From NCBI RefSeq assembly GCF_013085465.1, contig NZ_CP049838.1, forward strand, positions 620,001-684,000: a stretch of DNA of 64,000 nucleotides. The letters are read 5' to 3'. Of the stretch, positions 1-64,000 are shown piece after piece; the stretch's first letter is position 1; each line of letters starts with the position of its first letter. The notes under the pieces were generated by a model that did no database searches, had not been told where the DNA came from, and was given only the letters and a program-made list of their open reading frames with translations. The position numbers were made by a program, and so were the translations under genes. This DNA is from Streptomyces asoensis (GTDB lineage Bacteria; Actinomycetota; Actinomycetes; Streptomycetales; Streptomycetaceae).

Positions 1-279
1 CGGCTGGTGGCACACGCCGGCCTGCTACGGCTGTCCGTCGCGGTCGGCGACACCGAGACGGAGGTCGTGGGCGTCGGAGGAGTGGCCGTCGCACCCGATG
101 TACGAGGCCAGGGGCTGGCTCGGCTGGTGATCGCGGCGGCACTCGAGCACGCTCGCACGATGGGTCCTCGACACGCGCTCCTGTTCTGCCGGCCCCCACT
201 CGTGCCGCTGTACCAGCGCCTCGGGTGGCGTCCGCTCGACGACGACGTACTCGTCGAGCAACCCGAAACCGATTGGTGA
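1..279 (+). CDS. GNAT-family N-acetyltransferase, C-terminal part (cut by window edge)
   Basis: The frame is open from the first base and ends at TGA 277-279, so the true start lies upstream of the window. About 92 residues are visible. The segment VAPDVRGQGLARLVI matches acetyl-CoA-binding motif A of GNAT enzymes (R/Q-x-x-G-x-G/A after a beta strand), and the following PLYQRLGW is the usual C-terminal beta-bulge motif. GNAT enzymes move an acetyl group from acetyl-CoA to an amine; the substrate cannot be told from this piece. Confidence 0.8.
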   Translation, partial: RLVAHAGLLRLSVAVGDTETEVVGVGGVAVAPDVRGQGLARLVIAAALEHARTMGPRHALLFCRPPLVPLYQRLGWRPLDDDVLVEQPETDW

Positions 280-482
280 CCATGCCGTTGCACACCATGG
301 TGACGCCCCTGCACGACAACGCGCACTGGCCTTCGGGGCCGGTACGCCTGTTCTCCCTCCCCATGTGACGCTGTGACGCAGGCACCGCGCGGTCGGGCGA
401 CCGGCTCAGACGTGGCGCACCTGGGCGGAGCCGTCCAACCAGTGCCAGTTCACCAGGCTCACGGCCCTGAATGCGCGAGCTG

Positions 483-875
483 TCACGCGGTGGCCCGTCG
501 TCGTGCGTACGCCTCGATCTCGATCTTCATGCGGGGATCGGCGAGGCCGCACACCAGCATCGTGGCGGCCGGTCGGACCTGCCCGAAGGCGCGACGCAGG
601 ACCGGCCAGCACGGCTCGAAGTCGGCCCGCTCGGGCAACAGATAGCGCACCCGCACCACGTCGGCGAAGGTGCACTTCGCTTCGGTCAGCGCGGCCTCGA
701 TGTTGCTCAGGCACTGCTCGGCCTGTTCCACGACGTCATCGGAGATCGTCATGGTGGCGTAGTGGAATCCGGTGGTCCCGGACACCTGGACCCAGTCGCC
801 GTCGACCACGGCGCGGGCATAGCCGATCTGCTCTTCGAACGTCGAGCCGCTGAGGATGGAACGTCGCTCCGTCAT
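483..875 (-). CDS. RidA/YjgF/YER057c family protein
   Basis: The 130-residue protein starts MTERRSILSG and has the RidA layout: an early SGTTGF segment, a middle helix with TEAKCTFADVVRVRYLLP, and a conserved C-terminal VCGLADPRMKIEIEAYA. RidA proteins deaminate reactive enamine/imine intermediates released by PLP enzymes; some subgroups, often with a longer name-specific role, act in degradation pathways. The ATG at 873-875 was chosen because the RidA fold begins right after it, although the frame stays open further upstream. It is divergent from the LysR regulator at 948 with 72 bp between, so that regulator is the likely controller. The arginine that binds the substrate carboxylate in canonical RidA is not obvious here, so a RidA subgroup is likely. 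Confidence 0.85.
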   Translation of the reverse strand: MTERRSILSGSTFEEQIGYARAVVDGDWVQVSGTTGFHYATMTISDDVVEQAEQCLSNIEAALTEAKCTFADVVRVRYLLPERADFEPCWPVLRRAFGQVRPAATMLVCGLADPRMKIEIEAYARRRATA

Positions 876-947
876 GCGCCGGACGCTAGGTGACCAGCAC
901 AGATACGTCCAATACGGCTTCAGGCATGGGGTGATATCTCTAGGCGT

Positions 948-1850
948 ATGGAGCGCCCCGAACTTCCCCTTCAGCAGCTGCACGCCTTCGTGGTACTCGC
1001 CGAGGAACTCCACTTCGGCCGCGCCGCCACCCGCCTGGGCATCGCCCAGCCGCCACTGAGCCAGCAGATCCGGCGGCTGGAGGACAGGGTCGGGCACGCG
1101 CTGTTCAGCCGCGAGCCAGGGCGCATCGGCCTCACCCCGGCGGGCCGCGAACTCCTCCCCCCGGCCCGGCATGCCCTCACCGGCCTCGCGGACGGCCTGG
1201 CCGCAGCCCGCGAAGTCGGCAGCGGCAGAGCAGGCCGCCTGCGGATCGGCTTCGCCGCCTCCCTGGCCCTGACCGTCCTGCCCGGCCTGCTGCGCACCTT
1301 TCGGGAACGGTTTCCCGCCGTGCAACTGGACATCCAGGAAATGACCACCACACCGCAACTGGCCGCTCTGCGCGAGAGGACCATCGACCTCGGCCTGCTG
1401 CGCGAGCCGCCTGCCCACGACGCGGAACTCGGATTCGGGACCGTGCTGACCGAGCGGTTCGTGGCCGTCCTGCCGTCCGCGCACCCATTGGCGGCGCAAC
1501 GACTCGTCCGCGTCGAGCAGTTGGCGGGCTGCCCCTTTGTGCTCCTGCCTCGCGCCGTCGGCCCGCCGCTGTACGACCAGATCACCGGCCTGTGCGTCGC
1601 GGCGGGCTTCACGCCCCGGGTGGCTCAGCACGCCGTGGAATGGCAGACCGTCTGCGCCCTGGTGGAAACCGGCCTGGGCGTGTCACTTGCCCCGGAGAGC
1701 ATCCGCCGTATCCGCCTCAAAGGCGTTGCCTTCCGACGGATCGAGCCCGGCATCGCTCGCACACGAGTCGCCGTCGCCTGGCGTAAGAACGACTCCAACC
1801 CCCTGGTCCCACGCCTCCTGGCGGCTCTCGACCAAGAGCCGCCGGTCTGA
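948..1850 (+). CDS. LysR-family transcriptional regulator
   Basis: This 300-residue protein has a typical LysR N-terminal winged helix (residues 1-65; LHFGRAATRLGIAQPPLSQQ then IRRLEDRVGHALFSR) followed by a periplasmic-binding-like effector domain (about 90-295). Length is normal for the family. It is divergent from the RidA-like gene, and the 72-bp gap contains short dyads such as ATATCTCTAGGCGTAT, which fits the T-N11-A pattern of LysR sites. The most likely role is effector-dependent control of the RidA gene and of itself. The effector is unknown. Confidence 0.9.
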   Translation: MERPELPLQQLHAFVVLAEELHFGRAATRLGIAQPPLSQQIRRLEDRVGHALFSREPGRIGLTPAGRELLPPARHALTGLADGLAAAREVGSGRAGRLRIGFAASLALTVLPGLLRTFRERFPAVQLDIQEMTTTPQLAALRERTIDLGLLREPPAHDAELGFGTVLTERFVAVLPSAHPLAAQRLVRVEQLAGCPFVLLPRAVGPPLYDQITGLCVAAGFTPRVAQHAVEWQTVCALVETGLGVSLAPESIRRIRLKGVAFRRIEPGIARTRVAVAWRKNDSNPLVPRLLAALDQEPPV

Positions 1851-1878
1851 CGGCCCTGGCCCGAACGGCCACTCTGCC

Positions 1879-2577
1879 TCAGGAAAGGTCGATCGGACCG
1901 GTGCGGTCGATGAAACGTCCCGAGCCGGCGCCGGGCGCCTCGGTTGCGAGGCGGACGATCGCGTCGGTGCCCTCGGTGACGGACTGCGGGCCGCTGTGGC
2001 CGTTGAGGTCGGTCGCCGTGTAGCCGGGATCGGCGGCATTGACGCGGATGTCCTTCAGCCCCTTGGCGTACTGGGTGGTCAACATGGTGAGGGCCGCCTT
2101 CGAGGCGGTGTACAGAGGGGCGACGACCGAGGACTCGGCCCGCGACGGGTCGTGCGTGAGGGCGAGCGACCCCATGCCACTACTGACGTTGATGATGACC
2201 GGGTCGGGCGACCGGCGCAGCAGCGGGAGGAAGGCGGTGGTCGTGCGGACCGCGCCGAAGACGTTGACATCGAAGACGCCCAGAGCGTCCGCGCCGGTCA
2301 GGTCGCCGGGATCGCCGTGCGGACCGTGCACGCCGGCGTTGTTGATCAGAACGTCGAGTACGCCTTCGTGTGCGGCGACATCGGCCGCCGCGGCGTCGAC
2401 GGAGGCGTCGTCGGTGACATCGATACGGACGAATCGCGCGCCCAGCGTGGCCGCGGCTGCGGCGCCCCGCTCCGGGTCGCGGGCTCCCACGATCACGGTG
2501 TGACCGAGTTCGACGAGGCGGCGGGCGGTCTCGTGGCCGAGGCCCTTGTTGGCTCCGGTGATGAATGTGGTGGTCAT
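1879..2577 (-). CDS. Short-chain dehydrogenase/reductase (SDR)
   Basis: The 232-residue protein has the classical SDR signature: the TGANKGLG nucleotide-binding turn at residues 7-14, NNAG at 79-82, the catalytic serines around 132-133, and Tyr156-x-x-x-Lys160 in YTASK. It should be a cytosolic NAD(P)H-dependent oxidoreductase acting on a small carbonyl or alcohol. The ATG at 2575-2577 places the dinucleotide fold directly at the N-terminus. The gene is divergent from the XRE-type regulator at 2684, a pairing often seen for this SDR type in actinobacteria, so that regulator probably controls it. Substrate cannot be inferred. Confidence 0.9.
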   Translation of the reverse strand: MTTTFITGANKGLGHETARRLVELGHTVIVGARDPERGAAAAATLGARFVRIDVTDDASVDAAAADVAAHEGVLDVLINNAGVHGPHGDPGDLTGADALGVFDVNVFGAVRTTTAFLPLLRRSPDPVIINVSSGMGSLALTHDPSRAESSVVAPLYTASKAALTMLTTQYAKGLKDIRVNAADPGYTATDLNGHSGPQSVTEGTDAIVRLATEAPGAGSGRFIDRTGPIDLS

Positions 2578-2683
2578 GCGTCGATCGTCCCCACCGCGGC
2601 GGGCCCCGGCCAGGGACGCTTCGACCGTAGGAACGGCAGTACCAGGATCACCGCGATCACGGGCGGGGAGGGAGTGGGGCAGG

Positions 2684-3565
2684 ATGGGCGCCATGGCGAC
2701 GAAAGCGGGAGCTGGACTGGGTGCGACGATCCGCGCCTGGCGAGAGCGGCTGTCCCCGTCGACCGTGGGGCTGCCGTCGGCCCGGACCCGCCGCGCGGCC
2801 GGGCTGCGTCGCGAGGAACTCGCCGAACGCGCCGGTGTGTCGGTCGACTACGTGGTGCGTCTGGAGCAGGGGCGGGCCACGGCCCCTTCGGCCCAGGTGG
2901 TCGCCTCTCTCGCCCGCGCCCTGCGACTGACCGTCCCCGAGCGCGACCACCTGTACCGCATGGCCGGGCTGGTCCCCCCGCACGACGACCTCATCCCCGA
3001 CGACATCCCGCCGGGCGTGCACCGCGTGCTGAACCGGCTCGGAGACGTCGCGGTCGCCGTGTTCGCCGCGGACTGGCAGATGATCTGGTGGAACCCCGGA
3101 TGGGCGGCGCTGCTCGGCGACCCGTCGACCACGCCGCCGGAGCTGCGCAACTTCGCCCGTGAGCGGTTCCCGGTCGGTTCCGACGCCGTGCGCATCGCCT
3201 CCTGGCCGGTGGCCGTGCGGAACAGCGCCGACTCGGACCTCGCCATCGTGTCCGACCTGCGCCGCGCCACCGGTCGTTTCCCCGACGACGCACGCCTGGC
3301 CGAGCTGATCCGTGTCCTCACCGTGGGCAATCCGACCTTCGCCCGGCTGTGGGCGAGCGGCGCGGTGGGAGCCCACCGCGAGGACCACAAGACGATCGAG
3401 CATCCTGAGGTCGGTCCTGTCGAAGTGGACTGCGACGTCCTGACCGACGGCGAGTCGGACCTCAAGATCGTCATCTTGAGCGCACTGCCCGGCAGCGCGC
3501 ACGCGGCCAGATTGCGGCTCGCGTTGGCTGCCGACATCGACAGCGCGCCCTCGCGCACCTGCTGA
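2684..3565 (+). CDS. XRE-family regulator with MmyB-like ligand domain
   Basis: The protein (about 293 residues) has an N-terminal helix-turn-helix (RTRRAAGLRREELAERAGVS then VDYVVRLEQG, about residues 25-65) followed by a PAS-like MmyB region with ADWQMIWWNPGWAALLGDPS near the middle. This architecture is common in Streptomyces and usually regulates a neighbouring oxidoreductase. Two in-frame ATGs are possible, at 2684 and 2693; the GGGGAGGGAG stretch at 2664-2673 sits 10 nt before the first, so I prefer 2684. It is divergent from the SDR gene, its likely target. A strong hairpin terminator follows at 3678. Confidence 0.88.
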   Translation: MGAMATKAGAGLGATIRAWRERLSPSTVGLPSARTRRAAGLRREELAERAGVSVDYVVRLEQGRATAPSAQVVASLARALRLTVPERDHLYRMAGLVPPHDDLIPDDIPPGVHRVLNRLGDVAVAVFAADWQMIWWNPGWAALLGDPSTTPPELRNFARERFPVGSDAVRIASWPVAVRNSADSDLAIVSDLRRATGRFPDDARLAELIRVLTVGNPTFARLWASGAVGAHREDHKTIEHPEVGPVEVDCDVLTDGESDLKIVILSALPGSAHAARLRLALAADIDSAPSRTC

Positions 3566-3600
3566 CCACCCTCGAACGTGCTCACGTACGTGGGCAGATC

Positions 3601-3636
3601 CGGCAGGTCCAGCAGGTCCGGCAGGTTCGGCAGGTC
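3601..3636. repeat. 9-bp tandem repeat, four copies
   Basis: Four imperfect copies of CGGCAGGTC lie between the XRE regulator and the terminator at 3678. It is non-coding on both strands as far as I can tell and probably reflects slippage. Confidence 0.7.
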
Positions 3637-3677
3637 CGACTGCCGCCGGTCGCGCCGGGAAGCCGCCCGGTGACATG

Positions 3678-3717
3678 CCTCCGGCCGTTCGCGGAACGAT
3701 CCGCGAACGGCCGGAGG
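3678..3717. terminator. Bidirectional hairpin terminator
   Basis: Two perfectly complementary 18-nt arms (3678-3695 and 3700-3717) flank a 4-nt ACGA loop. It lies between the convergent XRE regulator and GAPDH genes, 18 bp beyond the GAPDH stop, so it can end transcription from both sides. There is no long T tract, as usual for Streptomyces terminators. Confidence 0.9.
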
Positions 3718-3735
3718 GGCCAGGAGGGCTTGGCG

Positions 3736-4734
3736 TCAGCGCGCGGCGAGGAGTTCGAGGGTGTCGATCACACGGTGGGAGAAGCCCCACTCGTTGTCGT
3801 ACCAGGCGACCACCTTGACATGGCGGCCTTCGACACGGGTGAGGGCCGAGTCGAAGATCGACGAGGCAGGGTTGCCGACGATGTCGGACGACACGAGCGC
3901 GTCCTCCGAGTACTCGAGGACGCCGGCGAGCGGGCCCTCGGCCGCGGTGCGGTACGCCGCCAGCACGTCCTCGCGCGTCACGTCGCGGGCGACGGTCGTG
4001 TTGAGCTCGACGATCGAACCCACCGGGACCGGCACCCGGATCGAGTCCCCCGACAGCTTGCCGTCGAGGTTCGGCAGCACGAGGCCGATCGCCTTGGCGG
4101 CGCCCGTCGTGGTCGGCACGATGTTCACGCCGGCGGCACGGGCGCGGCGCGGGTCGCGGTGCGGACCGTCCTGGAGGTTCTGCTCCTGCGTGTAGGCGTG
4201 CACCGTCGTCATGAAGCCGTGCTCGATGCCGGCGAGGTCGTCGAGCACGGCGGCCAGCGGCGCGAGCGCGTTGGTCGTGCACGACGCGTTCGAGACGATC
4301 GTGTGCAGCTCCGGGTCGTAGGCGTCGGTGTTGACGCCGTACGCGAGCGTGACGTCGGCGCCGTCCGAGGGGGCGCTGACCAGGACCTTCTTCGCGCCCG
4401 CGTCGAGGTGGGCACGGGCGTCCTTGGCCGAGGTGAACCGGCCGGTCGCCTCCAGCACGATGTCGACGTCGAGCTCGGCCCACGGCAGTCGCGCCGGTTC
4501 GCGCTCGGCGAGCACCTTGATGCGACGGCCGTCGACGACAAGGACGTCGCCGTCGACGCTGACCGGGCGACCCAGCCGGCCGGCCGTCGAGTCGAAGGCG
4601 AGCAGTCGCGCGAGCGTGGCGGGTTCCGTGAGGTCGTTGACGGCGACGATCTCGAGGTCGCTGTCTCGCTGGAGGAGCGCGCGCAGCACGTTGCGTCCGA
4701 TGCGGCCGAATCCGTTGACGGCGATGCGAGTCAT
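3736..4734 (-). CDS. gap: Glyceraldehyde-3-phosphate dehydrogenase, type I
   Basis: The 332-residue enzyme has the NAD-binding GFGRIGRN loop at residues 8-15, the catalytic cysteine at position 152 in SNASCTTN, and a catalytic histidine near 179 in FMTTVHAYTQ. It oxidises glyceraldehyde-3-phosphate to 1,3-bisphosphoglycerate with NAD+ and phosphate in the cytosol. The start at 4732-4734 (MTRIAVNGFG) puts the Rossmann fold at the N-terminus. No pgk or tpiA lies beside it, so this is not the usual glycolytic gap-pgk-tpiA operon and is probably a second, stand-alone copy. It converges with the XRE regulator over a strong hairpin. Confidence 0.95.
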   Translation of the reverse strand: MTRIAVNGFGRIGRNVLRALLQRDSDLEIVAVNDLTEPATLARLLAFDSTAGRLGRPVSVDGDVLVVDGRRIKVLAEREPARLPWAELDVDIVLEATGRFTSAKDARAHLDAGAKKVLVSAPSDGADVTLAYGVNTDAYDPELHTIVSNASCTTNALAPLAAVLDDLAGIEHGFMTTVHAYTQEQNLQDGPHRDPRRARAAGVNIVPTTTGAAKAIGLVLPNLDGKLSGDSIRVPVPVGSIVELNTTVARDVTREDVLAAYRTAAEGPLAGVLEYSEDALVSSDIVGNPASSIFDSALTRVEGRHVKVVAWYDNEWGFSHRVIDTLELLAAR

Positions 4735-4922
4735 GAAAGTGATGTCCCTTCGGTCCTTCGGTTCGCCACCAGCCTCGCGTGTGGCGGCCATCGGTGACCT
4801 GGGCGTGAGCGCCATGGTTCGAAAGGATCTCGCCACGTCGCCACGCGGCGTACCCGGCGTACCCGGCCTGTCCGGACGGGCCCCCGTCGGCCCGGGCGTG
4901 CCCCGCCCGTCCGGCGTACCGG

Positions 4923-5879
4923 CTACTCGCCCTTGGCGAAGGTGCGCCGGTATTCGCTCGGTGTGGTGCCGAGGATCTGCTGGAAGTGCGTCCGCAGATT
5001 CGCTCCCGTACCGAGTCCGACGTCCCCGGCGATCTGCTCGACGCTGCGCTCGGAGCGTTCGAGCAGCTCACGGGCCATGTCGATACGGGCGCGCATGACC
5101 CACTGCATGGGCGTGTACCCCGTGTCCTCGACGAAGCGCCGCGAGAAGGTGCGCTCCGAGACGGCGGCGTGCCGGGCCAGTGTCTCGAGGGTGAGGGGCT
5201 CGTCGAGTCGGTGCAGCGCCCACTCCCGGGTGGCGGCGAACCGCTCGCCCAGCGGCTCCGGCACGCTGCGCGGCACGTACTGCGCCTGGCCTCCGCTGCG
5301 GTAGGGCGCGGCGACCAGGCGCCGGGCCGCGTGGTTCGAGGCGGCCACCCCGAGGTCGCGGCGCAGGATGTGCAGGCACAGGTCGATCCCGGAGGCGGCG
5401 CCGGCCGACGTCAGCACGCTGCCCTCGTCGACGAACAGGACGTTCTCGTCGACCTGGACGAGCGGGTGCTTCGCCGCCAGCGCCCGGGTGTAGTGCCAGT
5501 GGGTCGTGGCACGCCGGCCGTCGAGCAGGCCCGTGGCGGCCAGCGCGAAGGCCCCCGTCGAGATGGCGGCCAGCCGAGCGCCCCGGGCGTGGGCGGCCAG
5601 CAGCGCGCGCAGGACCGCCGGCGGCGGATCGTCGAGGTCCGGAAATCGGTAGCCGGGAAGAAACACGACGTCGGCCCACTCGAGCGCGTCCAGACCGTGC
5701 GCCACGTGATACGACAACCCGTCCCCGCCGGTCACCAGACCGGGCGCCGCGCCGCACACCCGCACCTCGTACGGCATGCTGGCGCGGGTCGTGAACACCT
5801 GCGCGGGAATGCCGACGTCGAGCGGCTTGGCCCCCTCGAGCACAAGGACGGCGACACGTTGCAGGCGGGAGGACGACAC
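4923..5879 (-). CDS. GlxA-type regulator: DJ-1/PfpI domain plus AraC helix-turn-helix
   Basis: The 318-residue protein has an N-terminal class I glutamine amidotransferase-like domain (about 8-180) with the typical TGLLDGRRATTHWHY segment, and a C-terminal AraC-type DNA-binding domain (about 220-315; HAAVSERTFSRRFVEDTGYT and PSEYRRTF). Such regulators sense a small ligand and activate nearby genes. The residue where relatives carry a cysteine (SICTG) is serine here (AISTG, Ser107), so an amidase-type reaction is unlikely. The DUF7144 gene lies upstream and GAPDH downstream, with no obvious target. Confidence 0.9.
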   Translation of the reverse strand: MSSSRLQRVAVLVLEGAKPLDVGIPAQVFTTRASMPYEVRVCGAAPGLVTGGDGLSYHVAHGLDALEWADVVFLPGYRFPDLDDPPPAVLRALLAAHARGARLAAISTGAFALAATGLLDGRRATTHWHYTRALAAKHPLVQVDENVLFVDEGSVLTSAGAASGIDLCLHILRRDLGVAASNHAARRLVAAPYRSGGQAQYVPRSVPEPLGERFAATREWALHRLDEPLTLETLARHAAVSERTFSRRFVEDTGYTPMQWVMRARIDMARELLERSERSVEQIAGDVGLGTGANLRTHFQQILGTTPSEYRRTFAKGE

Positions 5880-5990
5880 CCGGAACAGGGTACGGGGGTA
5901 CGGGCCGTGGTATCGGCGGCACCGCCCGCGCCCACCGGCGCCGGGTGGTCGGCGGATCCCCGATGCGGCGCCGTCCTGCGGTGCTCCGCG

Positions 5991-6434
5991 CTAGACGTGC
6001 GCCCCGGGCACGTGCCGCGGCTCGGCGATCAGCCCGTAGATGACCAGCGCGGACACGACCATGGTGGCCAGCGACCAGAACGGGTAGACCGGCAGGAAGA
6101 TCATCTGCCCGACCAGGCAGAACACCGCCAGACAGAGGCCCGTCAGCCGTGCCGCCCTGGAGCCCACGAGCACGCCGATGCCCGCCAGGGCCATCACGAT
6201 GCCGATGGCGACCCAGATCCAGCCCCAGGCCGTGTAGTTGAAGATGAGCAGCCGGTTGCCCTCGGAGTAGGCCTTCGAGTAGTAGCCGTGATTGAAGATC
6301 GCCACGAATCCGTTGAGCAGGTTGAAAAGAGCGCTGACCAGCAGCAGGATCCCGGCGAAGGCCACCCAGTGCGAGCGCTCCATCGGAGGTATGGCGTCGT
6401 CTGAGAGAGAGGCTTGTCGCTGCATGGGATCCAT
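5991..6434 (-). CDS. DUF7144-type small integral membrane protein
   Basis: The protein (about 147 residues from this start) contains four hydrophobic segments in the order seen in DUF7144 proteins: HWVAFAGILLLVSALFNLL, then a polar loop, then YTAWGWIWVAIGIVMALAG, a third segment ending VGQMIFLPVY, and WSLATMVVSALVIYGLI. The function of the family is unknown. Start choice is uncertain: ATG codons exist at 6434, 6425 and at MERSHWV, with no strong ribosome-binding site before any of them. It is divergent from the GH15 gene. Confidence 0.75.
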   Translation of the reverse strand: MDPMQRQASLSDDAIPPMERSHWVAFAGILLLVSALFNLLNGFVAIFNHGYYSKAYSEGNRLLIFNYTAWGWIWVAIGIVMALAGIGVLVGSRAARLTGLCLAVFCLVGQMIFLPVYPFWSLATMVVSALVIYGLIAEPRHVPGAHV

Positions 6435-6637
6435 CAGACGCAGCACCACGGCAGGTCGCAATCAGTGATGGCCCGTTGGGGTTGCGCGGCCGACGGTGTC
6501 CTCGGACGCCCGGCTCGTGGGTGCCGGCGGCAGCCGGCCACGGGCCCGACGGGCCTTGCCGACGGCGGCTCCGACAGGCGCCCCCGCATGGCCTGCCGGA
6601 TAGTGGGCGGCGACGGCACCCTTGGGATTGGACGCTC

Positions 6638-8461
6638 ATGGACCGCTATCCCCCCATCGCCGACCACGGTCTGGTCGGCGACCTTCAGACCGCCGCCCTC
6701 GTGTCCTCCCAGGGCGTGGTGAACTGGTTCTGCTCGCCGAGGTTCGACTCGCCCAGTGTCTTCGCCTCGCTGCTCGACCATGACCGTGGCGGGTACTTCC
6801 GGCTGGCACCCGAGCATGCCGACATGACGTGCAAGCAGCTCTACTACCCGGACACCGGCGTGCTGGTCACGAGGTTCATGTCGCCGGAGGGCGTCGGCGA
6901 GGTCATCGACTGGATGCCGGCGAACACCAGCCGTGTCCCCACCGACCGCCACTGCCTGATGCGGGTGATTCGCGTGGTGCGCGGCACCGTGCGGTTCCTG
7001 CTGGAGTGCAGGCCGCGCTTCGACTACGGCCGGGCCGAGCACGAGCTCGATCTGCGACCCCAGGAGGCGGTGTTCCGGGGCCCCGGGATCGCCGGTCATC
7101 TACAGGCCGGCTTCCCGCTCGCGCGGGACGGGCAGGACGTACGGGGTGCGGTCACGCTCGGCAGCGGCGAGTCGGCCGTCGCCGTCTTCACCACGTGCGC
7201 GGTCGACGGTGAGGCACCGCCGCCGCCCACGGTCGAGAGCGTGACGTCCGCTCTGTGGCGCGAGGTGGACTTCTGGCAGAAGTGGCTGCGCACCTCCCAC
7301 TACCGGGGGCGTTGGGGCGAGATGGTGAACCGCTCCGCCATCACGATCAAACTCCTCACCTACCACCCGACCGGTGCGCCGGTCGCCGCCGCCACCATGG
7401 GCCTGCCGGAACAGGTCGGCGGTGAGCGCAACTGGGACTACCGGTACTCGTGGGTGAGAGACGGATCGCTCTCGGTACGGGCCCTGCTCGACCTCGGGTT
7501 CACCGAGGAGGCGTCGGCGTTCACCAAGTGGCTGGGCGACCGGATGCACGACCGGGCGGAGCTGCCCGGCGAACGCCTCCAGATCATGTACCGGGTCGAC
7601 GGGGACCCGCACCTGACCGAGGAGACCCTCGACCACTGGGAGGGCTACCGGGGATCGAGGCCGGTCCGGGCCGGCAACGCGGCCGCCGACCAGTTGCAGC
7701 TCGACATCTACGGCGAGTCCCTCTACGCCATGGCCGAGGGCATGGACATCGGCGTGGAGCTGGGCTACCACGGCTGGAAGGGGCTGGCCCGGACGTTGGA
7801 CTGGCTGTGCGACAACTGGGACCGTCCCGACGAGGGCGTCTGGGAGACCCGCGGAGGCCGTAACGACTTCACGTTCAGCCGGGTGATGTGCTGGGTCGCC
7901 TTCGATCGAGGCATGCGCATGGCGACCGAACTGAGCCGCCCCGCCGACATCCCGCGCTGGCGCAACGCCCGCGACAGCATCCTCGACCAGGTGATGGACA
8001 AGGGCTGGAGCCATGCCGAGCAGGCCCTGGTGCAGCACTACGGCGGCGACGTCCTCGACGCCTCCCTCCTGCTGATCCCGCGCGTGGGTTTCCTCGCCGC
8101 GAAGAGCCCCGGCTGGCTCTCCACCCTGGACGCGATGGAACGCAAGCTGGTCTCGGACAGCCTCGTGTACCGGTACGACCCGGCCGCCTCCCCGGACGGC
8201 CTGCGCGGCTCGGAGGGCACCTTCAGCCTCTGCACCTACCTCTACGTCGACGCCATGGCCCGGGCCGGGCGCGTACGGCCGGCGCGCTACACCTTCGAGA
8301 AGATGCACACCTACGCCAACCATGTCGGCCTTTTCGCCGAGGAGATCGGCCCGAGTGGCGAGCAACTCGGCAACTTCCCGCAGGCGTTCACCCACCTGTC
8401 CCTCATCATGGCGGCATCGACCCTGGACGAGGCCATCGACCGGCAGCGGCGGCTCGACTGA
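6638..8461 (+). CDS. Glycoside hydrolase family 15 protein (trehalase/glucoamylase-like)
   Basis: The 607-residue protein starts MDRYPPIADHGLVGDLQTAA, the characteristic GH15 N-terminal beta-sandwich entry. The catalytic (alpha/alpha)6 barrel is marked by NWDYRYSWVRD near residue 268, the candidate acid glutamate in DHWEGYRG, and a second candidate glutamate in the C-terminal EEIGPSGEQLGNFPQAFTHL. There is no signal peptide, so it acts in the cytosol. Actinobacterial members of this size include the trehalase that splits trehalose into two glucoses; others are alpha-glucosidases, and I cannot separate the two here. Confidence 0.88.
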   Translation: MDRYPPIADHGLVGDLQTAALVSSQGVVNWFCSPRFDSPSVFASLLDHDRGGYFRLAPEHADMTCKQLYYPDTGVLVTRFMSPEGVGEVIDWMPANTSRVPTDRHCLMRVIRVVRGTVRFLLECRPRFDYGRAEHELDLRPQEAVFRGPGIAGHLQAGFPLARDGQDVRGAVTLGSGESAVAVFTTCAVDGEAPPPPTVESVTSALWREVDFWQKWLRTSHYRGRWGEMVNRSAITIKLLTYHPTGAPVAAATMGLPEQVGGERNWDYRYSWVRDGSLSVRALLDLGFTEEASAFTKWLGDRMHDRAELPGERLQIMYRVDGDPHLTEETLDHWEGYRGSRPVRAGNAAADQLQLDIYGESLYAMAEGMDIGVELGYHGWKGLARTLDWLCDNWDRPDEGVWETRGGRNDFTFSRVMCWVAFDRGMRMATELSRPADIPRWRNARDSILDQVMDKGWSHAEQALVQHYGGDVLDASLLLIPRVGFLAAKSPGWLSTLDAMERKLVSDSLVYRYDPAASPDGLRGSEGTFSLCTYLYVDAMARAGRVRPARYTFEKMHTYANHVGLFAEEIGPSGEQLGNFPQAFTHLSLIMAASTLDEAIDRQRRLD

Positions 8462-8522
8462 GCCGGAGTCGGCGAGTTCACGCCGGCGGACTTCGAGCCC
8501 CACGGGCCGCGGTGACCGTGCC

Positions 8523-8554
8523 CGCCCGCCTGCCCGCCTGCCCGCCTGCCCGCC
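8523..8554. repeat. 8-bp tandem repeat in a convergent gap
   Basis: Nearly four copies of TGCCCGCC lie between the convergent GH15 and DUF2254 genes. No hairpin terminator was evident in this gap. Confidence 0.65.
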
Positions 8555-8590
8555 GGGAGGGAGGGGACGACGCCCGGCCGGGGAGAGGTC

Positions 8591-9907
8591 CTACGGGCCG
8601 GGCTCGTCGGGCGGTGAAGCACCGGGGGCAGCGTCCCGGGTGCGCCGTCCCCCGATGCCCTGGGAGTCGGCCGTCCGTGCCTCGGCGCGACGGAGGTCGT
8701 CCGCGAACTCCCTTTCGACAGCCTCGTCGAGGAGACGGAGTTCGGCGTGCAGCGCGGGCCCGCACTCGTCCGGCAGGCTCGCGAGGAGACCTTCGAGCAG
8801 GGCCCGCAGCCGTCGGCAGACCTGGACGGAGGTCGCGCCGTAGTCGCGGATCTCGGTGACCGCGAGCTCCAGGTAGTCCTCCCAGGGCCGGCCGGACAGC
8901 ACGAGGCGCAGCCGGCCACGGTCGTCGGCGAGCTCGTAGTGGCCGCGGGGTCCGGCGCGGCCGACGGTGTGCAGGAACGCTTCGATGTGGTTCAGCACCT
9001 GGACGGCGGTGGTGGGGTCGTTGACGGCGGGTGAGAGGGCGCGGATGGCGATGTCGACCAGGATGCGCAGGGCGAAGGCCGGGTCCTGCTCGATCGTCCG
9101 CTCCGCCCCGAGGGCGAGAAGGTCTGTCACCCGTTGCGGGTCGGGCGGGGACGCGGCGCTGTGGACCTCGACGACGGTGCCGCCGGGCGGCACGAAGTCG
9201 CCGACGGAGGCGGCCAGCACGAACACGCAGTCGTGCCGGGCCGCGAGCGAGACCATCCCGGGTACGTTCAACGCCTGGACGACACCGCCGCGTTCCGACC
9301 GGATACGGGTCACCGAGCCGGTCGTCGGCGGGGCCTTGTCGGGCGCAGCGGTGCTCCGTAGGTGTGCCGCCGCGTGATGGACGACCTGTTCGCCCGAGCG
9401 TCCCACGATGTCCGCGATCGCCACCGGCCGCAGGTTGTGGGTGAAGCGGTTGAGGTAGATCAGCAGGAGAAGGAGGCTTGCGGAGACGGCGATACCGGCC
9501 ATGGACACGCCGAGGTTGGGCACGGAGTCCGTCTCGATGCTCCGCAGCAGCGTGTACGCGAAAGCGAAAGTGCCGGTGAACGTGCCCAGCACTGCTTTCT
9601 GCAACCGGTCGCGATACCAGAGCCGCATGTACCGCGGTGAGAGGGTGCCGGTGGCCTGCTGGATGACGAGGACGCCGATGGTGACGACGAACCCGAGCAG
9701 CGCGATCATCGATCCGACCACGGAGCTGAGGACACTGGTCGCGGTCGACGCGGAGTAGTCCCAGGTCGACGGCAGCCAGGACGCCCCGTCCACGGAGGCA
9801 GCCGCCTCGGCCAGGGCGACGCCGAGCACGAGCCCGAACAGCGGGACGATCCAGAGACTGGCCTTGACGTACTGCCTCAGTCGGAAGCGGGCGGCCCAGG
9901 AGGTCAT
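8591..9907 (-). CDS. DUF2254 family membrane protein
   Basis: The 438-residue protein has four hydrophobic segments within the first 150 residues (for example WIVPLFGLVLGVALAEAA and VGSMIALLGFVVTIGVLVI), followed by a large soluble part with the DUF2254 hallmark RALSPAVNDPTTAVQVLNHI. The family is widespread and of unknown function. The start ATG at 9905-9907 overlaps the stop of the antiporter gene by 4 nt (ATGA), so the two are almost certainly translated from one message and may work together in ion or envelope homeostasis (inference). Confidence 0.88.
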   Translation of the reverse strand: MTSWAARFRLRQYVKASLWIVPLFGLVLGVALAEAAASVDGASWLPSTWDYSASTATSVLSSVVGSMIALLGFVVTIGVLVIQQATGTLSPRYMRLWYRDRLQKAVLGTFTGTFAFAYTLLRSIETDSVPNLGVSMAGIAVSASLLLLLIYLNRFTHNLRPVAIADIVGRSGEQVVHHAAAHLRSTAAPDKAPPTTGSVTRIRSERGGVVQALNVPGMVSLAARHDCVFVLAASVGDFVPPGGTVVEVHSAASPPDPQRVTDLLALGAERTIEQDPAFALRILVDIAIRALSPAVNDPTTAVQVLNHIEAFLHTVGRAGPRGHYELADDRGRLRLVLSGRPWEDYLELAVTEIRDYGATSVQVCRRLRALLEGLLASLPDECGPALHAELRLLDEAVEREFADDLRRAEARTADSQGIGGRRTRDAAPGASPPDEPGP

Positions 9908-11661
9908 ACGGAACCCATCAGAACGGCGGTGTCGCCCGGCAGCGGTGTGATGGTCTGGGTCCCGGTGACCGGGGCCAGCCGGCCGTCGGCGCGGACGACG
10001 AACAGGATGTCGTGGTCCGGGGGGACCGGCGTGGATCCGGGCCGCACATGGAAGCGGGCACCCCGCTCGTAGCGGGCCGCGAGTCGCTGTCGGACGAGTG
10101 CGCGGCCGAAGAGGATGTCGCCGCCGGTGTAGGGGGCGACCACCCCGTGGCTGTCCCGCGGCGGCCCCACCCGGTAGACGGGCCCCTGCACGTTGTCCTT
10201 GATGACGACCGAGGCGAGGGCGTTGAAATCGTCGTCGTCGGTGAGCAGGAACACCGCCGTCACGCCCTCCAAGCGGGCTCGGGGGTTGGTGGCGGTCGCC
10301 AGCATCTCGCCATGGGCGAGGTCGATCCCGGCCGAGGTGATCCGCTCGCGTTCCTCGTCGAGTCCGGCCCACATCAGCACGTCGAGTCCCGCGGTCTTCA
10401 GGGCCTGTCCCAGGCCGATCACCCACGGGGCCCCGCCGACCAGCAGAGGGCGCGTCCGCGCCGACCGGACGACCTCCAGCTTCCGGGCCACGGGGGCGGC
10501 GGTCAGCGCGTAGAGCAGGACCGTCCCCACGATCACGAGGAAGGTGATCGGAAGGATCTTGGACGCGCCGGGCAGTCCCTTCTCCACCAGGGCGGCGGAG
10601 AAGGCGGACGCGGTCGAGGCGGCGACGATGCCGCGCGGTGCCATCCACCCGATGAAGCCCCATTCGCCCATGGTGAGATCGGACCCCCGGGCCGCCGCGT
10701 ACGCGACGAGCGGCCGGATCAGGAGGACGAGCACGGCGATCAGGATCAGGGAGGGGACGAGCACGGGCACCACGGACGCGGGGGTGACGGCGGAGGAGAT
10801 GGAGATGAACAGCAGACCGATGATCATCTGGACGAGTGTTTCGAGGAACGGTCTGCGGGCCGGCATGTCCATCCCCGGCAGGTTGGTGATGGCGAGTCCG
10901 GTGACGATGGCGGCGATGAGGCCGGTGTCGTCGCGGACGATGTCACAGAGCGCGGAGACGAGGATGACCGTCGCCAGCTGGGCGAGGGTGCCGAGCGTCT
11001 CGCCGAGCCTCAGCTTGTGCAGGGCCAGCCACAGGACGACGGTGGCCACCGCACCGCCCGCGAGGCCCACGCCCATGCTGAGGAGGAACTGCCCGATCTG
11101 GTAGCCCCGGCCGATGTCGATCGGATGGCTGGTCGCGACCGCGTGGAACACGATGGCGCCGAGAATGCCGCCGATCGGGTCGGTCAGCGTTCCTTCCCAG
11201 ATCAGGATGCGCCGCAGCTTGTCCGTCGGTCTGACGTATTCGAGCAGGGGGCCGACGACGGTGGGGCCGGACACCACGAGGATCACGCCGATCATCGCCG
11301 CCACCCGCAGCGGGATGCCGAACAGGGCCGGTCCGATGCCCGCGACGGCGAAGAAGGTGACCAGGATGCCGATGATCAGCAGCCGTACCACGGTGCCGCG
11401 GGTACGGCCGGTGAGGTTGCGCAGGTTCAGTCCGAGGCCCGCGTCGTAGAGGATCACGGCGACGGACAGCGAGACCAGCGCGGGAAAGTCCGGGCCGACG
11501 AGCTGCCCGGGGTGAATGACGTCGGTCACGGCCCCCGCCGCGAAGCCGACCGGCAGCAGGACGATCAGTGCGGGAACACGCAGCTTGTTCGCCAGGATCT
11601 GCGAGCCCGTGGCGAGGGCGACGGTCAGGGCGATACCCAGGAGGATGTCCTCGCCGGTCAT
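9904..11661 (-). CDS. Cation/proton antiporter (CPA family) with C-terminal Rossmann/RCK-like domain
   Basis: The 585-residue protein has about twelve membrane segments (residues 1 to about 400) of the Na+/H+ exchanger type, including SLSVAVILYDAGLGLNL and VVSGPTVVGPLLE. The roughly 170-residue cytosolic tail looks like a degenerate TrkA-N/RCK fold (LLVGGAPWVIGLGQALKTAG, then VFLLTDDDDFNALA), as in KefB/KefC-type and NhaP-type exchangers. It should exchange K+ or Na+ for protons at the cytoplasmic membrane. The start ATG at 11659-11661 has a clear AGGAGG upstream. It is first in a two-gene operon with the DUF2254 gene. Confidence 0.87.
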   Translation of the reverse strand: MTGEDILLGIALTVALATGSQILANKLRVPALIVLLPVGFAAGAVTDVIHPGQLVGPDFPALVSLSVAVILYDAGLGLNLRNLTGRTRGTVVRLLIIGILVTFFAVAGIGPALFGIPLRVAAMIGVILVVSGPTVVGPLLEYVRPTDKLRRILIWEGTLTDPIGGILGAIVFHAVATSHPIDIGRGYQIGQFLLSMGVGLAGGAVATVVLWLALHKLRLGETLGTLAQLATVILVSALCDIVRDDTGLIAAIVTGLAITNLPGMDMPARRPFLETLVQMIIGLLFISISSAVTPASVVPVLVPSLILIAVLVLLIRPLVAYAAARGSDLTMGEWGFIGWMAPRGIVAASTASAFSAALVEKGLPGASKILPITFLVIVGTVLLYALTAAPVARKLEVVRSARTRPLLVGGAPWVIGLGQALKTAGLDVLMWAGLDEERERITSAGIDLAHGEMLATATNPRARLEGVTAVFLLTDDDDFNALASVVIKDNVQGPVYRVGPPRDSHGVVAPYTGGDILFGRALVRQRLAARYERGARFHVRPGSTPVPPDHDILFVVRADGRLAPVTGTQTITPLPGDTAVLMGSV

Positions 11662-11886
11662 AGCGGTTGTCCTCCTCTTGACTCTCAGGCCGGTGGGATT
11701 CAACCGCGTCCGCACGTCCCATGGCCGCCGATCCCAGCCGGACACGGATCCCACCACCCCATCGGCCCCACCGAGGCCCCGGAGGCCTTGAGCGGACTGC
11801 TCGTCGGCCGGAGGCGGGGCGAAAACAGGGCTCACATTGGCCTAGACCTGACAAGCGGACCCGGCTAGGCTCTGCCGCGCCACATC

Positions 11887-11900
11887 TGAGAGCGCTCTCA
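11887..11900. promoter_or_regulatory. Perfect 14-bp palindrome, LacI-type operator candidate
   Basis: TGAGAGCGCTCTCA is fully self-complementary with a central CG, the form of LacI-family operators; the Streptomyces CebR site (TGGGAGCGCTCCCA) differs at one position per arm. It lies 51 bp before the protease ATG. No LacI-family gene is in the window, so any regulator would act in trans. Confidence 0.6.
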
Positions 11901-11950
11901 CCCATCCGCTGTTCCACCCCCACTTCCTGGAACGACGAAGGGCAACTCCC

Positions 11951-13129
11951 ATGAGACGCACAAGGTTCAAGCACGTCTGCCTGGCCGCGCTCCTCACCCT
12001 GGCCGGGCTCGGTGGCGCGGGCACGCTGCCCGCGGCGGCGAGCGGGGGCGGTGCCACGGCCTCCTCCCCGTCGGCCGCCGACGCCGCCCCCGCCTCCGCC
12101 GCACTGCTCGACGGCATGCGGAAGGAGTTCGGGCTCACGAAGGAGCAGGCGGTGGCCCGGCTCGAGGCCGAACGCGACGCCACCGCGCTCGAACCGAGGG
12201 CGCGCCGCACGGCGGGGACTGCGTACGCCGGGTCCTGGTTCGACGCCGCCGACGGCCGTCTCACGGTGGCCGTCACCTCAAAGAGTTCGCAGGCCACGCG
12301 CGCGGCGATTCGCGCCGAGGGCGCAGGCGTCCGGGTCGTCGAGCACAGCGCACGGGTGCTGGACGCGGCGAAGTCACGCATCGACCGGCTCTCCGCCCCC
12401 TCGGGGGTGAGTGGTTGGCACGTCGACGCGGCGACGAACACCGTGGTGGTCACGGTCGTCCGGGGCGAGGACTCCGACAACGATGTCCAGCGATTCCTGG
12501 CGCAGGCCCGTGCCGCCGGTCCCGTCAGCGTCGAGACGGTCGCCGCGACCCCGCGCACCTTCGCGGCGGGCACGGTCGGCGGCGACCCCTACTACACGGG
12601 CAACGTCCGCTGCTCGATCGGCTTCTCGGTCCACGGCGGGTTCGTCACCGCCGGTCACTGCGGCCAGGCCGGTGCGGGTGTCCGGGGCTGGGACGGCTCG
12701 TACATCGGCAACTTCCAGGGCTCATCGTTCCCCGACAACGACTACGCCTGGGTCAACGTGGGCAGCGGCTGGTGGACGGTGCCGGTCGTGCTCGGCTGGG
12801 GCACGGTCTCCGACCAGTTGGTGCGCGGCTCGGCCGAGGCACCGGTGGGCGCCTCCGTCTGCCGGTCCGGGTCGACCACGCACTGGCACTGCGGCACGGT
12901 GCTGGCGAAGAACGAGACCGTCAACTACAGCCAGGGGGCCGTGCACCAGATGACGAAGACGAGCGTCTGCGCCGAAGGGGGCGACTCCGGCGGCTCGTTC
13001 ATCAGCGGCGACCAGGCACAGGGCGTCACCTCCGGCGGCTGGGGCAACTGCACCGGCGGCGGCGAGACGTGGTTCCAGCCGGTGAACGAGATCCTCAGCC
13101 GCTACGGGCTCACCCTCCACACCTACTGA
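11951..13129 (+). CDS. Secreted S1-family serine protease (streptogrisin/alpha-lytic type) with pro-region
   Basis: The 392-residue preproprotein has a signal peptide (MRRTRFKHVCLAALLTLAGL to about residue 31), a pro-region (about 32-205) of the alpha-lytic protease type that acts as a folding chaperone, and a chymotrypsin-fold domain. The catalytic triad is His236 (TAGHC), Asp264 (NDYAW) and Ser346 (GDSGGS). Six cysteines in the mature part fit three disulfides. The mature enzyme probably begins near VGGDPYYTGN. It should cleave proteins outside the cell. A 14-bp palindrome upstream suggests repression by a LacI-type regulator. It stands alone as a transcription unit. Confidence 0.94.
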   Translation: MRRTRFKHVCLAALLTLAGLGGAGTLPAAASGGGATASSPSAADAAPASAALLDGMRKEFGLTKEQAVARLEAERDATALEPRARRTAGTAYAGSWFDAADGRLTVAVTSKSSQATRAAIRAEGAGVRVVEHSARVLDAAKSRIDRLSAPSGVSGWHVDAATNTVVVTVVRGEDSDNDVQRFLAQARAAGPVSVETVAATPRTFAAGTVGGDPYYTGNVRCSIGFSVHGGFVTAGHCGQAGAGVRGWDGSYIGNFQGSSFPDNDYAWVNVGSGWWTVPVVLGWGTVSDQLVRGSAEAPVGASVCRSGSTTHWHCGTVLAKNETVNYSQGAVHQMTKTSVCAEGGDSGGSFISGDQAQGVTSGGWGNCTGGGETWFQPVNEILSRYGLTLHTY

Positions 13130-13180
13130 CCGCGAAAGGAGAAGGACGGCCTGAGGGGTTCCGTGCCTCCGGCGTACACC

Positions 13181-13236
13181 CGGTGCGCGTCCGGTGTGCG
13201 TCCGGTGTGCGTCCGGTGTGCGTCCGGCGTGCGGAG
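13181..13236. repeat. 12-bp tandem repeat (about four copies)
   Basis: Copies of TGCGTCCGGTGT run in tandem between the protease and the large modular protein. Apart from this repeat, the 259-bp gap 13130-13388 shows no gene; the promoter of the next gene should lie here. Confidence 0.7.
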
Positions 13237-13388
13237 CCCCTCCTGGACCGCTCGGACAGGGAGCGGACGCCATGCCCGGGGCGGTCACCATCGCCCGTTG
13301 ACGTGGTCCGACGACCCCCAGGAGTACGGCAGTTGAACACTTCGCGTGCCGCCTGTCGGGCCGTCGGAGCGTCCTTACGCTGACGCGC

Positions 13389-16300
13389 GTGCGAGAACAG
13401 CGGCAGGCGGGCGACGACCGTCATGGCAGTGCCCTCGAGCGGTCCCCGCGGGCGACCCGGGCGCCCCACGTGGCCGGTCGGAGCAGTGGCCCGAATCCCC
13501 TGCTGGGGCTTCAGCAGACCGCGGGCAACGCGGCGACCGTCGCCGCGCTGAACGCGGCCGGCCCGTCCACCGTCCGGCGCAGGCCCCCGCAGGTACCGCC
13601 CGCCATCGAGGAGGTCGGGGACGACGCCCTCGAACTCCCGTCGTATCTACGGGACATGGAGGCGGCGGGGCTGTCCACGGCGTACGGGCTCACCGGCCAC
13701 GAGTTCGTCACCACCACGCTGGCCGATGTCGTCGGGCGGCGCGACGGTGTGGTCGCCGAGATCGCCGCGGAGCTCGCCGGGCGTCCCGAGTCCTTCTACG
13801 GGCGCGGCCGGGCCTTCGCCGTCACCGGGGTGCGGGGTACGGACCGTTACGACGTCACGGTGAGCGTCTCGCCCGCCGACGACGACCGTCCCGGCGTCTT
13901 CTCCGCCGCGGGTCCGGACAGCGAGGGCGCGGCCACCAAGGTCGACGTGCAGCACAACTCGGCCGCCACCGTGGCGCAGAGTACGAGCGGATCCGCGTCG
14001 AAGGGCGTGGCGTTCACCGGGTTCGGGCTGGCCCCGGTCGCGCCCGGCGTCTGGGTCGGCGGGGCGGCCACCGTCAATGCCCAGCCGTTCCAGTCGTCGC
14101 GGGACTCCCGCACCCAGCGGAACATGGCGGAGCCGCGGGTTCTGCGCAGTGACAAGGGGTCGGTCGAGGTATCGCGCCGGGTCCGCTACAACGTGCGGAT
14201 CATGAAGGACGGCGAGCGCTCGGCCCGGAACGCCGGTGGGGCCGGCGCTCTGACGATGCGGGTGCCGGTGGAGCATCTGGTGCCGACGGCCGCCGGGCCG
14301 CTGCCCCGTCCGCGTCCGGTGGCCCCCGAGACAGCCCGGGCCGTGTCGCTGGCCGATTCCATGGCCCCGCTCGCCGTCTCGGACCGGGCCGCGCCGCACC
14401 AGGGCGGCGGCGGTCTCTTCGACGCGGTCGCCTCCGCGCTGCATCCGTCCCTGACCTGGCCCGGTGCTCCCGGCCGGGCCCGGCTGTACGAGGCCACCGC
14501 CACCGCGACCGTGCTGGAGGACCTGCCCCGGCTGCTGCGTGACGGGGTCGTCGGCGAGGATCTGACCAGCAGGGACGGCAGCACCACCGGCACCTACCGG
14601 ATGCGGGCCGCGATCACCGAGCTGGCCCCCGGGTGGAGCACCGGCAAGACGCAGCTGCGCACCCATCAGCAGTCGCAGCACGCGGTGACGGACACAGCGG
14701 GCAAGGGCCGTGGCGGTGCCTTCGGCGTCGGTCCGGCGGCGGGGTTCGGTGTCCTCGGGAACGCGGCCGCCGTCCGCGGCACCGTCATGCCCGTCGCCGG
14801 TGCGCGCAAGGCGCGGTTCAGCGTGGCCGAGCAGACCGTGTCCAGCCGGCAGGGCGCGGAGGTCCGCGGCGAGAAGGTGCTCTATCTGGGCACCGTGCTG
14901 TTCACCGTCGAGGGCACCGGTCCGACCTCACCCCTGACCAGGGCGCGGGGCGGCGGCCGTACCGCGCACCACACGATGCGGGTCTGGGTCTCGCTGCGGG
15001 CCGACGAGGCCCAGGAGCTGGGGCTGCCCCTGCCCGAGGGGGTGACGGCCGGCGAGTTCGTCAAGCGTCCGGAACGTGCCGGGAAGGACGTCAAGGGCAA
15101 GGGGAAGGCAACCGCGACCGAGCAGGACCTGACGGAGAACGGCGAACGGGCGGGCGAGGACGGAGCCGCCGAGCACGACGTGCGGCACCTGCCGTTCGGC
15201 GCGATGGGCTCCAGCGTGGCGATCAGCCGGCTGGACACCGCGCCGATGATGCGGGCCGTGACGCGGCTGTTCGCCACCGATGCGCGGCTCGCCGGGTATC
15301 TTCCCGCCTTCGGGGAGGAGGAGCAGCCGCGTGATCTCAGCCCTGAGGAGGCCGAGGTCCAGCGGCGCAACTACCGCGAGCTGGTGACCGTACTGTCGGA
15401 GACCAACCTGCGGGTCAACAAGGACCAGTTGCTGTCCACCGGCGTCCGGGTGCGGTTGCGCCGCAAGTCCCGCTTCCACACGCACGACGTGCAGCTGAAG
15501 GTCACCGGTTCGCTGCGGGAGACCGGTCACCTCGGTGAGACCAAGGACTGGCTCGTCCGCAGCCACGCGGGCGTCACGAGCAACCTCCAGAGCGGGCGGG
15601 CGAGTTCACGCACGGTCGGCGGGATGGCGCTCGGCCAGTTCCGGCTGATCCCCGGCGCTCTGACCCTGTCGGCGCGTGCCGAGAAGGGCCGTACGACGAC
15701 CCGGCGCGGCCTCGCCGGGCCGACCCTGCGCACCGACGTCCTCACCAACGGTTCCGAGGACGCGAGCGTGTTCGGCGGGGCGCTGAGCCTGAACGTCGAC
15801 GTGACGATGACATCCCGGCAGCGCAAGGCGGCCCGCGCGCTCACCCCCGGCGCACCGGGCCGGGACGCGCCCGCCGCCGCGCGGGTCGGCACGCTGCCCC
15901 TCGACGCTCAGGACGTGCGTCTGCTCACCCCGACCGCGTTCACCCTGGACGGCGACGCCAAGCGGCAGCTGGACGAGGCGACCGCCGCCCGCAGGGCGGG
16001 CCACCGTGATACGCGGACGGAGTTCACGGCGGCGGGCATCGGTGACCTGGCCGGTCTGGCGTCGCGGCAGCTGGGCGGCAGGCGGGGTGTGCGGGACTGG
16101 ACGCTGGTGGAGACCGTGGGCGACGGGCAGCCGGTGCGGGACCTGGCCTTCGAGCTGCTGGCGCGGGCCGCCGCCCGCAACAAGGAGGCGCGGGAGGACC
16201 GGGCGCTGGAGACGGAGGGGCTCGCGCCGCGGCTCGCGATCGAGGACCGGTTCAGCCCACAGGCGGTGACGGCCGCGCTGCGGCAGGCCGTCTCGGCCGG

Positions 16301-18557
16301 CTGGGTGGTGCAGAACCTGCGGCACGCGCGGCGGCTGGCCGGGCTGACCGGCGCGGTCGGCACCCGGTTCGCGCTGACCGGTGGGCGGGTCGTCCATCAG
16401 GGCACGGGGGCGGGCACCGAGACCTTCGTGCTGGGTGGGCATCAGGTCACCGGGCAGGAGGGCACGAGTCACCACGTCTCGGTGCAGGGCGGCCTGACGG
16501 GCGCGGAGAACGGCGCCGAGTGGCGTCTCGCCGAGGGGGTGGCGGCCGGCCGGAATTTGGGCAGCGGCGACACTACGGCGTCCACGCTGGTCGGCACCGT
16601 CGAACGCAACGCGCACACCTCCCGCAAGAGCCCGCTCTATCTGGTGCAGTGCGATCTGGTGGTGCGCATGGTCGCCGAGGTCGCGGTGACGGGCGGCGGC
16701 CCGTACGTGGCGCGCGGTGGCCGTACGGTGCCGGGGGCGGTCGCGGTGTGGCTGACCGAACGTCAGCTACGGGCGGCGGGGCTGAAGGTACCGGGCGAAC
16801 AGGGGCGCGAGGACGCGGCCTCCGGTTCGGGCACGACGTCGGCGAAGACGTCCGGAAAGTCCGGGAAATCCGAGAACTCCGGGATCTCCGACAAGTCCTC
16901 GCGGCCTGCCGGGACGGCACGGGCCGGGGCGGAGACGGAGACCTCGGCCGCGGCCACCTCGGCCTTCGGCGGTGCTCCGAAGAGCGCGCCCCTGGTGCCC
17001 CCGGCCCCGGTTCCCGCGCTGGCCGAGTCGCTTCCGCTCGGCTTCGGCATGATCGAGGACCTGCCCGACTTCGTGCCGCTGCTGGAGGGGATCCGGGGGC
17101 GCCTCGGTGCCTCCCTCGCGGACGACCTGCTGCCGCGTACCCATCTGTCGGACCGCAACGACAATGTGCAGCGGCTGCTACGGGTGCTCGACCGGGACGG
17201 CTCGGCGGGCCTGTTGTCGAGCGCGATGGACGGCGGGGTGGGCGTCGAGCTGCTCGACGGGCGCAAACGGCCCTACCGGGCGCTGTTCCGTATCCGCAGG
17301 ACCGGGCGGGGCAGCTATGTGGAGACCGCGTCCGACGGCCGGGACATGGAGTACATCACCTCCGCCGCCGCCCAGCGGGCCACCGCGCACGACGAGAGCG
17401 ACAGCCGGGGCGTCGAGGCGGTCCTGGCCGGTTCCGGGAAACCCGACGGGGGCGCGGGCCAGTTGAAGAGCGTCGGCGCCGCCGCGGGGCTCGGTCTCGG
17501 CGCGAGCGACTCGCGGCGCTCCGTGGGTGTCGGGCGTGCCCAGCTGGGCGTGAAGACCGTCGCGGAGGCGGCGTCCGCCCCGTCGGCCCGGATGAACGTG
17601 CCGATCGAGGCGACCCTGGAGGTGTTCTCCGGCAACCGCCGACTGGCCCTCGCGCCGTTGAAGGGCCTGAGCCTGACCCACCGGGTGCTCGCCGCGGATC
17701 TGCGTGCGCTGTCGCAGCTCGCCCCGGTACCGCCCCAGCAGGTCGGTGTGCACGCGGTGGCCGCCGCGGACGCGGGTGCCGACCGGCTCGGTCCCTGGCG
17801 CGACTCCGGGGTCCGGCTGCCGATGGAGGCCCAGGTCAACGGGTTCCGGGGGACGCCCAGGGTGCGGCAGGCGGTCGACGACGCGGTCCAGCGGGCGGGC
17901 GGCGGCGCGCGGTTCCGCACCGGCGGCGAGGCCGCGTATCACCTGTTGCGCGAGGCCGTCTCCACGGAGTGGCTGATCGCGGCGCTGCCGCTGCTGACCG
18001 CCGCGGGCGTCGACCTTCCGCCGGTGCACGCGACCGGCGCGTCGGGCCAGGACCTGCGCGCCTCGCTGCACGCCCGGCTGCGCGGCGGCCGGGTGCTGGG
18101 CGTGGGCGACAAGATGACCTTCGAGACGGTCGCGCAGAGCGGGCTGGACGCGCCGCGCCCGGCGGGTACCGACGGCCAGCAGGCCAACGAGCACGGCCGG
18201 TCGGCGCGCGGCCTGCTCGGCGCGGGGGTGTTGAACGCGGACGAGTTCCGGATGAACCAGCTCCTCGGCACCGTGGACGGTTCCGGCAGCGCCACCGCGA
18301 CCGCCGCCAACGCCGCCGGTTCGATACCGCTGCACAAGCCCAAGGCCGAGTCGGTGCTGGTGCAGTTCACGCTGGACGTGCGGGCGGTGGCGGAGGTGAG
18401 CGACCGGGTGCGTTCGGGCCGCCGCGCGACGGCCGTGCAGGAGGTCACGCTGCCGGAGCCGGTGGTCGTCCGGATGCCCGCGCCCGCGGTGCGGCGCATG
18501 CTGGCCGACGCGGCGAACGCCGGGCGTCTGCGGGATCCGGGGGGTCACCTGGCCTGA
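13389..18557 (+). CDS. Large modular protein of unknown function with LQQTAGNAA leader (candidate contractile-injection cargo or polymorphic-toxin-like scaffold)
   Basis: The 1722-residue protein has no signal peptide or membrane segment. Residues 38-50 read LLGLQQTAGNAAT, a short helix motif that I know from N-termini of actinobacterial DUF4157-type and injection-system cargo proteins. The rest is built from about six related beta-rich modules of 240-310 residues, each closing with a similar strand (near residues 290, 535, 835, 1120, 1430 and 1690). The fourth and sixth also share a helical entry (ALRQAVSAGWVVQNL and LLREAVSTEWLIAAL) and a LLGTV/TLVGTV turn. Low-complexity linkers rich in K, S, G and E lie near 555-600 and 1135-1215. 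I see no catalytic motif and no toxin domain after the last module. The start is a GTG at 13389 with a weak ribosome-binding site, so a start slightly upstream cannot be excluded. Function is not known. Confidence 0.85.
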   Translation: MREQRQAGDDRHGSALERSPRATRAPHVAGRSSGPNPLLGLQQTAGNAATVAALNAAGPSTVRRRPPQVPPAIEEVGDDALELPSYLRDMEAAGLSTAYGLTGHEFVTTTLADVVGRRDGVVAEIAAELAGRPESFYGRGRAFAVTGVRGTDRYDVTVSVSPADDDRPGVFSAAGPDSEGAATKVDVQHNSAATVAQSTSGSASKGVAFTGFGLAPVAPGVWVGGAATVNAQPFQSSRDSRTQRNMAEPRVLRSDKGSVEVSRRVRYNVRIMKDGERSARNAGGAGALTMRVPVEHLVPTAAGPLPRPRPVAPETARAVSLADSMAPLAVSDRAAPHQGGGGLFDAVASALHPSLTWPGAPGRARLYEATATATVLEDLPRLLRDGVVGEDLTSRDGSTTGTYRMRAAITELAPGWSTGKTQLRTHQQSQHAVTDTAGKGRGGAFGVGPAAGFGVLGNAAAVRGTVMPVAGARKARFSVAEQTVSSRQGAEVRGEKVLYLGTVLFTVEGTGPTSPLTRARGGGRTAHHTMRVWVSLRADEAQELGLPLPEGVTAGEFVKRPERAGKDVKGKGKATATEQDLTENGERAGEDGAAEHDVRHLPFGAMGSSVAISRLDTAPMMRAVTRLFATDARLAGYLPAFGEEEQPRDLSPEEAEVQRRNYRELVTVLSETNLRVNKDQLLSTGVRVRLRRKSRFHTHDVQLKVTGSLRETGHLGETKDWLVRSHAGVTSNLQSGRASSRTVGGMALGQFRLIPGALTLSARAEKGRTTTRRGLAGPTLRTDVLTNGSEDASVFGGALSLNVDVTMTSRQRKAARALTPGAPGRDAPAAARVGTLPLDAQDVRLLTPTAFTLDGDAKRQLDEATAARRAGHRDTRTEFTAAGIGDLAGLASRQLGGRRGVRDWTLVETVGDGQPVRDLAFELLARAAARNKEAREDRALETEGLAPRLAIEDRFSPQAVTAALRQAVSAGWVVQNLRHARRLAGLTGAVGTRFALTGGRVVHQGTGAGTETFVLGGHQVTGQEGTSHHVSVQGGLTGAENGAEWRLAEGVAAGRNLGSGDTTASTLVGTVERNAHTSRKSPLYLVQCDLVVRMVAEVAVTGGGPYVARGGRTVPGAVAVWLTERQLRAAGLKVPGEQGREDAASGSGTTSAKTSGKSGKSENSGISDKSSRPAGTARAGAETETSAAATSAFGGAPKSAPLVPPAPVPALAESLPLGFGMIEDLPDFVPLLEGIRGRLGASLADDLLPRTHLSDRNDNVQRLLRVLDRDGSAGLLSSAMDGGVGVELLDGRKRPYRALFRIRRTGRGSYVETASDGRDMEYITSAAAQRATAHDESDSRGVEAVLAGSGKPDGGAGQLKSVGAAAGLGLGASDSRRSVGVGRAQLGVKTVAEAASAPSARMNVPIEATLEVFSGNRRLALAPLKGLSLTHRVLAADLRALSQLAPVPPQQVGVHAVAAADAGADRLGPWRDSGVRLPMEAQVNGFRGTPRVRQAVDDAVQRAGGGARFRTGGEAAYHLLREAVSTEWLIAALPLLTAAGVDLPPVHATGASGQDLRASLHARLRGGRVLGVGDKMTFETVAQSGLDAPRPAGTDGQQANEHGRSARGLLGAGVLNADEFRMNQLLGTVDGSGSATATAANAAGSIPLHKPKAESVLVQFTLDVRAVAEVSDRVRSGRRATAVQEVTLPEPVVVRMPAPAVRRMLADAANAGRLRDPGGHLA

Positions 18558-18742
18558 TGCGTCGGGCGCGGCGGTGCCGTCCTGCCGGGTCGGGGGCGCC
18601 GCCGGCGTGGACGACGAGCCTGCCGCCTTCCGCTACCGGGCCGCGCGGTCCGGTACACCCCCATCCACGTTCCGCCGCCGGACGTTCCCCGGCGGGCCTC
18701 CGGCGCCGAGGAGACCAGGTCCCTCGACGGCCGGTGCGCGGG

Positions 18743-20389
18743 TCAGAGCTTGGCGCCGAAGTTCTGTGTCCACCACGGGCCGCCGGACCCGTCGTGGATT
18801 CCCACGCCGATGTTCTTGAAGGAGCAGTTCAGGATGTTGGCCCGGTGGCCTTCGCTGTTCATCCAGGACGTCATCACCGACGCGGCCGTCTGCTGCCCCT
18901 TGGCTATGTTCTCGCCGTACGTGGACCAGCGGTACCCGGCGGCCGTGATGCGCCGGCCGGGGTCGGCGCCGTCGGGGTTGGTGTGGTCGAAGAAGTCGCG
19001 GGCGGCCATGTCGTCCGAGTGGCCCTGTGCGGCGTCGCGCAGCAGGCTGTCCTCCGTGAGGGGGCCGCAGCCTGCCGTCGCCCGCTCCTTGTTCACCAGT
19101 GCGATCACCTGGGTCGAGAGATCCGACGAACCCGCCTGCACGGTCGGCGTCTCGGAAGCGGTCCGCTTCGGCTCGGTCGACTTCGCCGGAGCCGCCGCGA
19201 CCGCGGTCCTGCTGGGGCGGGGCGTCGGTGAGGCGCTCGCACTCGGCGACTTGGACGCGGACGCCGTCGGGGACGGGGACGGGGACGGCGAGCTGCTGCG
19301 GGCGCTGTCCGGCGTGGGGTGGTCCGAGGCGAGTGCGTCGTTCGCGGGCTGGACTGCGGTGCTCTCCCCCGTCCCGCCGTCCGGCTGCGTGCCGAAGTAG
19401 TAGAGGCCGCCGCCGGCCACGCAGGCGGCCACGACCGCGCCGCCGACCGCCCGTCGGCGGGTGCGGCGCCTGCGACGGGCGTCGGTGCGGGAGGTGGTGC
19501 GGTCCTTCGTGGCACGGTGGTTCAGCGCCGGGACGGACCCGCCCAGATCCTCGTCCCCGGCGAGCGGGGACGCCGAGCCGACCACGGCGATGGTGTCGGC
19601 GGCGGAGTTCGTCCTCGCCAGGAGCGCGGACGACGCCGCGACCAGCGCCAGACCGGCCAGCAGGCCCTCGGCGGGCATCAGCCCGCTCCACAGGCCCGAG
19701 CAGTGTGCGCAGCCGCGTGCGTGCCGGGCGGTGCGCTTGCGCCACAACGCCGAGGGCCGGCCGTCCCAGCCCGCGAGCGCGCCGCGCAGTTCCGGGCACT
19801 GCGGTCGCGAGTCCAGCGCCCGCACGACGACACGGGCCGCCTCCAGCTGCGCCTTCATCCGCTGTACGCGGACCGCCGTGTGCTCCGGCGTCAGGTCCAG
19901 GGCCGCTGCTATCTCGGCCCGGGTCAGTTCACCGGCGCACTCCAGCCACCACAGGGACAGCAGTCCCCGGTCGTCGGGCTCCAGCCAGCGCGTCGCCCGC
20001 GCGGTCTCCTGCCGCTGGCCGGACAGCTGGAGTTGCACGATGGTCAGGTCGACGAAGTCGGCCCCCGGATCGGCGACGTCGTCGGCCTCCTCGATGCCGC
20101 CCTGGACGGGCTGCTGCCGGTTCCAGTGCGCCCGGACCTGGTTCATCGCGATGGCCACCAGCCAGGAGCGGAAGCTCGCGGGATCCCGCAGTGAGCCCAG
20201 CGAGTCGAGGGCGCGCAGCATGGTGTCCTGCACGACGTCGTCGACGTCCACCGAACCGTTCAACGCCCGGCCCACGATGTTGTAGACGAGCGGAAGGTAC
20301 GCGCCGACGAGCGCGTCCTGGGCCGCCTGGTCGCCCGCTCGGGCGGCGGTGACCAGCGCCACCGCCTCCACCGTGTGCCGTGTACTCAT
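18743..20389 (-). CDS. ECF sigma factor fused to zinc motif, membrane segment and CAP domain
   Basis: The 548-residue protein begins with sigma-70 region 2 (about 27-92; VDDVVQDTMLRALDSL and FRSWLVAIAMNQVRAHW) and region 4 (about 140-188; LTRAEIAAALDLTPEHTAVR). A His223-x3-Cys227-x2-Cys230 motif like that of zinc anti-sigma domains follows, then a hydrophobic stretch (241-258), a very basic run (305-313), a clear membrane helix (314-332), a Ser/Pro/Ala/Lys linker (about 345-420) and a CAP/SCP domain (about 425-548; FFDHTNPDG, YGENIAKG, SWMNSEGHRANIL). The basic run before the helix predicts the CAP domain outside the cell. The protein therefore joins transcription initiation to an external domain in one chain. 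A GGAAC element on this strand at 20465-20469 may be an autoregulated -35 box. Confidence 0.9.
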   Translation of the reverse strand: MSTRHTVEAVALVTAARAGDQAAQDALVGAYLPLVYNIVGRALNGSVDVDDVVQDTMLRALDSLGSLRDPASFRSWLVAIAMNQVRAHWNRQQPVQGGIEEADDVADPGADFVDLTIVQLQLSGQRQETARATRWLEPDDRGLLSLWWLECAGELTRAEIAAALDLTPEHTAVRVQRMKAQLEAARVVVRALDSRPQCPELRGALAGWDGRPSALWRKRTARHARGCAHCSGLWSGLMPAEGLLAGLALVAASSALLARTNSAADTIAVVGSASPLAGDEDLGGSVPALNHRATKDRTTSRTDARRRRRTRRRAVGGAVVAACVAGGGLYYFGTQPDGGTGESTAVQPANDALASDHPTPDSARSSSPSPSPSPTASASKSPSASASPTPRPSRTAVAAAPAKSTEPKRTASETPTVQAGSSDLSTQVIALVNKERATAGCGPLTEDSLLRDAAQGHSDDMAARDFFDHTNPDGADPGRRITAAGYRWSTYGENIAKGQQTAASVMTSWMNSEGHRANILNCSFKNIGVGIHDGSGGPWWTQNFGAKL

Positions 20390-20705
20390 TGAGACTTCCC
20401 TGTCCTCGACGCCGAACGATGCTGTCCGTCATATGGGGGATCTCTGCGGAAGCAACGGATAACAGTTCCTCGGAAATTCGTGCGAGGTGAGGGTCGCCGG
20501 TTCGGGGCCATGAGTGCAATGGGACTCGTCACATCACGCGCGGGACGTCGGCCGCGGGGGCGCGGTCCGGGGGCACGTGACGGGTCGTCTTCGCCCTCGT
20601 CGAAGGGGTGTCGGCCTGATGGCCGCGACGACTACGGTGGCCCGGCCGGCCCGCCGTGTCCCACGCCCCCGGCGAACCGACGTCCGCACGGCACAAGGAA
20701 CCCCT
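20390..20705. other. Intergenic region between divergent sigma-CAP and membrane-protein genes
   Basis: These 316 bp hold no convincing gene. They should contain the promoter of the sigma-CAP gene (minus strand; possible ECF-type GGAAC at 20465-20469) and that of the small membrane protein, whose ribosome-binding site AAGGA lies just before 20706. Confidence 0.6.
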
Positions 20706-21110
20706 ATGACGCGTATGCCTGTTACGGCCAGATATGCCCGCACACTGCTCGTCACCCTGGGCCTGTCGGGCATCGCCTGCTCGGTGCGGCTGACCGCGGC
20801 CGCGGCCGTCTTCGAGTCCGGCGCGCTGGGCGGGCTGGTGGTCGGGATGCTGTTGCTGGCGGCGACGGGGTGCGCGGTGCTCGCCGTGACGTCGCTGGTC
20901 ATCTCGGCGAGGTTCGCCGACGGTGGTGGCGCGGTGCGCAGGGGCGCGGTCGTCGTCGGCTGGGTGATCATCCTGGGCAGCTCGGCCGCGGCCCTGGCCC
21001 ATCACTTCGCGTGGGGCGCCGGTGTCGCCGCGGGTGCGCTGCTGGTGGCCCTCTCCAGCGGTGCGGCGACCAGGGAGTGGTTCGGTCGCTCGCGTCTCTT
21101 GAATGCTTGA
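20706..21110 (+). CDS. Small four-helix integral membrane protein, unknown function
   Basis: The 134-residue protein starts at ATG 20706 behind AAGGA with good spacing. It has four hydrophobic segments, roughly 11-35, 40-68, 78-98 and 100-118 (for example GLVVGMLLLAATGCAVLAVT), and a short basic tail (REWFGRSRLLNA). I do not recognise a named family. It lies 20 bp before the GH84-type gene and could be co-transcribed with it, but shows no feature linking it to glycan use. Confidence 0.7.
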   Translation: MTRMPVTARYARTLLVTLGLSGIACSVRLTAAAAVFESGALGGLVVGMLLLAATGCAVLAVTSLVISARFADGGGAVRRGAVVVGWVIILGSSAAALAHHFAWGAGVAAGALLVALSSGAATREWFGRSRLLNA

Positions 21111-21130
21111 TTCAGCGTTCCTAGCATATC

Positions 21131-24100
21131 TTGGTGACTCCAATCACCTCACGGCGTCTTCGCCGCCCCCCACACCCCGTCAGACCCCGCCGCCTGTACG
21201 GGGCCCTGCTCCTGGTCCTGGGTCTGACGGTCCCCTCGCTCCCGTCGGCCACCGCCGCGCCGGCCGGGCCGGCCGTCACGGCGATCCCCCAGGTATGGCC
21301 GACGCCCCGGCACATCGAGTCCACAGGCCGACAGATCGACGTCCCCGACCGGGTGGTCGAGGTGGTCGGACCGGACACCGACGCCTCCGCCCGCCGCGTC
21401 GTCGAGGCCGCGCTGCGGGCCGCCGGAGCCGACCGGATCGTCACGGTCCCCTCCGACGCCCGCACGCCCGCGGCCGCGCTCACCGTCTTCGTCGGCGGCC
21501 CGCACGAGAATCCCGCCACCGCGGGCGCGCTGCGGCGACTCGCTGTCGGCTCCCCGGCCGGACTGCCCCCGGAGGGATACGTCCTGGCCTCCGGCCGCCA
21601 CGCCGGACGCGCCCTGCTCGCCCTCTCCGGCGCCGACGCCACCGGCACCTACTACGCCGCCCAGACCCTCCGCCAACTCCTCACCGGCCCCCGTCTGCCC
21701 GCGGTGAGCGTCCGCGACCGGCCCACGGCCCGGCTGCGCGGGGTCGTCGAGGGCTTCTACGGCACCCCCTGGACGCACGCCGAGCGGCTGAGCCGACTCG
21801 ACTTCTACGGGCGCACCAAACAGAACGTGTACGTCTACTCGCCGAAGGACGACGCGTATCTGCGGGAGCGCTGGCGCGACGAGTACCCCGCCGCCGAGCT
21901 GGGCCGGCTGCGCGAGCTCGTCGACCGGGCCGGCACCGACCACGTCCGCTTCACCTACGCCCTCTCCCCCGGCCTGTCGGTCTGCTACTCCTCCGCCACC
22001 GACACCGCCGCGCTGGTCCGCAAGTTCGCCTCGCTGTACGACATCGGGGTGCGCTCCTTCGCGATCCCGCTGGACGACATCAGCTACACGAAGTGGAACT
22101 GCCCCGCCGACGAGGAGGAGTTCGGCAGCGGGGGCGGCGCGGCCGGAGCCGCACAGGCCCGGCTGCTCAACCAGGTGTGGCGGGACTTCTCGGCCGGCCG
22201 TTCCGGTCTCCAGCCACTGGAGACGGTCCCCACCGAGTACTCCGACCTCGCCGACACCCCGTACAAGAAGGCGCTGCGCGAGCGGCTCGACCCGGGCGTG
22301 GTCGTCGAGTGGACGGGCGTCGGCGTCATCGCGCCGACGGTCACCGCCGCGCAGGTGCGGCAGGCCCGCGCGGTGTTCGGGCACCCGGTCCTGGTCTGGG
22401 ACAACTACCCGGTCAACGACTACGCCACCAGCCGTCTGCTGCTCGGCCCCTACACCGGCCGGGAGCCGGACGTGGCCCGTGAGGCCGTCGGCGTCACCGC
22501 CAACCCGATGGTCCAGGGCGAGGCGAGCAGGCTCGCGCTGTTCACCTCGGCGGCGTACCTGTGGAACCCGGACGGCTACGACCCGCAGGCCGCCTTCCTC
22601 GCCTCCGTCCGTGATCTCGCGGGCAGTGCGCACGCGGGGAAATGGCTGCGGATCTTCGCCGAGAACAACTACTCGTCCCAGCTGAACGCCACCGAGTCCC
22701 CGACCCTGGCCCCGCTCATCGCCGCCTTCGGTACGGCCCATGAGGGGGACAGCGGCCTCGCCCGGGCGACGGCCGCGCTGCGGTCCTACTTCACCGACAT
22801 GGCCGCCACGCCCGCCCGGTTGCGCGCCGGTCTCGCCAACCCCGGCTTCCTGTCCGAGACTTCCCCCTGGCTGGACAAGCTGGGCTCCTACGGCACCGCC
22901 GGACTGACCGCCGTGGACCTGCTGCTGGCCGGCAAGCGGGGTGACGACGAGGACGTGTCGACGTACTGGACCAGGCTGCGCAGCGAACGCAAGGCGCTGG
23001 ACGCGATCCCGCAGCAGGTCGCGCCGGGTGTGCTGGACGGCTTCCTCTACCGGGCGATGATCCGGTACGCCCCCGACCCCGGCGCGGACCCGTCCTTCTC
23101 GCCCGCTTCGCTGTCCCTCGAACCCGGGGCGAGCGCCACGGTCACCCTCACCCTCGCCGATCGCCGGTCCACCGCCGCGACGTCCGTCGACTGGAGGCTC
23201 ACCGTGCCCGACGGCGTCACCGCGTCCCCGGCCGGCGGCACGGTCACCGTCCCGGCCGGCGGCAGCTCGACGGCCACCGTCACCTTCACCGCCGCCCGGG
23301 GCGCCTCGGCGGGTGTCCGCTCGGTCGTGGTGTCCGGCGGTTCCGGCGGCCTCACCCGGGCGATCCCCGTCCGGGTGACCGACGGCACGGGGACGCCACG
23401 GGCGCTCACCGCCGACTTCAGCGGCGGGTCCGTCAGTTCCGTCGACCTCGTCTCCGGGACCAGTACGGCGATCAAGGTCGGCGCCAACCCCGGCGAGGTG
23501 GTCGTGAGCGCCGACGGCCGTACCGCGTACGCGGCCGACCAGGGGTCGGACTCGGTCAGTGTGATCGATGTGCCGAGCGGGACGGTCACCGGCACGGTCG
23601 CGGTGGGGCGTGTGCCGGCCGGGCTCGCCCTCACCCCCGACGGCGGCACGCTCTGGGTGGCGAACTACACGGACGGCACCGTGCAGCCCGTCGACACCGG
23701 CACCCTGACGGCGGGCGCGGCCGTCCCCGTCGGCTCGGGTCCGGAGAACATGGCGGTCACGCCCGGCGGCGGCACCCTGTACGTGGCGAACATCCACGAC
23801 GCCACGGTCACCCCGGTCGACCTCGCGACCCGTACGGCCGAGGCCGCGATACCGGTGGGGCCGTCGCCGTTCAACGTGGTCGCGGCGCCGGACGGGCGGA
23901 CCGTGTACGTGTCCGACTCCGGGGGTTCGACGGTGACTCCGATCGACACGGCCACGAACGACACCGGCCCGACGCTGCTCGTCTCCGGTCAGGCCTACGG
24001 CCTCGCGCTCTCCCCGGACGGCCGGACCCTGTGGGTCAGCGCCAGCACCGGGGACACCGTCACACCGGTCGACACGGTGACCGGTGCCCCGGGGACGCCG

Positions 24101-24271
24101 GTCACGGTGGGCAGGTCGGCCTTCGACGTGGGCCTGAACTGGAACGGCAGCACGGCGTACGTCACGACGGCCGACGCAAACGCCTTGGTACCGGTCGACA
24201 TCGCCTCGGGGAAGGCCGGTACCCCGCTCCCCACCGGTGCCTATCCGCTGGCGGTGGCCCTGATCCCCTAG
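21131..24271 (+). CDS. Secreted beta-N-acetylglucosaminidase (GH84-type) with C-terminal beta-propeller
   Basis: The protein (1046 residues) has a signal peptide (YGALLLVLGLTVPSLPSATA, cleavage near 45), a GH20b-like N-terminal domain (about 50-195), and a GH84/NAGidase barrel starting RGVVEGFYGTPW. The paired catalytic aspartates are 315 and 316 in FAIPLDDIS. A helical region follows, then a NEW3-like beta domain (about 655-755), and about seven YVTN-type propeller repeats (about 760-1046; repeated TVYVSDSG and TVTPVDT blocks). It should release terminal GlcNAc by substrate-assisted catalysis outside the cell. The start is TTG 21131 or, one codon later, GTG 21134. Before the insertion at 24309 it probably converged directly on the SIS gene of the glycan locus. 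Confidence 0.9.
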   Translation: MVTPITSRRLRRPPHPVRPRRLYGALLLVLGLTVPSLPSATAAPAGPAVTAIPQVWPTPRHIESTGRQIDVPDRVVEVVGPDTDASARRVVEAALRAAGADRIVTVPSDARTPAAALTVFVGGPHENPATAGALRRLAVGSPAGLPPEGYVLASGRHAGRALLALSGADATGTYYAAQTLRQLLTGPRLPAVSVRDRPTARLRGVVEGFYGTPWTHAERLSRLDFYGRTKQNVYVYSPKDDAYLRERWRDEYPAAELGRLRELVDRAGTDHVRFTYALSPGLSVCYSSATDTAALVRKFASLYDIGVRSFAIPLDDISYTKWNCPADEEEFGSGGGAAGAAQARLLNQVWRDFSAGRSGLQPLETVPTEYSDLADTPYKKALRERLDPGVVVEWTGVGVIAPTVTAAQVRQARAVFGHPVLVWDNYPVNDYATSRLLLGPYTGREPDVAREAVGVTANPMVQGEASRLALFTSAAYLWNPDGYDPQAAFLASVRDLAGSAHAGKWLRIFAENNYSSQLNATESPTLAPLIAAFGTAHEGDSGLARATAALRSYFTDMAATPARLRAGLANPGFLSETSPWLDKLGSYGTAGLTAVDLLLAGKRGDDEDVSTYWTRLRSERKALDAIPQQVAPGVLDGFLYRAMIRYAPDPGADPSFSPASLSLEPGASATVTLTLADRRSTAATSVDWRLTVPDGVTASPAGGTVTVPAGGSSTATVTFTAARGASAGVRSVVVSGGSGGLTRAIPVRVTDGTGTPRALTADFSGGSVSSVDLVSGTSTAIKVGANPGEVVVSADGRTAYAADQGSDSVSVIDVPSGTVTGTVAVGRVPAGLALTPDGGTLWVANYTDGTVQPVDTGTLTAGAAVPVGSGPENMAVTPGGGTLYVANIHDATVTPVDLATRTAEAAIPVGPSPFNVVAAPDGRTVYVSDSGGSTVTPIDTATNDTGPTLLVSGQAYGLALSPDGRTLWVSASTGDTVTPVDTVTGAPGTPVTVGRSAFDVGLNWNGSTAYVTTADANALVPVDIASGKAGTPLPTGAYPLAVALIP

Positions 24272-24308
24272 GGACGGGGCCTCCCGGCACAGCGACCACG
24301 TGGAGCGT

Positions 24309-24554
24309 CTAGTGCTGTGACCGCATAGGTTCGCCGGGTCGGCGGTCGTGGCGGTTGCCTGTGCGGTGACATCGATCCGACCGCTGGAGGCGCGGTGGCC
24401 GAGCCCGTCCGTGTGCGCAGACTGACCGACCACGAGGGGCAGAAAAGCAGATCGTGCGCGGGCGATGATGCTGCTGGCCTCCGCTGGAGGAAGACGGGTG
24501 CCGGTGATCGCGCAGCTGGTGCAGGCCGACGAGGACACCGTCCGGGATGTGGAC
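24309..24554 (+). pseudogene. IS630-type transposase remnant, left copy
   Basis: The frame beginning at GTG 24395 gives MAEPVRVRRLTDHEGQK, then breaks: about 40-50 bp present in the right copy are missing, and after the gap another frame gives VPVIAQLVQADEDTVRDV. These are N-terminal helix-turn-helix pieces of an IS630-family transposase. Similarity stops near 24554. About 90 bp of the insertion-sequence end precede the start. Confidence 0.8.
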
Positions 24555-24972
24555 GACCGGGCGGCGTTCGAGTGGTGGGGCGGTCACCTACGACTGCCAT
24601 GTCTGCCGGCAGCCCTACGAGCGCCCCGACCTGGCCGCCTGCGCCACGCACGACGCGGTAGGACGGCATCATCGCGTCGAAGGCGCCCTTGAACTGCTGA
24701 ATCGACCCACAAAGCCCTGACCGCACCACACGGGCCTCGACCCGGAATCCTGGGGACAGGGACTGTGGGACGGGAACTCGACGCCACGTAGGCAGGCAAT
24801 CTCCGGAATCCCAGCAGCACGCGGTGGCGGTAGCCCTCCGGCCGGCCGCCCCAGCCGTCCAGTCATGCCGGTATGGGCACAACGGCCGGATGACCTGTCA
24901 TTTGGGGATTCGGGCCATGCCGCAGCCGGGACTGCCCGGATGGTCGCCTGGGCCTGAGGTTGGGGCCGCGCT
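24555..24972. other. Non-coding debris inside the insert
   Basis: No intact gene is visible in these 418 bp. One frame from about 24587 reads TYDCHVCRQPYERPDLAAC and runs to a stop near 24720; its Cys-x2-Cys resembles a zinc ribbon, so it may be the tail of an unrelated broken gene. Confidence 0.5.
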
Positions 24973-25575
24973 TCAGCGAGGCAGCAGGACGTCGACCTGC
25001 CCCCGGATGTCCTGCACGATCTCCTCGACGCTCAAGGCGGTGTTCACGCCCGCCGCCATGCTGAGGAACATCACTGCGGACACGATGTGTGCCAGCGTCG
25101 CGGCGTCGCCCTCCGCGACCCGATCGTCTCGGCGCAGCACGGCGGCGACGGCCTCCTCGGTCTGCGCGACGATGGCCAGTGCCGCGCCGTGCCGGGGCTC
25201 CTCGGGGTCGCCGAAGACCATCTCTCGCAGGTAGGTGCGTCCGTTGTCGATCTGGATGCGGTTGCACTCGACGATCGGCCGGACGATCGCCAGCACCGCG
25301 TCCAGCACGCCAGGGATGGCCTCGGCGTCCGCCCGGCCCTGCTCAAGTGCTTCGACGTACTTGGCGTTCTGGACAAGGAGGAGGAGTTCGCCCTTGGTCT
25401 TGGCATAAAGGAACAGGGTCCCGGTGCCGATGTCGGCCTTGTCGGCGATCTGCTGGGTCGTGACCTCGTCGACGCCGTGTTCGGCGAACAGTTCACTGGC
25501 GGCAGCGACGATGCGGTCGAGTTTCTCCTGCTTGTTCCGCTCGCGCCGTCCGACCGACTGGGAGGCGACAGACAT
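24973..25575 (-). CDS. TetR-family transcriptional regulator
   Basis: The 200-residue protein has an N-terminal TetR helix-turn-helix (about 13-60; AASELFAEHGVDEVTTQQIA then DKADIGTGTLFLYAKTKGEL) and an all-helical ligand domain. It is 48 bp downstream of an MDR oxidoreductase on the same strand and is probably co-transcribed with it. The promoter of that operon carries TGAGT-N2-ACTC dyads between and beside its -35 and -10 boxes, the expected arrangement for autorepression that is lifted by a ligand, possibly an electrophile or quinone handled by the enzyme (inference). Confidence 0.9.
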   Translation of the reverse strand: MSVASQSVGRRERNKQEKLDRIVAAASELFAEHGVDEVTTQQIADKADIGTGTLFLYAKTKGELLLLVQNAKYVEALEQGRADAEAIPGVLDAVLAIVRPIVECNRIQIDNGRTYLREMVFGDPEEPRHGAALAIVAQTEEAVAAVLRRDDRVAEGDAATLAHIVSAVMFLSMAAGVNTALSVEEIVQDIRGQVDVLLPR

Positions 25576-25623
25576 GGGTGGTGTCCTCGTGCGTTCTGTG
25601 TCGCCCGTCGCGGTTGCGGCGGG

Positions 25624-26619
25624 TCAGTTGTTGCCGATGACGGCCTTGCCGCGGATGCCGCCCTGGGACAGGGACTGCAGCGCCTGCGGGGTCTGGTCGA
25701 AGCCGACCACCTTTCCCACGACCGGGCGCACCACGCCCTGGTCGACGAGGGTGGTGATCTGGCGGAGCTGGTCGCCGCTGGCGCGCATGAACAGGAACTC
25801 GTACGTCACGCCGAGCTTCTTGGCCTGCCTGCGGATCTTGCCGCTCAGGCCTGCGACCGCCAGGCGCAGCAGCGGGTTCAGGCCGGCCTCGCGGGCGAAC
25901 CCGGGGTCCGGGGGACCGGAGATCCCGATGGCCTTGCCGCCGCGCTTGAGCACCCGCAGGGACTTCTCGAGATTCTCACCACCGAGGCTGTCCAGCACCA
26001 GGTCGTAGCCGGTCAGGAGCTGCTCGAAGTCCTGACTGCGGTAATCGATCACCGTGTCCGCGCCGAGCGCGCGCACGAAGTCCGCGTTGGAACCGCTGGC
26101 GGTCGTGGCGACGCTCGCCCCGAGGTGCGCGGCGAGCTGGATCGCGATCGAACCGACCCCGCCGGCGCCGGCGTGGATGAGAACCTTCTGCCCGGGCCGC
26201 ACCTTCCCGCGCTCCACCAGCGCCTGCCACGCCGTGAGCGCCGCCAGCGGCAGCGAGCCGGCCTCTTCCATGCTGATGGAAGCGGGCTTGAGCGCCAGGT
26301 CGCCTTCCGCTATGGCGATGCGCTCGGCGAAGGTGCCGATGCGGTCCTGGTGGGGCCGGGCGTAGACCTCGTCTCCGGGCTTGAAGCCGCGAACCGCCGT
26401 CCCGACGCTGATGACGGTGCCCGCGACGTCGTTGCCCAGGATCAGCGGCAGCTTGTAGGGCAGGATCTGCTTGAACTCACCGGCGCGGATCTTCTCATCC
26501 AGCGGGTTCAGTCCGGCAGCCTCCACCCGGACGAGCACGTCGTGCTCCCCCACGGTGGGTTCGGGGACATCCGCCTCTTGCAGCGGCTCCTTGTACTTGG
26601 TGACGACGAACGCTCGCAT
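25624..26619 (-). CDS. NADP-dependent MDR oxidoreductase (zinc-free quinone oxidoreductase type)
   Basis: The 331-residue protein starts MRAFVVTKYKEPLQEADVPE after AAGGAG. It has the GroES-like domain (about 1-120) and a Rossmann domain with the AGAGGVGSIAIQLA nucleotide loop near residue 149. The cysteine/histidine zinc ligands of alcohol dehydrogenases are absent, as in zeta-crystallin-type quinone reductases. It should reduce quinones or enones with NADPH in the cytosol. It is first in an operon with the TetR gene and has a paralogue at 27060, about 40% similar by eye. Confidence 0.9.
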   Translation of the reverse strand: MRAFVVTKYKEPLQEADVPEPTVGEHDVLVRVEAAGLNPLDEKIRAGEFKQILPYKLPLILGNDVAGTVISVGTAVRGFKPGDEVYARPHQDRIGTFAERIAIAEGDLALKPASISMEEAGSLPLAALTAWQALVERGKVRPGQKVLIHAGAGGVGSIAIQLAAHLGASVATTASGSNADFVRALGADTVIDYRSQDFEQLLTGYDLVLDSLGGENLEKSLRVLKRGGKAIGISGPPDPGFAREAGLNPLLRLAVAGLSGKIRRQAKKLGVTYEFLFMRASGDQLRQITTLVDQGVVRPVVGKVVGFDQTPQALQSLSQGGIRGKAVIGNN

Positions 26620-26718
26620 GGGGCGCCACTCCTTGTCTTCATCCTGTTTATCCAGGCGTGAGGCCAGATCAGCCAATTCGGCGTGCCATGGGGCCTCGCC
26701 TCACTCACTCACTCAACC

Positions 26719-26759
26719 CGAGTGAACTCAATTATGAGTCTACTCAGGATTATTCTCAA
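26719..26759 (-). promoter_or_regulatory. Near-consensus promoter with overlapping operator dyads
   Basis: On the minus strand TTGAGA (26754-26759) and CATAAT (26731-26736) are separated by 17 bp, close to the vegetative consensus. TGAGT-AG-ACTCA fills much of the spacer (26735-26746), and a second dyad TGAGT-TC-ACTCG follows the -10 box (26719-26730). The adjacent TetR product is the natural candidate to bind these. The promoter drives the MDR-TetR operon. Confidence 0.7.
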
Positions 26760-27059
26760 CCGAGGGCGCCCTGGACCCGCAACGCGCCCTTCCCGGTGCC
26801 ACATGCCGGCCGCGTGCACCCGCCGGCAGCAGCGGGCCCCGGCCACCACCGAAGACACCCCTCCGGCGCGAGCCGCAGCCCTGCCTCCGCCCCCGTGCGA
26901 GCCGCCGCCCCGGCCGCCGTCACCGAAGCACCCCCGCGAGCCGCAGCCCCGCCCCCTCCGAAGCCCCGAGCCGCAGTTCCGTCCTGTCCGGCCGTGCCCA
27001 CAGGCCCGCCCCGTCCCGTTCGGCCGCGCCCGGAGCCGACCCGGCCGGGGCGGCCGGCG
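26760..27059. other. GC-rich gap without a recognisable gene
   Basis: This 300-bp stretch lies between the promoter of one MDR operon and the stop of the other MDR gene. It is very rich in C and proline-like codons in one frame, but no ribosome-binding site or family motif supports a gene. Confidence 0.5.
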
Positions 27060-27986
27060 TCAGGCGACGCTCAGGACGATCTTCCCGGTGGTGCGGCCCT
27101 GCTCGCCGATCTCGTGCGCCTTCGCGGCCTCGGCCAGCGGGACGACGGTCTCGACCACGGGCGTGAGCGCGCCCCGCTCGGCCAGGGCGGCGATCTCGCG
27201 CAGACCCAGGTGGTCGGGCTCGACCAGCATCCACACCGCCCGCACGTGGCCGGGGACGTCGGCGGGGACGTCGTCGGGGCCGGGCAGGGTGATCAGCCGG
27301 CCGCCCGGGCGCAGCACCGTCAGGGACCGCTCGGCGTTCTGGCCGCCGAGCCCGTCCAGCACCACGTCCACGTCCCCGACGGCGTCCTCGAAGCGGACCG
27401 TGCGGTAGTCGATCACCTCGTCCGCGCCCAGCTGCCGCAGCAGGTCGTGCTTGCCGGCGCTGGCCGTGCCGATGACGTACGCGCCGCGGGCCTTGGCGAT
27501 CTGCACGGCCAGGTGGCCGACCCCGCCGGCCGCCGCGTGCACCAGCACCCGCTCACCGGCGCGCACCCCGGCGGTGTCCACCAGGGCCTGCCAGGCGGTC
27601 AGCGCGGCCAGCGGCAGCGCCGCCGCCTGCACGTGGGTGAGGTTCGCCGGCTTGGGCGCGAGGTGGCGGGCCGGGGCGACGACGTACTCGGCGTAGGCGC
27701 CGACCTGCCGCGGGAACAGCGGCATGCCGTACACCTCGTCCCCGGGGCGGAACATCCCCACGCCCGGTCCGACGGCCTCCACGGTGCCGGAGACGTCCCA
27801 GCCGACCGCCGGGACCTCGCCCCACTCGATCAGGGCCCCGCTGGCCCGGGTCTTGAAGTCCACCGGATTCACACCGGCCGCGTGGACCCGCACCAGGACC
27901 TCGTTCAGTCCCGGCTCGGGCCGGGCGACCTCACGCTCCACGAGCACCTCCGGTCCGCCCCACTGCTCCACGACCACCGCACGCAT
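27060..27986 (-). CDS. NADP-dependent MDR oxidoreductase (quinone oxidoreductase type), second copy
   Basis: The 308-residue protein starts MRAVVVEQWGGPEVLVERE behind a GAGG element. It shows the GroES-like domain with VRVHAAGVNPVDFKTRASG, the Rossmann loop HAAAGGVGHLAVQIAK near residue 144 and LDGLGGQNAERSL. It lacks zinc ligands. It should reduce quinones or activated alkenes with NADPH. It is divergent from the GlxA-type regulator at 28122 (135-bp gap), which probably controls it. The pairing MDR plus dedicated regulator thus occurs twice inside this insert. Confidence 0.9.
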   Translation of the reverse strand: MRAVVVEQWGGPEVLVEREVARPEPGLNEVLVRVHAAGVNPVDFKTRASGALIEWGEVPAVGWDVSGTVEAVGPGVGMFRPGDEVYGMPLFPRQVGAYAEYVVAPARHLAPKPANLTHVQAAALPLAALTAWQALVDTAGVRAGERVLVHAAAGGVGHLAVQIAKARGAYVIGTASAGKHDLLRQLGADEVIDYRTVRFEDAVGDVDVVLDGLGGQNAERSLTVLRPGGRLITLPGPDDVPADVPGHVRAVWMLVEPDHLGLREIAALAERGALTPVVETVVPLAEAAKAHEIGEQGRTTGKIVLSVA

Positions 27987-28121
27987 ACTGTCCGCCTCAC
28001 TCTTTCCGTCTTGATCGGATACCGGCCGCCCGGGCCCTTCCCGGCGCGACGCAGTCCACGATCCGGCACCCGCTCCCACCATGGTGTTGGCCGTCAGGCC
28101 ACTATGTGACAGGATCTGGCC

Positions 28122-29165
28122 ATGAGCGAGATGCAGTGGCCGTGCACCGACCCCCGCCCCGACCCGAGCGCCGACGCGGCCGGGCGGCACCGCATCGCCG
28201 TCCTCGCCCTGCCCGGCGTCCCGCCCTTCGAACTCGGCATCCCCTCCCGCGTCTTCGGCAGCGTCCTGGACGCCGGCTCACGCCCGCTGTACGAGGTCAC
28301 CGTCTGCACCGCCGACGGCGCCCCGGTCCTCAGCGACGCCGGGTTCACCGTGCAGCCCGCGGCCGGTCCCGAGGCCCTGGCCGCCGCGGACACCGTGATC
28401 GTCCCGCCCACGCACGCCATGCCCGAGCTGGGCCACGGCGGCCCGCTGCCGCCCGAGGTCACCGCGGCCATCGCCGGCATCCGGCCCGGCACCCGCCTGG
28501 TGTCCATCTGCACCGGCTCCTACGTCCTGGCCGCCGCGGGCCTCCTCGACGGCCGGCCCGCCACCACCCACTGGCACCTCGCCCCCGAGTTCCGCCGCGC
28601 CTACCCCCGCGTCAAGGTCGACGAGGAGGTCCTCTTCGTCGACGACGGCGACGTCCTGACCTCCGCGGGCGTCGCCGCCGGCGTCGACCTGTGCCTGCAC
28701 ATGATCCGCCGCGACCACGGCGCCGCCGCCGCCAACCGCGCCGCCCGCATGTGCGTCGTCCCGCCCTGGCGGGACGGCGGCCAGGCCCAGTACATCGACC
28801 GCCCGGTGCCCGAACCCACCGTCGCCACCACCACCGCCACCCGCGCCTGGGCCCTGGAACACCTCGGCGAACCCCTCTCCCTGAACCGCCTGGCCGAACA
28901 CGCCCGGATGAGCCTGCGCTCCTTCACCCGCCGCTTCCGCGACGAGGTCGGCATGACCCCCGTGCAGTGGCTCACCGCGCAACGCCTGGAACTGGCCAAG
29001 CAGTTGCTGGAGACCACCGACCTGTCCATCGACCTGGTCGCCCACCGCTGTGGCTTCGGCTCCGCCAACTCCCTGCGCGCCCACATGCGCACCGCCTTCG
29101 GTGTCTCACCCGCCTCCTACCGCCGCACCTTCCATACCGACGACCTGGTGGAAGCGGGCGTCTGA
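28122..29165 (+). CDS. GlxA-type regulator: DJ-1/PfpI domain plus AraC helix-turn-helix
   Basis: The 347-residue protein has a DJ-1/PfpI-like domain (about 23-205) retaining the cysteine of VSICTGSYVLAAAGLLDG (Cys130) and a C-terminal AraC domain (about 245-340; HARMSLRSFTRRFRDEVG and GVSPASYRRTF). It starts at ATG 28122 after ATCTGGCC with no strong ribosome-binding site. It is divergent from the MDR gene, its likely target. Unlike the GlxA-type protein at 4923, it keeps the conserved cysteine, so thiol-based sensing is possible. Confidence 0.9.
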   Translation: MSEMQWPCTDPRPDPSADAAGRHRIAVLALPGVPPFELGIPSRVFGSVLDAGSRPLYEVTVCTADGAPVLSDAGFTVQPAAGPEALAAADTVIVPPTHAMPELGHGGPLPPEVTAAIAGIRPGTRLVSICTGSYVLAAAGLLDGRPATTHWHLAPEFRRAYPRVKVDEEVLFVDDGDVLTSAGVAAGVDLCLHMIRRDHGAAAANRAARMCVVPPWRDGGQAQYIDRPVPEPTVATTTATRAWALEHLGEPLSLNRLAEHARMSLRSFTRRFRDEVGMTPVQWLTAQRLELAKQLLETTDLSIDLVAHRCGFGSANSLRAHMRTAFGVSPASYRRTFHTDDLVEAGV

Positions 29166-29239
29166 GGACACATCAGCGCCGCACATACCCGCTCCGCGGG
29201 CCGGCCGGGATCCGCCTGATCATCCGCTGCCGGTGCCCC

Positions 29240-29456
29240 CTCCAGCGGAGGCCAGCAGCATCATCGCCCGCCGATGGCGCACCGAACTCGTGCTGCCCCG
29301 GCGCACGATCTGCTGCAGCTTCTGCCCCTCGTGGTCGGTCAGTCTGCGTACACGGACGGGCTCGGCCACCGCGCCTCCAGCGGTCGGATCGGATGTCACC
29401 GCACAGGCAACCGCCACGACCGCCGACCCGGCGAACCTATGCGGTCACAGCACTAG
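29240..29456 (-). pseudogene. IS630-type transposase remnant, right copy
   Basis: On the minus strand the frame gives MAEPVRVRRLTDHEGQKLQQ then IVRRGSTSSVRHRRAMMLLA, the N-terminus of an IS630-family transposase, before breaking after SAGG near 29245. It keeps the stretch that is deleted in the left copy. Its outer end is the mirror of the left boundary and provides the bases of the SIS gene's stop codon. Confidence 0.85.
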
Positions 29457-30217
29457 CCGGCGGTGCGTCGGATCCGTCCGGCGTACCGCCGCTCCAGCTC
29501 CAGGTTGCCCTCGAAGCCGCCGGGCACGTTGGCGGAGACGTAGACCGGGGGGCGGTCGCCGGAGGCGAGGAGCTGGGCGGCGGCCTCGGCGACCGTCATC
29601 TGCACCAACAGGGCGCCGGTGAGCGTGGACAGGGCGCAGACCGCGCCGCCGCCGGGCAGCGGGAGGAGGGCGTCGCCGGGCGGGGCCGCGTTGTCGAGGG
29701 CGACGTCGGCGAGGTCGGCGAGCTTCCTGCCGCTGGGGTGGACGGCCGGCACGGCCGCGGTGTGGGCCAGGGAGGTGATGGCGAGCAGACGGTGACCCCG
29801 CCCCTTGGCGTGCAGGGCCATCTCGACCACGACGCTGTTGACCCCGGAGTTGGAGATGACGACGAAGAGGTCCTGGGGGCGGGGGGCGGCGAGTTCGTAG
29901 AGGCGCAGCGCGATGCCGGGCTGACGTTCGAGGAGCGGGTCGTCGAGGACGCCGGGGTGGTCGCCGCCGTGGAGGACGAGGTCGGCCATCTGGAGGCGGT
30001 TGGTGGGCACCAGTCCGCCGGCCCGGCCTGCCAGTTCGAGGACGAGAGCCTGGGAGTGGCCGGTGCCGAAGGCCTGGACCACGCCGTCCTCGCGGACGCA
30101 GTCGGCGATCAGCCCGGCGGCCGCGCTCACGTCGGCGCGCGCCGACTCGGTGAGGCGGTTCAGGACGGCCAGGCTCTCGCGCGCGAAGGTCTCGGCACTC
30201 ACGGACTCGACGGTCAC
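29453..30217 (-). CDS. SIS-domain (phosphosugar-binding) protein
   Basis: The 254-residue protein has the sugar isomerase (SIS) fold: VVQAFGTGHSQALVLELAGR as the phosphate-binding entry (about 50-70) and LFVVISNSGVNSVVVEMALH as the second signature. Family members isomerise, deaminate or cleave ether bonds in phosphosugars; this length and its neighbour RpiR gene suggest a GlcNAc-6-P or MurNAc-6-P type substrate (inference). The GTG at 30217 has GGGGAG 7 nt upstream. Its TAG stop (29453-29455) lies in the CTAG at the edge of the insert. An RpiR-type motif lies 16 bp before the start. Confidence 0.85.
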   Translation of the reverse strand: MTVESVSAETFARESLAVLNRLTESARADVSAAAGLIADCVREDGVVQAFGTGHSQALVLELAGRAGGLVPTNRLQMADLVLHGGDHPGVLDDPLLERQPGIALRLYELAAPRPQDLFVVISNSGVNSVVVEMALHAKGRGHRLLAITSLAHTAAVPAVHPSGRKLADLADVALDNAAPPGDALLPLPGGGAVCALSTLTGALLVQMTVAEAAAQLLASGDRPPVYVSANVPGGFEGNLELERRYAGRIRRTAG

Positions 30218-30232
30218 GTCACACTCCCCACT

Positions 30233-30248
30233 GGTGGATTGAACCACC
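30233..30248. promoter_or_regulatory. Candidate RpiR operator, SIS promoter
   Basis: GGTGGATTGAACCACC has complementary GGTGG/CCACC arms round ATTGAA. It sits just upstream of the SIS start, and relatives occur before the mannosidase and importer genes. Confidence 0.6.
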
Positions 30249-30398
30249 CCATACACATCTAGAGATGAATCAATAAATCACAAGCCGAGGGGCGCGGGCA
30301 ACGGGCCCGGCAGGGTCGGCCGGTTCGGCCCGACCATCAGTGACCATCGGTCCTGATATTCAAGGGTCGTGCGAACGGGTGGCTGGTACCTTCTCTGC

Positions 30399-31283
30399 AT
30401 GCCCTCGACCGATGTCACCACCCTGATCCGCACCGAGCTGCCCCGGCTGGCCGGCTCCCTGCGGAAGGTCGGCGAGCTGATCCTGGAGGATCCGGCCGCC
30501 GTCACCCACTGCTCGGCCGCGGAGCTGGGGCGTCGCACCGGCACCTCCCAGGCCACCGTCACCCGGTTCTGCCGGGCCGTCGGCCTCGACTCCTACCAGC
30601 ATCTGCTGATCGAACTCGCCCAGGAGCGCGGCCGCGGCGAATCCTCCGACTGGGGCAGCGCCGAGATCGGTCCGGACATCTCCCCCGACGACAGCCTGGA
30701 GCGGGTCGTCCAGGTCGTCGGCACCGCCGACCTGCGGGCCGTTCAGCAGACGATCGACCGGATCGACCTGGACGCGATCGAGCGCGCGGCCCAGGCCGTG
30801 GCCCGCGCCCGGCGCATCGACGTCTACGGCGTCGGCGGCAGCGGCGCGGTCGCGCAGGAGACCGAGACACGGCTGTTCCGGATCGGCTGCGCGGTGCGCG
30901 GCTGGACCGAGGTGCACGCGGCCACCACCTCGGCCGCCCTGCTGACCCCGGCGGACGTGGCGATCGGCATCTCCCACTCCGGGGCGACCCGGGAGACGAT
31001 CGAGCCGTTCGAGCTGGCCAAGGAGCGCGGCGCCACGACCGTCGCCCTCACCGCCGACTCGCGTTCGCCGCTGGCCCGCGCCGCCGACGTGCGGCTCATC
31101 TCCTCGTCTTCGGAGACCAGCTTCCGCACCGGCAGCATCGGTGCGCGCCACTCGGTGCTCATGCTCATCGACTGCCTCTACGTACGGGTCGGCCAGCTCT
31201 CCTATCAGCGGGCGAGCGCCTCCCTCGCGCTGACCGACCACATCGCCGGGGCGCATGCGGTGAAGGCCCGGCGAGCCCGCTGA
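30399..31283 (+). CDS. MurR/RpiR-family transcriptional regulator
   Basis: The 294-residue protein has the RpiR N-terminal helix-turn-helix (about 1-77; CSAAELGRRTGTSQATVTRF) and a C-terminal SIS domain (about 120-255; IDVYGVGGSGAVAQETETRL and IGISHSGATRETIEPFELA) that binds a phosphosugar. It is divergent from the SIS gene and upstream of the mannosidase operon. Motifs of the GATTGAACC type flank both sides, so it is the likely regulator of the whole glycan locus. I chose ATG 30399 because the fold starts there; a GTG at 30369 is possible. Confidence 0.92.
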   Translation: MPSTDVTTLIRTELPRLAGSLRKVGELILEDPAAVTHCSAAELGRRTGTSQATVTRFCRAVGLDSYQHLLIELAQERGRGESSDWGSAEIGPDISPDDSLERVVQVVGTADLRAVQQTIDRIDLDAIERAAQAVARARRIDVYGVGGSGAVAQETETRLFRIGCAVRGWTEVHAATTSAALLTPADVAIGISHSGATRETIEPFELAKERGATTVALTADSRSPLARAADVRLISSSSETSFRTGSIGARHSVLMLIDCLYVRVGQLSYQRASASLALTDHIAGAHAVKARRAR

Positions 31284-31326
31284 GCCGATCGACCATGCAT
31301 GGATGAGCCAACCAAAATGACAAGAG

Positions 31327-31344
31327 ATGGTTGATTGAACCACC
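31327..31344. promoter_or_regulatory. Candidate RpiR operator, mannosidase promoter
   Basis: ATGGTTGATTGAACCACC shares GATTGAACCACC with the SIS-promoter site and contains the inverted pair GGTT/AACC. It lies 46 bp before the mannosidase ATG. A separate 10-bp palindrome CCATGCATGG occurs at about 31293. Confidence 0.6.
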
Positions 31345-31389
31345 CTGCGGTGCCAGGATGGGGCTCCCCCGCGCACTCCTAGGAGCCCC

Positions 31390-34300
31390 ATGCGTGTCAT
31401 CTCTGTCGAGTCGACCGAGCTCTTCACCGGCACGGAGGACGAGCCGCGCCAGGTGGTCGCGGTCGACGTCGGGCACGACCCCGGCCGGCCGGTCCGGCTG
31501 AGCGTGACGGGCCCGGGCGTCCGCAGCGTCGGCGAGACCGCCGTCACCGTCGGCGAGGACGGCACCGTACGCGCCGAGATACCCGTGGCCGTCGACGGCC
31601 TCGCCCCCGGCGACCGCCGCGAGATCACGGTCACGGCCGTCGACGGATCCCGACTGGCCCGGCACACGGCCGAGTTCACCGTCGCCGAGCCCGGCTGGAC
31701 GATGTTCATGGTCAGCCACTTCCACTACGACCCCGTCTGGTGGAACACCCAGGCCGCCTACACCGAGACCTGGGACGTCGCCGACGACCCGGCCGTCACC
31801 GGACTGCCCGCCCGGACCTTCGACTCGCGCGGCCAGTCCGGCATGAGCCTGGTGCGGGCCCACTGCGACCTGGCCCGGCGCGACCCGGCCTACACGTTCG
31901 TGCTCGCCGAGGTCGACTACCTCAAGCCGTACTGGGACGCCTTCCCCGAGGAGCGGGCCTTCCTGCGCCAGCTGATCCGCACCGGCCGGGTCGAGATCAT
32001 GGGCGGCACCTACAACGAGCCCAACACCAACCTCACCGGCGCGGAGGCCACCGTACGCAACGCGCTGTACGGCGACGGCTTCCAGCGCGGGATCATCGGG
32101 GCGGCGCCGGAGACCGCCTGGCAGCTGGACGCGTTCGGGCACGACCCGCAGTTCCCGGGGCTGATGGCGGACGCGGGAATCACGTCCAGTTCCTGGGCGC
32201 GCGGCCCGTTCCACCAGTGGGGGCCGACCCTGTCGGTGTTCGGCGAGGAGCCCCGCGACCCGCGACGCATGCAGTTCCCGGCCGAGTTCAGCTGGATCGC
32301 CCCCTCCGGGCGCGGGCTGCTGACCGCGTACATGGTCAACCACTACGGCGCCGGCTGGGCCATCGACAACGCGCCCACGCTGCCCGAGGCGGAGGCCGCC
32401 GCACTCAAGCTCTTCCAGGGCCTGAAGAAGGTCGCGCTCACGCGCAACGTCCTGCTGCCCGTCGGCGGCGACTACGCCCCGCCGTGCCGCTGGGTGATGG
32501 GCATCCACCGCGACTGGAACGCCCGTTATGTCTGGCCGCGGTTCGTCAGCGGCGTGCCCCGGGACTTCTTCGCCGCCGTCCGGGCGGAGTTGGAGCGGGA
32601 GGGGCGGACGGCGTCCCCGCAGACCCGGGACATGAACCCGGTCTACACCGGCAAGGACGTCTCCTACATCGACACCAAGCAGGCCCAGCGGTACGGCGAG
32701 ACACTGCTCGCCGACGCCGAGGCCTGGGCGACCCTCGCCTCCCTGGTCGCCGGGCACCCCTTCCCGGACGCGGCCCTGGACAAGGCCTGGCGGCAGCTGA
32801 TCTACGGCGCCCACCACGACGCGATCACCGGCTCGGAGTCGGACCAGGTCTACATCGACCTGCTCACCGGCTGGCGGGAGCTGTACGACCTCGCCGGAGC
32901 GGTGCACACCGACGCGACCGACGCGCTGGCCCGCAAGGTGGTCGCGCTGCCCGGCGGCGCGCCCGACCTGGTCGTCTTCAACTCCGCGACCTGGCGGCGC
33001 AGGGACGTCCTGACCGTCGCCGACCCCGGTCTGGTCCCGCTGGACCTCGACGGCCTGCCGCTGCCCGCGGTGCTCGAGGACGGCACCCTGCGGGTCGTCG
33101 TCCCCGAGGTGCCGGGCATGGGCCTCAAGGCGCTCTCCCTCGCCGAGGGCCGGGCACCCGGCTGGACGGCCGGCGAAGGGACGACGATCCGCAACACGTT
33201 CTACGAGGTGACGGTCGACCCCGCGCGCGGCGGAGGCGTCAGCAGTCTGCGCGCGCTCACCGAGGGCGGCCGGGAGCTGCTGCGATCCGGGGACATCGGC
33301 AACGAGCTCGTGGTGCAGGAGGAGTATCCGCGGCATCCGCGCTTCGGCGAGGGCCCCTGGCACCTCACGCCGACCGGCACCACCCTGGCCCGCAGCCGTG
33401 ACGTGACCGCTGACATCGATGTCGAGCACTCGCCGGCCGGCTCCCGCGTCACCGTCCGGGCCGATCTCGGGCTGTTCCGGTACACCCAGCGGCTCACGCT
33501 GTGGGCGGGCGTGGACCGGCTGGACGTGACGACGACCGTCGACGGCTACGACGGCGCGGACCGGCTGATCCGGGTGCGCTGGCCCTCGGACGTGCGCGGC
33601 GGGCTGCCGGTGCACGAGGTCGCGGACGCGGTCGTCGGGCGCGGCTTCGGGTTCGTGGAGGTGGACAGCGAGCGGTTCCCGTGGACGCTGGACAACCCCG
33701 CGAACTCCTGGTTCGGCCTGGGCTCCACGGCCCGCGTCGCCGTCCACGACGGCGCGGGCCGACTCCTCGGCCACCGGTCGATCGGCGTCGCCGAGCTGGT
33801 GTTCGCCGACTGGGACACCGCCGGCGAGCTGGGCACCCCCCTCGCCGCTGCCCTGGTACGGGTGGGCGTCACGGCCACCTCGACGATCGCGGGCGGCCCG
33901 CGCTACGGCGACCTGGAGGTCGACTCCAACCTGCCCGACATCCGGATCGCCGTGGGCGGCCCGGAGCGCAATCCCGTGGTCGCCGAGGCACTCGGCTGGG
34001 ACCCGGCGGCGGCCCGCGAGGTGCGCCGCCAACTGGCCGAGGAGGGCCTGGCCGTCGTATGGGTGGCGCCCCGCGCCTCGCTGCGCGAGGAGTGGGTGCC
34101 CGGCGCCGACCTGCGCGACCTGGAACGGCTGCCGCTGCTGGTGGTGGCGGGCGTCGGCCCCGAGGACGACATGAAGGCCGTCGACGCGCTGGTCGCCGAC
34201 CTGGACGACGCGACCGTACGGGCCACCGCGGCCGGTGGCGGGGAGGCGCTGCCGCCGGGCGACGCGTGGGACGGCCGGGGCTTCGCGGTCCTCAACCGGG

Positions 34301-35655
34301 GCACGCCGGGCTGTGTGGTCACCTCCTCCGGCGACCTCTACACGTCCCTCATGCGCTCGTGCACGGGCTGGCCCTCCGGTATCTGGGTCGACCCGCCCCG
34401 GCGTACCGCGCCGGACGGCTCCGCCTTCCAGCTCCAGCGCTGGTCGCACACCTTCGAGTACGCGGTCGTCGCGGGCGAGGGCGACTGGCGCGAGCTGGGC
34501 TGGCCGCGCGCCGGGCATGCCTTCAACCATCCGCTCACCGCGCGGCTGCGCGAGCCCTGCGAGACACCGGCCGACCTGCCGAGGAACGCGGCCCTGCTGA
34601 GACTTCAGCCCGAGGGCCGGGTGCTGCTGGACGCGCTGAAGCCGGCCGGCTCCCCGCTGGCCCGGGGCGGCACCGCGCCGCCCGACCCCGCGCACGGGGT
34701 CGTCGTACGGGTGCACGAGGTGGACGGACGGCCGGTGAGGGCGCGGCTGGTGGGTCCCTCGCCATGGACGGAGGGCAGCCGGGCGGATGTGCTGGAACGG
34801 CCCGGTCAGCCTCTCGACCCGGGCCCGGACGGCGCGTTGGAGCTCGACCTGACGGGCTTCGAGGTGGCCACCGTGCTGGCCTCGCCGTCGGCCGGCCCGC
34901 GGGCGGAGGGGCCCGGGGTCGCCGCGCGGGAACCCGCCCAGCCGGTGTACACCCGCTACTGGCTGCACAACTCCGGGCCGGCCCCCCGGGGCAACCTGCC
35001 CGTGGCCGTCCACCTCGCACCGGCCGCGCTCACCGCCGACGGCCCGGTCACCGCGACGGTCCGCGTCTCCTCCGAGCTCACCGACGCGCCGGTGTCGGGC
35101 ACGGTGGCGCTGGAGGTGCCGCCCGGCTGGAGCGTCGAGCCCGCCGCACTGCCGTACGCGCTCGGCCCGGGCGGCTTCACGCTCACGGAGGTCACCGTCA
35201 CACCGCCCGCGGACCCCGTGCCGGGCCGGTACCTGCTCGCCGCGCGGCTGGCGTACGGCGGACAGACGTACGAGGACGTGGTCGCCCTGGATGTGCCCGG
35301 GGAGGCCGCGCCGGGCGGACCCGACGGGCGGACCGGGCCGAGCCTGGTGATGGAGCTGGGCGCCGACCGGATCGAGGTGCGCCGGGGCGAGCGGGTGCGG
35401 GTGCCGGTGCACGTGCGCAACACGACGCGCGGTCCGGTGAGCGGGACGCTGTGGGCACTGTCGTCCTGGGGCACCTGGGCCGGTGTGGGGCCGGGCTGCC
35501 AGGGGTTCGCGGTGTCCGCCGGGGAGAGCGCGGTGTGCGAGGTGGAGGTGGACGGTTCGGCGGTACCGCCGGGCTCGTACTGGCTGATGGCCAAGGCCGG
35601 CTGGCACGGCTGCGTGGCCTACACGGAGGCGGTCGTGCTGGAGGTGACGTCATGA
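31390..35655 (+). CDS. Alpha-mannosidase, glycoside hydrolase family 38
   Basis: The 1421-residue enzyme has an N-terminal beta domain (1 to about 100), then the GH38 catalytic start MFMVSHFHYDPVWWNTQ with zinc-ligand histidine 110 and Asp112. The nucleophile is Asp247 in WQLDAFGHD, and the later zinc site is IYGAHHDAITGSESD. A long C-terminal beta region follows, ending with NEW3-like repeats (from about 1205; EVPPGWSVEPAALPYALGPG). There is no signal peptide, so it works on imported oligosaccharides, removing alpha-linked mannose with retention. It is longer than typical bacterial GH38 (about 1000) because of the added beta domains. The next gene overlaps by 4 nt. Confidence 0.93.
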   Translation: MRVISVESTELFTGTEDEPRQVVAVDVGHDPGRPVRLSVTGPGVRSVGETAVTVGEDGTVRAEIPVAVDGLAPGDRREITVTAVDGSRLARHTAEFTVAEPGWTMFMVSHFHYDPVWWNTQAAYTETWDVADDPAVTGLPARTFDSRGQSGMSLVRAHCDLARRDPAYTFVLAEVDYLKPYWDAFPEERAFLRQLIRTGRVEIMGGTYNEPNTNLTGAEATVRNALYGDGFQRGIIGAAPETAWQLDAFGHDPQFPGLMADAGITSSSWARGPFHQWGPTLSVFGEEPRDPRRMQFPAEFSWIAPSGRGLLTAYMVNHYGAGWAIDNAPTLPEAEAAALKLFQGLKKVALTRNVLLPVGGDYAPPCRWVMGIHRDWNARYVWPRFVSGVPRDFFAAVRAELEREGRTASPQTRDMNPVYTGKDVSYIDTKQAQRYGETLLADAEAWATLASLVAGHPFPDAALDKAWRQLIYGAHHDAITGSESDQVYIDLLTGWRELYDLAGAVHTDATDALARKVVALPGGAPDLVVFNSATWRRRDVLTVADPGLVPLDLDGLPLPAVLEDGTLRVVVPEVPGMGLKALSLAEGRAPGWTAGEGTTIRNTFYEVTVDPARGGGVSSLRALTEGGRELLRSGDIGNELVVQEEYPRHPRFGEGPWHLTPTGTTLARSRDVTADIDVEHSPAGSRVTVRADLGLFRYTQRLTLWAGVDRLDVTTTVDGYDGADRLIRVRWPSDVRGGLPVHEVADAVVGRGFGFVEVDSERFPWTLDNPANSWFGLGSTARVAVHDGAGRLLGHRSIGVAELVFADWDTAGELGTPLAAALVRVGVTATSTIAGGPRYGDLEVDSNLPDIRIAVGGPERNPVVAEALGWDPAAAREVRRQLAEEGLAVVWVAPRASLREEWVPGADLRDLERLPLLVVAGVGPEDDMKAVDALVADLDDATVRATAAGGGEALPPGDAWDGRGFAVLNRGTPGCVVTSSGDLYTSLMRSCTGWPSGIWVDPPRRTAPDGSAFQLQRWSHTFEYAVVAGEGDWRELGWPRAGHAFNHPLTARLREPCETPADLPRNAALLRLQPEGRVLLDALKPAGSPLARGGTAPPDPAHGVVVRVHEVDGRPVRARLVGPSPWTEGSRADVLERPGQPLDPGPDGALELDLTGFEVATVLASPSAGPRAEGPGVAAREPAQPVYTRYWLHNSGPAPRGNLPVAVHLAPAALTADGPVTATVRVSSELTDAPVSGTVALEVPPGWSVEPAALPYALGPGGFTLTEVTVTPPADPVPGRYLLAARLAYGGQTYEDVVALDVPGEAAPGGPDGRTGPSLVMELGADRIEVRRGERVRVPVHVRNTTRGPVSGTLWALSSWGTWAGVGPGCQGFAVSAGESAVCEVEVDGSAVPPGSYWLMAKAGWHGCVAYTEAVVLEVTS

Positions 35656-36485
35656 GCGGGCCCACGTTGGTGGGAGACGAGCCCGCGCCCGGACAGCCGG
35701 CGCCGACAACCCAGCACGCCCTGAGCAGGCACCCGGTGCTGGGAGACGAGGCCACCCACGGACAGACGCCGCCGGCGGCACGCCACGTCGTGAGCGAGGA
35801 CGCGCCGGTACCGGACGAGGCGGCACGCGGACAAGCGGCGTCGGCCGCACACCACGCCGTGAGGGGGCATGCGGCGCTGGTGCGTGGTGAGGCCGTGCCC
35901 GAGGGGCGGGTGGACGTGGTGCTGGACGCGGTGCCCGCCCGGGACCGGGAGACCCGGCCGGAGGCACTGGCCCGCGCGCAGCGGCAGCGCAGACGGTGGG
36001 CCACGCAGGTCGTGGTCGTCGACGAACTGGCCCGCCGCGCCTGCGCCGAGCGCGGCCTCGCACCACCGCCCGAGGTGTCCCCGGCGCGGGTGCTCGCGGT
36101 GTCCGGCACCGAGGTCGCCGACCTGGGCAGCATCGTCGCCGTGGCACTCGCCCACTCCCCCGCGGTGCGCGCCCTGCTGGCGGCGCTGGAGGCCGAGCAG
36201 CAGGTGCCGGAGCAGGCCGCACGGGCCTACTACGACCGCAATCCGGACCGATTCCTCACCCCCGAGGCGCTGCGGCGCGGCGTCGACCCGTACGGAGTTG
36301 CCGGCGCCGGGGACTTCCTGCCGTACGCGGAGGTCCGTGACCAGGTGGTGCGGGAGCTGCGGCGGGCGGTGGGCCGGCAGGCCTTCTTCGACTGGCTGGA
36401 CCGGGCCCGGGCCGAGGTGGAGTACGCGCCCGGGCACGAGCACCCGGGCGACCCGTCGCACCCGGACCACGAGCACCGGCACTGA
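35652..36485 (+). CDS. SurA/parvulin-N-like conserved hypothetical protein
   Basis: The 277-residue protein starts in an ATGA overlap with the mannosidase stop, so it is translationally coupled. Its C-terminal half (RRWATQVVVVDELARRACAE, then AARAYYDRNPDRFLTPEALR and QAFFDWLDRARAEVEYAPG) resembles the helical SurA/PrsA N-terminal chaperone region found in an actinobacterial DUF family beside glycosidase genes. No PPIase catalytic domain is present. The first 80 residues are three imperfect copies of a roughly 24-residue low-complexity unit (GDEATHGQ, PDEAARGQ). The C-terminus is His/Asp rich. A role in folding the adjacent enzyme is plausible but not shown. Confidence 0.65.
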   Translation: MSGPTLVGDEPAPGQPAPTTQHALSRHPVLGDEATHGQTPPAARHVVSEDAPVPDEAARGQAASAAHHAVRGHAALVRGEAVPEGRVDVVLDAVPARDRETRPEALARAQRQRRRWATQVVVVDELARRACAERGLAPPPEVSPARVLAVSGTEVADLGSIVAVALAHSPAVRALLAALEAEQQVPEQAARAYYDRNPDRFLTPEALRRGVDPYGVAGAGDFLPYAEVRDQVVRELRRAVGRQAFFDWLDRARAEVEYAPGHEHPGDPSHPDHEHRH

Positions 36486-36581
36486 ACACGCCGGTAACCA
36501 CCCGGAACCGAAAAGCAACACGGCAAGGCATTGACCTCCGATGAATTCTGGTCCACCTTTTCATCAATCGGAGTCCAAGTT

Positions 36582-36594
36582 GGTGATTTGAACC
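36582..36594. promoter_or_regulatory. Candidate RpiR operator, importer promoter
   Basis: GGTGATTTGAACC resembles the two sites flanking the RpiR gene. It lies 78 bp before the ATG of the binding lipoprotein, in the 186-bp gap that separates the importer from the mannosidase operon. Confidence 0.5.
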
Positions 36595-36671
36595 AGCAGT
36601 TTGGCCAGCGCTTGGACCGGCACTTTGGGCCAGCAGCCCGCATCAGCGGCTGCCGGATCGCAGGAGGCAAC

Positions 36672-38042
36672 ATGCGTGCGGGAAGACTGACCGGAACCGT
36701 GGCAGGCGTCATAGCCCTGGCCCTGACCGCGGCCGGCTGCGGCCTGTCGGGCGGCTCCGACGGCGGGGACGCCACGGCCGGCGGCTGCGAGGTCGACAAG
36801 GGCAACGTCGGTTCCGGGAAGCTCACCGGGGATGTCGAAGGGAAGATCACCTTCCAGACGACCAACCTGAAGAAAGACTTCGGCGACTTCTTCAACGGAG
36901 TGATCAAGGCGTTCGAGAAGGCCCACCCCGACGCCTCGGTCAAGTGGATCGACGACCCCGGCGACAACACCTTCACCCAGCGCACCGTCGCCGACGCCCA
37001 GGCCTGCACGTTGCCGGACGTCCTCAACCTCAACTCCGAGACCGGGACCGCCCTCACCAAGGCCGGCTACCTGCTCAACCTCGGCGTCAAGGACCCGGAC
37101 GCCAAGGAGCCGTTCGTCCCGGCGTTCTGGAACTCCAGCACCATGAAGGACTCCTCGGGCATGCCGCAGCACACGGTGCTCCCCTGGTACACCGGCGGCA
37201 TCGTCCTCACGTACAACACCGACCTGCTGGAGCGGGCCGGGATCGACCCGGCGAAACCTCCGACGACCCTGTTCGGACTGTTCGCCGACTACGAGAAGAT
37301 CGCCAAGGCTGGCCAGGGCAAGTACTACGCGACGATGGCGAACCCGGTCTGGCGGATCCCGGCCGACTTCGACCAGATGAACATCAAGGTGCTGGCCGAC
37401 GACGGCAAGACCGCCGTCTTCGCCGATGATCCGAGGACCACCGAGTGGGTCGCCTGGATGGCCAAGCTGTACAAGGAAGGGGCCATGCCCAAGGACTCAC
37501 TGTCCTCCAGCAACGACCCCTCCACGCTGTACAGCCAGGGCAAGGTCGCCTACGGCTCGACGAACCCGAGCTTCGTGCGGTTCGTGAAGCAGAACAGCCC
37601 GTCGGTCTACACCAAGACCGGCGTCGGCCAGCAGCCCTACGACAAGCTCGGCCACACCACGGGGGCACCGCAGTACATCGGGGTCGCCGCCACCAGCAAG
37701 CACGCGCCCGCGGCGCTCGCCTTCGCGAAGTTCCTCACCGACGCCGAGAACCAGACGGCCTGGTGCAAGGACCCGAACGTGGTGATCTTCCCGACGACCA
37801 CCGTCTCGCTGGACGACCCGTTCTTCCAGAAGGTGACCGGGGACGACCCCTTCTCCGAGGCCCGCAAGCTCGTCGCCGAACAGCTCAAGACCACCACCGC
37901 CTACCAGACCAACCTCTCCCCGGCCGTGCAGAACGCGATCGTGGCGCAGGTGCAGCTGGCGATGCAGGGCAAGAAGAGCCCCGAACAGGCCGTGAAGGAC
38001 GCCCAGTCGAAGGCCGACGAGCTGCTGAAGCAGGCGGGCTGA
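36672..38042 (+). CDS. Sugar ABC transporter substrate-binding lipoprotein
   Basis: The 456-residue protein has a lipoprotein signal peptide (MRAGRLTGTVAGVIALALTA) with lipobox LTAAGC (lipidated Cys23) and the family 1 binding-protein fold (GKITFQTTNLKKDFGDFFNG, later TLPDVLNLNSE and VLPWYTGGIVLTYNTDLLER). ATG 36672 follows AGGAGG. It should capture an oligosaccharide at the outer face of the membrane and deliver it to the two permeases that follow. The cluster suggests mannose/GlcNAc-containing oligosaccharides (inference). Confidence 0.93.
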   Translation: MRAGRLTGTVAGVIALALTAAGCGLSGGSDGGDATAGGCEVDKGNVGSGKLTGDVEGKITFQTTNLKKDFGDFFNGVIKAFEKAHPDASVKWIDDPGDNTFTQRTVADAQACTLPDVLNLNSETGTALTKAGYLLNLGVKDPDAKEPFVPAFWNSSTMKDSSGMPQHTVLPWYTGGIVLTYNTDLLERAGIDPAKPPTTLFGLFADYEKIAKAGQGKYYATMANPVWRIPADFDQMNIKVLADDGKTAVFADDPRTTEWVAWMAKLYKEGAMPKDSLSSSNDPSTLYSQGKVAYGSTNPSFVRFVKQNSPSVYTKTGVGQQPYDKLGHTTGAPQYIGVAATSKHAPAALAFAKFLTDAENQTAWCKDPNVVIFPTTTVSLDDPFFQKVTGDDPFSEARKLVAEQLKTTTAYQTNLSPAVQNAIVAQVQLAMQGKKSPEQAVKDAQSKADELLKQAG

Positions 38043-38044
38043 TC

Positions 38045-39109
38045 GTGGCGGCCCAGGCCATGAACGCCCAGCCCATGAACGCGCAGACCATGAACGCGCA
38101 GACCACGACCCCGGTGCCCGTGCCCGGTGGGGAGCGCACGGTCTCCGTGCCGGGCCCGGCCCCGTCCCGGGTCCGCCGCCTCGGCCGGGCTCTGCTGCCA
38201 GGCCCCTCCGCCGGCGCCAACGGCGCGGCGCTGTACCGCCGTTGGTGGCTGCCCTGGCTGTGGACCGCGCCCGCCGTCGTCTGCGCGGTGGTGTTCGGCG
38301 TGTTCCCGTTCCTCAACACCGTCCTGCTGTCGTTCACCGATGCCAAGCCGCTCGGCGGCGCCGCGGACTTCGTCGGGCTGTCCAACTACACCCGGATGCT
38401 CGACGATCCCGACTTCTGGCTGGCGACCCGCAACAGCGTCCTGTACGCGGTGATCGTCGTACCGCTGATGGTGCTGCTGCCGCTGATGCTGGCCGTCCTG
38501 GTGGAGAAGAACCTGCCCGGCATCGGCTTCTTCCGTTCCGCCTTCTACACGCCGGTGCTCGCCTCCAGCGTGGTCGTGGGGCTGAGCTGGCAGTGGCTGC
38601 TGGCCGACGACGGGCTGATCAACACCTGGCTGGAGAAGGCCCATCTGATCAAGGACGCCATCCCGTTCCTGTCCGATTCCTGGCTGATCCTCCTCTCCGC
38701 CATGGGCCTGACGCTGTGGAAGGGGCTCGGCTGGTACATGATCTTCTATCTGGCCGCGCTGGGGAACGTGCCGAAGGAGCTGCACGAGGCCGCGTCCATG
38801 GACGGCGCGGGCACGGTCCGCCGCTTCTGGCACATCACCGTGCCGGGTGTGCGGCAGGCCATGATGCTGGTCGGCACCCTGACCGGCATCGGCTCGCTGC
38901 GGGTGTTCACGGAGATCTACATGCTGGGCAGCTCCACCGGCGGGCCCGGCGGCGCCGACCGCACCCTGCCCTTCTACATCCGGGACGTCGGCCTGGACCC
39001 GCTCACCGGCAACGCCGGCTACGGCTCGGCGGTCAGTGTGGCCCTGTTCGCGCTGACGCTGGGGCTGACCCTGCTGGCGCAGCGTCTGACGAAGGAGGAC
39101 GAGTCATGA
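38045..39109 (+). CDS. Sugar ABC transporter permease (MalF type)
   Basis: The 354-residue protein has six membrane segments and the permease EAA loop ELHEAASMDGAGTVRRFWHI near residue 245, which contacts the ATPase. The GTG at 38045 lies 2 bp after the lipoprotein stop. The N-terminus contains three copies of the pentapeptide-like unit MNAQ-P/T, each with an in-frame ATG, so the exact start is uncertain. No ATPase gene is in the locus; Streptomyces importers of this class share the ATPase MsiK encoded elsewhere. Confidence 0.92.
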   Translation: MAAQAMNAQPMNAQTMNAQTTTPVPVPGGERTVSVPGPAPSRVRRLGRALLPGPSAGANGAALYRRWWLPWLWTAPAVVCAVVFGVFPFLNTVLLSFTDAKPLGGAADFVGLSNYTRMLDDPDFWLATRNSVLYAVIVVPLMVLLPLMLAVLVEKNLPGIGFFRSAFYTPVLASSVVVGLSWQWLLADDGLINTWLEKAHLIKDAIPFLSDSWLILLSAMGLTLWKGLGWYMIFYLAALGNVPKELHEAASMDGAGTVRRFWHITVPGVRQAMMLVGTLTGIGSLRVFTEIYMLGSSTGGPGGADRTLPFYIRDVGLDPLTGNAGYGSAVSVALFALTLGLTLLAQRLTKEDES

Positions 39110-39984
39110 CGACGGCGGTGGACAAGCCCCGGCGGCTGGTGCCGCGCTGGCGGGAGTACGGCCGCCCCCGTGAACTGGTCGTCCGCTACCTGCTGTTGCT
39201 CTTCGTGCTCGGCATCACCGTCGGCCCGCTGGTCTGGCAGTTCCTGGCCTCACTGAAGAGCACGAGCGAGGACGTGTTCGGCGCCGACGCCTCGCTGCTG
39301 CCGCACCACCCGACGCTGCGGGCCTACCGGCAGGTCTTCGACCAGGTGCCGGTGGCCACGTACATCAGGAACAGCGTGATCGTGGTCGCCCTGTCGGTCA
39401 CCAGCCAGCTGCTGTTCTCCACCACGGCCGGCTACATCCTCTCCAAGCCGGGCTGGAAGGGCCGCAAGGCGGTCTGGGTCGTACTGATCGCCTCCATGAT
39501 GTTCCCCTTCGAGTCGATCATGGTGTCGCTGTTCCTGAGCATCCGCGACCTGGGTCTGGTCGACAACCTGGTGGGCGTGTGGCTGCCCGGGTTCGTCGGC
39601 GCCATCAACGTCCTGCTGATGCGTGGTGCGTTCCTGGCGGTGCCCCGCGAGATCGAGGACTCGGCGATGCTCGACGGCGCGAACGAGTGGCAGCGCTTCC
39701 GGTACCTGTATCTGCCGTCCGCCTGGGGCGCGATCCTGGTGGTCACGATCAACACCTTCATCAGCGCCTGGGACGACTTCCTCTGGCCGCTGATCGTGCT
39801 GCGCTCCGAGGGCCACATGACGCTGACGCTGGGGCTCTCCCGGCTTCAGAGCTCGTCGTTCGGCTACGACCAGCGGGTGGTGATGGCCGGCTCGGTGATC
39901 TCCGTGGTCCCGGTGCTGGTGCTGTTCGTGATCACACAGCGCTGGTTCTACAAGGGCGTGTCGTCGGGGGCCGTCAAGCTCTGA
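39106..39984 (+). CDS. Sugar ABC transporter permease (MalG type)
   Basis: The 292-residue protein has six membrane segments and the EAA loop EIEDSAMLDGANEWQRFRYL. It overlaps the previous permease by 4 nt (ATGA). It forms the heterodimeric channel with that gene's product. Its last 37 bp overlap the 3' end of the convergent GH3 gene, so no terminator separates them. Confidence 0.93.
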   Translation: MTTAVDKPRRLVPRWREYGRPRELVVRYLLLLFVLGITVGPLVWQFLASLKSTSEDVFGADASLLPHHPTLRAYRQVFDQVPVATYIRNSVIVVALSVTSQLLFSTTAGYILSKPGWKGRKAVWVVLIASMMFPFESIMVSLFLSIRDLGLVDNLVGVWLPGFVGAINVLLMRGAFLAVPREIEDSAMLDGANEWQRFRYLYLPSAWGAILVVTINTFISAWDDFLWPLIVLRSEGHMTLTLGLSRLQSSSFGYDQRVVMAGSVISVVPVLVLFVITQRWFYKGVSSGAVKL

Positions 39985-42257
39985 TCGCGCCCGACCTCGA
40001 GGACGAGGGGGACTGCGGTGAGCGCCTCCCGTGCCGACACCGCGACCCGGATCTCCACCGCCTGTGACGGTACGACCGTCTCCAGATCGGCGCCGACCAG
40101 CTCCAGTTGGTCGGCGCCGAGGTGTATCGCGACCGTACGGCGCTCCCCCGGCGCGAGCTCCACGCTCCGGAACACCCGCAGTTCGAGCGTGCGCGGCCAG
40201 ACGGGCGCGCGCAGGCGGCGGACGTAGAGCTGGACGACGCTGCGACCGGGCCGGGTGCCGGTGTTGGTGACGTCGACCTCGACGGTGTGCCCGGCCCACC
40301 GGGGCGGCCCGTGGTGGAACGTCGTGTACGACAGCCCGTGCCCGAAGGAGTAGAGCGGCCCGGCGTCGCCGTCGACGTAGGAGCCGTACTCGGTGTCCTT
40401 GTGGTTGTAGTGGACGGGGAGCCGGTCGGCCGAGCGCGGCACGGAGACGGGCAGGCGGCCGACGGGTTCGGTGAGCCCGAGGAGCACCTCGGCGATCGCC
40501 TCGCCTCCCCACGGGCCCGGATACCAGGCGGTGAGCAGCGCGGCGGCCCGGTCCGCCGCCTCCGGGACGGCGTGCGGGCGGCCCTGGACGAGGACGACGA
40601 CGGTGGGTGTGCCGGTGGCCGTGACCGCGTCCAGGAGTGTGTGCTGGGCCCGGCCCAGCCGCAGTCCCGCGAGGTCGACGCCCTCGCCGCAGGTCATCTC
40701 GGACACGACCGTCCGGGCGGCCCCGTTGGCGTCGAACTGCGTGTCGGGGGTGCGGGCGCTGCTGCCGCCCAGCACCAGTACGGCCAGGTCACTGGCGGCG
40801 GCCGTCGCGACCGCCTCGGGGATGCCGGTGAGGTCGGCGCCGGTGAGGGCCGCGCCCCTGGCGTGGCGGACGTCCGTGCCCGGCGGGGCGAGGCGGCGCA
40901 GCGCGTCGAGGACGCTCACGCCGGTGCCTGGGCGCTGTGGGGCGGTGTAGTCGCCGAGCTGGTGGGCGGTGGTGGCGGCGTGCGGGCCGAGCACGGCGAC
41001 GCGCCGCACGTCCGGCCCGACCGGGAGGACGCCCCCGGTGTTGTGCAGGAGGGTGACGCAGGCCCGGGCCAGTTCGGTGCTCAGTTCCCGTCCGGCGTCC
41101 ACGGGCACCGCCGCGCGGCGGGTGTACGGCTGCTCGAACAGGCCCAGCCGGAACTTCAGCCGCAGGACGCGGGCGACGGCGGCGTCGAGAGCGGCCTCGC
41201 TGGCCAGGCCCCGTTCGACGGCCTCCGCCAGGTGGGTGAAGCCCTCGTCCCAGAGGCTGAGGTCGACTCCGGCGTCGAGGGCGAGAGCCCCGGCGGAGAC
41301 CTTGTCACCGGTGATGCGGGCCAGCCGGTCCACGGCCAGCCCGTCGGCCATGACCAGGCCCCCGAAACCCCACCGTTCGCGGAGCAGTCCGGTGAGCAGG
41401 GCACGGTTGCCGCAGCAGGGCAGACCGTCCACCTCGTTGTAGGCGGCCATCACGGCGGCGGCCCCGGCCCGGACTCCGGCCCGGGCGGCCGGGAGATGGA
41501 TCTCGTGCAGTTCACGCGGGCCGAGTTCGGACTCGGCGGAGTTGCGGCCGCCGACCGTGGCGCCCTGGCCGGCGAAGTGCTTGAGGACGACGGGCGCCTT
41601 GTCCGCCGCGAACCGCTCCCCCGCGCCCTGCATCCCCCGGACGAGTGCCTCCGTCAGCCGGGCCGCGAGGTACGGGTCCTCGCCGAAGCACTCCTCGGTA
41701 CGTCCCCAGCGCGGGTCCCGGGCGATGTCCAGCGCGGAGACGAGCGCCAGATGGCCGCCCCGGGCGCGCAGTTCGGCGGCGGCGTGGGCCGCGGCCCGCT
41801 CGTACAGGGCGGGGTCCCAGGTGGCGCCGATCGCCAGGTTGACGGGGAGGACGGTGCCGTCGAGGGCCATGTGGCCGTGCGGCACCTCCTCTACGAACAG
41901 GGCGGGGATCCGCAGCCGGCTCCGCTCCAGGACATGACGCTGGACCAGGTCGGCGAGGTCGGCGCTGTCCTCGAGGCCGGGTCCGTCGCCGTGGTCGACA
42001 CCGGACCAGGCGTCGGCGCGCATCAAACCGTAGAGGGCGCCTAGTCCTTCGAAGCGCTCGGTCTCGGCGTGCAGTGCCTCGGTGAGTTCGAAGTCCCCGG
42101 CCGATGTGCGTCGGTAGGCGTCCCAGCCGTACATCCGCTGGTTGAGCTGGCCGACCTTCTCGCGCGTGGTCATCCGGTCGAGAAGATCGGCGACGCGCGT
42201 GTCCAGCGGAGCGGCCGGGTCGAGGTAGCGGGCGGCCGAGTGGTCCTGGAGGGGCAT
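39948..42257 (-). CDS. Glycoside hydrolase family 3 (beta-glycosidase), cytosolic
   Basis: The 769-residue protein has the GH3 N-terminal barrel (to about 340) with nucleophile candidate Asp305 in GLVMADGLAVD, KHFAGQGATVGGRNSAESEL at about 226, the alpha/beta sandwich domain (about 390-590), and a fibronectin III-like C-terminus (about 650-745). It lacks a signal peptide, so it acts on imported sugars, releasing a beta-linked terminal residue (glucose, xylose or related). The residue before the nucleophile motif (MADG rather than SDW/TDW) is not the commonest form. ATG 42257 has AAGGACG upstream. The first nine codons and ribosome-binding site are repeated in tandem upstream. Confidence 0.9.
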   Translation of the reverse strand: MPLQDHSAARYLDPAAPLDTRVADLLDRMTTREKVGQLNQRMYGWDAYRRTSAGDFELTEALHAETERFEGLGALYGLMRADAWSGVDHGDGPGLEDSADLADLVQRHVLERSRLRIPALFVEEVPHGHMALDGTVLPVNLAIGATWDPALYERAAAHAAAELRARGGHLALVSALDIARDPRWGRTEECFGEDPYLAARLTEALVRGMQGAGERFAADKAPVVLKHFAGQGATVGGRNSAESELGPRELHEIHLPAARAGVRAGAAAVMAAYNEVDGLPCCGNRALLTGLLRERWGFGGLVMADGLAVDRLARITGDKVSAGALALDAGVDLSLWDEGFTHLAEAVERGLASEAALDAAVARVLRLKFRLGLFEQPYTRRAAVPVDAGRELSTELARACVTLLHNTGGVLPVGPDVRRVAVLGPHAATTAHQLGDYTAPQRPGTGVSVLDALRRLAPPGTDVRHARGAALTGADLTGIPEAVATAAASDLAVLVLGGSSARTPDTQFDANGAARTVVSEMTCGEGVDLAGLRLGRAQHTLLDAVTATGTPTVVVLVQGRPHAVPEAADRAAALLTAWYPGPWGGEAIAEVLLGLTEPVGRLPVSVPRSADRLPVHYNHKDTEYGSYVDGDAGPLYSFGHGLSYTTFHHGPPRWAGHTVEVDVTNTGTRPGRSVVQLYVRRLRAPVWPRTLELRVFRSVELAPGERRTVAIHLGADQLELVGADLETVVPSQAVEIRVAVSAREALTAVPLVLEVGRDQSLTAPDDTPL

Positions 42258-42715
42258 GGGGGCGTCCTTGCGAGGCCGGGCGTCAGCGGGCGGTGCGACG
42301 GGCGTGACAGGTAGCCGGGTACGGAGCGGCCGGGTGGTCCTGGAGGGGCATGGGGGCGTCCTTGCGAGGCCGGGCGTCAGCGGGCGGTGCGACGGGCGTG
42401 ACAGGTAGCCGGGTACGGAGCGGCCGGGTGGTCCTGGAGGGGCATGGGGGCGTCCTTGCGAGGCCGGGCGTCAGCGGGCGGCGCGACGGGCGTGACAGGT
42501 GTCCGGGTACGGAGCGGCCGAGTGGTCCTGGAGGGGCATGGGGGCGTCCTTGCGAGGCCGGGCGTCAGCGGGCGGCGCGACGGGCGTGACAGGTGTCCGG
42601 GTACGGAGCGGCCGGGTGGTCCTGGAGGGGCATGGGGGCGTCCTTGTGAGGCCGGGCGTCAGCGGGCGGCGCGACGGGCGTGACAGGTATCCGGGTACGG
42701 AGCGGCCGAGTGGTC
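42229..42715 (-). repeat. 94-bp tandem repeat carrying copied start sites and 22-codon open frames
   Basis: The unit recurs with a period of exactly 94 bp; the ATG of the GH3 gene (42255-42257) reappears at 42349, 42443, 42537 and 42631. Read on the minus strand, every upstream copy has AAGGACG, an ATG, the GH3 N-terminal MPLQDH, then a TGA after 22 codons (frames 42283-42351, 42377-42445, 42471-42539, 42565-42633), then 25 bp to the next start. Two copies read MPLQDHPAAPYPATC then HARRTAR; two end in DTCHARRAAR. A fifth unit, next to the kinase stop, has lost its ATG. The unit seems to derive from the kinase-GH3 junction. Confidence 0.9.
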
Positions 42716-42750
42716 GTCGTGCGGCGCGGGTCGTCCTTGCGCGGGGCGCG

Positions 42751-43779
42751 TCAGCGGGTGGTGCGGTGGGCGAGGCGGGCCAGGGCCACGGCGCCCGGGG
42801 AGCCGTCCGACACGGGAGTGATCGTGAGCGCGAGATGTGCCAGGCGCTCGGTGAGGGGGGTGAGCAGGGGGCCGTGCGGGGCGAGCAGGCCGCCGGTGAC
42901 CACCAGGGGTTCGCCCGGGCGCGGGGCCAGGGCTGTCACGGTCTCCGTCAGTCGGCGCGCGGCCTCCCGCAGGATCTCCCCGGCGACGGCGTCCTTCTCC
43001 TCGGCGGCCCGGACGACCAGCGGCGCGTGGTCGGCCAGCCGGACCGGCGGCCGGTCCATGACGGCGGGCAGCAGATGCGCGCGGTAGGCGGTGCGCAGGA
43101 CCGCGCTCCAGCCTGCGGTGTCCGTGACGCCGTAGGCCTCGGGGGGCAGGACGCCCGGCGGCAGCCCGAGCTCGCGGCCGACCGCGCGGGCGAGGACGGT
43201 GGGCGCGCCCCGGCCGTCGGCCGCCCGCAGGGCCGAGCGGACGGCCGCGCGGCCGATCCAGAAGCCGCTGCCGTCGTCGCCGAGGAGCCAGCCGTCGCCG
43301 CCGGAGGTCGCGGTCGGCGCCCGGGCGGCGATCCGGGCCGCGACCGCGCCGGTGCCGGCCACCAGGACCAGGCCGTCGGCGGGGTGGCCGGGGGCGGTGG
43401 CGAACGTGGTCTCGATGTCGCTGTGGACGTCGACCGTCGTGGCGGTGATGCCCAGCCGGGCGAGCGCGCCGGACAGGGCCGTGCGGGCCCGCACCCGGCC
43501 GGGCTCGTCGGCGCCCTGGCGCTGGTGACCGGTGCCGGCGAAGCCGCCCGCCACCGCGGCCACCCGCCCGCGCAGCGGTTCGGGCACGGCCTGCGCGAGA
43601 GCCTCGGCAAGGTGGTCGGCGAGCTCGGGACCCGGCACGGTGAGCGCGTTGCCGGGCCCTGCCGCGCCCTCGCCCCGCGGTCGGCCGTCGCCGAGGTCCG
43701 CCAGGACGGCACGGGTGCGCGTGCCACCGGCGTCGAGGCCGACCACGAGATCGCGGTCTTGGTTCAAATCACTATTCAT
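42751..43779 (-). CDS. BadF/BadG-type ATPase, probable N-acetylglucosamine kinase
   Basis: The 342-residue protein has the actin-like ATPase fold: phosphate-1 motif LVVGLDAGGTRTRAVLADLG at the N-terminus, GGFAGTGHQ, the second phosphate loop VLVAGTGAVAARIAA, and GWLLGDDGSGFWIGRAAV, which is typical of GlcNAc kinases of this superfamily. It should phosphorylate GlcNAc (or another aminosugar) released in the cytosol. It precedes the GH3 gene on the same strand across the 94-bp repeat array and is divergent from the GH5-like gene. ATG 43777-43779 was chosen because the fold starts soon after; the ribosome-binding site is weak. Confidence 0.85.
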   Translation of the reverse strand: MNSDLNQDRDLVVGLDAGGTRTRAVLADLGDGRPRGEGAAGPGNALTVPGPELADHLAEALAQAVPEPLRGRVAAVAGGFAGTGHQRQGADEPGRVRARTALSGALARLGITATTVDVHSDIETTFATAPGHPADGLVLVAGTGAVAARIAARAPTATSGGDGWLLGDDGSGFWIGRAAVRSALRAADGRGAPTVLARAVGRELGLPPGVLPPEAYGVTDTAGWSAVLRTAYRAHLLPAVMDRPPVRLADHAPLVVRAAEEKDAVAGEILREAARRLTETVTALAPRPGEPLVVTGGLLAPHGPLLTPLTERLAHLALTITPVSDGSPGAVALARLAHRTTR

Positions 43780-43800
43780 TGCATCCCATGGTGGTTGATA
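43761..43800. promoter_or_regulatory. Possible RpiR-type motifs between divergent kinase and GH5-like genes
   Basis: The minus strand reads GTGATTTGAACC (43761-43772), identical over 12 bases to the importer-promoter motif, but here it overlaps kinase codons 4-7. A GGTGGTTGATAC element on the plus strand ends at 43801. The case is weaker than for the other sites. Confidence 0.35.
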
Positions 43801-43840
43801 CATTCGCCCGAGACAAGGTCCGTCTCGCGAGGAGGACGCC

Positions 43841-45079
43841 ATCAACACGCACCGGTCCGCGCCCGAGCTCCGCTTCGGTGTCAACTACACCCCACGCCGC
43901 GGCTGGTTCCACGCCTGGCACGACTTCGATCCCGGGCTCGCGCGCGAGGACCTGGCGCAGATCGCCGGGCTGGGTCTGGACCACGTCCGGGTCTTCCATC
44001 TGTGGCCGCTGCTCCAGCCCAACCGCACCCTGGTCCGCGCGTCCGCCGTGGACCAGCTGGTCCGCCTGGCGGACCTGGCCGCCGAGTGCGGCCTGGACGT
44101 CCTGGTGGACGGCGTCCAGGGGCACCTGTCGAGCTTCGACTTCTACCCGGAGTGGACGCGCAGCTGGCACCACCGCAACGTGTTCACCGACCCCGAGGCG
44201 ATCGAGGCCCAGGCGCTGCTGCTGCGCACGCTGGGCCGCGCGCTGTCGGGTCACCCCCGTCTCCTCGGGCTCCAGCTCGGCAACGAGCTCAACAACCTGG
44301 TCGAGCACAACCCGGTGTCGGTGGCCGAGGTGGACCACTACCTCGACACGCTGCTGGCCGCCGCGCGGGACGGACTGGGCGACGGCGCCGGCCTGGTCAC
44401 GCACTCGGCGTACGACGCCGCCTGGTACGGCGACGACCACCCCTTCACCCCGCAGGCCTCGGCCCGCAAGGGCGACCTGACCACCGTCCACCCCTGGGTG
44501 TTCTCCGCCGACTGCGCGCGGCGCTACGGTCCGCGCTCACCGCAGGTGCACCATCTCGCGGAGTACGGGACGGAACTGGCGGCGGCCTACGCCACCGATC
44601 CGGCCCGCCCTGTCTGGGTCCAGGAGACCGGGGCCCCCGAGCCGCACATCCCGGCGGCCGACGCCCCCGACTTCGCCCGCGCGACACTGCTCAACGCGGC
44701 CGGCTGCGCACGGCTGTGGGGCGTCACCTGGTGGTGCTCCCACGACGTCGACCGCTCGCTGGCCGACTTCCCGGAGCTGGAGTACACGCTGGGCCTGTTC
44801 GACTCCGCGGGCCGGCCCAAGCCGATCGCGAAGGCCCTGTCCGCCACGGTCGCCGAACTCCGCGCCACCCCCGGCCCTCCGCCGACCCGCACCACGGCCC
44901 TTGTTCTGCACTGCACCCCGTCCACGCGCTCGGTGTCCGGGCCCGGCGGCGCGTTCTTCGACGCCTGGATGCGGCTGCGCCAGGAGGGGACCCGCCCGGC
45001 GGTGGTCCTGGCGGAGCGCGCGGCGGACACGGCGTATCTGGCCGCGAGGGGGATCACGGAGCTGGTCGACGGGAAGTGA
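43841..45079 (+). CDS. GH5-like (clan GH-A) glycosidase, possible beta-mannosidase, with ATC start
   Basis: From the position best supported by a ribosome-binding site (GAGGAGG 43829-43835), the first codon is ATC at 43841. The frame has no ATG, GTG or TTG between the stop at 43796 and the GTG at 44048, yet the family fold (FGVNYTPRRGWFHAWHDFD) begins only 11 residues after this ATC. The 412-residue protein has a TIM barrel with acid/base Glu149 in LQLGNELNN and nucleophile Glu262 in VWVQETGAP. It lacks a signal peptide. The GVNYTP opening recalls GH5_18 beta-mannosidases that cleave Man-beta-1,4-GlcNAc (from memory). Alternatives are other GH5 activities. Confidence 0.8.
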   Translation: MNTHRSAPELRFGVNYTPRRGWFHAWHDFDPGLAREDLAQIAGLGLDHVRVFHLWPLLQPNRTLVRASAVDQLVRLADLAAECGLDVLVDGVQGHLSSFDFYPEWTRSWHHRNVFTDPEAIEAQALLLRTLGRALSGHPRLLGLQLGNELNNLVEHNPVSVAEVDHYLDTLLAAARDGLGDGAGLVTHSAYDAAWYGDDHPFTPQASARKGDLTTVHPWVFSADCARRYGPRSPQVHHLAEYGTELAAAYATDPARPVWVQETGAPEPHIPAADAPDFARATLLNAAGCARLWGVTWWCSHDVDRSLADFPELEYTLGLFDSAGRPKPIAKALSATVAELRATPGPPPTRTTALVLHCTPSTRSVSGPGGAFFDAWMRLRQEGTRPAVVLAERAADTAYLAARGITELVDGK

Positions 45080-45168
45080 GACGCCCGGTGCGGGAGCGAG
45101 GGCGGGGGCCGGGAGGAGGGCGGGGGCCGGGGCCGGCCGGAACTCCGGCCCCGGAGTCTTCGCCCCGG

Positions 45169-46680
45169 TCAGGACGTGCGGCCCGTCAGGACCTCCGCCA
45201 CCGCCCGCAGATTGACCCGCCCCCTGCCGTGCGAGCACACCGCGCTGCCCGGCTCCGGCAACCCGGTGGAGACCAGCAGCGCGTCCGGTCGCGCCGCCAG
45301 CAGCGCGTCCCGCATGCGCCCCTGCCAGAGGTACAGCTCGGCGTCGCACACGGCGACGACCAGCGGCCGTCCCTCGGCCGCCCGCAGCACCTCCTCGACG
45401 ACGACCTCCACGACACCCCCGGCGTCCTCCGGCTCCCCGGCGACCGCCGTCCCGGTGACCGTCGGGTCGAGGGCGTACCAGGCGGTCAGGAGGTCCTCGC
45501 CGCCCCAGTTGAGGGCGGGGTGCGGGGCCGGGAACAGGTCGACGACATGGGCGCCCGCGCCGACGCCCGATTCCTGCAACGGCCCCCCGCGCCGCACGGC
45601 CCGCCGCGCCGCGCTCAGCCCGGCCTCCGTGTCCCACGCGGCCACCGCGCCCGGCCGGTACGGCAGCGCGTAGCGCAGCGCGAGCCGCCGCACCCTCTCC
45701 GCGGCCTCGGTCACCCGCGCCTCGGCCAGTTCCCCCGACCCCAGGGCGTCGAGCACGGCGTCCCGGCAGGCGAGGGTGACCTCCAGGTCCGGTACGGCGA
45801 CGACGACCTGGTCCGCTCCCGCGGCGAGCGCGAGACGCGCGCCGGCCGCCTCGCCGTAGCGGTCGGCGATGGCCTTCATCTCCAGCGCGTCGCTCACCAG
45901 CACGCCGTCGAAGCCGAGTTCGCCGCGGAGCAGGTCGGAGAGGATGCGCGGACTGAGGGTGGCGGGCCGGTCCGGGTCCAGGGCCGGGAACACGACATGG
46001 GCGCTCATCAGCATGGGCACGCCCGCCTCGACGGCCGCCCGGAAGGGCGCGAGGTCGAGCCGGTCGTAGGGCCGAGGGTCGACCGCGAGCTCGTGATGGC
46101 TGTCGGTGACGGTCCCGCCGTGCCCGGGGAAGTGCTTGGCGCAGGAGGCCACACCGCGCGCCTCGGTGGCCGCGATCCAGGCACGCAGATGCCGGGAGAC
46201 CAGCTCGGGGTCGGATCCGAAGGCGCGGGTGCGCACGATGGGGTTCTCCGGCCGACTCTGGACGTCGGCGACGGGGGCGTAGGAGGCGGTGATGCCGAGC
46301 GAGAGCAGGTGTCCCGCCAGGGCGTCGGCGCAGGCGGCGGTGAGCAGCGGGTCGTCGGCGACGCCGAGCGCCCAGGAGCCGGGCACCTCGGGGGCGCCCG
46401 CGGCCACCAGGTGACCGATGCCGCCGCCCTCGTTGTCGATGGCGATCAGCAGGTCCGGGCGCAACGTCCTCAGTGTGCCGGTGAGTTCGCGGACCTGGTC
46501 GGCGTCGCGGACGTTGCGGGTGAACAGGATGACCCCGCCCAGTCCGCGGTCGACGAGCCGTTTCAGGGTGTCGGGGACGGTGGTCGTGCCGTCGAAGCCC
46601 GCGACGAGGCAACGGTGGGCCGCCTCGTCGAGGTCGGCGGGGAGTGCCGGGCCGGCGGGCCCGGGGGCGGGGTGCGTCAC
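45169..46680 (-). CDS. NagZ-like beta-N-acetylhexosaminidase, glycoside hydrolase family 3
   Basis: The 503-residue protein carries the NagZ-type loop KHFPGHGGTVTDSHHEL (182-198), whose Asp-His pair serves as acid/base, and nucleophile Asp264 in GVLVSDALEMKA. A C-terminal domain (about 370-503) of GH3 type follows. It releases terminal beta-linked GlcNAc. No signal peptide is present, so it works in the cytosol on imported glycans or on recycled peptidoglycan fragments. The GTG start at 46680 has AGAGGA upstream. A palindrome related to the RpiR motif lies upstream at 46723. Confidence 0.9.
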   Translation of the reverse strand: MTHPAPGPAGPALPADLDEAAHRCLVAGFDGTTTVPDTLKRLVDRGLGGVILFTRNVRDADQVRELTGTLRTLRPDLLIAIDNEGGGIGHLVAAGAPEVPGSWALGVADDPLLTAACADALAGHLLSLGITASYAPVADVQSRPENPIVRTRAFGSDPELVSRHLRAWIAATEARGVASCAKHFPGHGGTVTDSHHELAVDPRPYDRLDLAPFRAAVEAGVPMLMSAHVVFPALDPDRPATLSPRILSDLLRGELGFDGVLVSDALEMKAIADRYGEAAGARLALAAGADQVVVAVPDLEVTLACRDAVLDALGSGELAEARVTEAAERVRRLALRYALPYRPGAVAAWDTEAGLSAARRAVRRGGPLQESGVGAGAHVVDLFPAPHPALNWGGEDLLTAWYALDPTVTGTAVAGEPEDAGGVVEVVVEEVLRAAEGRPLVVAVCDAELYLWQGRMRDALLAARPDALLVSTGLPEPGSAVCSHGRGRVNLRAVAEVLTGRTS

Positions 46681-46722
46681 CCCCGAAATCCTCTGGCTCG
46701 TCAAGCCGAAAGTCAATATTCC

Positions 46723-46746
46723 GGTGGATTGACGATTCAATCCGCC
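46723..46746. promoter_or_regulatory. Palindrome before the NagZ-like gene, RpiR-type site
   Basis: GGATTGA-CGAT-TCAATCC (46726-46743) is a perfect 7+4+7 inverted repeat; with the outer GG/CC bases the arms reach ten with one mismatch. The left arm GGTGGATTGA is identical to the left part of the SIS-promoter site. Confidence 0.6.
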
Positions 46747-46803
46747 GATCGCGGGGGCGTTTCGCAGAGGCGGGCCCTCCAGTTGGTACCACTGGAACCG
46801 TAG

Positions 46804-47034
46804 GGGCCGCGCCTCAGGGCCGGTGCCCTGCTCCAGACCCTGGTGAAGCCGCCGTGCCTGGAGAACTCCAACGAGGCATTCGCCTGGCACGCCACCGAGG
46901 CCTGTCCGATCCTCAACTCCCGCAGGCTCCACTACCCGCCCAAAGCCGCCGTCGCCCTCGTGCGCGACGCCGCCGCCGGAACACTCGGCGTCGCCCGCAT
47001 CGCCCGCCAACTGCGGGAGTGGACCGCCGCCTGA
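46804..47034 (+). pseudogene. Orphan C-terminal fragment, unknown origin
   Basis: The frame is open from a TAG at 46801 to TGA 47032-47034. It reads as the end of a larger protein (AGALLQTLVKPPCLENSNEA, then AFAWHATEACPILNSRRLHY, then ARIARQLREWTAA), with natural Streptomyces codon use but no proper start; the first candidate is GTG 46843 without a ribosome-binding site. I do not recognise the parent. It is probably the 3' stub of a gene deleted between the glycan locus and the MFS gene. Confidence 0.5.
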
Positions 47035-47168
47035 TCATCGTCCCGGCCCGGGGCGATCCGGCGCTCCGAAATGGGCGCCGTCAGGGAAGCCGGGGCGGCG
47101 CAGCGTCTCGCGGGATGTCGGGCACGTCGGGCCTCGGCGGGGCGCCGAGCGGGGTTACTGTCGCCGGC

Positions 47169-48359
47169 ATGGACCGTGATCACCGAGGATGGCTGCCCTG
47201 TCTGCTCGGCGGAGCCGTCTTCGCCGTGTGCATGGCCGGCACCACGCTGCCGACCCCCCTCTACGGCCTCTACCAGGAGAAGTTCGGCTTCTCGGAGCTG
47301 ACGGTCACCGTCGTGTACGCGGTGTACGCCTTCGGAGTCATCGGTGTGCTGCTGCTGGCGGGCAACGCCTCGGACACGGTGGGCAGACGTCCGGTGCTGA
47401 TGGCGGGCCTGGGATGCGCGGCGGCGAGCGCCGTGTGTTTCCTGGCCGCCACCGGGCTGGGCTGGCTGTACGCGGGGCGGCTGCTGTCGGGGCTGTCCGC
47501 CGGGCTGTTCACCGGGGCCGCCACGGCGTACGTGATGGACCTGGCACCGCCCGGCGGCGGCTCCCGGGCCACGTTCGTCGCGACGGCCGCCAACATGGGC
47601 GGGCTGGGCTGCGGTCCACTGCTCGCCGGAGTGCTCGCGCAGTACGCCGACTGGCCGCTGTACCTGCCGTTCGCCGTGCATCTCGCCCTGGTGGCCTGTT
47701 CGCTCGCCGTCGTGGCGTGGCTCCCGGAGACGGTGCGGCACCAGACATCGCTGAGCACCGTACGGCCGCAGCGGCCCGGCCTGCCCCCTCAGGTGCGGAC
47801 GGTGTTCGGGCCGGCGGCGATCGCCTCGTTCGTAGGGTTCGCGCTGTTCGGCGTGTTCACCTCGGTCAGCCCGGCGTTTCTCGCCGACTCCCTCGACGTG
47901 CGCAATCACGCCGTGAGCGGTCTCATCGTCGCGCTGGCCTTCTTCGCCTCGACCGCCGGGCAGTTGGTCGTCGGCCGGGTCGGGGTCGGGCGATCGCTGC
48001 CGCTGGGCTGCGCCGCGCTCCTGGCCGGGCTGGCGCTGCTCGCTGGCGCGTTGCGGTGGGATTTGCTGGCGCTGGTGGTGCTGAGCGCGATCGTCGGCGG
48101 GGTCGGGCAGGGGCTGGCGTTTCGCGGGGCGCTGTCCGCGGTGGCCGGGGCGTCTCCCGAGGACAGCCGCGCGGCGGTGATCTCGACGCTTTTCGTCGTG
48201 GCCTACGCGGGCATCTCGGTGCCGGTGATCGGCGTCGGACTGCTGGTGGGTCCCCTCGGCCTGGAGGGTGCGGGGCTGGTGTTCATCGGGTGCATGGCCG
48301 TCCTCGTCTCGACGGCGGGGGCCTATCTGCTCCGGCGGCCGGTACGGGTGGGGATGTGA
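47169..48359 (+). CDS. MFS transporter (12 transmembrane segments)
   Basis: The 396-residue protein has twelve hydrophobic segments and the MFS signature between segments 2 and 3 (GNASDTVGRRPVLMAGL). The first segment includes CMAGTTLPTPLYGLYQEKFG, a pattern of DHA1-type proteins. It probably exports a small molecule by proton exchange; the substrate is unknown. ATG 47169 directly precedes a basic cap and the first segment. Confidence 0.9.
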   Translation: MDRDHRGWLPCLLGGAVFAVCMAGTTLPTPLYGLYQEKFGFSELTVTVVYAVYAFGVIGVLLLAGNASDTVGRRPVLMAGLGCAAASAVCFLAATGLGWLYAGRLLSGLSAGLFTGAATAYVMDLAPPGGGSRATFVATAANMGGLGCGPLLAGVLAQYADWPLYLPFAVHLALVACSLAVVAWLPETVRHQTSLSTVRPQRPGLPPQVRTVFGPAAIASFVGFALFGVFTSVSPAFLADSLDVRNHAVSGLIVALAFFASTAGQLVVGRVGVGRSLPLGCAALLAGLALLAGALRWDLLALVVLSAIVGGVGQGLAFRGALSAVAGASPEDSRAAVISTLFVVAYAGISVPVIGVGLLVGPLGLEGAGLVFIGCMAVLVSTAGAYLLRRPVRVGM

Positions 48360-48541
48360 ACGCCTGAGTCTTCGGACGCGGCCTGTCGCGCGCCGGGCCG
48401 CAGCACCGGCGTCGCGGGACAGGGCGGCACGCTCACACGCTTGGCCGCATCCGTACGGGTGGGGTCGGTCCCGGGGCGAAGCGACAGAGGGCCGACCGGC
48501 GTTGTGCAGAACCCATCCGTCATCACCGGAAAGGCCCCTCG

Positions 48542-48631
48542 ATGCGACGTACCGCCCTCCTCGCCTTCTGTGCCCTGCTCAGCGCCGCGGCCATGGGATT
48601 CTTCACCACCAGCGCCGTTCGCAGCCGCTGA
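48542..48631 (+). CDS. 29-residue signal-peptide-like small protein
   Basis: MRRTALLAFCALLSAAAMGF followed by FTTSAVRSR is a textbook Sec signal (two arginines, hydrophobic core, TSA cleavage-like end) with almost nothing after it. GGAAAGG lies 7-10 nt before the ATG, and a strong hairpin starts 5 bp after the stop. Either this is a real secreted micropeptide, or the start of a larger secreted protein truncated by a frameshift; the next frame continues AAETRKPGKPYGCPGF into the terminator region. Confidence 0.55.
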   Translation: MRRTALLAFCALLSAAAMGFFTTSAVRSR

Positions 48632-48635
48632 GACC

Positions 48636-48673
48636 CGGAAGCCGGGGAAGCCTTACGGCTGCCCCGGCTTCCG
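48636..48673. terminator. Hairpin terminator after the small secreted peptide
   Basis: Two perfectly complementary 12-nt arms (48636-48647 and 48662-48673) enclose a 14-nt loop. It lies just after the 29-residue gene and about 45 bp before the end of the convergent MFS gene, so it can serve both. Confidence 0.8.
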
Positions 48674-48716
48674 ACCGCTTGTCCGTCGTCCGTCGTGCGT
48701 CGTCCGTCGTGCGTCG

Positions 48717-50339
48717 TCAGGAAGACCGGTCGAGGGTCTGCGAGCGGTCGTCGGACGGCTCGTCGGCCCGTTCCGTGCCGCTCGTGCCGCCGGGATGCCG
48801 GAGCGCGCACAGGTATCCGATGCCCAGGGCGATCGCCATCCCGTAGAACACCCACTGGTTGGCCTCGGCGAAGTCCATCCGGATCGCGGACATCGAGTCC
48901 TGCACCGTCCGCGCGACCGGGCCGCCATCGCTGAGCTGCCAGTCGTCGGCATTGCCGGTGATCGCCTCGGCGACGTTCCTCGCCGCGCCCTCCGCGGCCC
49001 CGGAGGGCACTCCACGCGACTGGAGCGTGTCGGTGACGTTGTCGGTCATGCGATGGGTCAGCAGGGTGCCGAAGAGTGCCAGGCCGACGCTCGCGGCGTA
49101 GTTGCGGATCGTCTGGGTGATGCCGGTGACCTCACCGTAGGAGGCGTCGATCGCCCGGTTCACGGCGTCGGTGGAGGCGGGCGCGAGGATGAAGCCGATG
49201 CCGGCCCCCGCGAGGGCCGCGTAGGGCCACTGGTCGTGCATGGACAGGTCGGTCAGCTTCCCGGCCCAGAGCGCGAAGCCCACCGCTCCGACCACGCAAC
49301 CGATCTTCATGGTCGGCCGCGCGCCCCGCTTGTCCAGGATCCGCCCGCCCCACTGCGAGGCGAGGGCGAAGCCCACGAAGAAGTACAGCAGGTACAGGGC
49401 CGCCTGGTTGGGCGAGGCGCTCAGGGACACCTGCGCATAGACGGAGGCGAAGAAGAACAGCGGGACGAACGCGAGCATGGCGAAGAACAGCACGAGTCCG
49501 TCCGCCACGAAGGCGCGGTCCCGGAAGACCGCGAGCTTGACCAACGGGTGGGCCGTGCGCAGTTCGTAGCGGCAGAACAGCCACAGCACGGCCAGACCGC
49601 CCACGATGCAGACCCAGGTGAGCACGCTGTCCCAGCCCCACGCCGACGCCTGCTGGAAGCCGAGCACGCTCGCGCCCATACCGACCGCGATCAGCACCGC
49701 GCCCCGCACGTCCAGGGGCTCGTCACGGCGGCGATCGGACACATGGGCGAGCGCGGTCAGGATCAACGCGACGATGGCCACGGGCACGTTGACCCAGAAG
49801 ATCGCCCGCCAGGTCCAGTCGGTGAGCCAGCCGCCGAGAAGCGGCCCGAGGGCGGTCAGGGCCCCGGTGACGCCGAAGAACAGGGCCAGGGCGCGGCCGC
49901 GTCGCTCCACCGGGAAGACCGCCACGACCACCGCGAGCGCCGCGGGGAAGAGCAGCGCCGCGCCGAGCCCCTGCGTCGACCGGAAGACGATGAGCCACGT
50001 CAGCGCGAAGTCGCCGCTGGGTACGCAGCCGCACAGGACCGACGAGACCACGAACACCAGGGTGCCCGCCACGACGACGCGCCGAGGACCGAGCAGGTCC
50101 GCCAGACGTCCGCCGAGGGCGAAGAACGCGGCCAACGACAGCAGATATGCGTTGACGACCCACTGCATACCGGAGGCGGACAGGCCGAGTTCGCTGACGA
50201 TGTCCGGCGTCGCGATCGCCACGATGGTCTGGTCGATGAACGTCATCGCCACCGCGAACATCATGGCCGCGAGCGCCACCGACTGCGAAGGCCTGCGCGG
50301 ACCCTCTTGCGCACTCCCCGCCTGCTGTTTGGTGTACAT
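48717..50339 (-). CDS. MFS transporter, DHA2 (EmrB/QacA) type, 14 transmembrane segments
   Basis: The 540-residue protein has about fourteen hydrophobic segments and the DHA2 features TFIDQTIVAIATPDI in segment 1 (motif D1), GGRLADLLGPRRV (motif A) and GALTALGPLLGGWL (motif C of drug antiporters). It should expel drugs or natural products using the proton gradient. ATG 50339 has GAGGG 10 nt upstream; the GTG at 50348 is too close to that site. No dedicated regulator lies next to it. Confidence 0.92.
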   Translation of the reverse strand: MYTKQQAGSAQEGPRRPSQSVALAAMMFAVAMTFIDQTIVAIATPDIVSELGLSASGMQWVVNAYLLSLAAFFALGGRLADLLGPRRVVVAGTLVFVVSSVLCGCVPSGDFALTWLIVFRSTQGLGAALLFPAALAVVVAVFPVERRGRALALFFGVTGALTALGPLLGGWLTDWTWRAIFWVNVPVAIVALILTALAHVSDRRRDEPLDVRGAVLIAVGMGASVLGFQQASAWGWDSVLTWVCIVGGLAVLWLFCRYELRTAHPLVKLAVFRDRAFVADGLVLFFAMLAFVPLFFFASVYAQVSLSASPNQAALYLLYFFVGFALASQWGGRILDKRGARPTMKIGCVVGAVGFALWAGKLTDLSMHDQWPYAALAGAGIGFILAPASTDAVNRAIDASYGEVTGITQTIRNYAASVGLALFGTLLTHRMTDNVTDTLQSRGVPSGAAEGAARNVAEAITGNADDWQLSDGGPVARTVQDSMSAIRMDFAEANQWVFYGMAIALGIGYLCALRHPGGTSGTERADEPSDDRSQTLDRSS

Positions 50340-50645
50340 GCCAGTCACGCCCTCAGTCTGAACCCGCTCAGCTGACGACGCATCCGGTGCAGATCTCCGA
50401 CGGGGAGGCAGGTCATCGCAGGGGGCAGGTGCCCGCCATGGACGCCTGACCGGCCGCGGCGGCGGCCCCGAACAGGGCGCTGCCGAGTCCGGTCAGCCGT
50501 GTCTCCGACGACCGTGGCGCCCCTGGCCCCGACGCGATGCCGGCGGTGGTGGTCGGGGAGCCAGGGGGAGCCGGTGGAGACCGCAGGCAGCGGATGCCGG
50601 GGTCCGTACCGCCGGCCGGCGCGCTCGCCGCTCCGGGGTGGCCCG
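50340..50645. other. Intergenic region without a supported gene
   Basis: These 306 bp lie between the DHA2 exporter start and the stop of the small secreted protein. Open frames exist on the minus strand but lack a ribosome-binding site or a recognisable motif. The exporter promoter should lie near 50345-50420. Confidence 0.5.
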
Positions 50646-51062
50646 CTACTCCGGCTGAGTCACCGTCAGTGACCACCGGACGTCGTCCGCCGAAGCGTCC
50701 ACTCCCACGGTGAAGGAGCCGGCTCGCACCACGCCGGCGGCCATGGTCGCCGAGCCCACTCCGGCGCTTCCCGCCGGACAGTCGACCGAGAACGCGGCGA
50801 CCTCGGCCTCCTGCGACTGCATCGTCACCCGCACGCTGCCACCGCCCTCGCACGCCACCGTGAGGACGGTCGGCAGCCCCTCCCAGGCGCCCCCCGACGC
50901 GACGCCGCCGTCCCCCGTCCACTCCTCCACCCACACCAGGCCGTCCGGACCGGGGTGCGGCAGCAGGGGATCCCCGGCCGCGGCGGCGGGCACCGTACCG
51001 GCACTCGTCAGCGCACAGGCGGCCAGCACCGTCATGACCAGGGACTTTCTCGCTCGGCTCAT
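50646..51062 (-). CDS. Small secreted protein, unknown function
   Basis: The 138-residue protein starts MSRARKSLVMTVLAACALTS after GGAGGAG and has a clear signal peptide with cleavage near AAAAGD (residue 31). The mature part (about 108 residues) is beta-rich, with two cysteines (VACEGGG and VDCPAG) that could form one disulfide. I do not recognise a family. Confidence 0.75.
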   Translation of the reverse strand: MSRARKSLVMTVLAACALTSAGTVPAAAAGDPLLPHPGPDGLVWVEEWTGDGGVASGGAWEGLPTVLTVACEGGGSVRVTMQSQEAEVAAFSVDCPAGSAGVGSATMAAGVVRAGSFTVGVDASADDVRWSLTVTQPE

Positions 51063-51229
51063 GTTCGCTCCTCCGTGATGTGTCATGAACCCCACAGTCT
51101 GCCGGGGTGATCGTCCCCGGACCTGAGTACGCGTACTCAGGGACGATCAGGTTGGCCGGAACTCAGCCAAGCCCCGACTCTCCCGCCGTCGGGATGCGCC
51201 AGGACCCGGCCGGGTGGACTCTGACGATC

Positions 51230-52168
51230 ATGGCGCGAAAGGGTGTACGACCCGCTCGACCCGCTGCGGGGCACGAGGTGGAGCGGATGCTCGACGAGCT
51301 CTACGTCACACCGCCGGCCGACTTCGTCTCCCGACGGGAGCAACTGGCCGCCGAGGCCGAGCGCGACGGGCGCGGGGACGATGCACGTCGGATCCATGCC
51401 GCCCGGCGCCCCACCCTCGCGGCCTGGGCGGCGAACCTGCTGCTGCGCTCGCAGCCGCAGGAGAGCGGGCAATTCCTGGAGCTGGGGCGGGCGCTGCGCG
51501 AGGCGTACCGGACCCTGGACGCCGACGGGATCAGGGAGCTGTCCGAGCAGCGCCGGAGCATCGTCTCCGCGCTGTCCCGCCAGGCCGCCGAGCTGGCTCG
51601 TGATGCCGGTCACCGGTTGTCGGGCGCGGCTCGGCAGGACGTCGAATCCACCCTGCGCGCGGTGCTCGCCGACGAGGACGCGGCGGAGCGGTGGGCCACC
51701 GGTCGCCTGGAGAGCGCCCTCACCCCGCCGGCCGACTTTCCGTCCCGCGACGCGACGACAGCCGGCCCCTCGCGCAGACCGGCCCGACCGGCGCCCGCGC
51801 CGCCGGACACACGGTCCCGCGCGAAGGACGAGCTCGCCGAGCGGCGCCGCCGACGGCAGCAGCAGCTCGGCCAGGCCCGCCGGTCGGCGCAAGCCGCCGA
51901 CCGCCGGCTCCGTGAGGCGAGCGCCGGACGGGCCGATGCCGACGCGTCGCTCCAGCAGGCCCGCGAACGGCACGACCGGGCCCGTGAGCACGAGTCCGCG
52001 GCGGAGGAGCGGCTGCGACAGGCGCGCCAGGAGCTCCGGCGCGCCGAGCAGGACCAGAAGGAGGCCGAGGAACGGCTGCGGACCGCCGCCGAGGCGGTGG
52101 ACCGGGCCGAGCGGGCAGCCCGGGACGCCGCGCAGGAGGTGGCCCGGCTGGCCGAACCGACCGAGTAG
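51230..52168 (+). CDS. Coiled-coil cytosolic protein, unknown function
   Basis: The 312-residue protein begins with a helical domain (VERMLDELYVTPPADFVSRR, then RRPTLAAWAANLLLRSQPQE, about 10-155), then a Pro-rich linker (about 165-195), and a long charged coiled coil (about 200-308; RRRRQQQLGQARRSAQAADR, AEERLRQARQELRRAEQDQK). There is no signal peptide or membrane segment. This organisation is common in Streptomyces, but I know no function. ATG 51230 was chosen because the conserved start MARKG follows it. Confidence 0.75.
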   Translation: MARKGVRPARPAAGHEVERMLDELYVTPPADFVSRREQLAAEAERDGRGDDARRIHAARRPTLAAWAANLLLRSQPQESGQFLELGRALREAYRTLDADGIRELSEQRRSIVSALSRQAAELARDAGHRLSGAARQDVESTLRAVLADEDAAERWATGRLESALTPPADFPSRDATTAGPSRRPARPAPAPPDTRSRAKDELAERRRRRQQQLGQARRSAQAADRRLREASAGRADADASLQQARERHDRAREHESAAEERLRQARQELRRAEQDQKEAEERLRTAAEAVDRAERAARDAAQEVARLAEPTE

Positions 52169-52406
52169 GTCTCCTGGTGTCCGCTCGCCCGACGGCCGCT
52201 GAACACCGGGACGTGTGAGCGCAGGGGCCGGCGGTCGGCCCGCCGGGCCCCGGCCTGGTGGACGGCGGCGGGCGCGCCACGGATCACGCGTCGGCTCCGC
52301 GCCGGCGCTCATGGCCGGTGGCGGTCGCATCCCGCATGGTGAGGGGCGTCCGGTGGTGCGACGCTGGAGGCAAGGGCGTCCGACACAGGACAGGCCGGGA
52401 GGGCCG

Positions 52407-53885
52407 ATGGGACGTGATGTCCCGGCGCTGGTCTTCACCCGCGAGGACCGCCGCCGGTACCGGATCAAGATGCAGGAGTGCCTCGATGTGTTCGCGCAGA
52501 TGCTGCGCGAGTCGCGGTTCGAGTCCGAGCGGCCCCAGGTGGGTCTCGAGATCGAGCTGAACCTGGTCGACGACGAGGCCGAGCCGACGATGCGCAACAG
52601 CGATGTGCTCGACGCGATCGCGGATCCCGCCTGGTCCACCGAGCTCGGCCGCTTCAACCTCGAGATCAATGTGCCGCCGCGCCGTCTGACGCAGGGCGGC
52701 CCCGACGCCTGGGAGGCCGAGATCCGTGCCGCGCTCAATCACGCCGAGCAGCGTGCCCGGTCGGTCGGCACGCATCTGATCATGATCGGCATTCTGCCCA
52801 CGCTGCGACAGGAGGACGTCGGCGAGTCGGCGCTGTCGGAGAACGCCCGCTACCGGCTGCTCAACGACCAGGTGTTCGCCGCGCGGGGCGAGGATCTGCA
52901 CATCGAGCTGGACGGTGTCGACCGGCTGCGGACCTACGCGGACACGATCACTCCGGAGGCCGCGTGCACCAGTACGCAGTTCCATCTCCAGGTCTCCCCC
53001 GAGGAGTTCGCCGCCTACTGGAACGCGGCGCAGGCGATCGCCGGCGTCCAGGTGGCACTGGCGGCCAACTCACCGTTCCTGTTCGGGAAGGAGTTGTGGC
53101 ACGAGACCCGGATCCCGCTGTTCGAGCAGGCCACCGACACCCGCCCGCAGGAGATCAAGGTGCAGGGCGTACGGCCCCGGGTGTGGTTCGGGGAGCGGTG
53201 GATCACCAGCGTCTTCGACCTCTTCGAGGAGAACCTGCGCTACTTCCCCGCGCTGCTGCCCCTGTGCGACGAGCAGGATCCGCGCGACACGCTGGCCGGA
53301 GGGGACGTTCCGGAACTGGGCGAGCTGACCCTGCACAACGGCACCATCTACCGCTGGAACCGTCCGGTCTACGCCGTCGCCAACGACCAGCCGCATGTGA
53401 GGGTGGAGAACCGCTGTCTGCCGGCCGGTCCGACCGTCGCCGACACCCTCGCCAACGGCGCCTTCTACTACGGCCTCACCCGGGCCCTGGTGGAGGACGA
53501 GCGGCCGGTCTGGTCACGGATGTCCTTCCGGGCCGCCGAGGAGAATCTGCACACGGCGGCGCGGGACGGCATCGACGCCCGGCTGTACTGGCCCGGCATG
53601 GGCGAGGCGCCGGTGGCCGAGCTCGTACTGCGCCGCCTGCTGCCGCTGGCCCACCGGGGGCTGGAACTCTCCGGGATGGACGCGGCCTGGCGGGAACCAC
53701 TGCTCGGGATCATCGAACAACGGTGCGTCACCGGCCGTAACGGCGCCGTCTGGCAGAAGGAGATGTTCCATCGCATCACCGCCTCCGCCCAGGCCGGCCG
53801 CCACGAGGCGCTGCGGCGGATGACGCAGCTCTACATCGACTACATGCACCTCAACGCCCCCGCCCACACCTGGCCGGTCGACTGA
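52407..53885 (+). CDS. Glutamate-cysteine ligase family protein (GCS2)
   Basis: The 492-residue protein shows the GCS2 core: QVGLEIELNLVDDEAEPTM (metal/ATP site entry, about 50-68), LGRFNLEINVPPRR (about 92-105), a STQFHLQVSP segment near 190 and PHVRVENRCLPAGPT near 332. Members join glutamate to cysteine or another amine using ATP. In actinobacteria relatives act in ergothioneine synthesis (EgtA) or as unassigned carboxylate-amine ligases, so the substrate is open. ATG 52407 is preceded by GGGAGGG. Confidence 0.85.
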   Translation: MGRDVPALVFTREDRRRYRIKMQECLDVFAQMLRESRFESERPQVGLEIELNLVDDEAEPTMRNSDVLDAIADPAWSTELGRFNLEINVPPRRLTQGGPDAWEAEIRAALNHAEQRARSVGTHLIMIGILPTLRQEDVGESALSENARYRLLNDQVFAARGEDLHIELDGVDRLRTYADTITPEAACTSTQFHLQVSPEEFAAYWNAAQAIAGVQVALAANSPFLFGKELWHETRIPLFEQATDTRPQEIKVQGVRPRVWFGERWITSVFDLFEENLRYFPALLPLCDEQDPRDTLAGGDVPELGELTLHNGTIYRWNRPVYAVANDQPHVRVENRCLPAGPTVADTLANGAFYYGLTRALVEDERPVWSRMSFRAAEENLHTAARDGIDARLYWPGMGEAPVAELVLRRLLPLAHRGLELSGMDAAWREPLLGIIEQRCVTGRNGAVWQKEMFHRITASAQAGRHEALRRMTQLYIDYMHLNAPAHTWPVD

Positions 53886-53981
53886 GGGAAGACCCTCGCC
53901 GACCGCCCCGATCAGAGACTGTGAGCGCCGACACGACCCCCTCGATTCGGCAGCGCTCGCAGGACCGTGCAGGATAGAACC

Positions 53982-54479
53982 ATGACGTTCAAGATCTACT
54001 TCGACATCACCATCAACGACGAGCCCGCCGGGCGGATCAACTTCAACCTGTTCGAAGACGTCGTCCCCAAGACGGCCGAGAACTTCCGCGCGCTGGCCAC
54101 CGGCGAGAAGGGCTTCGGTTTCGCCGGCTCTTCCTTCCACCGGGTCATCCCCGACTTCATGCTCCAGGGCGGCGACTTCACCCGCGGCAACGGAACGGGC
54201 GGCAAGAGCATCTACGGCGAGAAGTTCGCCGACGAGAACTTCCAGCTCAAGCACGACCGGCCCGGCCTGCTCTCCATGGCCAACGCCGGCCCCAACAGCA
54301 ACGGCTCGCAGTTCTTCATCACCACGATCGTCACCGACTGGCTCGACGGCAAGCACGTGGTGTTCGGCGAGGTCGCCGACGAGGCCAGCATGGCCCTCGT
54401 CAAGAAGATCGAGTCCTACGGCTCGCGCAGCGGTTCGACCTCGGCGAAGATCACCATCGCGGAGTCCGGCCAGCTCTGA
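53982..54479 (+). CDS. Cyclophilin-type peptidyl-prolyl isomerase
   Basis: The 165-residue protein is a single cyclophilin domain with catalytic Arg in [20 protein letters not shown], the [12 protein letters not shown] segment, and [12 protein letters not shown]. It resembles eukaryote-like cyclophilin A in length and sequence ([17 protein letters not shown]), as several Streptomyces cyclophilins do. No signal peptide, so cytosolic. It speeds cis-trans isomerisation of X-Pro bonds. ATG 53982 is preceded by AGGAT. A 13-bp hairpin ends the unit. Confidence 0.95.
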
Positions 54480-54495
54480 CCCCGGTCGTGAGCGC

Positions 54496-54526
54496 CCGCC
54501 GGCCGGGGGTCATCCCCGGCCGGCGG
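54496..54526. terminator. Hairpin terminator after the cyclophilin gene
   Basis: Arms 54496-54508 and 54514-54526 are complementary over 13 bp round a GTCAT loop. It starts 17 bp after the cyclophilin stop and also faces the convergent reductase gene. Confidence 0.85.
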
Positions 54527-54637
54527 CGCGAGCGCCGTCGTTCCGGGCGCGGGTACACGGGCATGCTTGACATGATCAGGCCAGGGTCACCTCGACCGGC
54601 AGCCTCTTGATGCCGGTGAGCCGCGGGGCGTCGGACG

Positions 54638-55369
54638 TCAGCGGTAGTCGGGGTTGGGCGCGTCGAAGCGGCAGCCCGCGTCCCACTCCGAACGCTGGTT
54701 GCCGTGGGCGGGGACGCCGCCGTTGCGCTTGAGCAGGGTCGCGAGGTGCATCAGGTTCCACGTCATGAAGGTCGTGTTGCGGTTGGTGAAGTCGTTCTCC
54801 GGACCGCCCGAGCCGGGATCCAGATACGAAGGCCCGGGACCCGCCGGCCCGATCCAGCCGGCGTCCGCCTGGGGCGGGATCGTGTAGCCGAGGTGCTGGA
54901 GGCTGTAGAGGATGTTCATCGCGCAGTGCTTCACGCCGTCCTCGTTGCCGGTGATCAGACAGCCGCCGACCCGGCCGTAGAAGGCGTACTGGCCCTGCGG
55001 GTTGAGCAGGCCGGAGCAGCTGTAGAGGCGCTCGACGACCTTCTTCGTCACGGAGCTGTTGTCGCCGAGCCAGATCGGTCCGGCCAGCACCAGGATGTCG
55101 GCAGCCATCACCCGCTCGTACAGGGCCGGCCAGGCGTCGGTGGCGAAGCCGTGTCCGGTCATGTCCGGGTAGACGCCGGGGGCGATGTCGTGGTCGACGG
55201 CCCGGATCTCGTCGGTGCTCACCCCGTGCGCGTCCATGACGGCCCGGCTCTTGTCGACCAGGCCCTGGGTGTGGCTGAGCTGCGGGGACGGTTTGAGGGT
55301 GCAGTTGACGAACAGGGCGCTGAGGTCGGCGAAGCGGTACGTGTCGTCGGAGGAGGGCGAGGCTGCCAT
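54638..55369 (-). CDS. Flavodoxin-like NAD(P)H-dependent oxidoreductase
   Basis: The 243-residue protein has the flavodoxin fold: ALFVNCTLKPSPQLSHTQGL as the FMN-phosphate loop (about 18-37), ADILVLAGPIWLGDNSSVTK (about 88-107) and AFYGRVGGCLITGNEDGVKH. Such proteins bind FMN and reduce quinones, azo or nitro compounds. ATG 55369 has GGGAG upstream. It is divergent from the epimerase gene at 55515. No partner gene is apparent. Confidence 0.88.
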   Translation of the reverse strand: MAASPSSDDTYRFADLSALFVNCTLKPSPQLSHTQGLVDKSRAVMDAHGVSTDEIRAVDHDIAPGVYPDMTGHGFATDAWPALYERVMAADILVLAGPIWLGDNSSVTKKVVERLYSCSGLLNPQGQYAFYGRVGGCLITGNEDGVKHCAMNILYSLQHLGYTIPPQADAGWIGPAGPGPSYLDPGSGGPENDFTNRNTTFMTWNLMHLATLLKRNGGVPAHGNQRSEWDAGCRFDAPNPDYR

Positions 55370-55514
55370 GACGGTCTCCCTTGCTGAAGGCGTGGGAAGC
55401 GTCTCGCGGAGAGTCCGTTTCGTCCCGGTCCGACGCGCGTACTGCGTCTTACGGAGTGATGACGTGCCGGGCGGGTCACGGGGCCCGGACCGGCCGCGGC
55501 CCTAGCGTGGCCGT

Positions 55515-56516
55515 ATGCGTGTACTGGTCACCGGCGGTGCCGGGTTCATCGGGTCCCATGTCGTCGACGCCCTGCGTGCGCGCGGGCACGAGGCGCTCGT
55601 GTACGACGTCCGGCAGGACCCCGCCGCCGACGTGCGCGATCCCGTTGCGGTCGCCCGTGCCCTCGCCGGTGTCGACGCCGTCTGTCACCAGGCCGCGATG
55701 GTCGGGCTCGGCGACGGGGTCACCGACGCGGCGGAATACGTCTCACGCAACGACCTGGGCACGGCCGTCCTGCTCGCCGCCATGGCCGGGTCCGGCGTCG
55801 GGCGGCTCGTGCTCGCCGGGTCGATGGTCGTGTACGGGGAGGGGCGCTACGAGTGCCGGGAGCACGGGGTGGTGCGACCGCGGCCACGGGCCGTCGCCGA
55901 TCTGGACGCGGGGCGGTTCGAGCCGCCGTGCCCGGCGTGCGGCAGGGCTCTCGCCCCCGGGCTCGTCGCCGAGGACGCCCCCGCCGATCCGCGCAACGTG
56001 TACGCCACGACCAAGCTGGCCCAGGAGCACCTGGCCGCCGCCTGGGCCAGGTCGACGGGCGGGACGGCGGTGTCGCTGCGCTACCACAACGTGTACGGAC
56101 CCCGGATGCCCCGTGACACCCCGTACGCCGGAGTCGCCTCCTTCTTCCGCTCCGCGCTGGCCCGGGGCGAGGCCCCGCGCGTCTTCGAGGACGGGCGGCA
56201 GCGGCGGGACTTCGTGCACGTACGGGACGTGGCCGCCGCGAATCTGGCCGCGCTGGACGCCGACACGCCGAAGGGCGCGCTGACGGCGTACAACACCGGC
56301 AGCGGGGAGCCGCACACGGTGGGCGAGATGGCGCGGACCCTGGCCGCCGCGTACGGCGGGCCCCGGCCGGTCGTCACCGGCGAGTACCGGCTGGGCGACG
56401 TCCGCCACATCACGGCGGACTCCGCCCGGCTGCGGGCCGAGCTGGGCTGGAAGCCCCAGGTCGGGTTCCAGGAGGGGATGCGGGAGTTCGCGCGGGCCGG
56501 ACTGCGCGGGGAGTGA
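55515..56516 (+). CDS. NAD-dependent epimerase/dehydratase (extended SDR) with CxxC insert
   Basis: The 333-residue protein has the GGAGFIGSH NAD-binding loop (7-15), catalytic Tyr163-x3-Lys167 in VYATTK, YHNVYGPRMP and a C-terminal substrate domain (RDFVHVRDVAAANL, LGWKP). It should act on an NDP-sugar. Unusually, a segment between the serine-containing strand and the Tyr/Lys pair holds Cys114 and CPAC (Cys139, Cys142), which could bind zinc. It sits beside a two-component system and a GT2/methyltransferase set; a role in envelope or exopolysaccharide sugars is possible (inference). Confidence 0.9.
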   Translation: MRVLVTGGAGFIGSHVVDALRARGHEALVYDVRQDPAADVRDPVAVARALAGVDAVCHQAAMVGLGDGVTDAAEYVSRNDLGTAVLLAAMAGSGVGRLVLAGSMVVYGEGRYECREHGVVRPRPRAVADLDAGRFEPPCPACGRALAPGLVAEDAPADPRNVYATTKLAQEHLAAAWARSTGGTAVSLRYHNVYGPRMPRDTPYAGVASFFRSALARGEAPRVFEDGRQRRDFVHVRDVAAANLAALDADTPKGALTAYNTGSGEPHTVGEMARTLAAAYGGPRPVVTGEYRLGDVRHITADSARLRAELGWKPQVGFQEGMREFARAGLRGE

Positions 56517-56543
56517 GCGGCCGGGGCGGGAGCCGGCGGGCCC

Positions 56544-57655
56544 TCAGGGGGCCGTCGGCAGGGTCACCTCGAAGCGGCAGCCGCCCGGGATGTTGCGTAC
56601 CGTGGCCCACCCCTGGTGGGCCTCCACGATGCCCCGCACGATGGCGAGGCCCAGCCCCGCGCCGGCCGGCGGGGTCCGGGCGTGCGTGCCGCGCCACCCG
56701 GTGTCGAAGACACGCGGCAGATCCTCCTCGGGGATGCCGCCGCAGCCGTCGGTGACGGAGACGACGACCCCGGCGGGCGAACGTTCGGCGGCGACGGCGA
56801 CCGTGCCGTCGGCGGGCGTGCGCCGGATGGCGTTGACGAGCAGATTGCCCAGCACCCGGCTCATCTCCTTGCCGTCCACCTCGACCGGGAGAGGCTCGAC
56901 ACGGCCGCCGACGAGTCGTACGCCGTGTTCGCGGGCGAGCGGGTCGGCGCCGGCGAGGGCATCGCCGACCAGGTCGTACACGGACATGCGGGAGGTGGAG
57001 AGCGCGAGCGCACCGGCATGTATGCGGGAGAGCTCGAACAGGTCGCCCACCATGTCGTTGAGCCGCTCCACCTCGGTGCGGATCTGGCGCAGATAGCGGT
57101 CGGGGTCGGCCGCGACGCCGTCCTCCAGCGCCTCCGACATGGCGCGCAGTCCGGCCAGCGGAGTGCGCAGGTCGTGCGAGATCCAGGCGACGAGTTCACG
57201 TCGGGACGTCTCCAGGGCGCGTTCGCGGTCCCGGGACTCGGCGAGCTTCCCGCTGGTGGCCGCCAGCTCACGGCTCAGCGCGTCCAGTTCGGCGGTGGTC
57301 GGACCGTCGGGGGCGGTGAAGGCACCGCCGTCGCCGAACGAACGGGCGGCACGGGTGAGTTCACGGCTGCGGGCGACCACCCAGCGACCGAGGAGAAGGG
57401 CGGTGGCCAGGGAGACCACCGCGGCCATCGCCACGACCGTCGTCACGACACTCAGGTCGTGCCCGGACAGGAACATCGCCTGGGCCACGGCCAGCGTGCC
57501 CGCCAGCATCGCGGTCACGGCGACGGCGGCCACCACGGTGAGCGACGCGGTGAGCGACCGGCGGCGCAGCAGCCACAGCGCCCCCGCGCCGACCAGCCCG
57601 GCGAGCAGGGCGCCGAGGAAGGCGAACAGGGCGATGAGCAGGGTGTCGCGCACGG

Positions 57656-57659
<4 letters not shown>
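56544..57659 (-). CDS. Sensor histidine kinase
   Basis: The 371-residue protein has three or four membrane helices in the first 95 residues (LLIALFAFLGALLAGLVGAG and later pairs), a short HAMP-like linker, the phosphoacceptor His162 in AWISHDLRTPLAGLRAM, and a HATPase domain with LGNLLVNAIRRTP, VTDGCGGIPEEDL and GAGLGLAIVRGIVE. The N box has R where most kinases have K/H (NAIRRTP). The loops outside the membrane are very short, so it probably senses a membrane event. Its GTG start overlaps the response-regulator stop by 4 nt. Confidence 0.92.
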
Positions 57660-58387
<728 letters not shown>

Positions 58388-58510
58388 GCGCCCAGCCTCG
58401 CACCGCGACCCGGTCCGTGCGGCGCCGCGGGCGCCCCGGCGCCCGGACGTCCGCGTTTCGTAAGGAGCCGAAGCCCGGTTTGTCCTGTTCGCGTTCGTAG
58501 GGTGAAGACC

Positions 58511-59200
58511 GTGACCACGGACGTAGAAGTAGATGTCGTGCTCCCCTGTCTCAACGAGGCCGAGGCACTCCCCTGGGTGCTCGCCCGCCTGCCCGGCGGC
58601 TGGCGGGCCCTCGTCGTCGACAACGGCTCCACCGACGGCTCGGCGGAGATCGCCCGCGCTCTCGGCGCGAGAGTCGTCCACGAGCCGCGCCGGGGCTTCG
58701 GCGCCGCCTGCCACGCCGGACTGACCGCCGCCACCGCCGACGTCGTCTGCTTCTGCGACTGCGACGCCTCCCTCGACCCGGCGCTGCTCGTGCCGTTCGT
58801 CCACGAGGTCCGCGCCGGCACGGCCGATCTGGTGCTCGGCCGCAGGCGGCCGCTGGGCCGGGGCGCGTGGCCCGCGCACGCCCGGGCCGGCAACCTCGCG
58901 CTCGCCCGGCTCCTGCGCCGCCGCACCGGGCTGCGCCTGCACGACCTCGGCCCGCTGCGGGCCGCCCGCCGTGAGCCGCTGCTCGCCCTCGGGCTCACCG
59001 ACCGGCGCAGCGGCTACCCGCTGGAGATGGTGGTGCGCGCCGCCGACGCGGGCTGGCGGATCACCGAGCACGACGTCCCCTACCTGCCCCGTACGGGCGT
59101 TTCGAAGGTGACGGGCACCTGGCGCGGCACCTGGCAGGCGGTCCGGGACATGAGCCGCGTCCTCAACGGCGTTCCGGCGCGCGAAGGGGTCGCACGGTGA
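58511..59200 (+). CDS. Glycosyltransferase family 2
   Basis: The 229-residue protein has a GT-A fold: VDVVLPCLNEAEALPWVLA at the N-terminus, VVDNGSTDGSAEIA, and the metal-binding CDCDASLDPALLVPF. The GYPLEMVVRAADAGWRITEH segment resembles dolichyl-phosphate or polyprenyl-phosphate sugar synthases, but no C-terminal membrane helices are present. It should move a sugar from an NDP donor to a lipid or cell-surface acceptor. The GTG at 58511 is preceded by AGGGTG. The next two genes overlap in series by 4 nt each. Confidence 0.88.
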   Translation: MTTDVEVDVVLPCLNEAEALPWVLARLPGGWRALVVDNGSTDGSAEIARALGARVVHEPRRGFGAACHAGLTAATADVVCFCDCDASLDPALLVPFVHEVRAGTADLVLGRRRPLGRGAWPAHARAGNLALARLLRRRTGLRLHDLGPLRAARREPLLALGLTDRRSGYPLEMVVRAADAGWRITEHDVPYLPRTGVSKVTGTWRGTWQAVRDMSRVLNGVPAREGVAR

Positions 59201-59814
59201 CCACGCTGCTCGTCATCGCCAAGGAACCGCGGCCGGGCCGGGTGAAGACCCGGCTCACCCCGCCGTTCACCCCACGGGAGGCGGCCGCGCTGGCGGAGGC
59301 GGCTCTGTCCGACACCCTGCGGGTGGTCGCGGCCACGCCCGCCTCCCGTCGCGTCCTGGTGCTGGACGGCGCCCCCGGGCCCTGGCTGCCGTCCGGATTC
59401 GACGTCCTACCGCAGTGCGCGGGCGGACTCGACGAACGGCTCGCGGACGCCTTCGCCCGGTGCGACGGCCCGGCCCTCCTCATCGGGATGGACACTCCGC
59501 AGGTGACGCCGGAGCTGCTGACCGCCGACTTCGACGGCTGCGACGCGTACTTCGGCCCGGCGCGGGACGGCGGCTTCTGGGCCCTGGGGCTCGCCGAGCC
59601 CGATCCCGCTCTGCTGCGGGGCGTGCCCATGTCGACGCCTTCGACGGGGGCCGTGCAGCGGGCGCGGCTCGTCGGCGCGGGGCTGCGGGTGCGCGACCTG
59701 CCGTGTCTGCGGGACGTGGACACCGCCCCGGACGCGGCGGCCGTCGCCGCGCTGGCCCCGCACAGCCGCTTCGCCGCCCGTCTCGCCGGGTTCACGGCCG
59801 CGGTGAGCCGATGA
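59197..59814 (+). CDS. DUF2064/TIGR04282-type glycosyltransferase-like protein
   Basis: The 205-residue protein begins LLVIAKEPRPGRVKTRLTPP, the hallmark of the DUF2064 family (nucleotidyl/glycosyltransferase fold), and has GMDTPQVTPELL and DAYFGPARDGGFWALGL. Relatives are annotated in arsenosugar biosynthesis, but in actinobacteria the family accompanies a GT2 and a methyltransferase as here. The function is not established. The GTG start overlaps the GT2 stop (GTGA). Confidence 0.85.
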   Translation: MTTLLVIAKEPRPGRVKTRLTPPFTPREAAALAEAALSDTLRVVAATPASRRVLVLDGAPGPWLPSGFDVLPQCAGGLDERLADAFARCDGPALLIGMDTPQVTPELLTADFDGCDAYFGPARDGGFWALGLAEPDPALLRGVPMSTPSTGAVQRARLVGAGLRVRDLPCLRDVDTAPDAAAVAALAPHSRFAARLAGFTAAVSR

Positions 59815-60647
59815 GCACCGCGTACGACCTGACCGGGGCCGGCGCCGGCCCCGCCGACGGCGGGGTGGCGGGGGTCGCGGGGGTCGCGGGGGTCGTCGCG
59901 GGGGTCGCCACCGACTGGGCCGCCGCCGACCCGTACAGCGCCGCCCTGCGCACCGGCCGGGGCCCGCTGTTCCTGCGCCGCGCCGACGGCTGGCTGCTGC
60001 CGCTGGAGGTGGAACGGTGGTGCGCCCGCGCCGACCCGGCCGATCTGGCGATCCTGGACCGGTGCGAGGGAGCGGTGCTGGACGTGGGCTGCGGCCCCGG
60101 TCGGCTGGTGGCCGAACTCGCCGCCCGGGGGCGGACCGTGCTGGGCATCGACGTCAGCGAGGCCGCCGTCGCCCACACGCTGGAGCTGGGCGGGCAGGCG
60201 CTGCGGCGGTCGGTCTTCGACCCGTTGCCGGGCGAGGGGCGCTGGGCGACCGTGCTGCTCATCGACGGCAATGTCGGCATCGGCGGCGACCCGCTCGCCC
60301 TGCTGCGCCGGGCGGCCGCCCTGCTCGTCCCGGGCGGCCTGCTGATCGCGGAGACCGTACCGGTGGACGTGGACGAGCGGGCCGAGGTCGAGGTCGTCGA
60401 CCTGTCCGGGGCGCGCGGCACCGGCCGGGCGTTCCCCTGGGCGCGGCTCGGCACGCCGGCCCTGCTGCGGTACGCGGCCCGCGAGGACTGGCGGGCGGCC
60501 GGTCAGTGGACGGCCGGCGGCCGCTGTTTCGTCGCCCTGCGCAGTCGCAGCGCGAGGAGCAGCGCCGATCCGCCGAAGAGCACCGCGGTGATCAGCAGCC
60601 AGTGGGCGAGGAACCCGTCCGCCGAGCGGCCGGTGGCCGACCGGTAA
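59811..60647 (+). CDS. SAM-dependent methyltransferase
   Basis: The 278-residue protein has a Rossmann methyltransferase core: LDVGCGPGRLVAELAARGRT as motif I (about 91-110), GIDVSEAAVAHTLE and VLLIDGNVGIGGDP. It starts in an ATGA overlap with the previous gene. Near the N-terminus a GVAG repeat (9-bp DNA unit) occurs. The last 35 residues (from about 244) look unlike the family and run antisense to the next gene for 145 bp, suggesting that the original stop near 60540 was lost. Substrate is unknown; it belongs with the GT2 and DUF2064 genes. Confidence 0.85.
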   Translation: MSTAYDLTGAGAGPADGGVAGVAGVAGVVAGVATDWAAADPYSAALRTGRGPLFLRRADGWLLPLEVERWCARADPADLAILDRCEGAVLDVGCGPGRLVAELAARGRTVLGIDVSEAAVAHTLELGGQALRRSVFDPLPGEGRWATVLLIDGNVGIGGDPLALLRRAAALLVPGGLLIAETVPVDVDERAEVEVVDLSGARGTGRAFPWARLGTPALLRYAAREDWRAAGQWTAGGRCFVALRSRSARSSADPPKSTAVISSQWARNPSAERPVADR

Positions 60648-60970
60648 CGGAGCTCCACCATCCCGCTGATCAGCGGGAACCACACGAGCAGCAGCAGCCC
60701 GGAGAGCGCGGCCGGCACCCGGACGTACATCGCCCACCGCCGGTGACCGGTCGCGTCGAGCCCCTGGACGACAGCCCGGTCGGCCACGGCGTACAGGGGC
60801 AGCAGCGCGAGGTCGTGCAGCAGCGCCGCCCCCACCCACCACAGCGCCACGCCGAACCAGTCGTCGGCGAGGAGACGTACGCCCGCGTAGGCGGCGAGCG
60901 CGAACGAGCAGGCGAGCAGGAGGATCTGGAAGGGGCTGCCGATCGCCGGCCGTCGTCGCACGGGTGTCAT
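60503..60970 (-). CDS. Integral membrane protein paired with the molybdopterin oxidoreductase
   Basis: The 155-residue protein has about four hydrophobic segments (QILLLACSFALAAYAGVRLL, FGVALWWVGAALLHDLALLP, VPAALSGLLLLVWFPLISG, HWLLITAVLFGGSALLLALR). Its ATG overlaps the stop of the molybdopterin oxidoreductase gene by 4 nt, so it is co-translated. Histidines in or near the segments (ALLHDLALLP) might allow haem binding, but this is not clear. I do not recognise a named family. Confidence 0.75.
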   Translation of the reverse strand: MTPVRRRPAIGSPFQILLLACSFALAAYAGVRLLADDWFGVALWWVGAALLHDLALLPLYAVADRAVVQGLDATGHRRWAMYVRVPAALSGLLLLVWFPLISGMVELRYRSATGRSADGFLAHWLLITAVLFGGSALLLALRLRRATKQRPPAVH

Positions 60971-62238
60971 CGCGTCTCTCCGAACGTCATCCGGGCCACC
61001 CACTTGGTGTTGAGCACGCCGGGCGCGGCGGGCACGATGACGCGCGCCGGGTAGCCGTGGTCGGGGGTCAGGGGCTCGCCGTTGACGTACAGGGCGAGCA
61101 GGGAGCGCGGGTCGGCGACCTGGTTGGCGCGCAGGGCGGCGTGGCGGAAGGCGCCGCGCCGCTGGAGGGACTCGACGAACACGTCCGGCGGATCGTCGTC
61201 GTGGCCGACGAGCGCGGCCAGGTCCCGTAGCCGTACGCCCCGCCACCACTGGTCCGAGGTCGACCAGCCCTCGACGCAGGCGATGGGCAACGCCGCACTG
61301 TGCAGCGGGAGTTCACCGAGCTGGGCGCGGCTGAGGCGGAGGGTGCCGGTGCGCCCCGTGACGACGAGGCGCCAGGCGTCCTCGTCCGTCTCCGGCGCGG
61401 TGATCCCGGCGTACGCGGCCGTCTTGTTGATCTGGAAGCCGTTCGGGCCGCTGCCCGGATCGGGTCCCCCGTGCGGAGCGAGCAGGGCGGTGCGCCGCAG
61501 CGGTCCGTCGAAGTTCTGGCCGGCCGTCGTGGCGAACAGCAGCAGCGAGCCGCCTCCGACGAACCACAGCGCTCCGCGGCGGGAGACGGTCGCGGGGTCC
61601 GGGCGCGGGGAGACGAGCTCCCGCTCGGGCGCGGGCGCGGACTCCTGCGACGAGACCGGCTCCTCCGCCCGCAGGCGGCGCAGATTGCGTACGGCCGCCG
61701 GGACCTTCAGCACGGCGTGGGCGACGAACGCGGCGAAGAAGACCCATGCCCCGTAGAAGTGCAGGGGGTAGAAGGAGCCGGGGAAGACGTAGTCGAGCTG
61801 GACGTTGAGTACTCCGGTCGTGAACTCGAACAGCCCGCCGCCGACCAGCAACAGCAGGGAGATCCGTTCGAGCGCGTGGGCGAGCGAGCGGGCCGGCGGC
61901 AGCACGAACAGCTTCGGCACCACCGACCACAGCTTGGCCAGCAGGACGGGGATCAGGGTGACACCGAGGGTGACATGGACGCCCTGATTGACCCGGTACA
62001 GCCAGTGCGGGTCGGTGGGCCAGGCGAACAGGTAGAAGCCGAGGATCCCCTTGTCCGGGGTCTTGTCGTTCACCGGCGAGAGGTCCGGGTTGTAGGCGGC
62101 GTACGAGACCAGGCCCGTCACGAACAGCACCGTGATGCCGACGAGCAGCACCAGGCCGAGGACCGAGGTGAACCAGGGGCCGCGCAGTGGGCTGCGCCAG
62201 AAGCCGGGAGAGGTGGGGAGCCGTGAGTCGTCTCGCAT
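60967..62238 (-). CDS. Membrane-anchored molybdopterin-dependent oxidoreductase (sulfite-oxidase fold)
   Basis: The 423-residue protein has an N-terminal cytochrome b561-like membrane part with about four helices (about 22-46, 85-104, 126-146, 160-180) including candidate haem histidines (VNQGVHVTLG, LHFYGAW, FVAHAVLK). A linker and one more helix follow (RRGALWFVGGGSLLLFATTA), then the sulfite-oxidase-type Moco domain (about 265-423) with Mo-ligand Cys321 in IACVEGWSTSDQWW. It should pass electrons between an external substrate and the membrane. The substrate is unknown. Confidence 0.88.
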   Translation of the reverse strand: MRDDSRLPTSPGFWRSPLRGPWFTSVLGLVLLVGITVLFVTGLVSYAAYNPDLSPVNDKTPDKGILGFYLFAWPTDPHWLYRVNQGVHVTLGVTLIPVLLAKLWSVVPKLFVLPPARSLAHALERISLLLLVGGGLFEFTTGVLNVQLDYVFPGSFYPLHFYGAWVFFAAFVAHAVLKVPAAVRNLRRLRAEEPVSSQESAPAPERELVSPRPDPATVSRRGALWFVGGGSLLLFATTAGQNFDGPLRRTALLAPHGGPDPGSGPNGFQINKTAAYAGITAPETDEDAWRLVVTGRTGTLRLSRAQLGELPLHSAALPIACVEGWSTSDQWWRGVRLRDLAALVGHDDDPPDVFVESLQRRGAFRHAALRANQVADPRSLLALYVNGEPLTPDHGYPARVIVPAAPGVLNTKWVARMTFGETR

Positions 62239-62351
62239 GCCCCGACCGTAGGCCGCGGCACCCCCGGGAAAGGGTGCGCGACCCATGACGAAACGCTGAC
62301 GTCCGGCCCGGACGGCGGCTCGCGGCCCGCCGCTCGGCCTAGCGTGCCGAT

Positions 62352-63767
62352 GTGACCCGCACCCTGCGCTCCGCCGAGCCGCGAGCCCCGCGCTCCGGTG
62401 GCATCACCCGCGACCTCCGCCGTGACCTGTACGCGGCGGGCGCCGCCGTCCTGCTCGTGACGGCGGCCGTGCTGATCGGCCACCACATCCAGCACACCCA
62501 TCACACTCTCCGGGTCGACTGGCCACCGCTGCTGGGCAGTTGGGGCCCTCATGTGGGACCGGGAACGCCGGCGGCCGTCGTGGTGGCGGTCGCGACCGTG
62601 GGGTACGGACCCGCCCTGGCCGCCCGCCTGCCCTGGCGGGCCCTGCTCGCGGCGGCCTGGGGCACGGCCACGGCCTGGATCCTCTCCCTCGCCCTGATCG
62701 ACGACTGGCAACGGGGAGTCGCCGGCCGGCTCACCACCCGCCATGAGTACCTCCAGGTCATCGACCGTTTCCACGACGTCCCGGCGACCCTGCGCGACTT
62801 CACCCACCACATCCTTCTGGAGTCCCCCGACAACTGGCCCGCGCATGTCGCCGGCCATCCCCCGGCGGCCACGCTGACCTTCGTCCTGCTCGACCGGATC
62901 GGGCTGCGGGGCGGGGGCTGGGCCGGGACCTGGTGCGTCGCCGTCGGCGCGGCGGCCTGTGTGGCCGTGCTGGTGGCGGTGCGGGCGCTGGCCGACGAGG
63001 GGCTCGCGCGGCGGGCGGCGCCCTTCCTGGTGCTGGCTCCGGCGGCGGTGTGGATGGGGACGTCGGCCGACGCGTACTTCGCGGCGGTCGCCGCGTGGTC
63101 CGTGGCACTGCTTGCCCTGGCGGTCACGGGACGGCGGGTCAGGAGCGGGGCGCTGGGCTCAGGCCTGCTCTTCGGCCTGACCTGCTACCTCTCCTACGGC
63201 CTCACCCTCTTCGCACTCGTCGGCGCGGCGGTGCTGCTGCTCGGGCGGGGGCGCGTCCGGGAGCGTCCCGAGGTGCTCGTCCTTCTGCTCGCCGGCGCGG
63301 CCGTCGTGCCGACGGCGTTCACCCTCGCCGGATTCGACTGGTGGGAGGCGTACCGGCTGCTGGTCACGCGCTACCACCAGGGCGCGGGCGGTATCCGCCC
63401 CTACGGCTACTGGGTGTGGGCCAACCTCGCCTGCACGGTCCTGATCACCGGCCTGGCGACGGCGGCCGGCCTACGGCGGACCGGCGCGACACTCCGCCGC
63501 CACCGCGGCGAGAGCCTCGCGCGACCGGACGACCCGCGCCGCTCCGGCGCGGACGCCCGGCTCGCCCTCCTCGTGGCCGCCGCCCTGCTCGCCCTGCTCG
63601 TGGCCGACCTGTCCGGCATGAGCAAGGCCGAGACGGAACGCATCTGGCTCCCCTTCGCCCTGTGGCTCCTCCCGGCCTGCGCGTTCCTCACCCGCCCGCG
63701 TGTCTGGCTGGCCGCCCAGGCCGCCCTGGCCCTGCTGCTCAACCACCTGTTGCTGACGGGCTGGTGA
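62352..63767 (+). CDS. Large polytopic membrane protein, possibly GT-C-type glycosyltransferase
   Basis: The 471-residue protein has about eleven hydrophobic segments. A long first external loop (about 125-175; DRFHDVPATLRDFTHHILLE and NWPAHVAGHPPAATL) with paired acidic and histidine residues resembles the layout of GT-C enzymes that use polyprenyl-phosphate sugars. The C-terminal SGMSKAETERIWLPFALWLL is characteristic of an actinobacterial membrane family. GTG 62352 is the start. It is divergent from the molybdopterin gene. Function is inferred only from layout. Confidence 0.7.
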   Translation: MTRTLRSAEPRAPRSGGITRDLRRDLYAAGAAVLLVTAAVLIGHHIQHTHHTLRVDWPPLLGSWGPHVGPGTPAAVVVAVATVGYGPALAARLPWRALLAAAWGTATAWILSLALIDDWQRGVAGRLTTRHEYLQVIDRFHDVPATLRDFTHHILLESPDNWPAHVAGHPPAATLTFVLLDRIGLRGGGWAGTWCVAVGAAACVAVLVAVRALADEGLARRAAPFLVLAPAAVWMGTSADAYFAAVAAWSVALLALAVTGRRVRSGALGSGLLFGLTCYLSYGLTLFALVGAAVLLLGRGRVRERPEVLVLLLAGAAVVPTAFTLAGFDWWEAYRLLVTRYHQGAGGIRPYGYWVWANLACTVLITGLATAAGLRRTGATLRRHRGESLARPDDPRRSGADARLALLVAAALLALLVADLSGMSKAETERIWLPFALWLLPACAFLTRPRVWLAAQAALALLLNHLLLTGW

Positions 63768-63785
63768 ACCGGGGCGCGACGGCGC

Positions 63786-64000
63786 TCACCCGGCGAGTTC
63801 TCCGAGGAGCGCCCAGGTGCGGCGGCGTGCGGCGTCCCCGGCGATGCCCGTGCCCGAGAACACCACCTCCGTCGCCCCGGCGTCGCGGTAGCGGCGCACC
63901 TCGGCGGCGACCGTCCGCTCGTCGCCGATCACCGCCACGTCGGCTGCCCGCCGGCCGCCGGAGAGTTCGACGACCCGCGCATAGGACGGGAACTGTTCGT
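63786..64000 (-). CDS. LLM-class F420-dependent oxidoreductase, C-terminal part (cut by window edge)
   Basis: About 71 C-terminal residues are visible, ending at the TGA 63786-63788. The sequence EQFPSYARVVELSGGRRAAD, VAVIGDERTVAAEVRRYRDA and GATEVVFSGTG matches the last helices and strands of luciferase-like monooxygenase-fold enzymes, many of which use F420 in actinobacteria. Start and substrate lie outside the window. Confidence 0.8.
   Translation of the reverse strand, partial: EQFPSYARVVELSGGRRAADVAVIGDERTVAAEVRRYRDAGATEVVFSGTGIAGDAARRRTWALLGELAG

Follow-up and report, generated by a model that had tools for sequence, protein, structure and literature searches.

Mycobacterial interspersed repetitive units (MIRUs), of which the senX3-regX3 case is an example, are short repeats that lie between co-directional genes, with a small frame before the downstream gene (PMC12548453, PMC4213456). 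In the available parts of these two sources, these repeats are portrayed as apparently mobile elements that insert at start codons, the small frame being coupled to the next gene at a spacing of -4 nt (PMC12548453), and the senX3-regX3 region is described as holding several of them and as having promoter activity (PMC4213456). Another point of comparison is offered by termination-reinitiation pairs, in which the stop of one gene overlaps the start of the next (NTGA). The distance at which such coupling works is disputed: the available text of one study places coupled pairs at about -8 to +10 nt and finds coupling nearly lost at about 20 nt (PMC10666635), while another study, as cited in the available part of a review (PMC12548453), saw no loss up to +25. 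Bicistronic leader designs and ribosome delivery by uORFs are also related, in that a short frame before a gene could deliver ribosomes to it, as the accessible portion of the same review describes (PMC12548453). Ordinary tandem duplications (VNTRs) have head-to-tail units of local origin and young, identical copies.

Here we describe a tandem array from Streptomyces asoensis that shares something with each of these. It lies between a sugar kinase gene and a GH3 gene in the window, that is, the whole 64,000-nt stretch that was analysed (positions 620,001 to 684,000 of the forward strand of contig NZ_CP049838.1, assembly GCF_013085465.1). Unlike MIRUs, the unit is confined to one locus, derives from the genes on either side of it and has a spacing of +25 nt. 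The dispersal that the name MIRU and the available part of PMC12548453 imply is absent, all seven matches to the unit lying in the array; the 4-nt overlap with the next gene is likewise absent from the window, and is present at three related loci (L067, L081 and L101). By these two tested features the unit is not a MIRU, though MIRUs are the closest known kind. The likeness to termination-reinitiation pairs comes from relatives, since the kinase stop overlaps a start in 65 of 95 junctions compared; the window is among the 30 without overlap and has a ribosome-binding site in the spacer. In contrast with the bicistronic designs, the array is natural, tandemly repeated, has its frames +25 nt apart and is known from sequence, and unlike an ordinary VNTR it spans a gene boundary, so that its copies are start-to-stop chimeras. 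In the literature searched, which included few subscription papers and some sources in part, we found no description of arrays of duplicated stop/start junctions.

We consider the array likely to be a young, near-neutral local duplication of the gene boundary that was later re-expanded, its mini-frames probably being translated.

Array and flanking genes

Tandem Repeats Finder (TRF) places the array at 42224-42772 on the minus strand, with a period of 94, 5.9 copies, 93% matches and a score of 900; the next-highest of the window's 26 TRF rows scores 158. The unit has seven matches in the whole 10.04-Mb single-contig genome, and this local clustering, together with the period, bears out an earlier note on this DNA that reported a tandem 94-bp array between the kinase and GH3 genes. 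The extent given there (42229..42715) was too narrow, as the array reaches into the final 19 coding bases of the kinase (42754-42772). For background, TRF rows were taken from 40 sampled stretches of this genome and the window, 864 kb in total and under a tenth of the whole. They included 29 rows with a period of at least 30 and 2.5 copies or more, in some cases with several rows describing one array in overlapping form, and among these the window's array is second by score and the sole one without an open frame running through it. Other repeats seen along the way include a 69-bp repeat elsewhere in the window (35647-35795; 2.2 copies, 73% matches), a 327-bp repeat of 2.8 copies within a 363-codon open frame (L214:5256-6155, G000), and a 61-bp repeat of 3.8 copies that lies largely between two open frames and whose period is not divisible by 3 (L224:17065-17303, G000); the last we take to resemble a dispersed Streptomyces intergenic element.

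Frame and translation identify four intact mini-ORFs on the minus strand, each of 22 codons plus TGA and each ending 25 nt before the following start. These are mini-ORF 1 (42633-42565, MPLQDHPAAPYPDTCHARRAAR), mini-ORF 2 (42539-42471, MPLQDHSAAPYPDTCHARRAAR), mini-ORF 3 (42445-42377, MPLQDHPAAPYPATCHARRTAR) and mini-ORF 4 (42351-42283), whose peptide is that of mini-ORF 3. The peptides come in three versions, the third occurring twice, where two had been counted earlier. The layout is otherwise as first described: every intact copy has the GH3 start region, 22 codons, a stop and 25 nt to the next start, and the four consecutive small frames lead into GH3, whose ATG at 42257 is the next start, 25 nt after the last mini-ORF. 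The 25-nt spacer before this ATG (42258..42282, minus strand) carries AAGGA seven bases upstream of the start and is repeated before every mini-ORF, with one variable column among the five copies. The copied codons are the first of GH3, its MPLQDH being the opening of the mini-ORFs as well. The two adjacent 94-bp units beside GH3 are an identical pair, and recent expansion there is therefore indicated.

The copy adjoining the kinase (copy 0, 42662..42772, minus strand) was delimited by the TRF end at 42772 and by alignment to copies 1-5. It comprises the genuine kinase tail, the stop, an AAGGA motif and a decayed start region, followed by unit-like sequence. Because copy 0 has no ATG, GTG or TTG, the series of small frames does not connect to the kinase: the first mini start comes only after a gap of 117 nt from the kinase stop.

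The upstream gene (42751..43779, minus strand; stop TGA at 42753-42751) encodes a BadF/BadG-type sugar kinase (PF01869, E 2.7e-17). Its true start is probably the ATG at 43779, the longest frame opening at 43884, and its substrate is probably N-acetylglucosamine. PDB matches are to hexokinase and GlcNAc kinase, and the score against NagK_SO3507 is 81 bits, far under the 370-bit cut-off. Directly before the kinase start, at 43788-43804 on the minus strand, is the word AATGTATCAACCACCAT. An identical or almost identical word precedes the kinase in several related loci among those listed, which makes it a candidate promoter or operator. The downstream gene (39948..42257, minus strand) encodes a glycoside hydrolase family 3 (GH3) protein of the beta-glucosidase / beta-xylosidase type, with domains PF00933, PF01915 and PF14310 and a match to the beta-xylosidase 7zb3 at E 7.5e-139.

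Origin of the repeat unit

The unit corresponds to the kinase-stop/GH3-start junction, and when the copies are aligned on their stops the peptide reads as the first codons of GH3 fused to the last codons of the kinase. The units had been described as copied translation starts, which is correct and yet incomplete, the end of the kinase gene being copied too. In a register test, 15-16 of the 19 nt before each mini TGA match the kinase tail in the same frame and with the same TGA, and no other TGA in the window reaches 15 (1181 TGAs counted in all, on both strands). For the unit's spacer and start, alignment to the junction in copy 0 scored 44, which none of 1000 shuffles attained. Aligned locally without a fixed register, the mini and kinase tails gave no significant match (71 of 1000 shuffles as high), and when the mini tail was set against the kinase tails of five relatives only that of L152 stood out (2 of 500 shuffles), scores as high being given by 130 of 500 shuffles for L038, 170 for L149, 230 for L150 and 423 for L040. 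The unit is homologous to both gene ends in the right order, the kinase part in the register test only; the case for a copied junction rests on register and flanking homology and not on free local alignment of the tail.

Copy 0 retains the kinase part and has lost the start, while copies 1-5 retain the start and have drifted in the kinase part. Such a pattern is expected after a duplication, each gene needing one copy of its own end. We propose that the kinase/GH3 boundary was duplicated in tandem. The sequence shows that the duplicated segment comprises the last kinase codons and stop, the spacer with its ribosome-binding site and the first GH3 codons, and that at each head-to-tail join the GH3 start is fused in frame to the kinase end, creating the 22-codon chimeric frame. 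After this first duplication copy 0 would have lost its start and the later copies drifted in their kinase part, a history that we infer from the pattern seen in the copies, and one drifted unit would then have multiplied through slippage or unequal recombination. The mini-ORFs are probably translated, since the region from which GH3 itself is initiated is present in each of them, and a share of the ribosomes may start again 25 nt further along; overall, GH3 would probably be little affected.

The frame, stop, ribosome-binding site and spacing are all inherited with the junction, and their presence in each copy is therefore no evidence of selection. Among the four minis there are four variable columns, in three codons, and every one of them is residue-changing. 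The resulting pN/pS is 0.93, with 0.56 and 1.31 in the two shifted frames, a spread that shows how little power four columns give. Since 20 of 207 single substitutions break the frame, four random changes would leave all copies intact with a probability of about 0.67. Selection on the window's peptides is unsupported by a pN/pS of 0.93 on only four variable columns, and we infer that the peptides themselves are not under selection, from a value near 1 and at low power. The earlier note held that the array is either young or selected: youth agrees with the two identical copies, the four variable columns and the single-copy state of the sister locus described below, while selection lacks support here.

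Kinase-GH3 junctions in related Streptomyces

GH3 and related searches yielded 152 loci (L038-L189), and the relatives retrieved with the window's GH3 gene were Streptomyces. We kept 97 distinct junctions, having dropped 27 duplicates, 17 loci without a kinase tail in reach, 10 whose GH3 part had less than 60% identity and one without a GH3 hit. Two of the 97 (L056 and L076) were mis-parsed and were excluded, leaving 95 junctions, the window included. The GH3 tree was made from the proteins of 90 of the 97 junctions, with a GH3 part of more than 650 residues, L056 and L076 among them.

The 4-nt stop/start overlap (NTGA) is found at the kinase stop in the 65 junctions mentioned above, and 60 of these open GH3 directly. 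The remaining five (L067, L081, L101, L103 and L109) open a mini-ORF, and all five reach GH3 through an unbroken NTGA chain. With the window there are six mini-bearing junctions; they need four changes on the GH3 tree, four being forced by well-supported branches. These changes may be gains or losses, and the differing unit lengths (94, 59 and about 119) and sequences speak for separate gains. Three of the four mini-bearing groups appear from their sequences to be copied junctions, the window and L067/L081 clearly and L101 suggestively.

The sister of the window, L038, has the nearest GH3 among the loci compared (88% identity, SH-aLRT 95) and a single junction of the same layout: kinase TGA, AAGGACG, and a start followed by CTCCCTCAGGACCAG. 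The unit was searched for in 392 Streptomyces genomes, its own included, two first-look candidates per genome going to scoring. Matches came from 53 others, all partial and at E 1.3e-6 or weaker, and a search of nine chosen relatives' genomes added one more, at E 9e-4; apart from these weak partial matches, the window's unit was found in no other genome of either set. Variation in copy number, which the earlier note thought possible between strains, was seen in an equivalent array of two other close species, with one mini in L081 against three in L067.

An array at a contig edge was suspected in S. torulosus (L039) and was set aside: only 12 bases of contig precede the GH3 match, and a kinase search of this genome at E 1e-20 found none. 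The L150 junction (G228) has 317 nt between the kinase stop and the conserved part of GH3, rich in short degenerate repeats and without a mini-ORF chain. L176 (G193:C1:7501594-7503394) has a 17-bp repeat of 4.5 copies between kinase and GH3, with three six-codon MTGGHE frames linked through ATGA, of which the final start is in the GH3 reading frame; this locus is outside the tree and is not among the six mini-bearing junctions.

Mini-ORF bridges and a possible ribosome relay

The best surviving alternative, which we still regard as unlikely, is that the array is a ribosome relay or landing array. The mini-cistrons, with their near-identical initiation sites, would gather ribosomes and pass them on by termination-reinitiation, GH3 output would scale with the number of copies, coupling would persist despite inserted DNA, and selection would keep the frames. 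The window itself lends this some support, with its five AAGGA-ATG sites set 94 nt apart and its spacers nearly invariant, as do the relatives through the common 4-nt overlap at the kinase stop, which leads into GH3 or into an unbroken chain, and through the bridges that follow.

Three minis (39, 44 and 40 residues) are present in L067 (S. violaceoruber NRRL S-981) and one in L081 (S. cellulosae), a close relative whose GH3 is 96% identical; copy number differs between these close species, and the frames are kept. The minis of both loci are all joined by GTGA overlaps and are largely copies of the kinase tail. Compared in register and without gaps, the L081 mini matched at 47 of 60 positions and two of the L067 minis at 44 and 46, the best other TGA of the locus reaching 27. 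L067 mini 1 matched at only 24 of 60, a level reached by 21 of 206 other TGAs, owing to a gap of 3 nt, although its peptide clearly resembles the kinase tail (ADGCRGAVALARL). Between the L067 units (116, 131 and 119 in length) the differences are multiples of 3, and there are compensating one-base gaps in mini 2, both of which favor a relay. In a search for further arrays of the L081 type among 199 genomes, only G177, the query's own, matched across the array, and in 10 others the match was confined to the kinase side or to the start of GH3.

In L101 (Streptomyces sp. WM6386) the array has a period of 59 bp and frames of 20 residues, with repeat copies at 4720-5014 and overlaps of TTGA and ATGA. 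Its chain runs from the kinase through a 59-residue frame and two 20-residue frames to GH3, bypassing the first two 20-residue frames. The register test gave 12 to 15 of 21 positions; six of 216 other TGAs reach 12, the best of them 14. L103 and L109 have one bridging mini-ORF each, of 30 and 40 residues, with the common ending VNDTPESPGR and a length difference of 30 nt. These two minis were tried as kinase-tail copies and gave no register match.

When the inserts were shuffled at fixed length, an unbroken 4-nt chain arose in 30 of 2000 shuffles for L067 and 141 of 2000 for L101, or in 276 and 385 of 2000 with a looser spacing (-8 to +6). The corresponding 4-nt counts were 1542 for L081, 1778 for L103 and 1708 for L109, again of 2000. 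Stops are rare in GC-rich DNA, so one bridge costs little where its length is suitable. The chains of L081, L103 and L109 are thus what chance would give at their lengths, which counts against a relay, and only those of L067 and L101 carry weight. The pN/pS of L067 mini 3 against L081 is 0.44 (2.15 and 1.43 in the other frames) and that of L101 is 0.55 (0.66 in another frame); these values would agree with kept frames, but both come from very few sites.

As evidence for a relay the L067 and L101 chains are suggestive but fall short of proof. For the window the case is weaker still: copy 0 has no start, the kinase is left unconnected, and the spacing of +25 between minis and to GH3 lies outside the range of about -8 to +10 nt, reinitiation at that distance being almost nil in E. 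coli and H. volcanii according to the available text of PMC10666635. Tuning of coupled translation, as the earlier note suggested, may nevertheless occur, the published measurements at +25 nt being in conflict. A broader form of this reading, to which we give a similarly low likelihood, is that the Streptomyces kinase-GH3 boundary repeatedly gives birth to mini-cistrons, in three of the four cases apparently through copying of its own stop/start junction, and that the surviving arrays are ribosome relays, whose in-frame fusions and stop/start geometry feed GH3 across inserts, with a tunable copy number. The window would then be a spaced, Shine-Dalgarno-driven form, and L067/L081 and L101 a 4-nt-overlap form.

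Improbable readings: a regulatory array or an assembly artefact

We think it very improbable that the array is a cis-regulatory leader or operator array, in which the repeat would bind a regulator, attenuate transcription or carry the GH3 promoter. A precedent is the senX3-regX3 intergenic region, which with its several MIRUs drives expression of the second gene according to the available part of PMC4213456. Here, a scan of 42150-42850 found no terminator and no sigma-70-like promoter, the one promoter type that the scan covers; the array matched no Rfam family, and there is no inverted repeat of 7 or more within 42440-42560. Single units, as RNA, have less structure than their dinucleotide shuffles (z +2.2 and +2.0), and the same is true of the region around the GH3 start (z +1.6 for 71 nt, +2.6 for 141 nt). 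An attenuator has a terminator or alternative hairpins after its leader frame; the count of terminators is zero and the fold z values are from +1.6 to +2.6, so a structured leader or attenuator is not supported.

That the copies are fewer or absent, through an artefact of assembly, is most improbable: the array is known here from an assembled contig, but that contig is a single one of 10.04 Mb, the distinct variants of the copies are ordered in a way unlike simple mis-assembly of one unit, and comparable arrays occur in independent assemblies.

Implications

Near-neutral duplication of the gene boundary is the reading we prefer, and two further findings count against it. The four changes that the tree requires for mini-ORFs here are rather many for pure accident, although the number has to be read without a base rate for other junctions, and the RNA of the unit, less structured than shuffles, would suit a ribosome-loading array. 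The part worth following is that mini-ORFs recur at this boundary in other lineages and that the overlaps are kept there.

If the arrays are merely tolerated, new small frames arise free from gene boundaries, and the array is a warning against taking intact frames as a sign of selection. If they are relays, Streptomyces would offer a natural set in which the same gene is preceded by between one and four mini-cistrons, and the disputed distance rule of translational coupling would become testable with natural variants.
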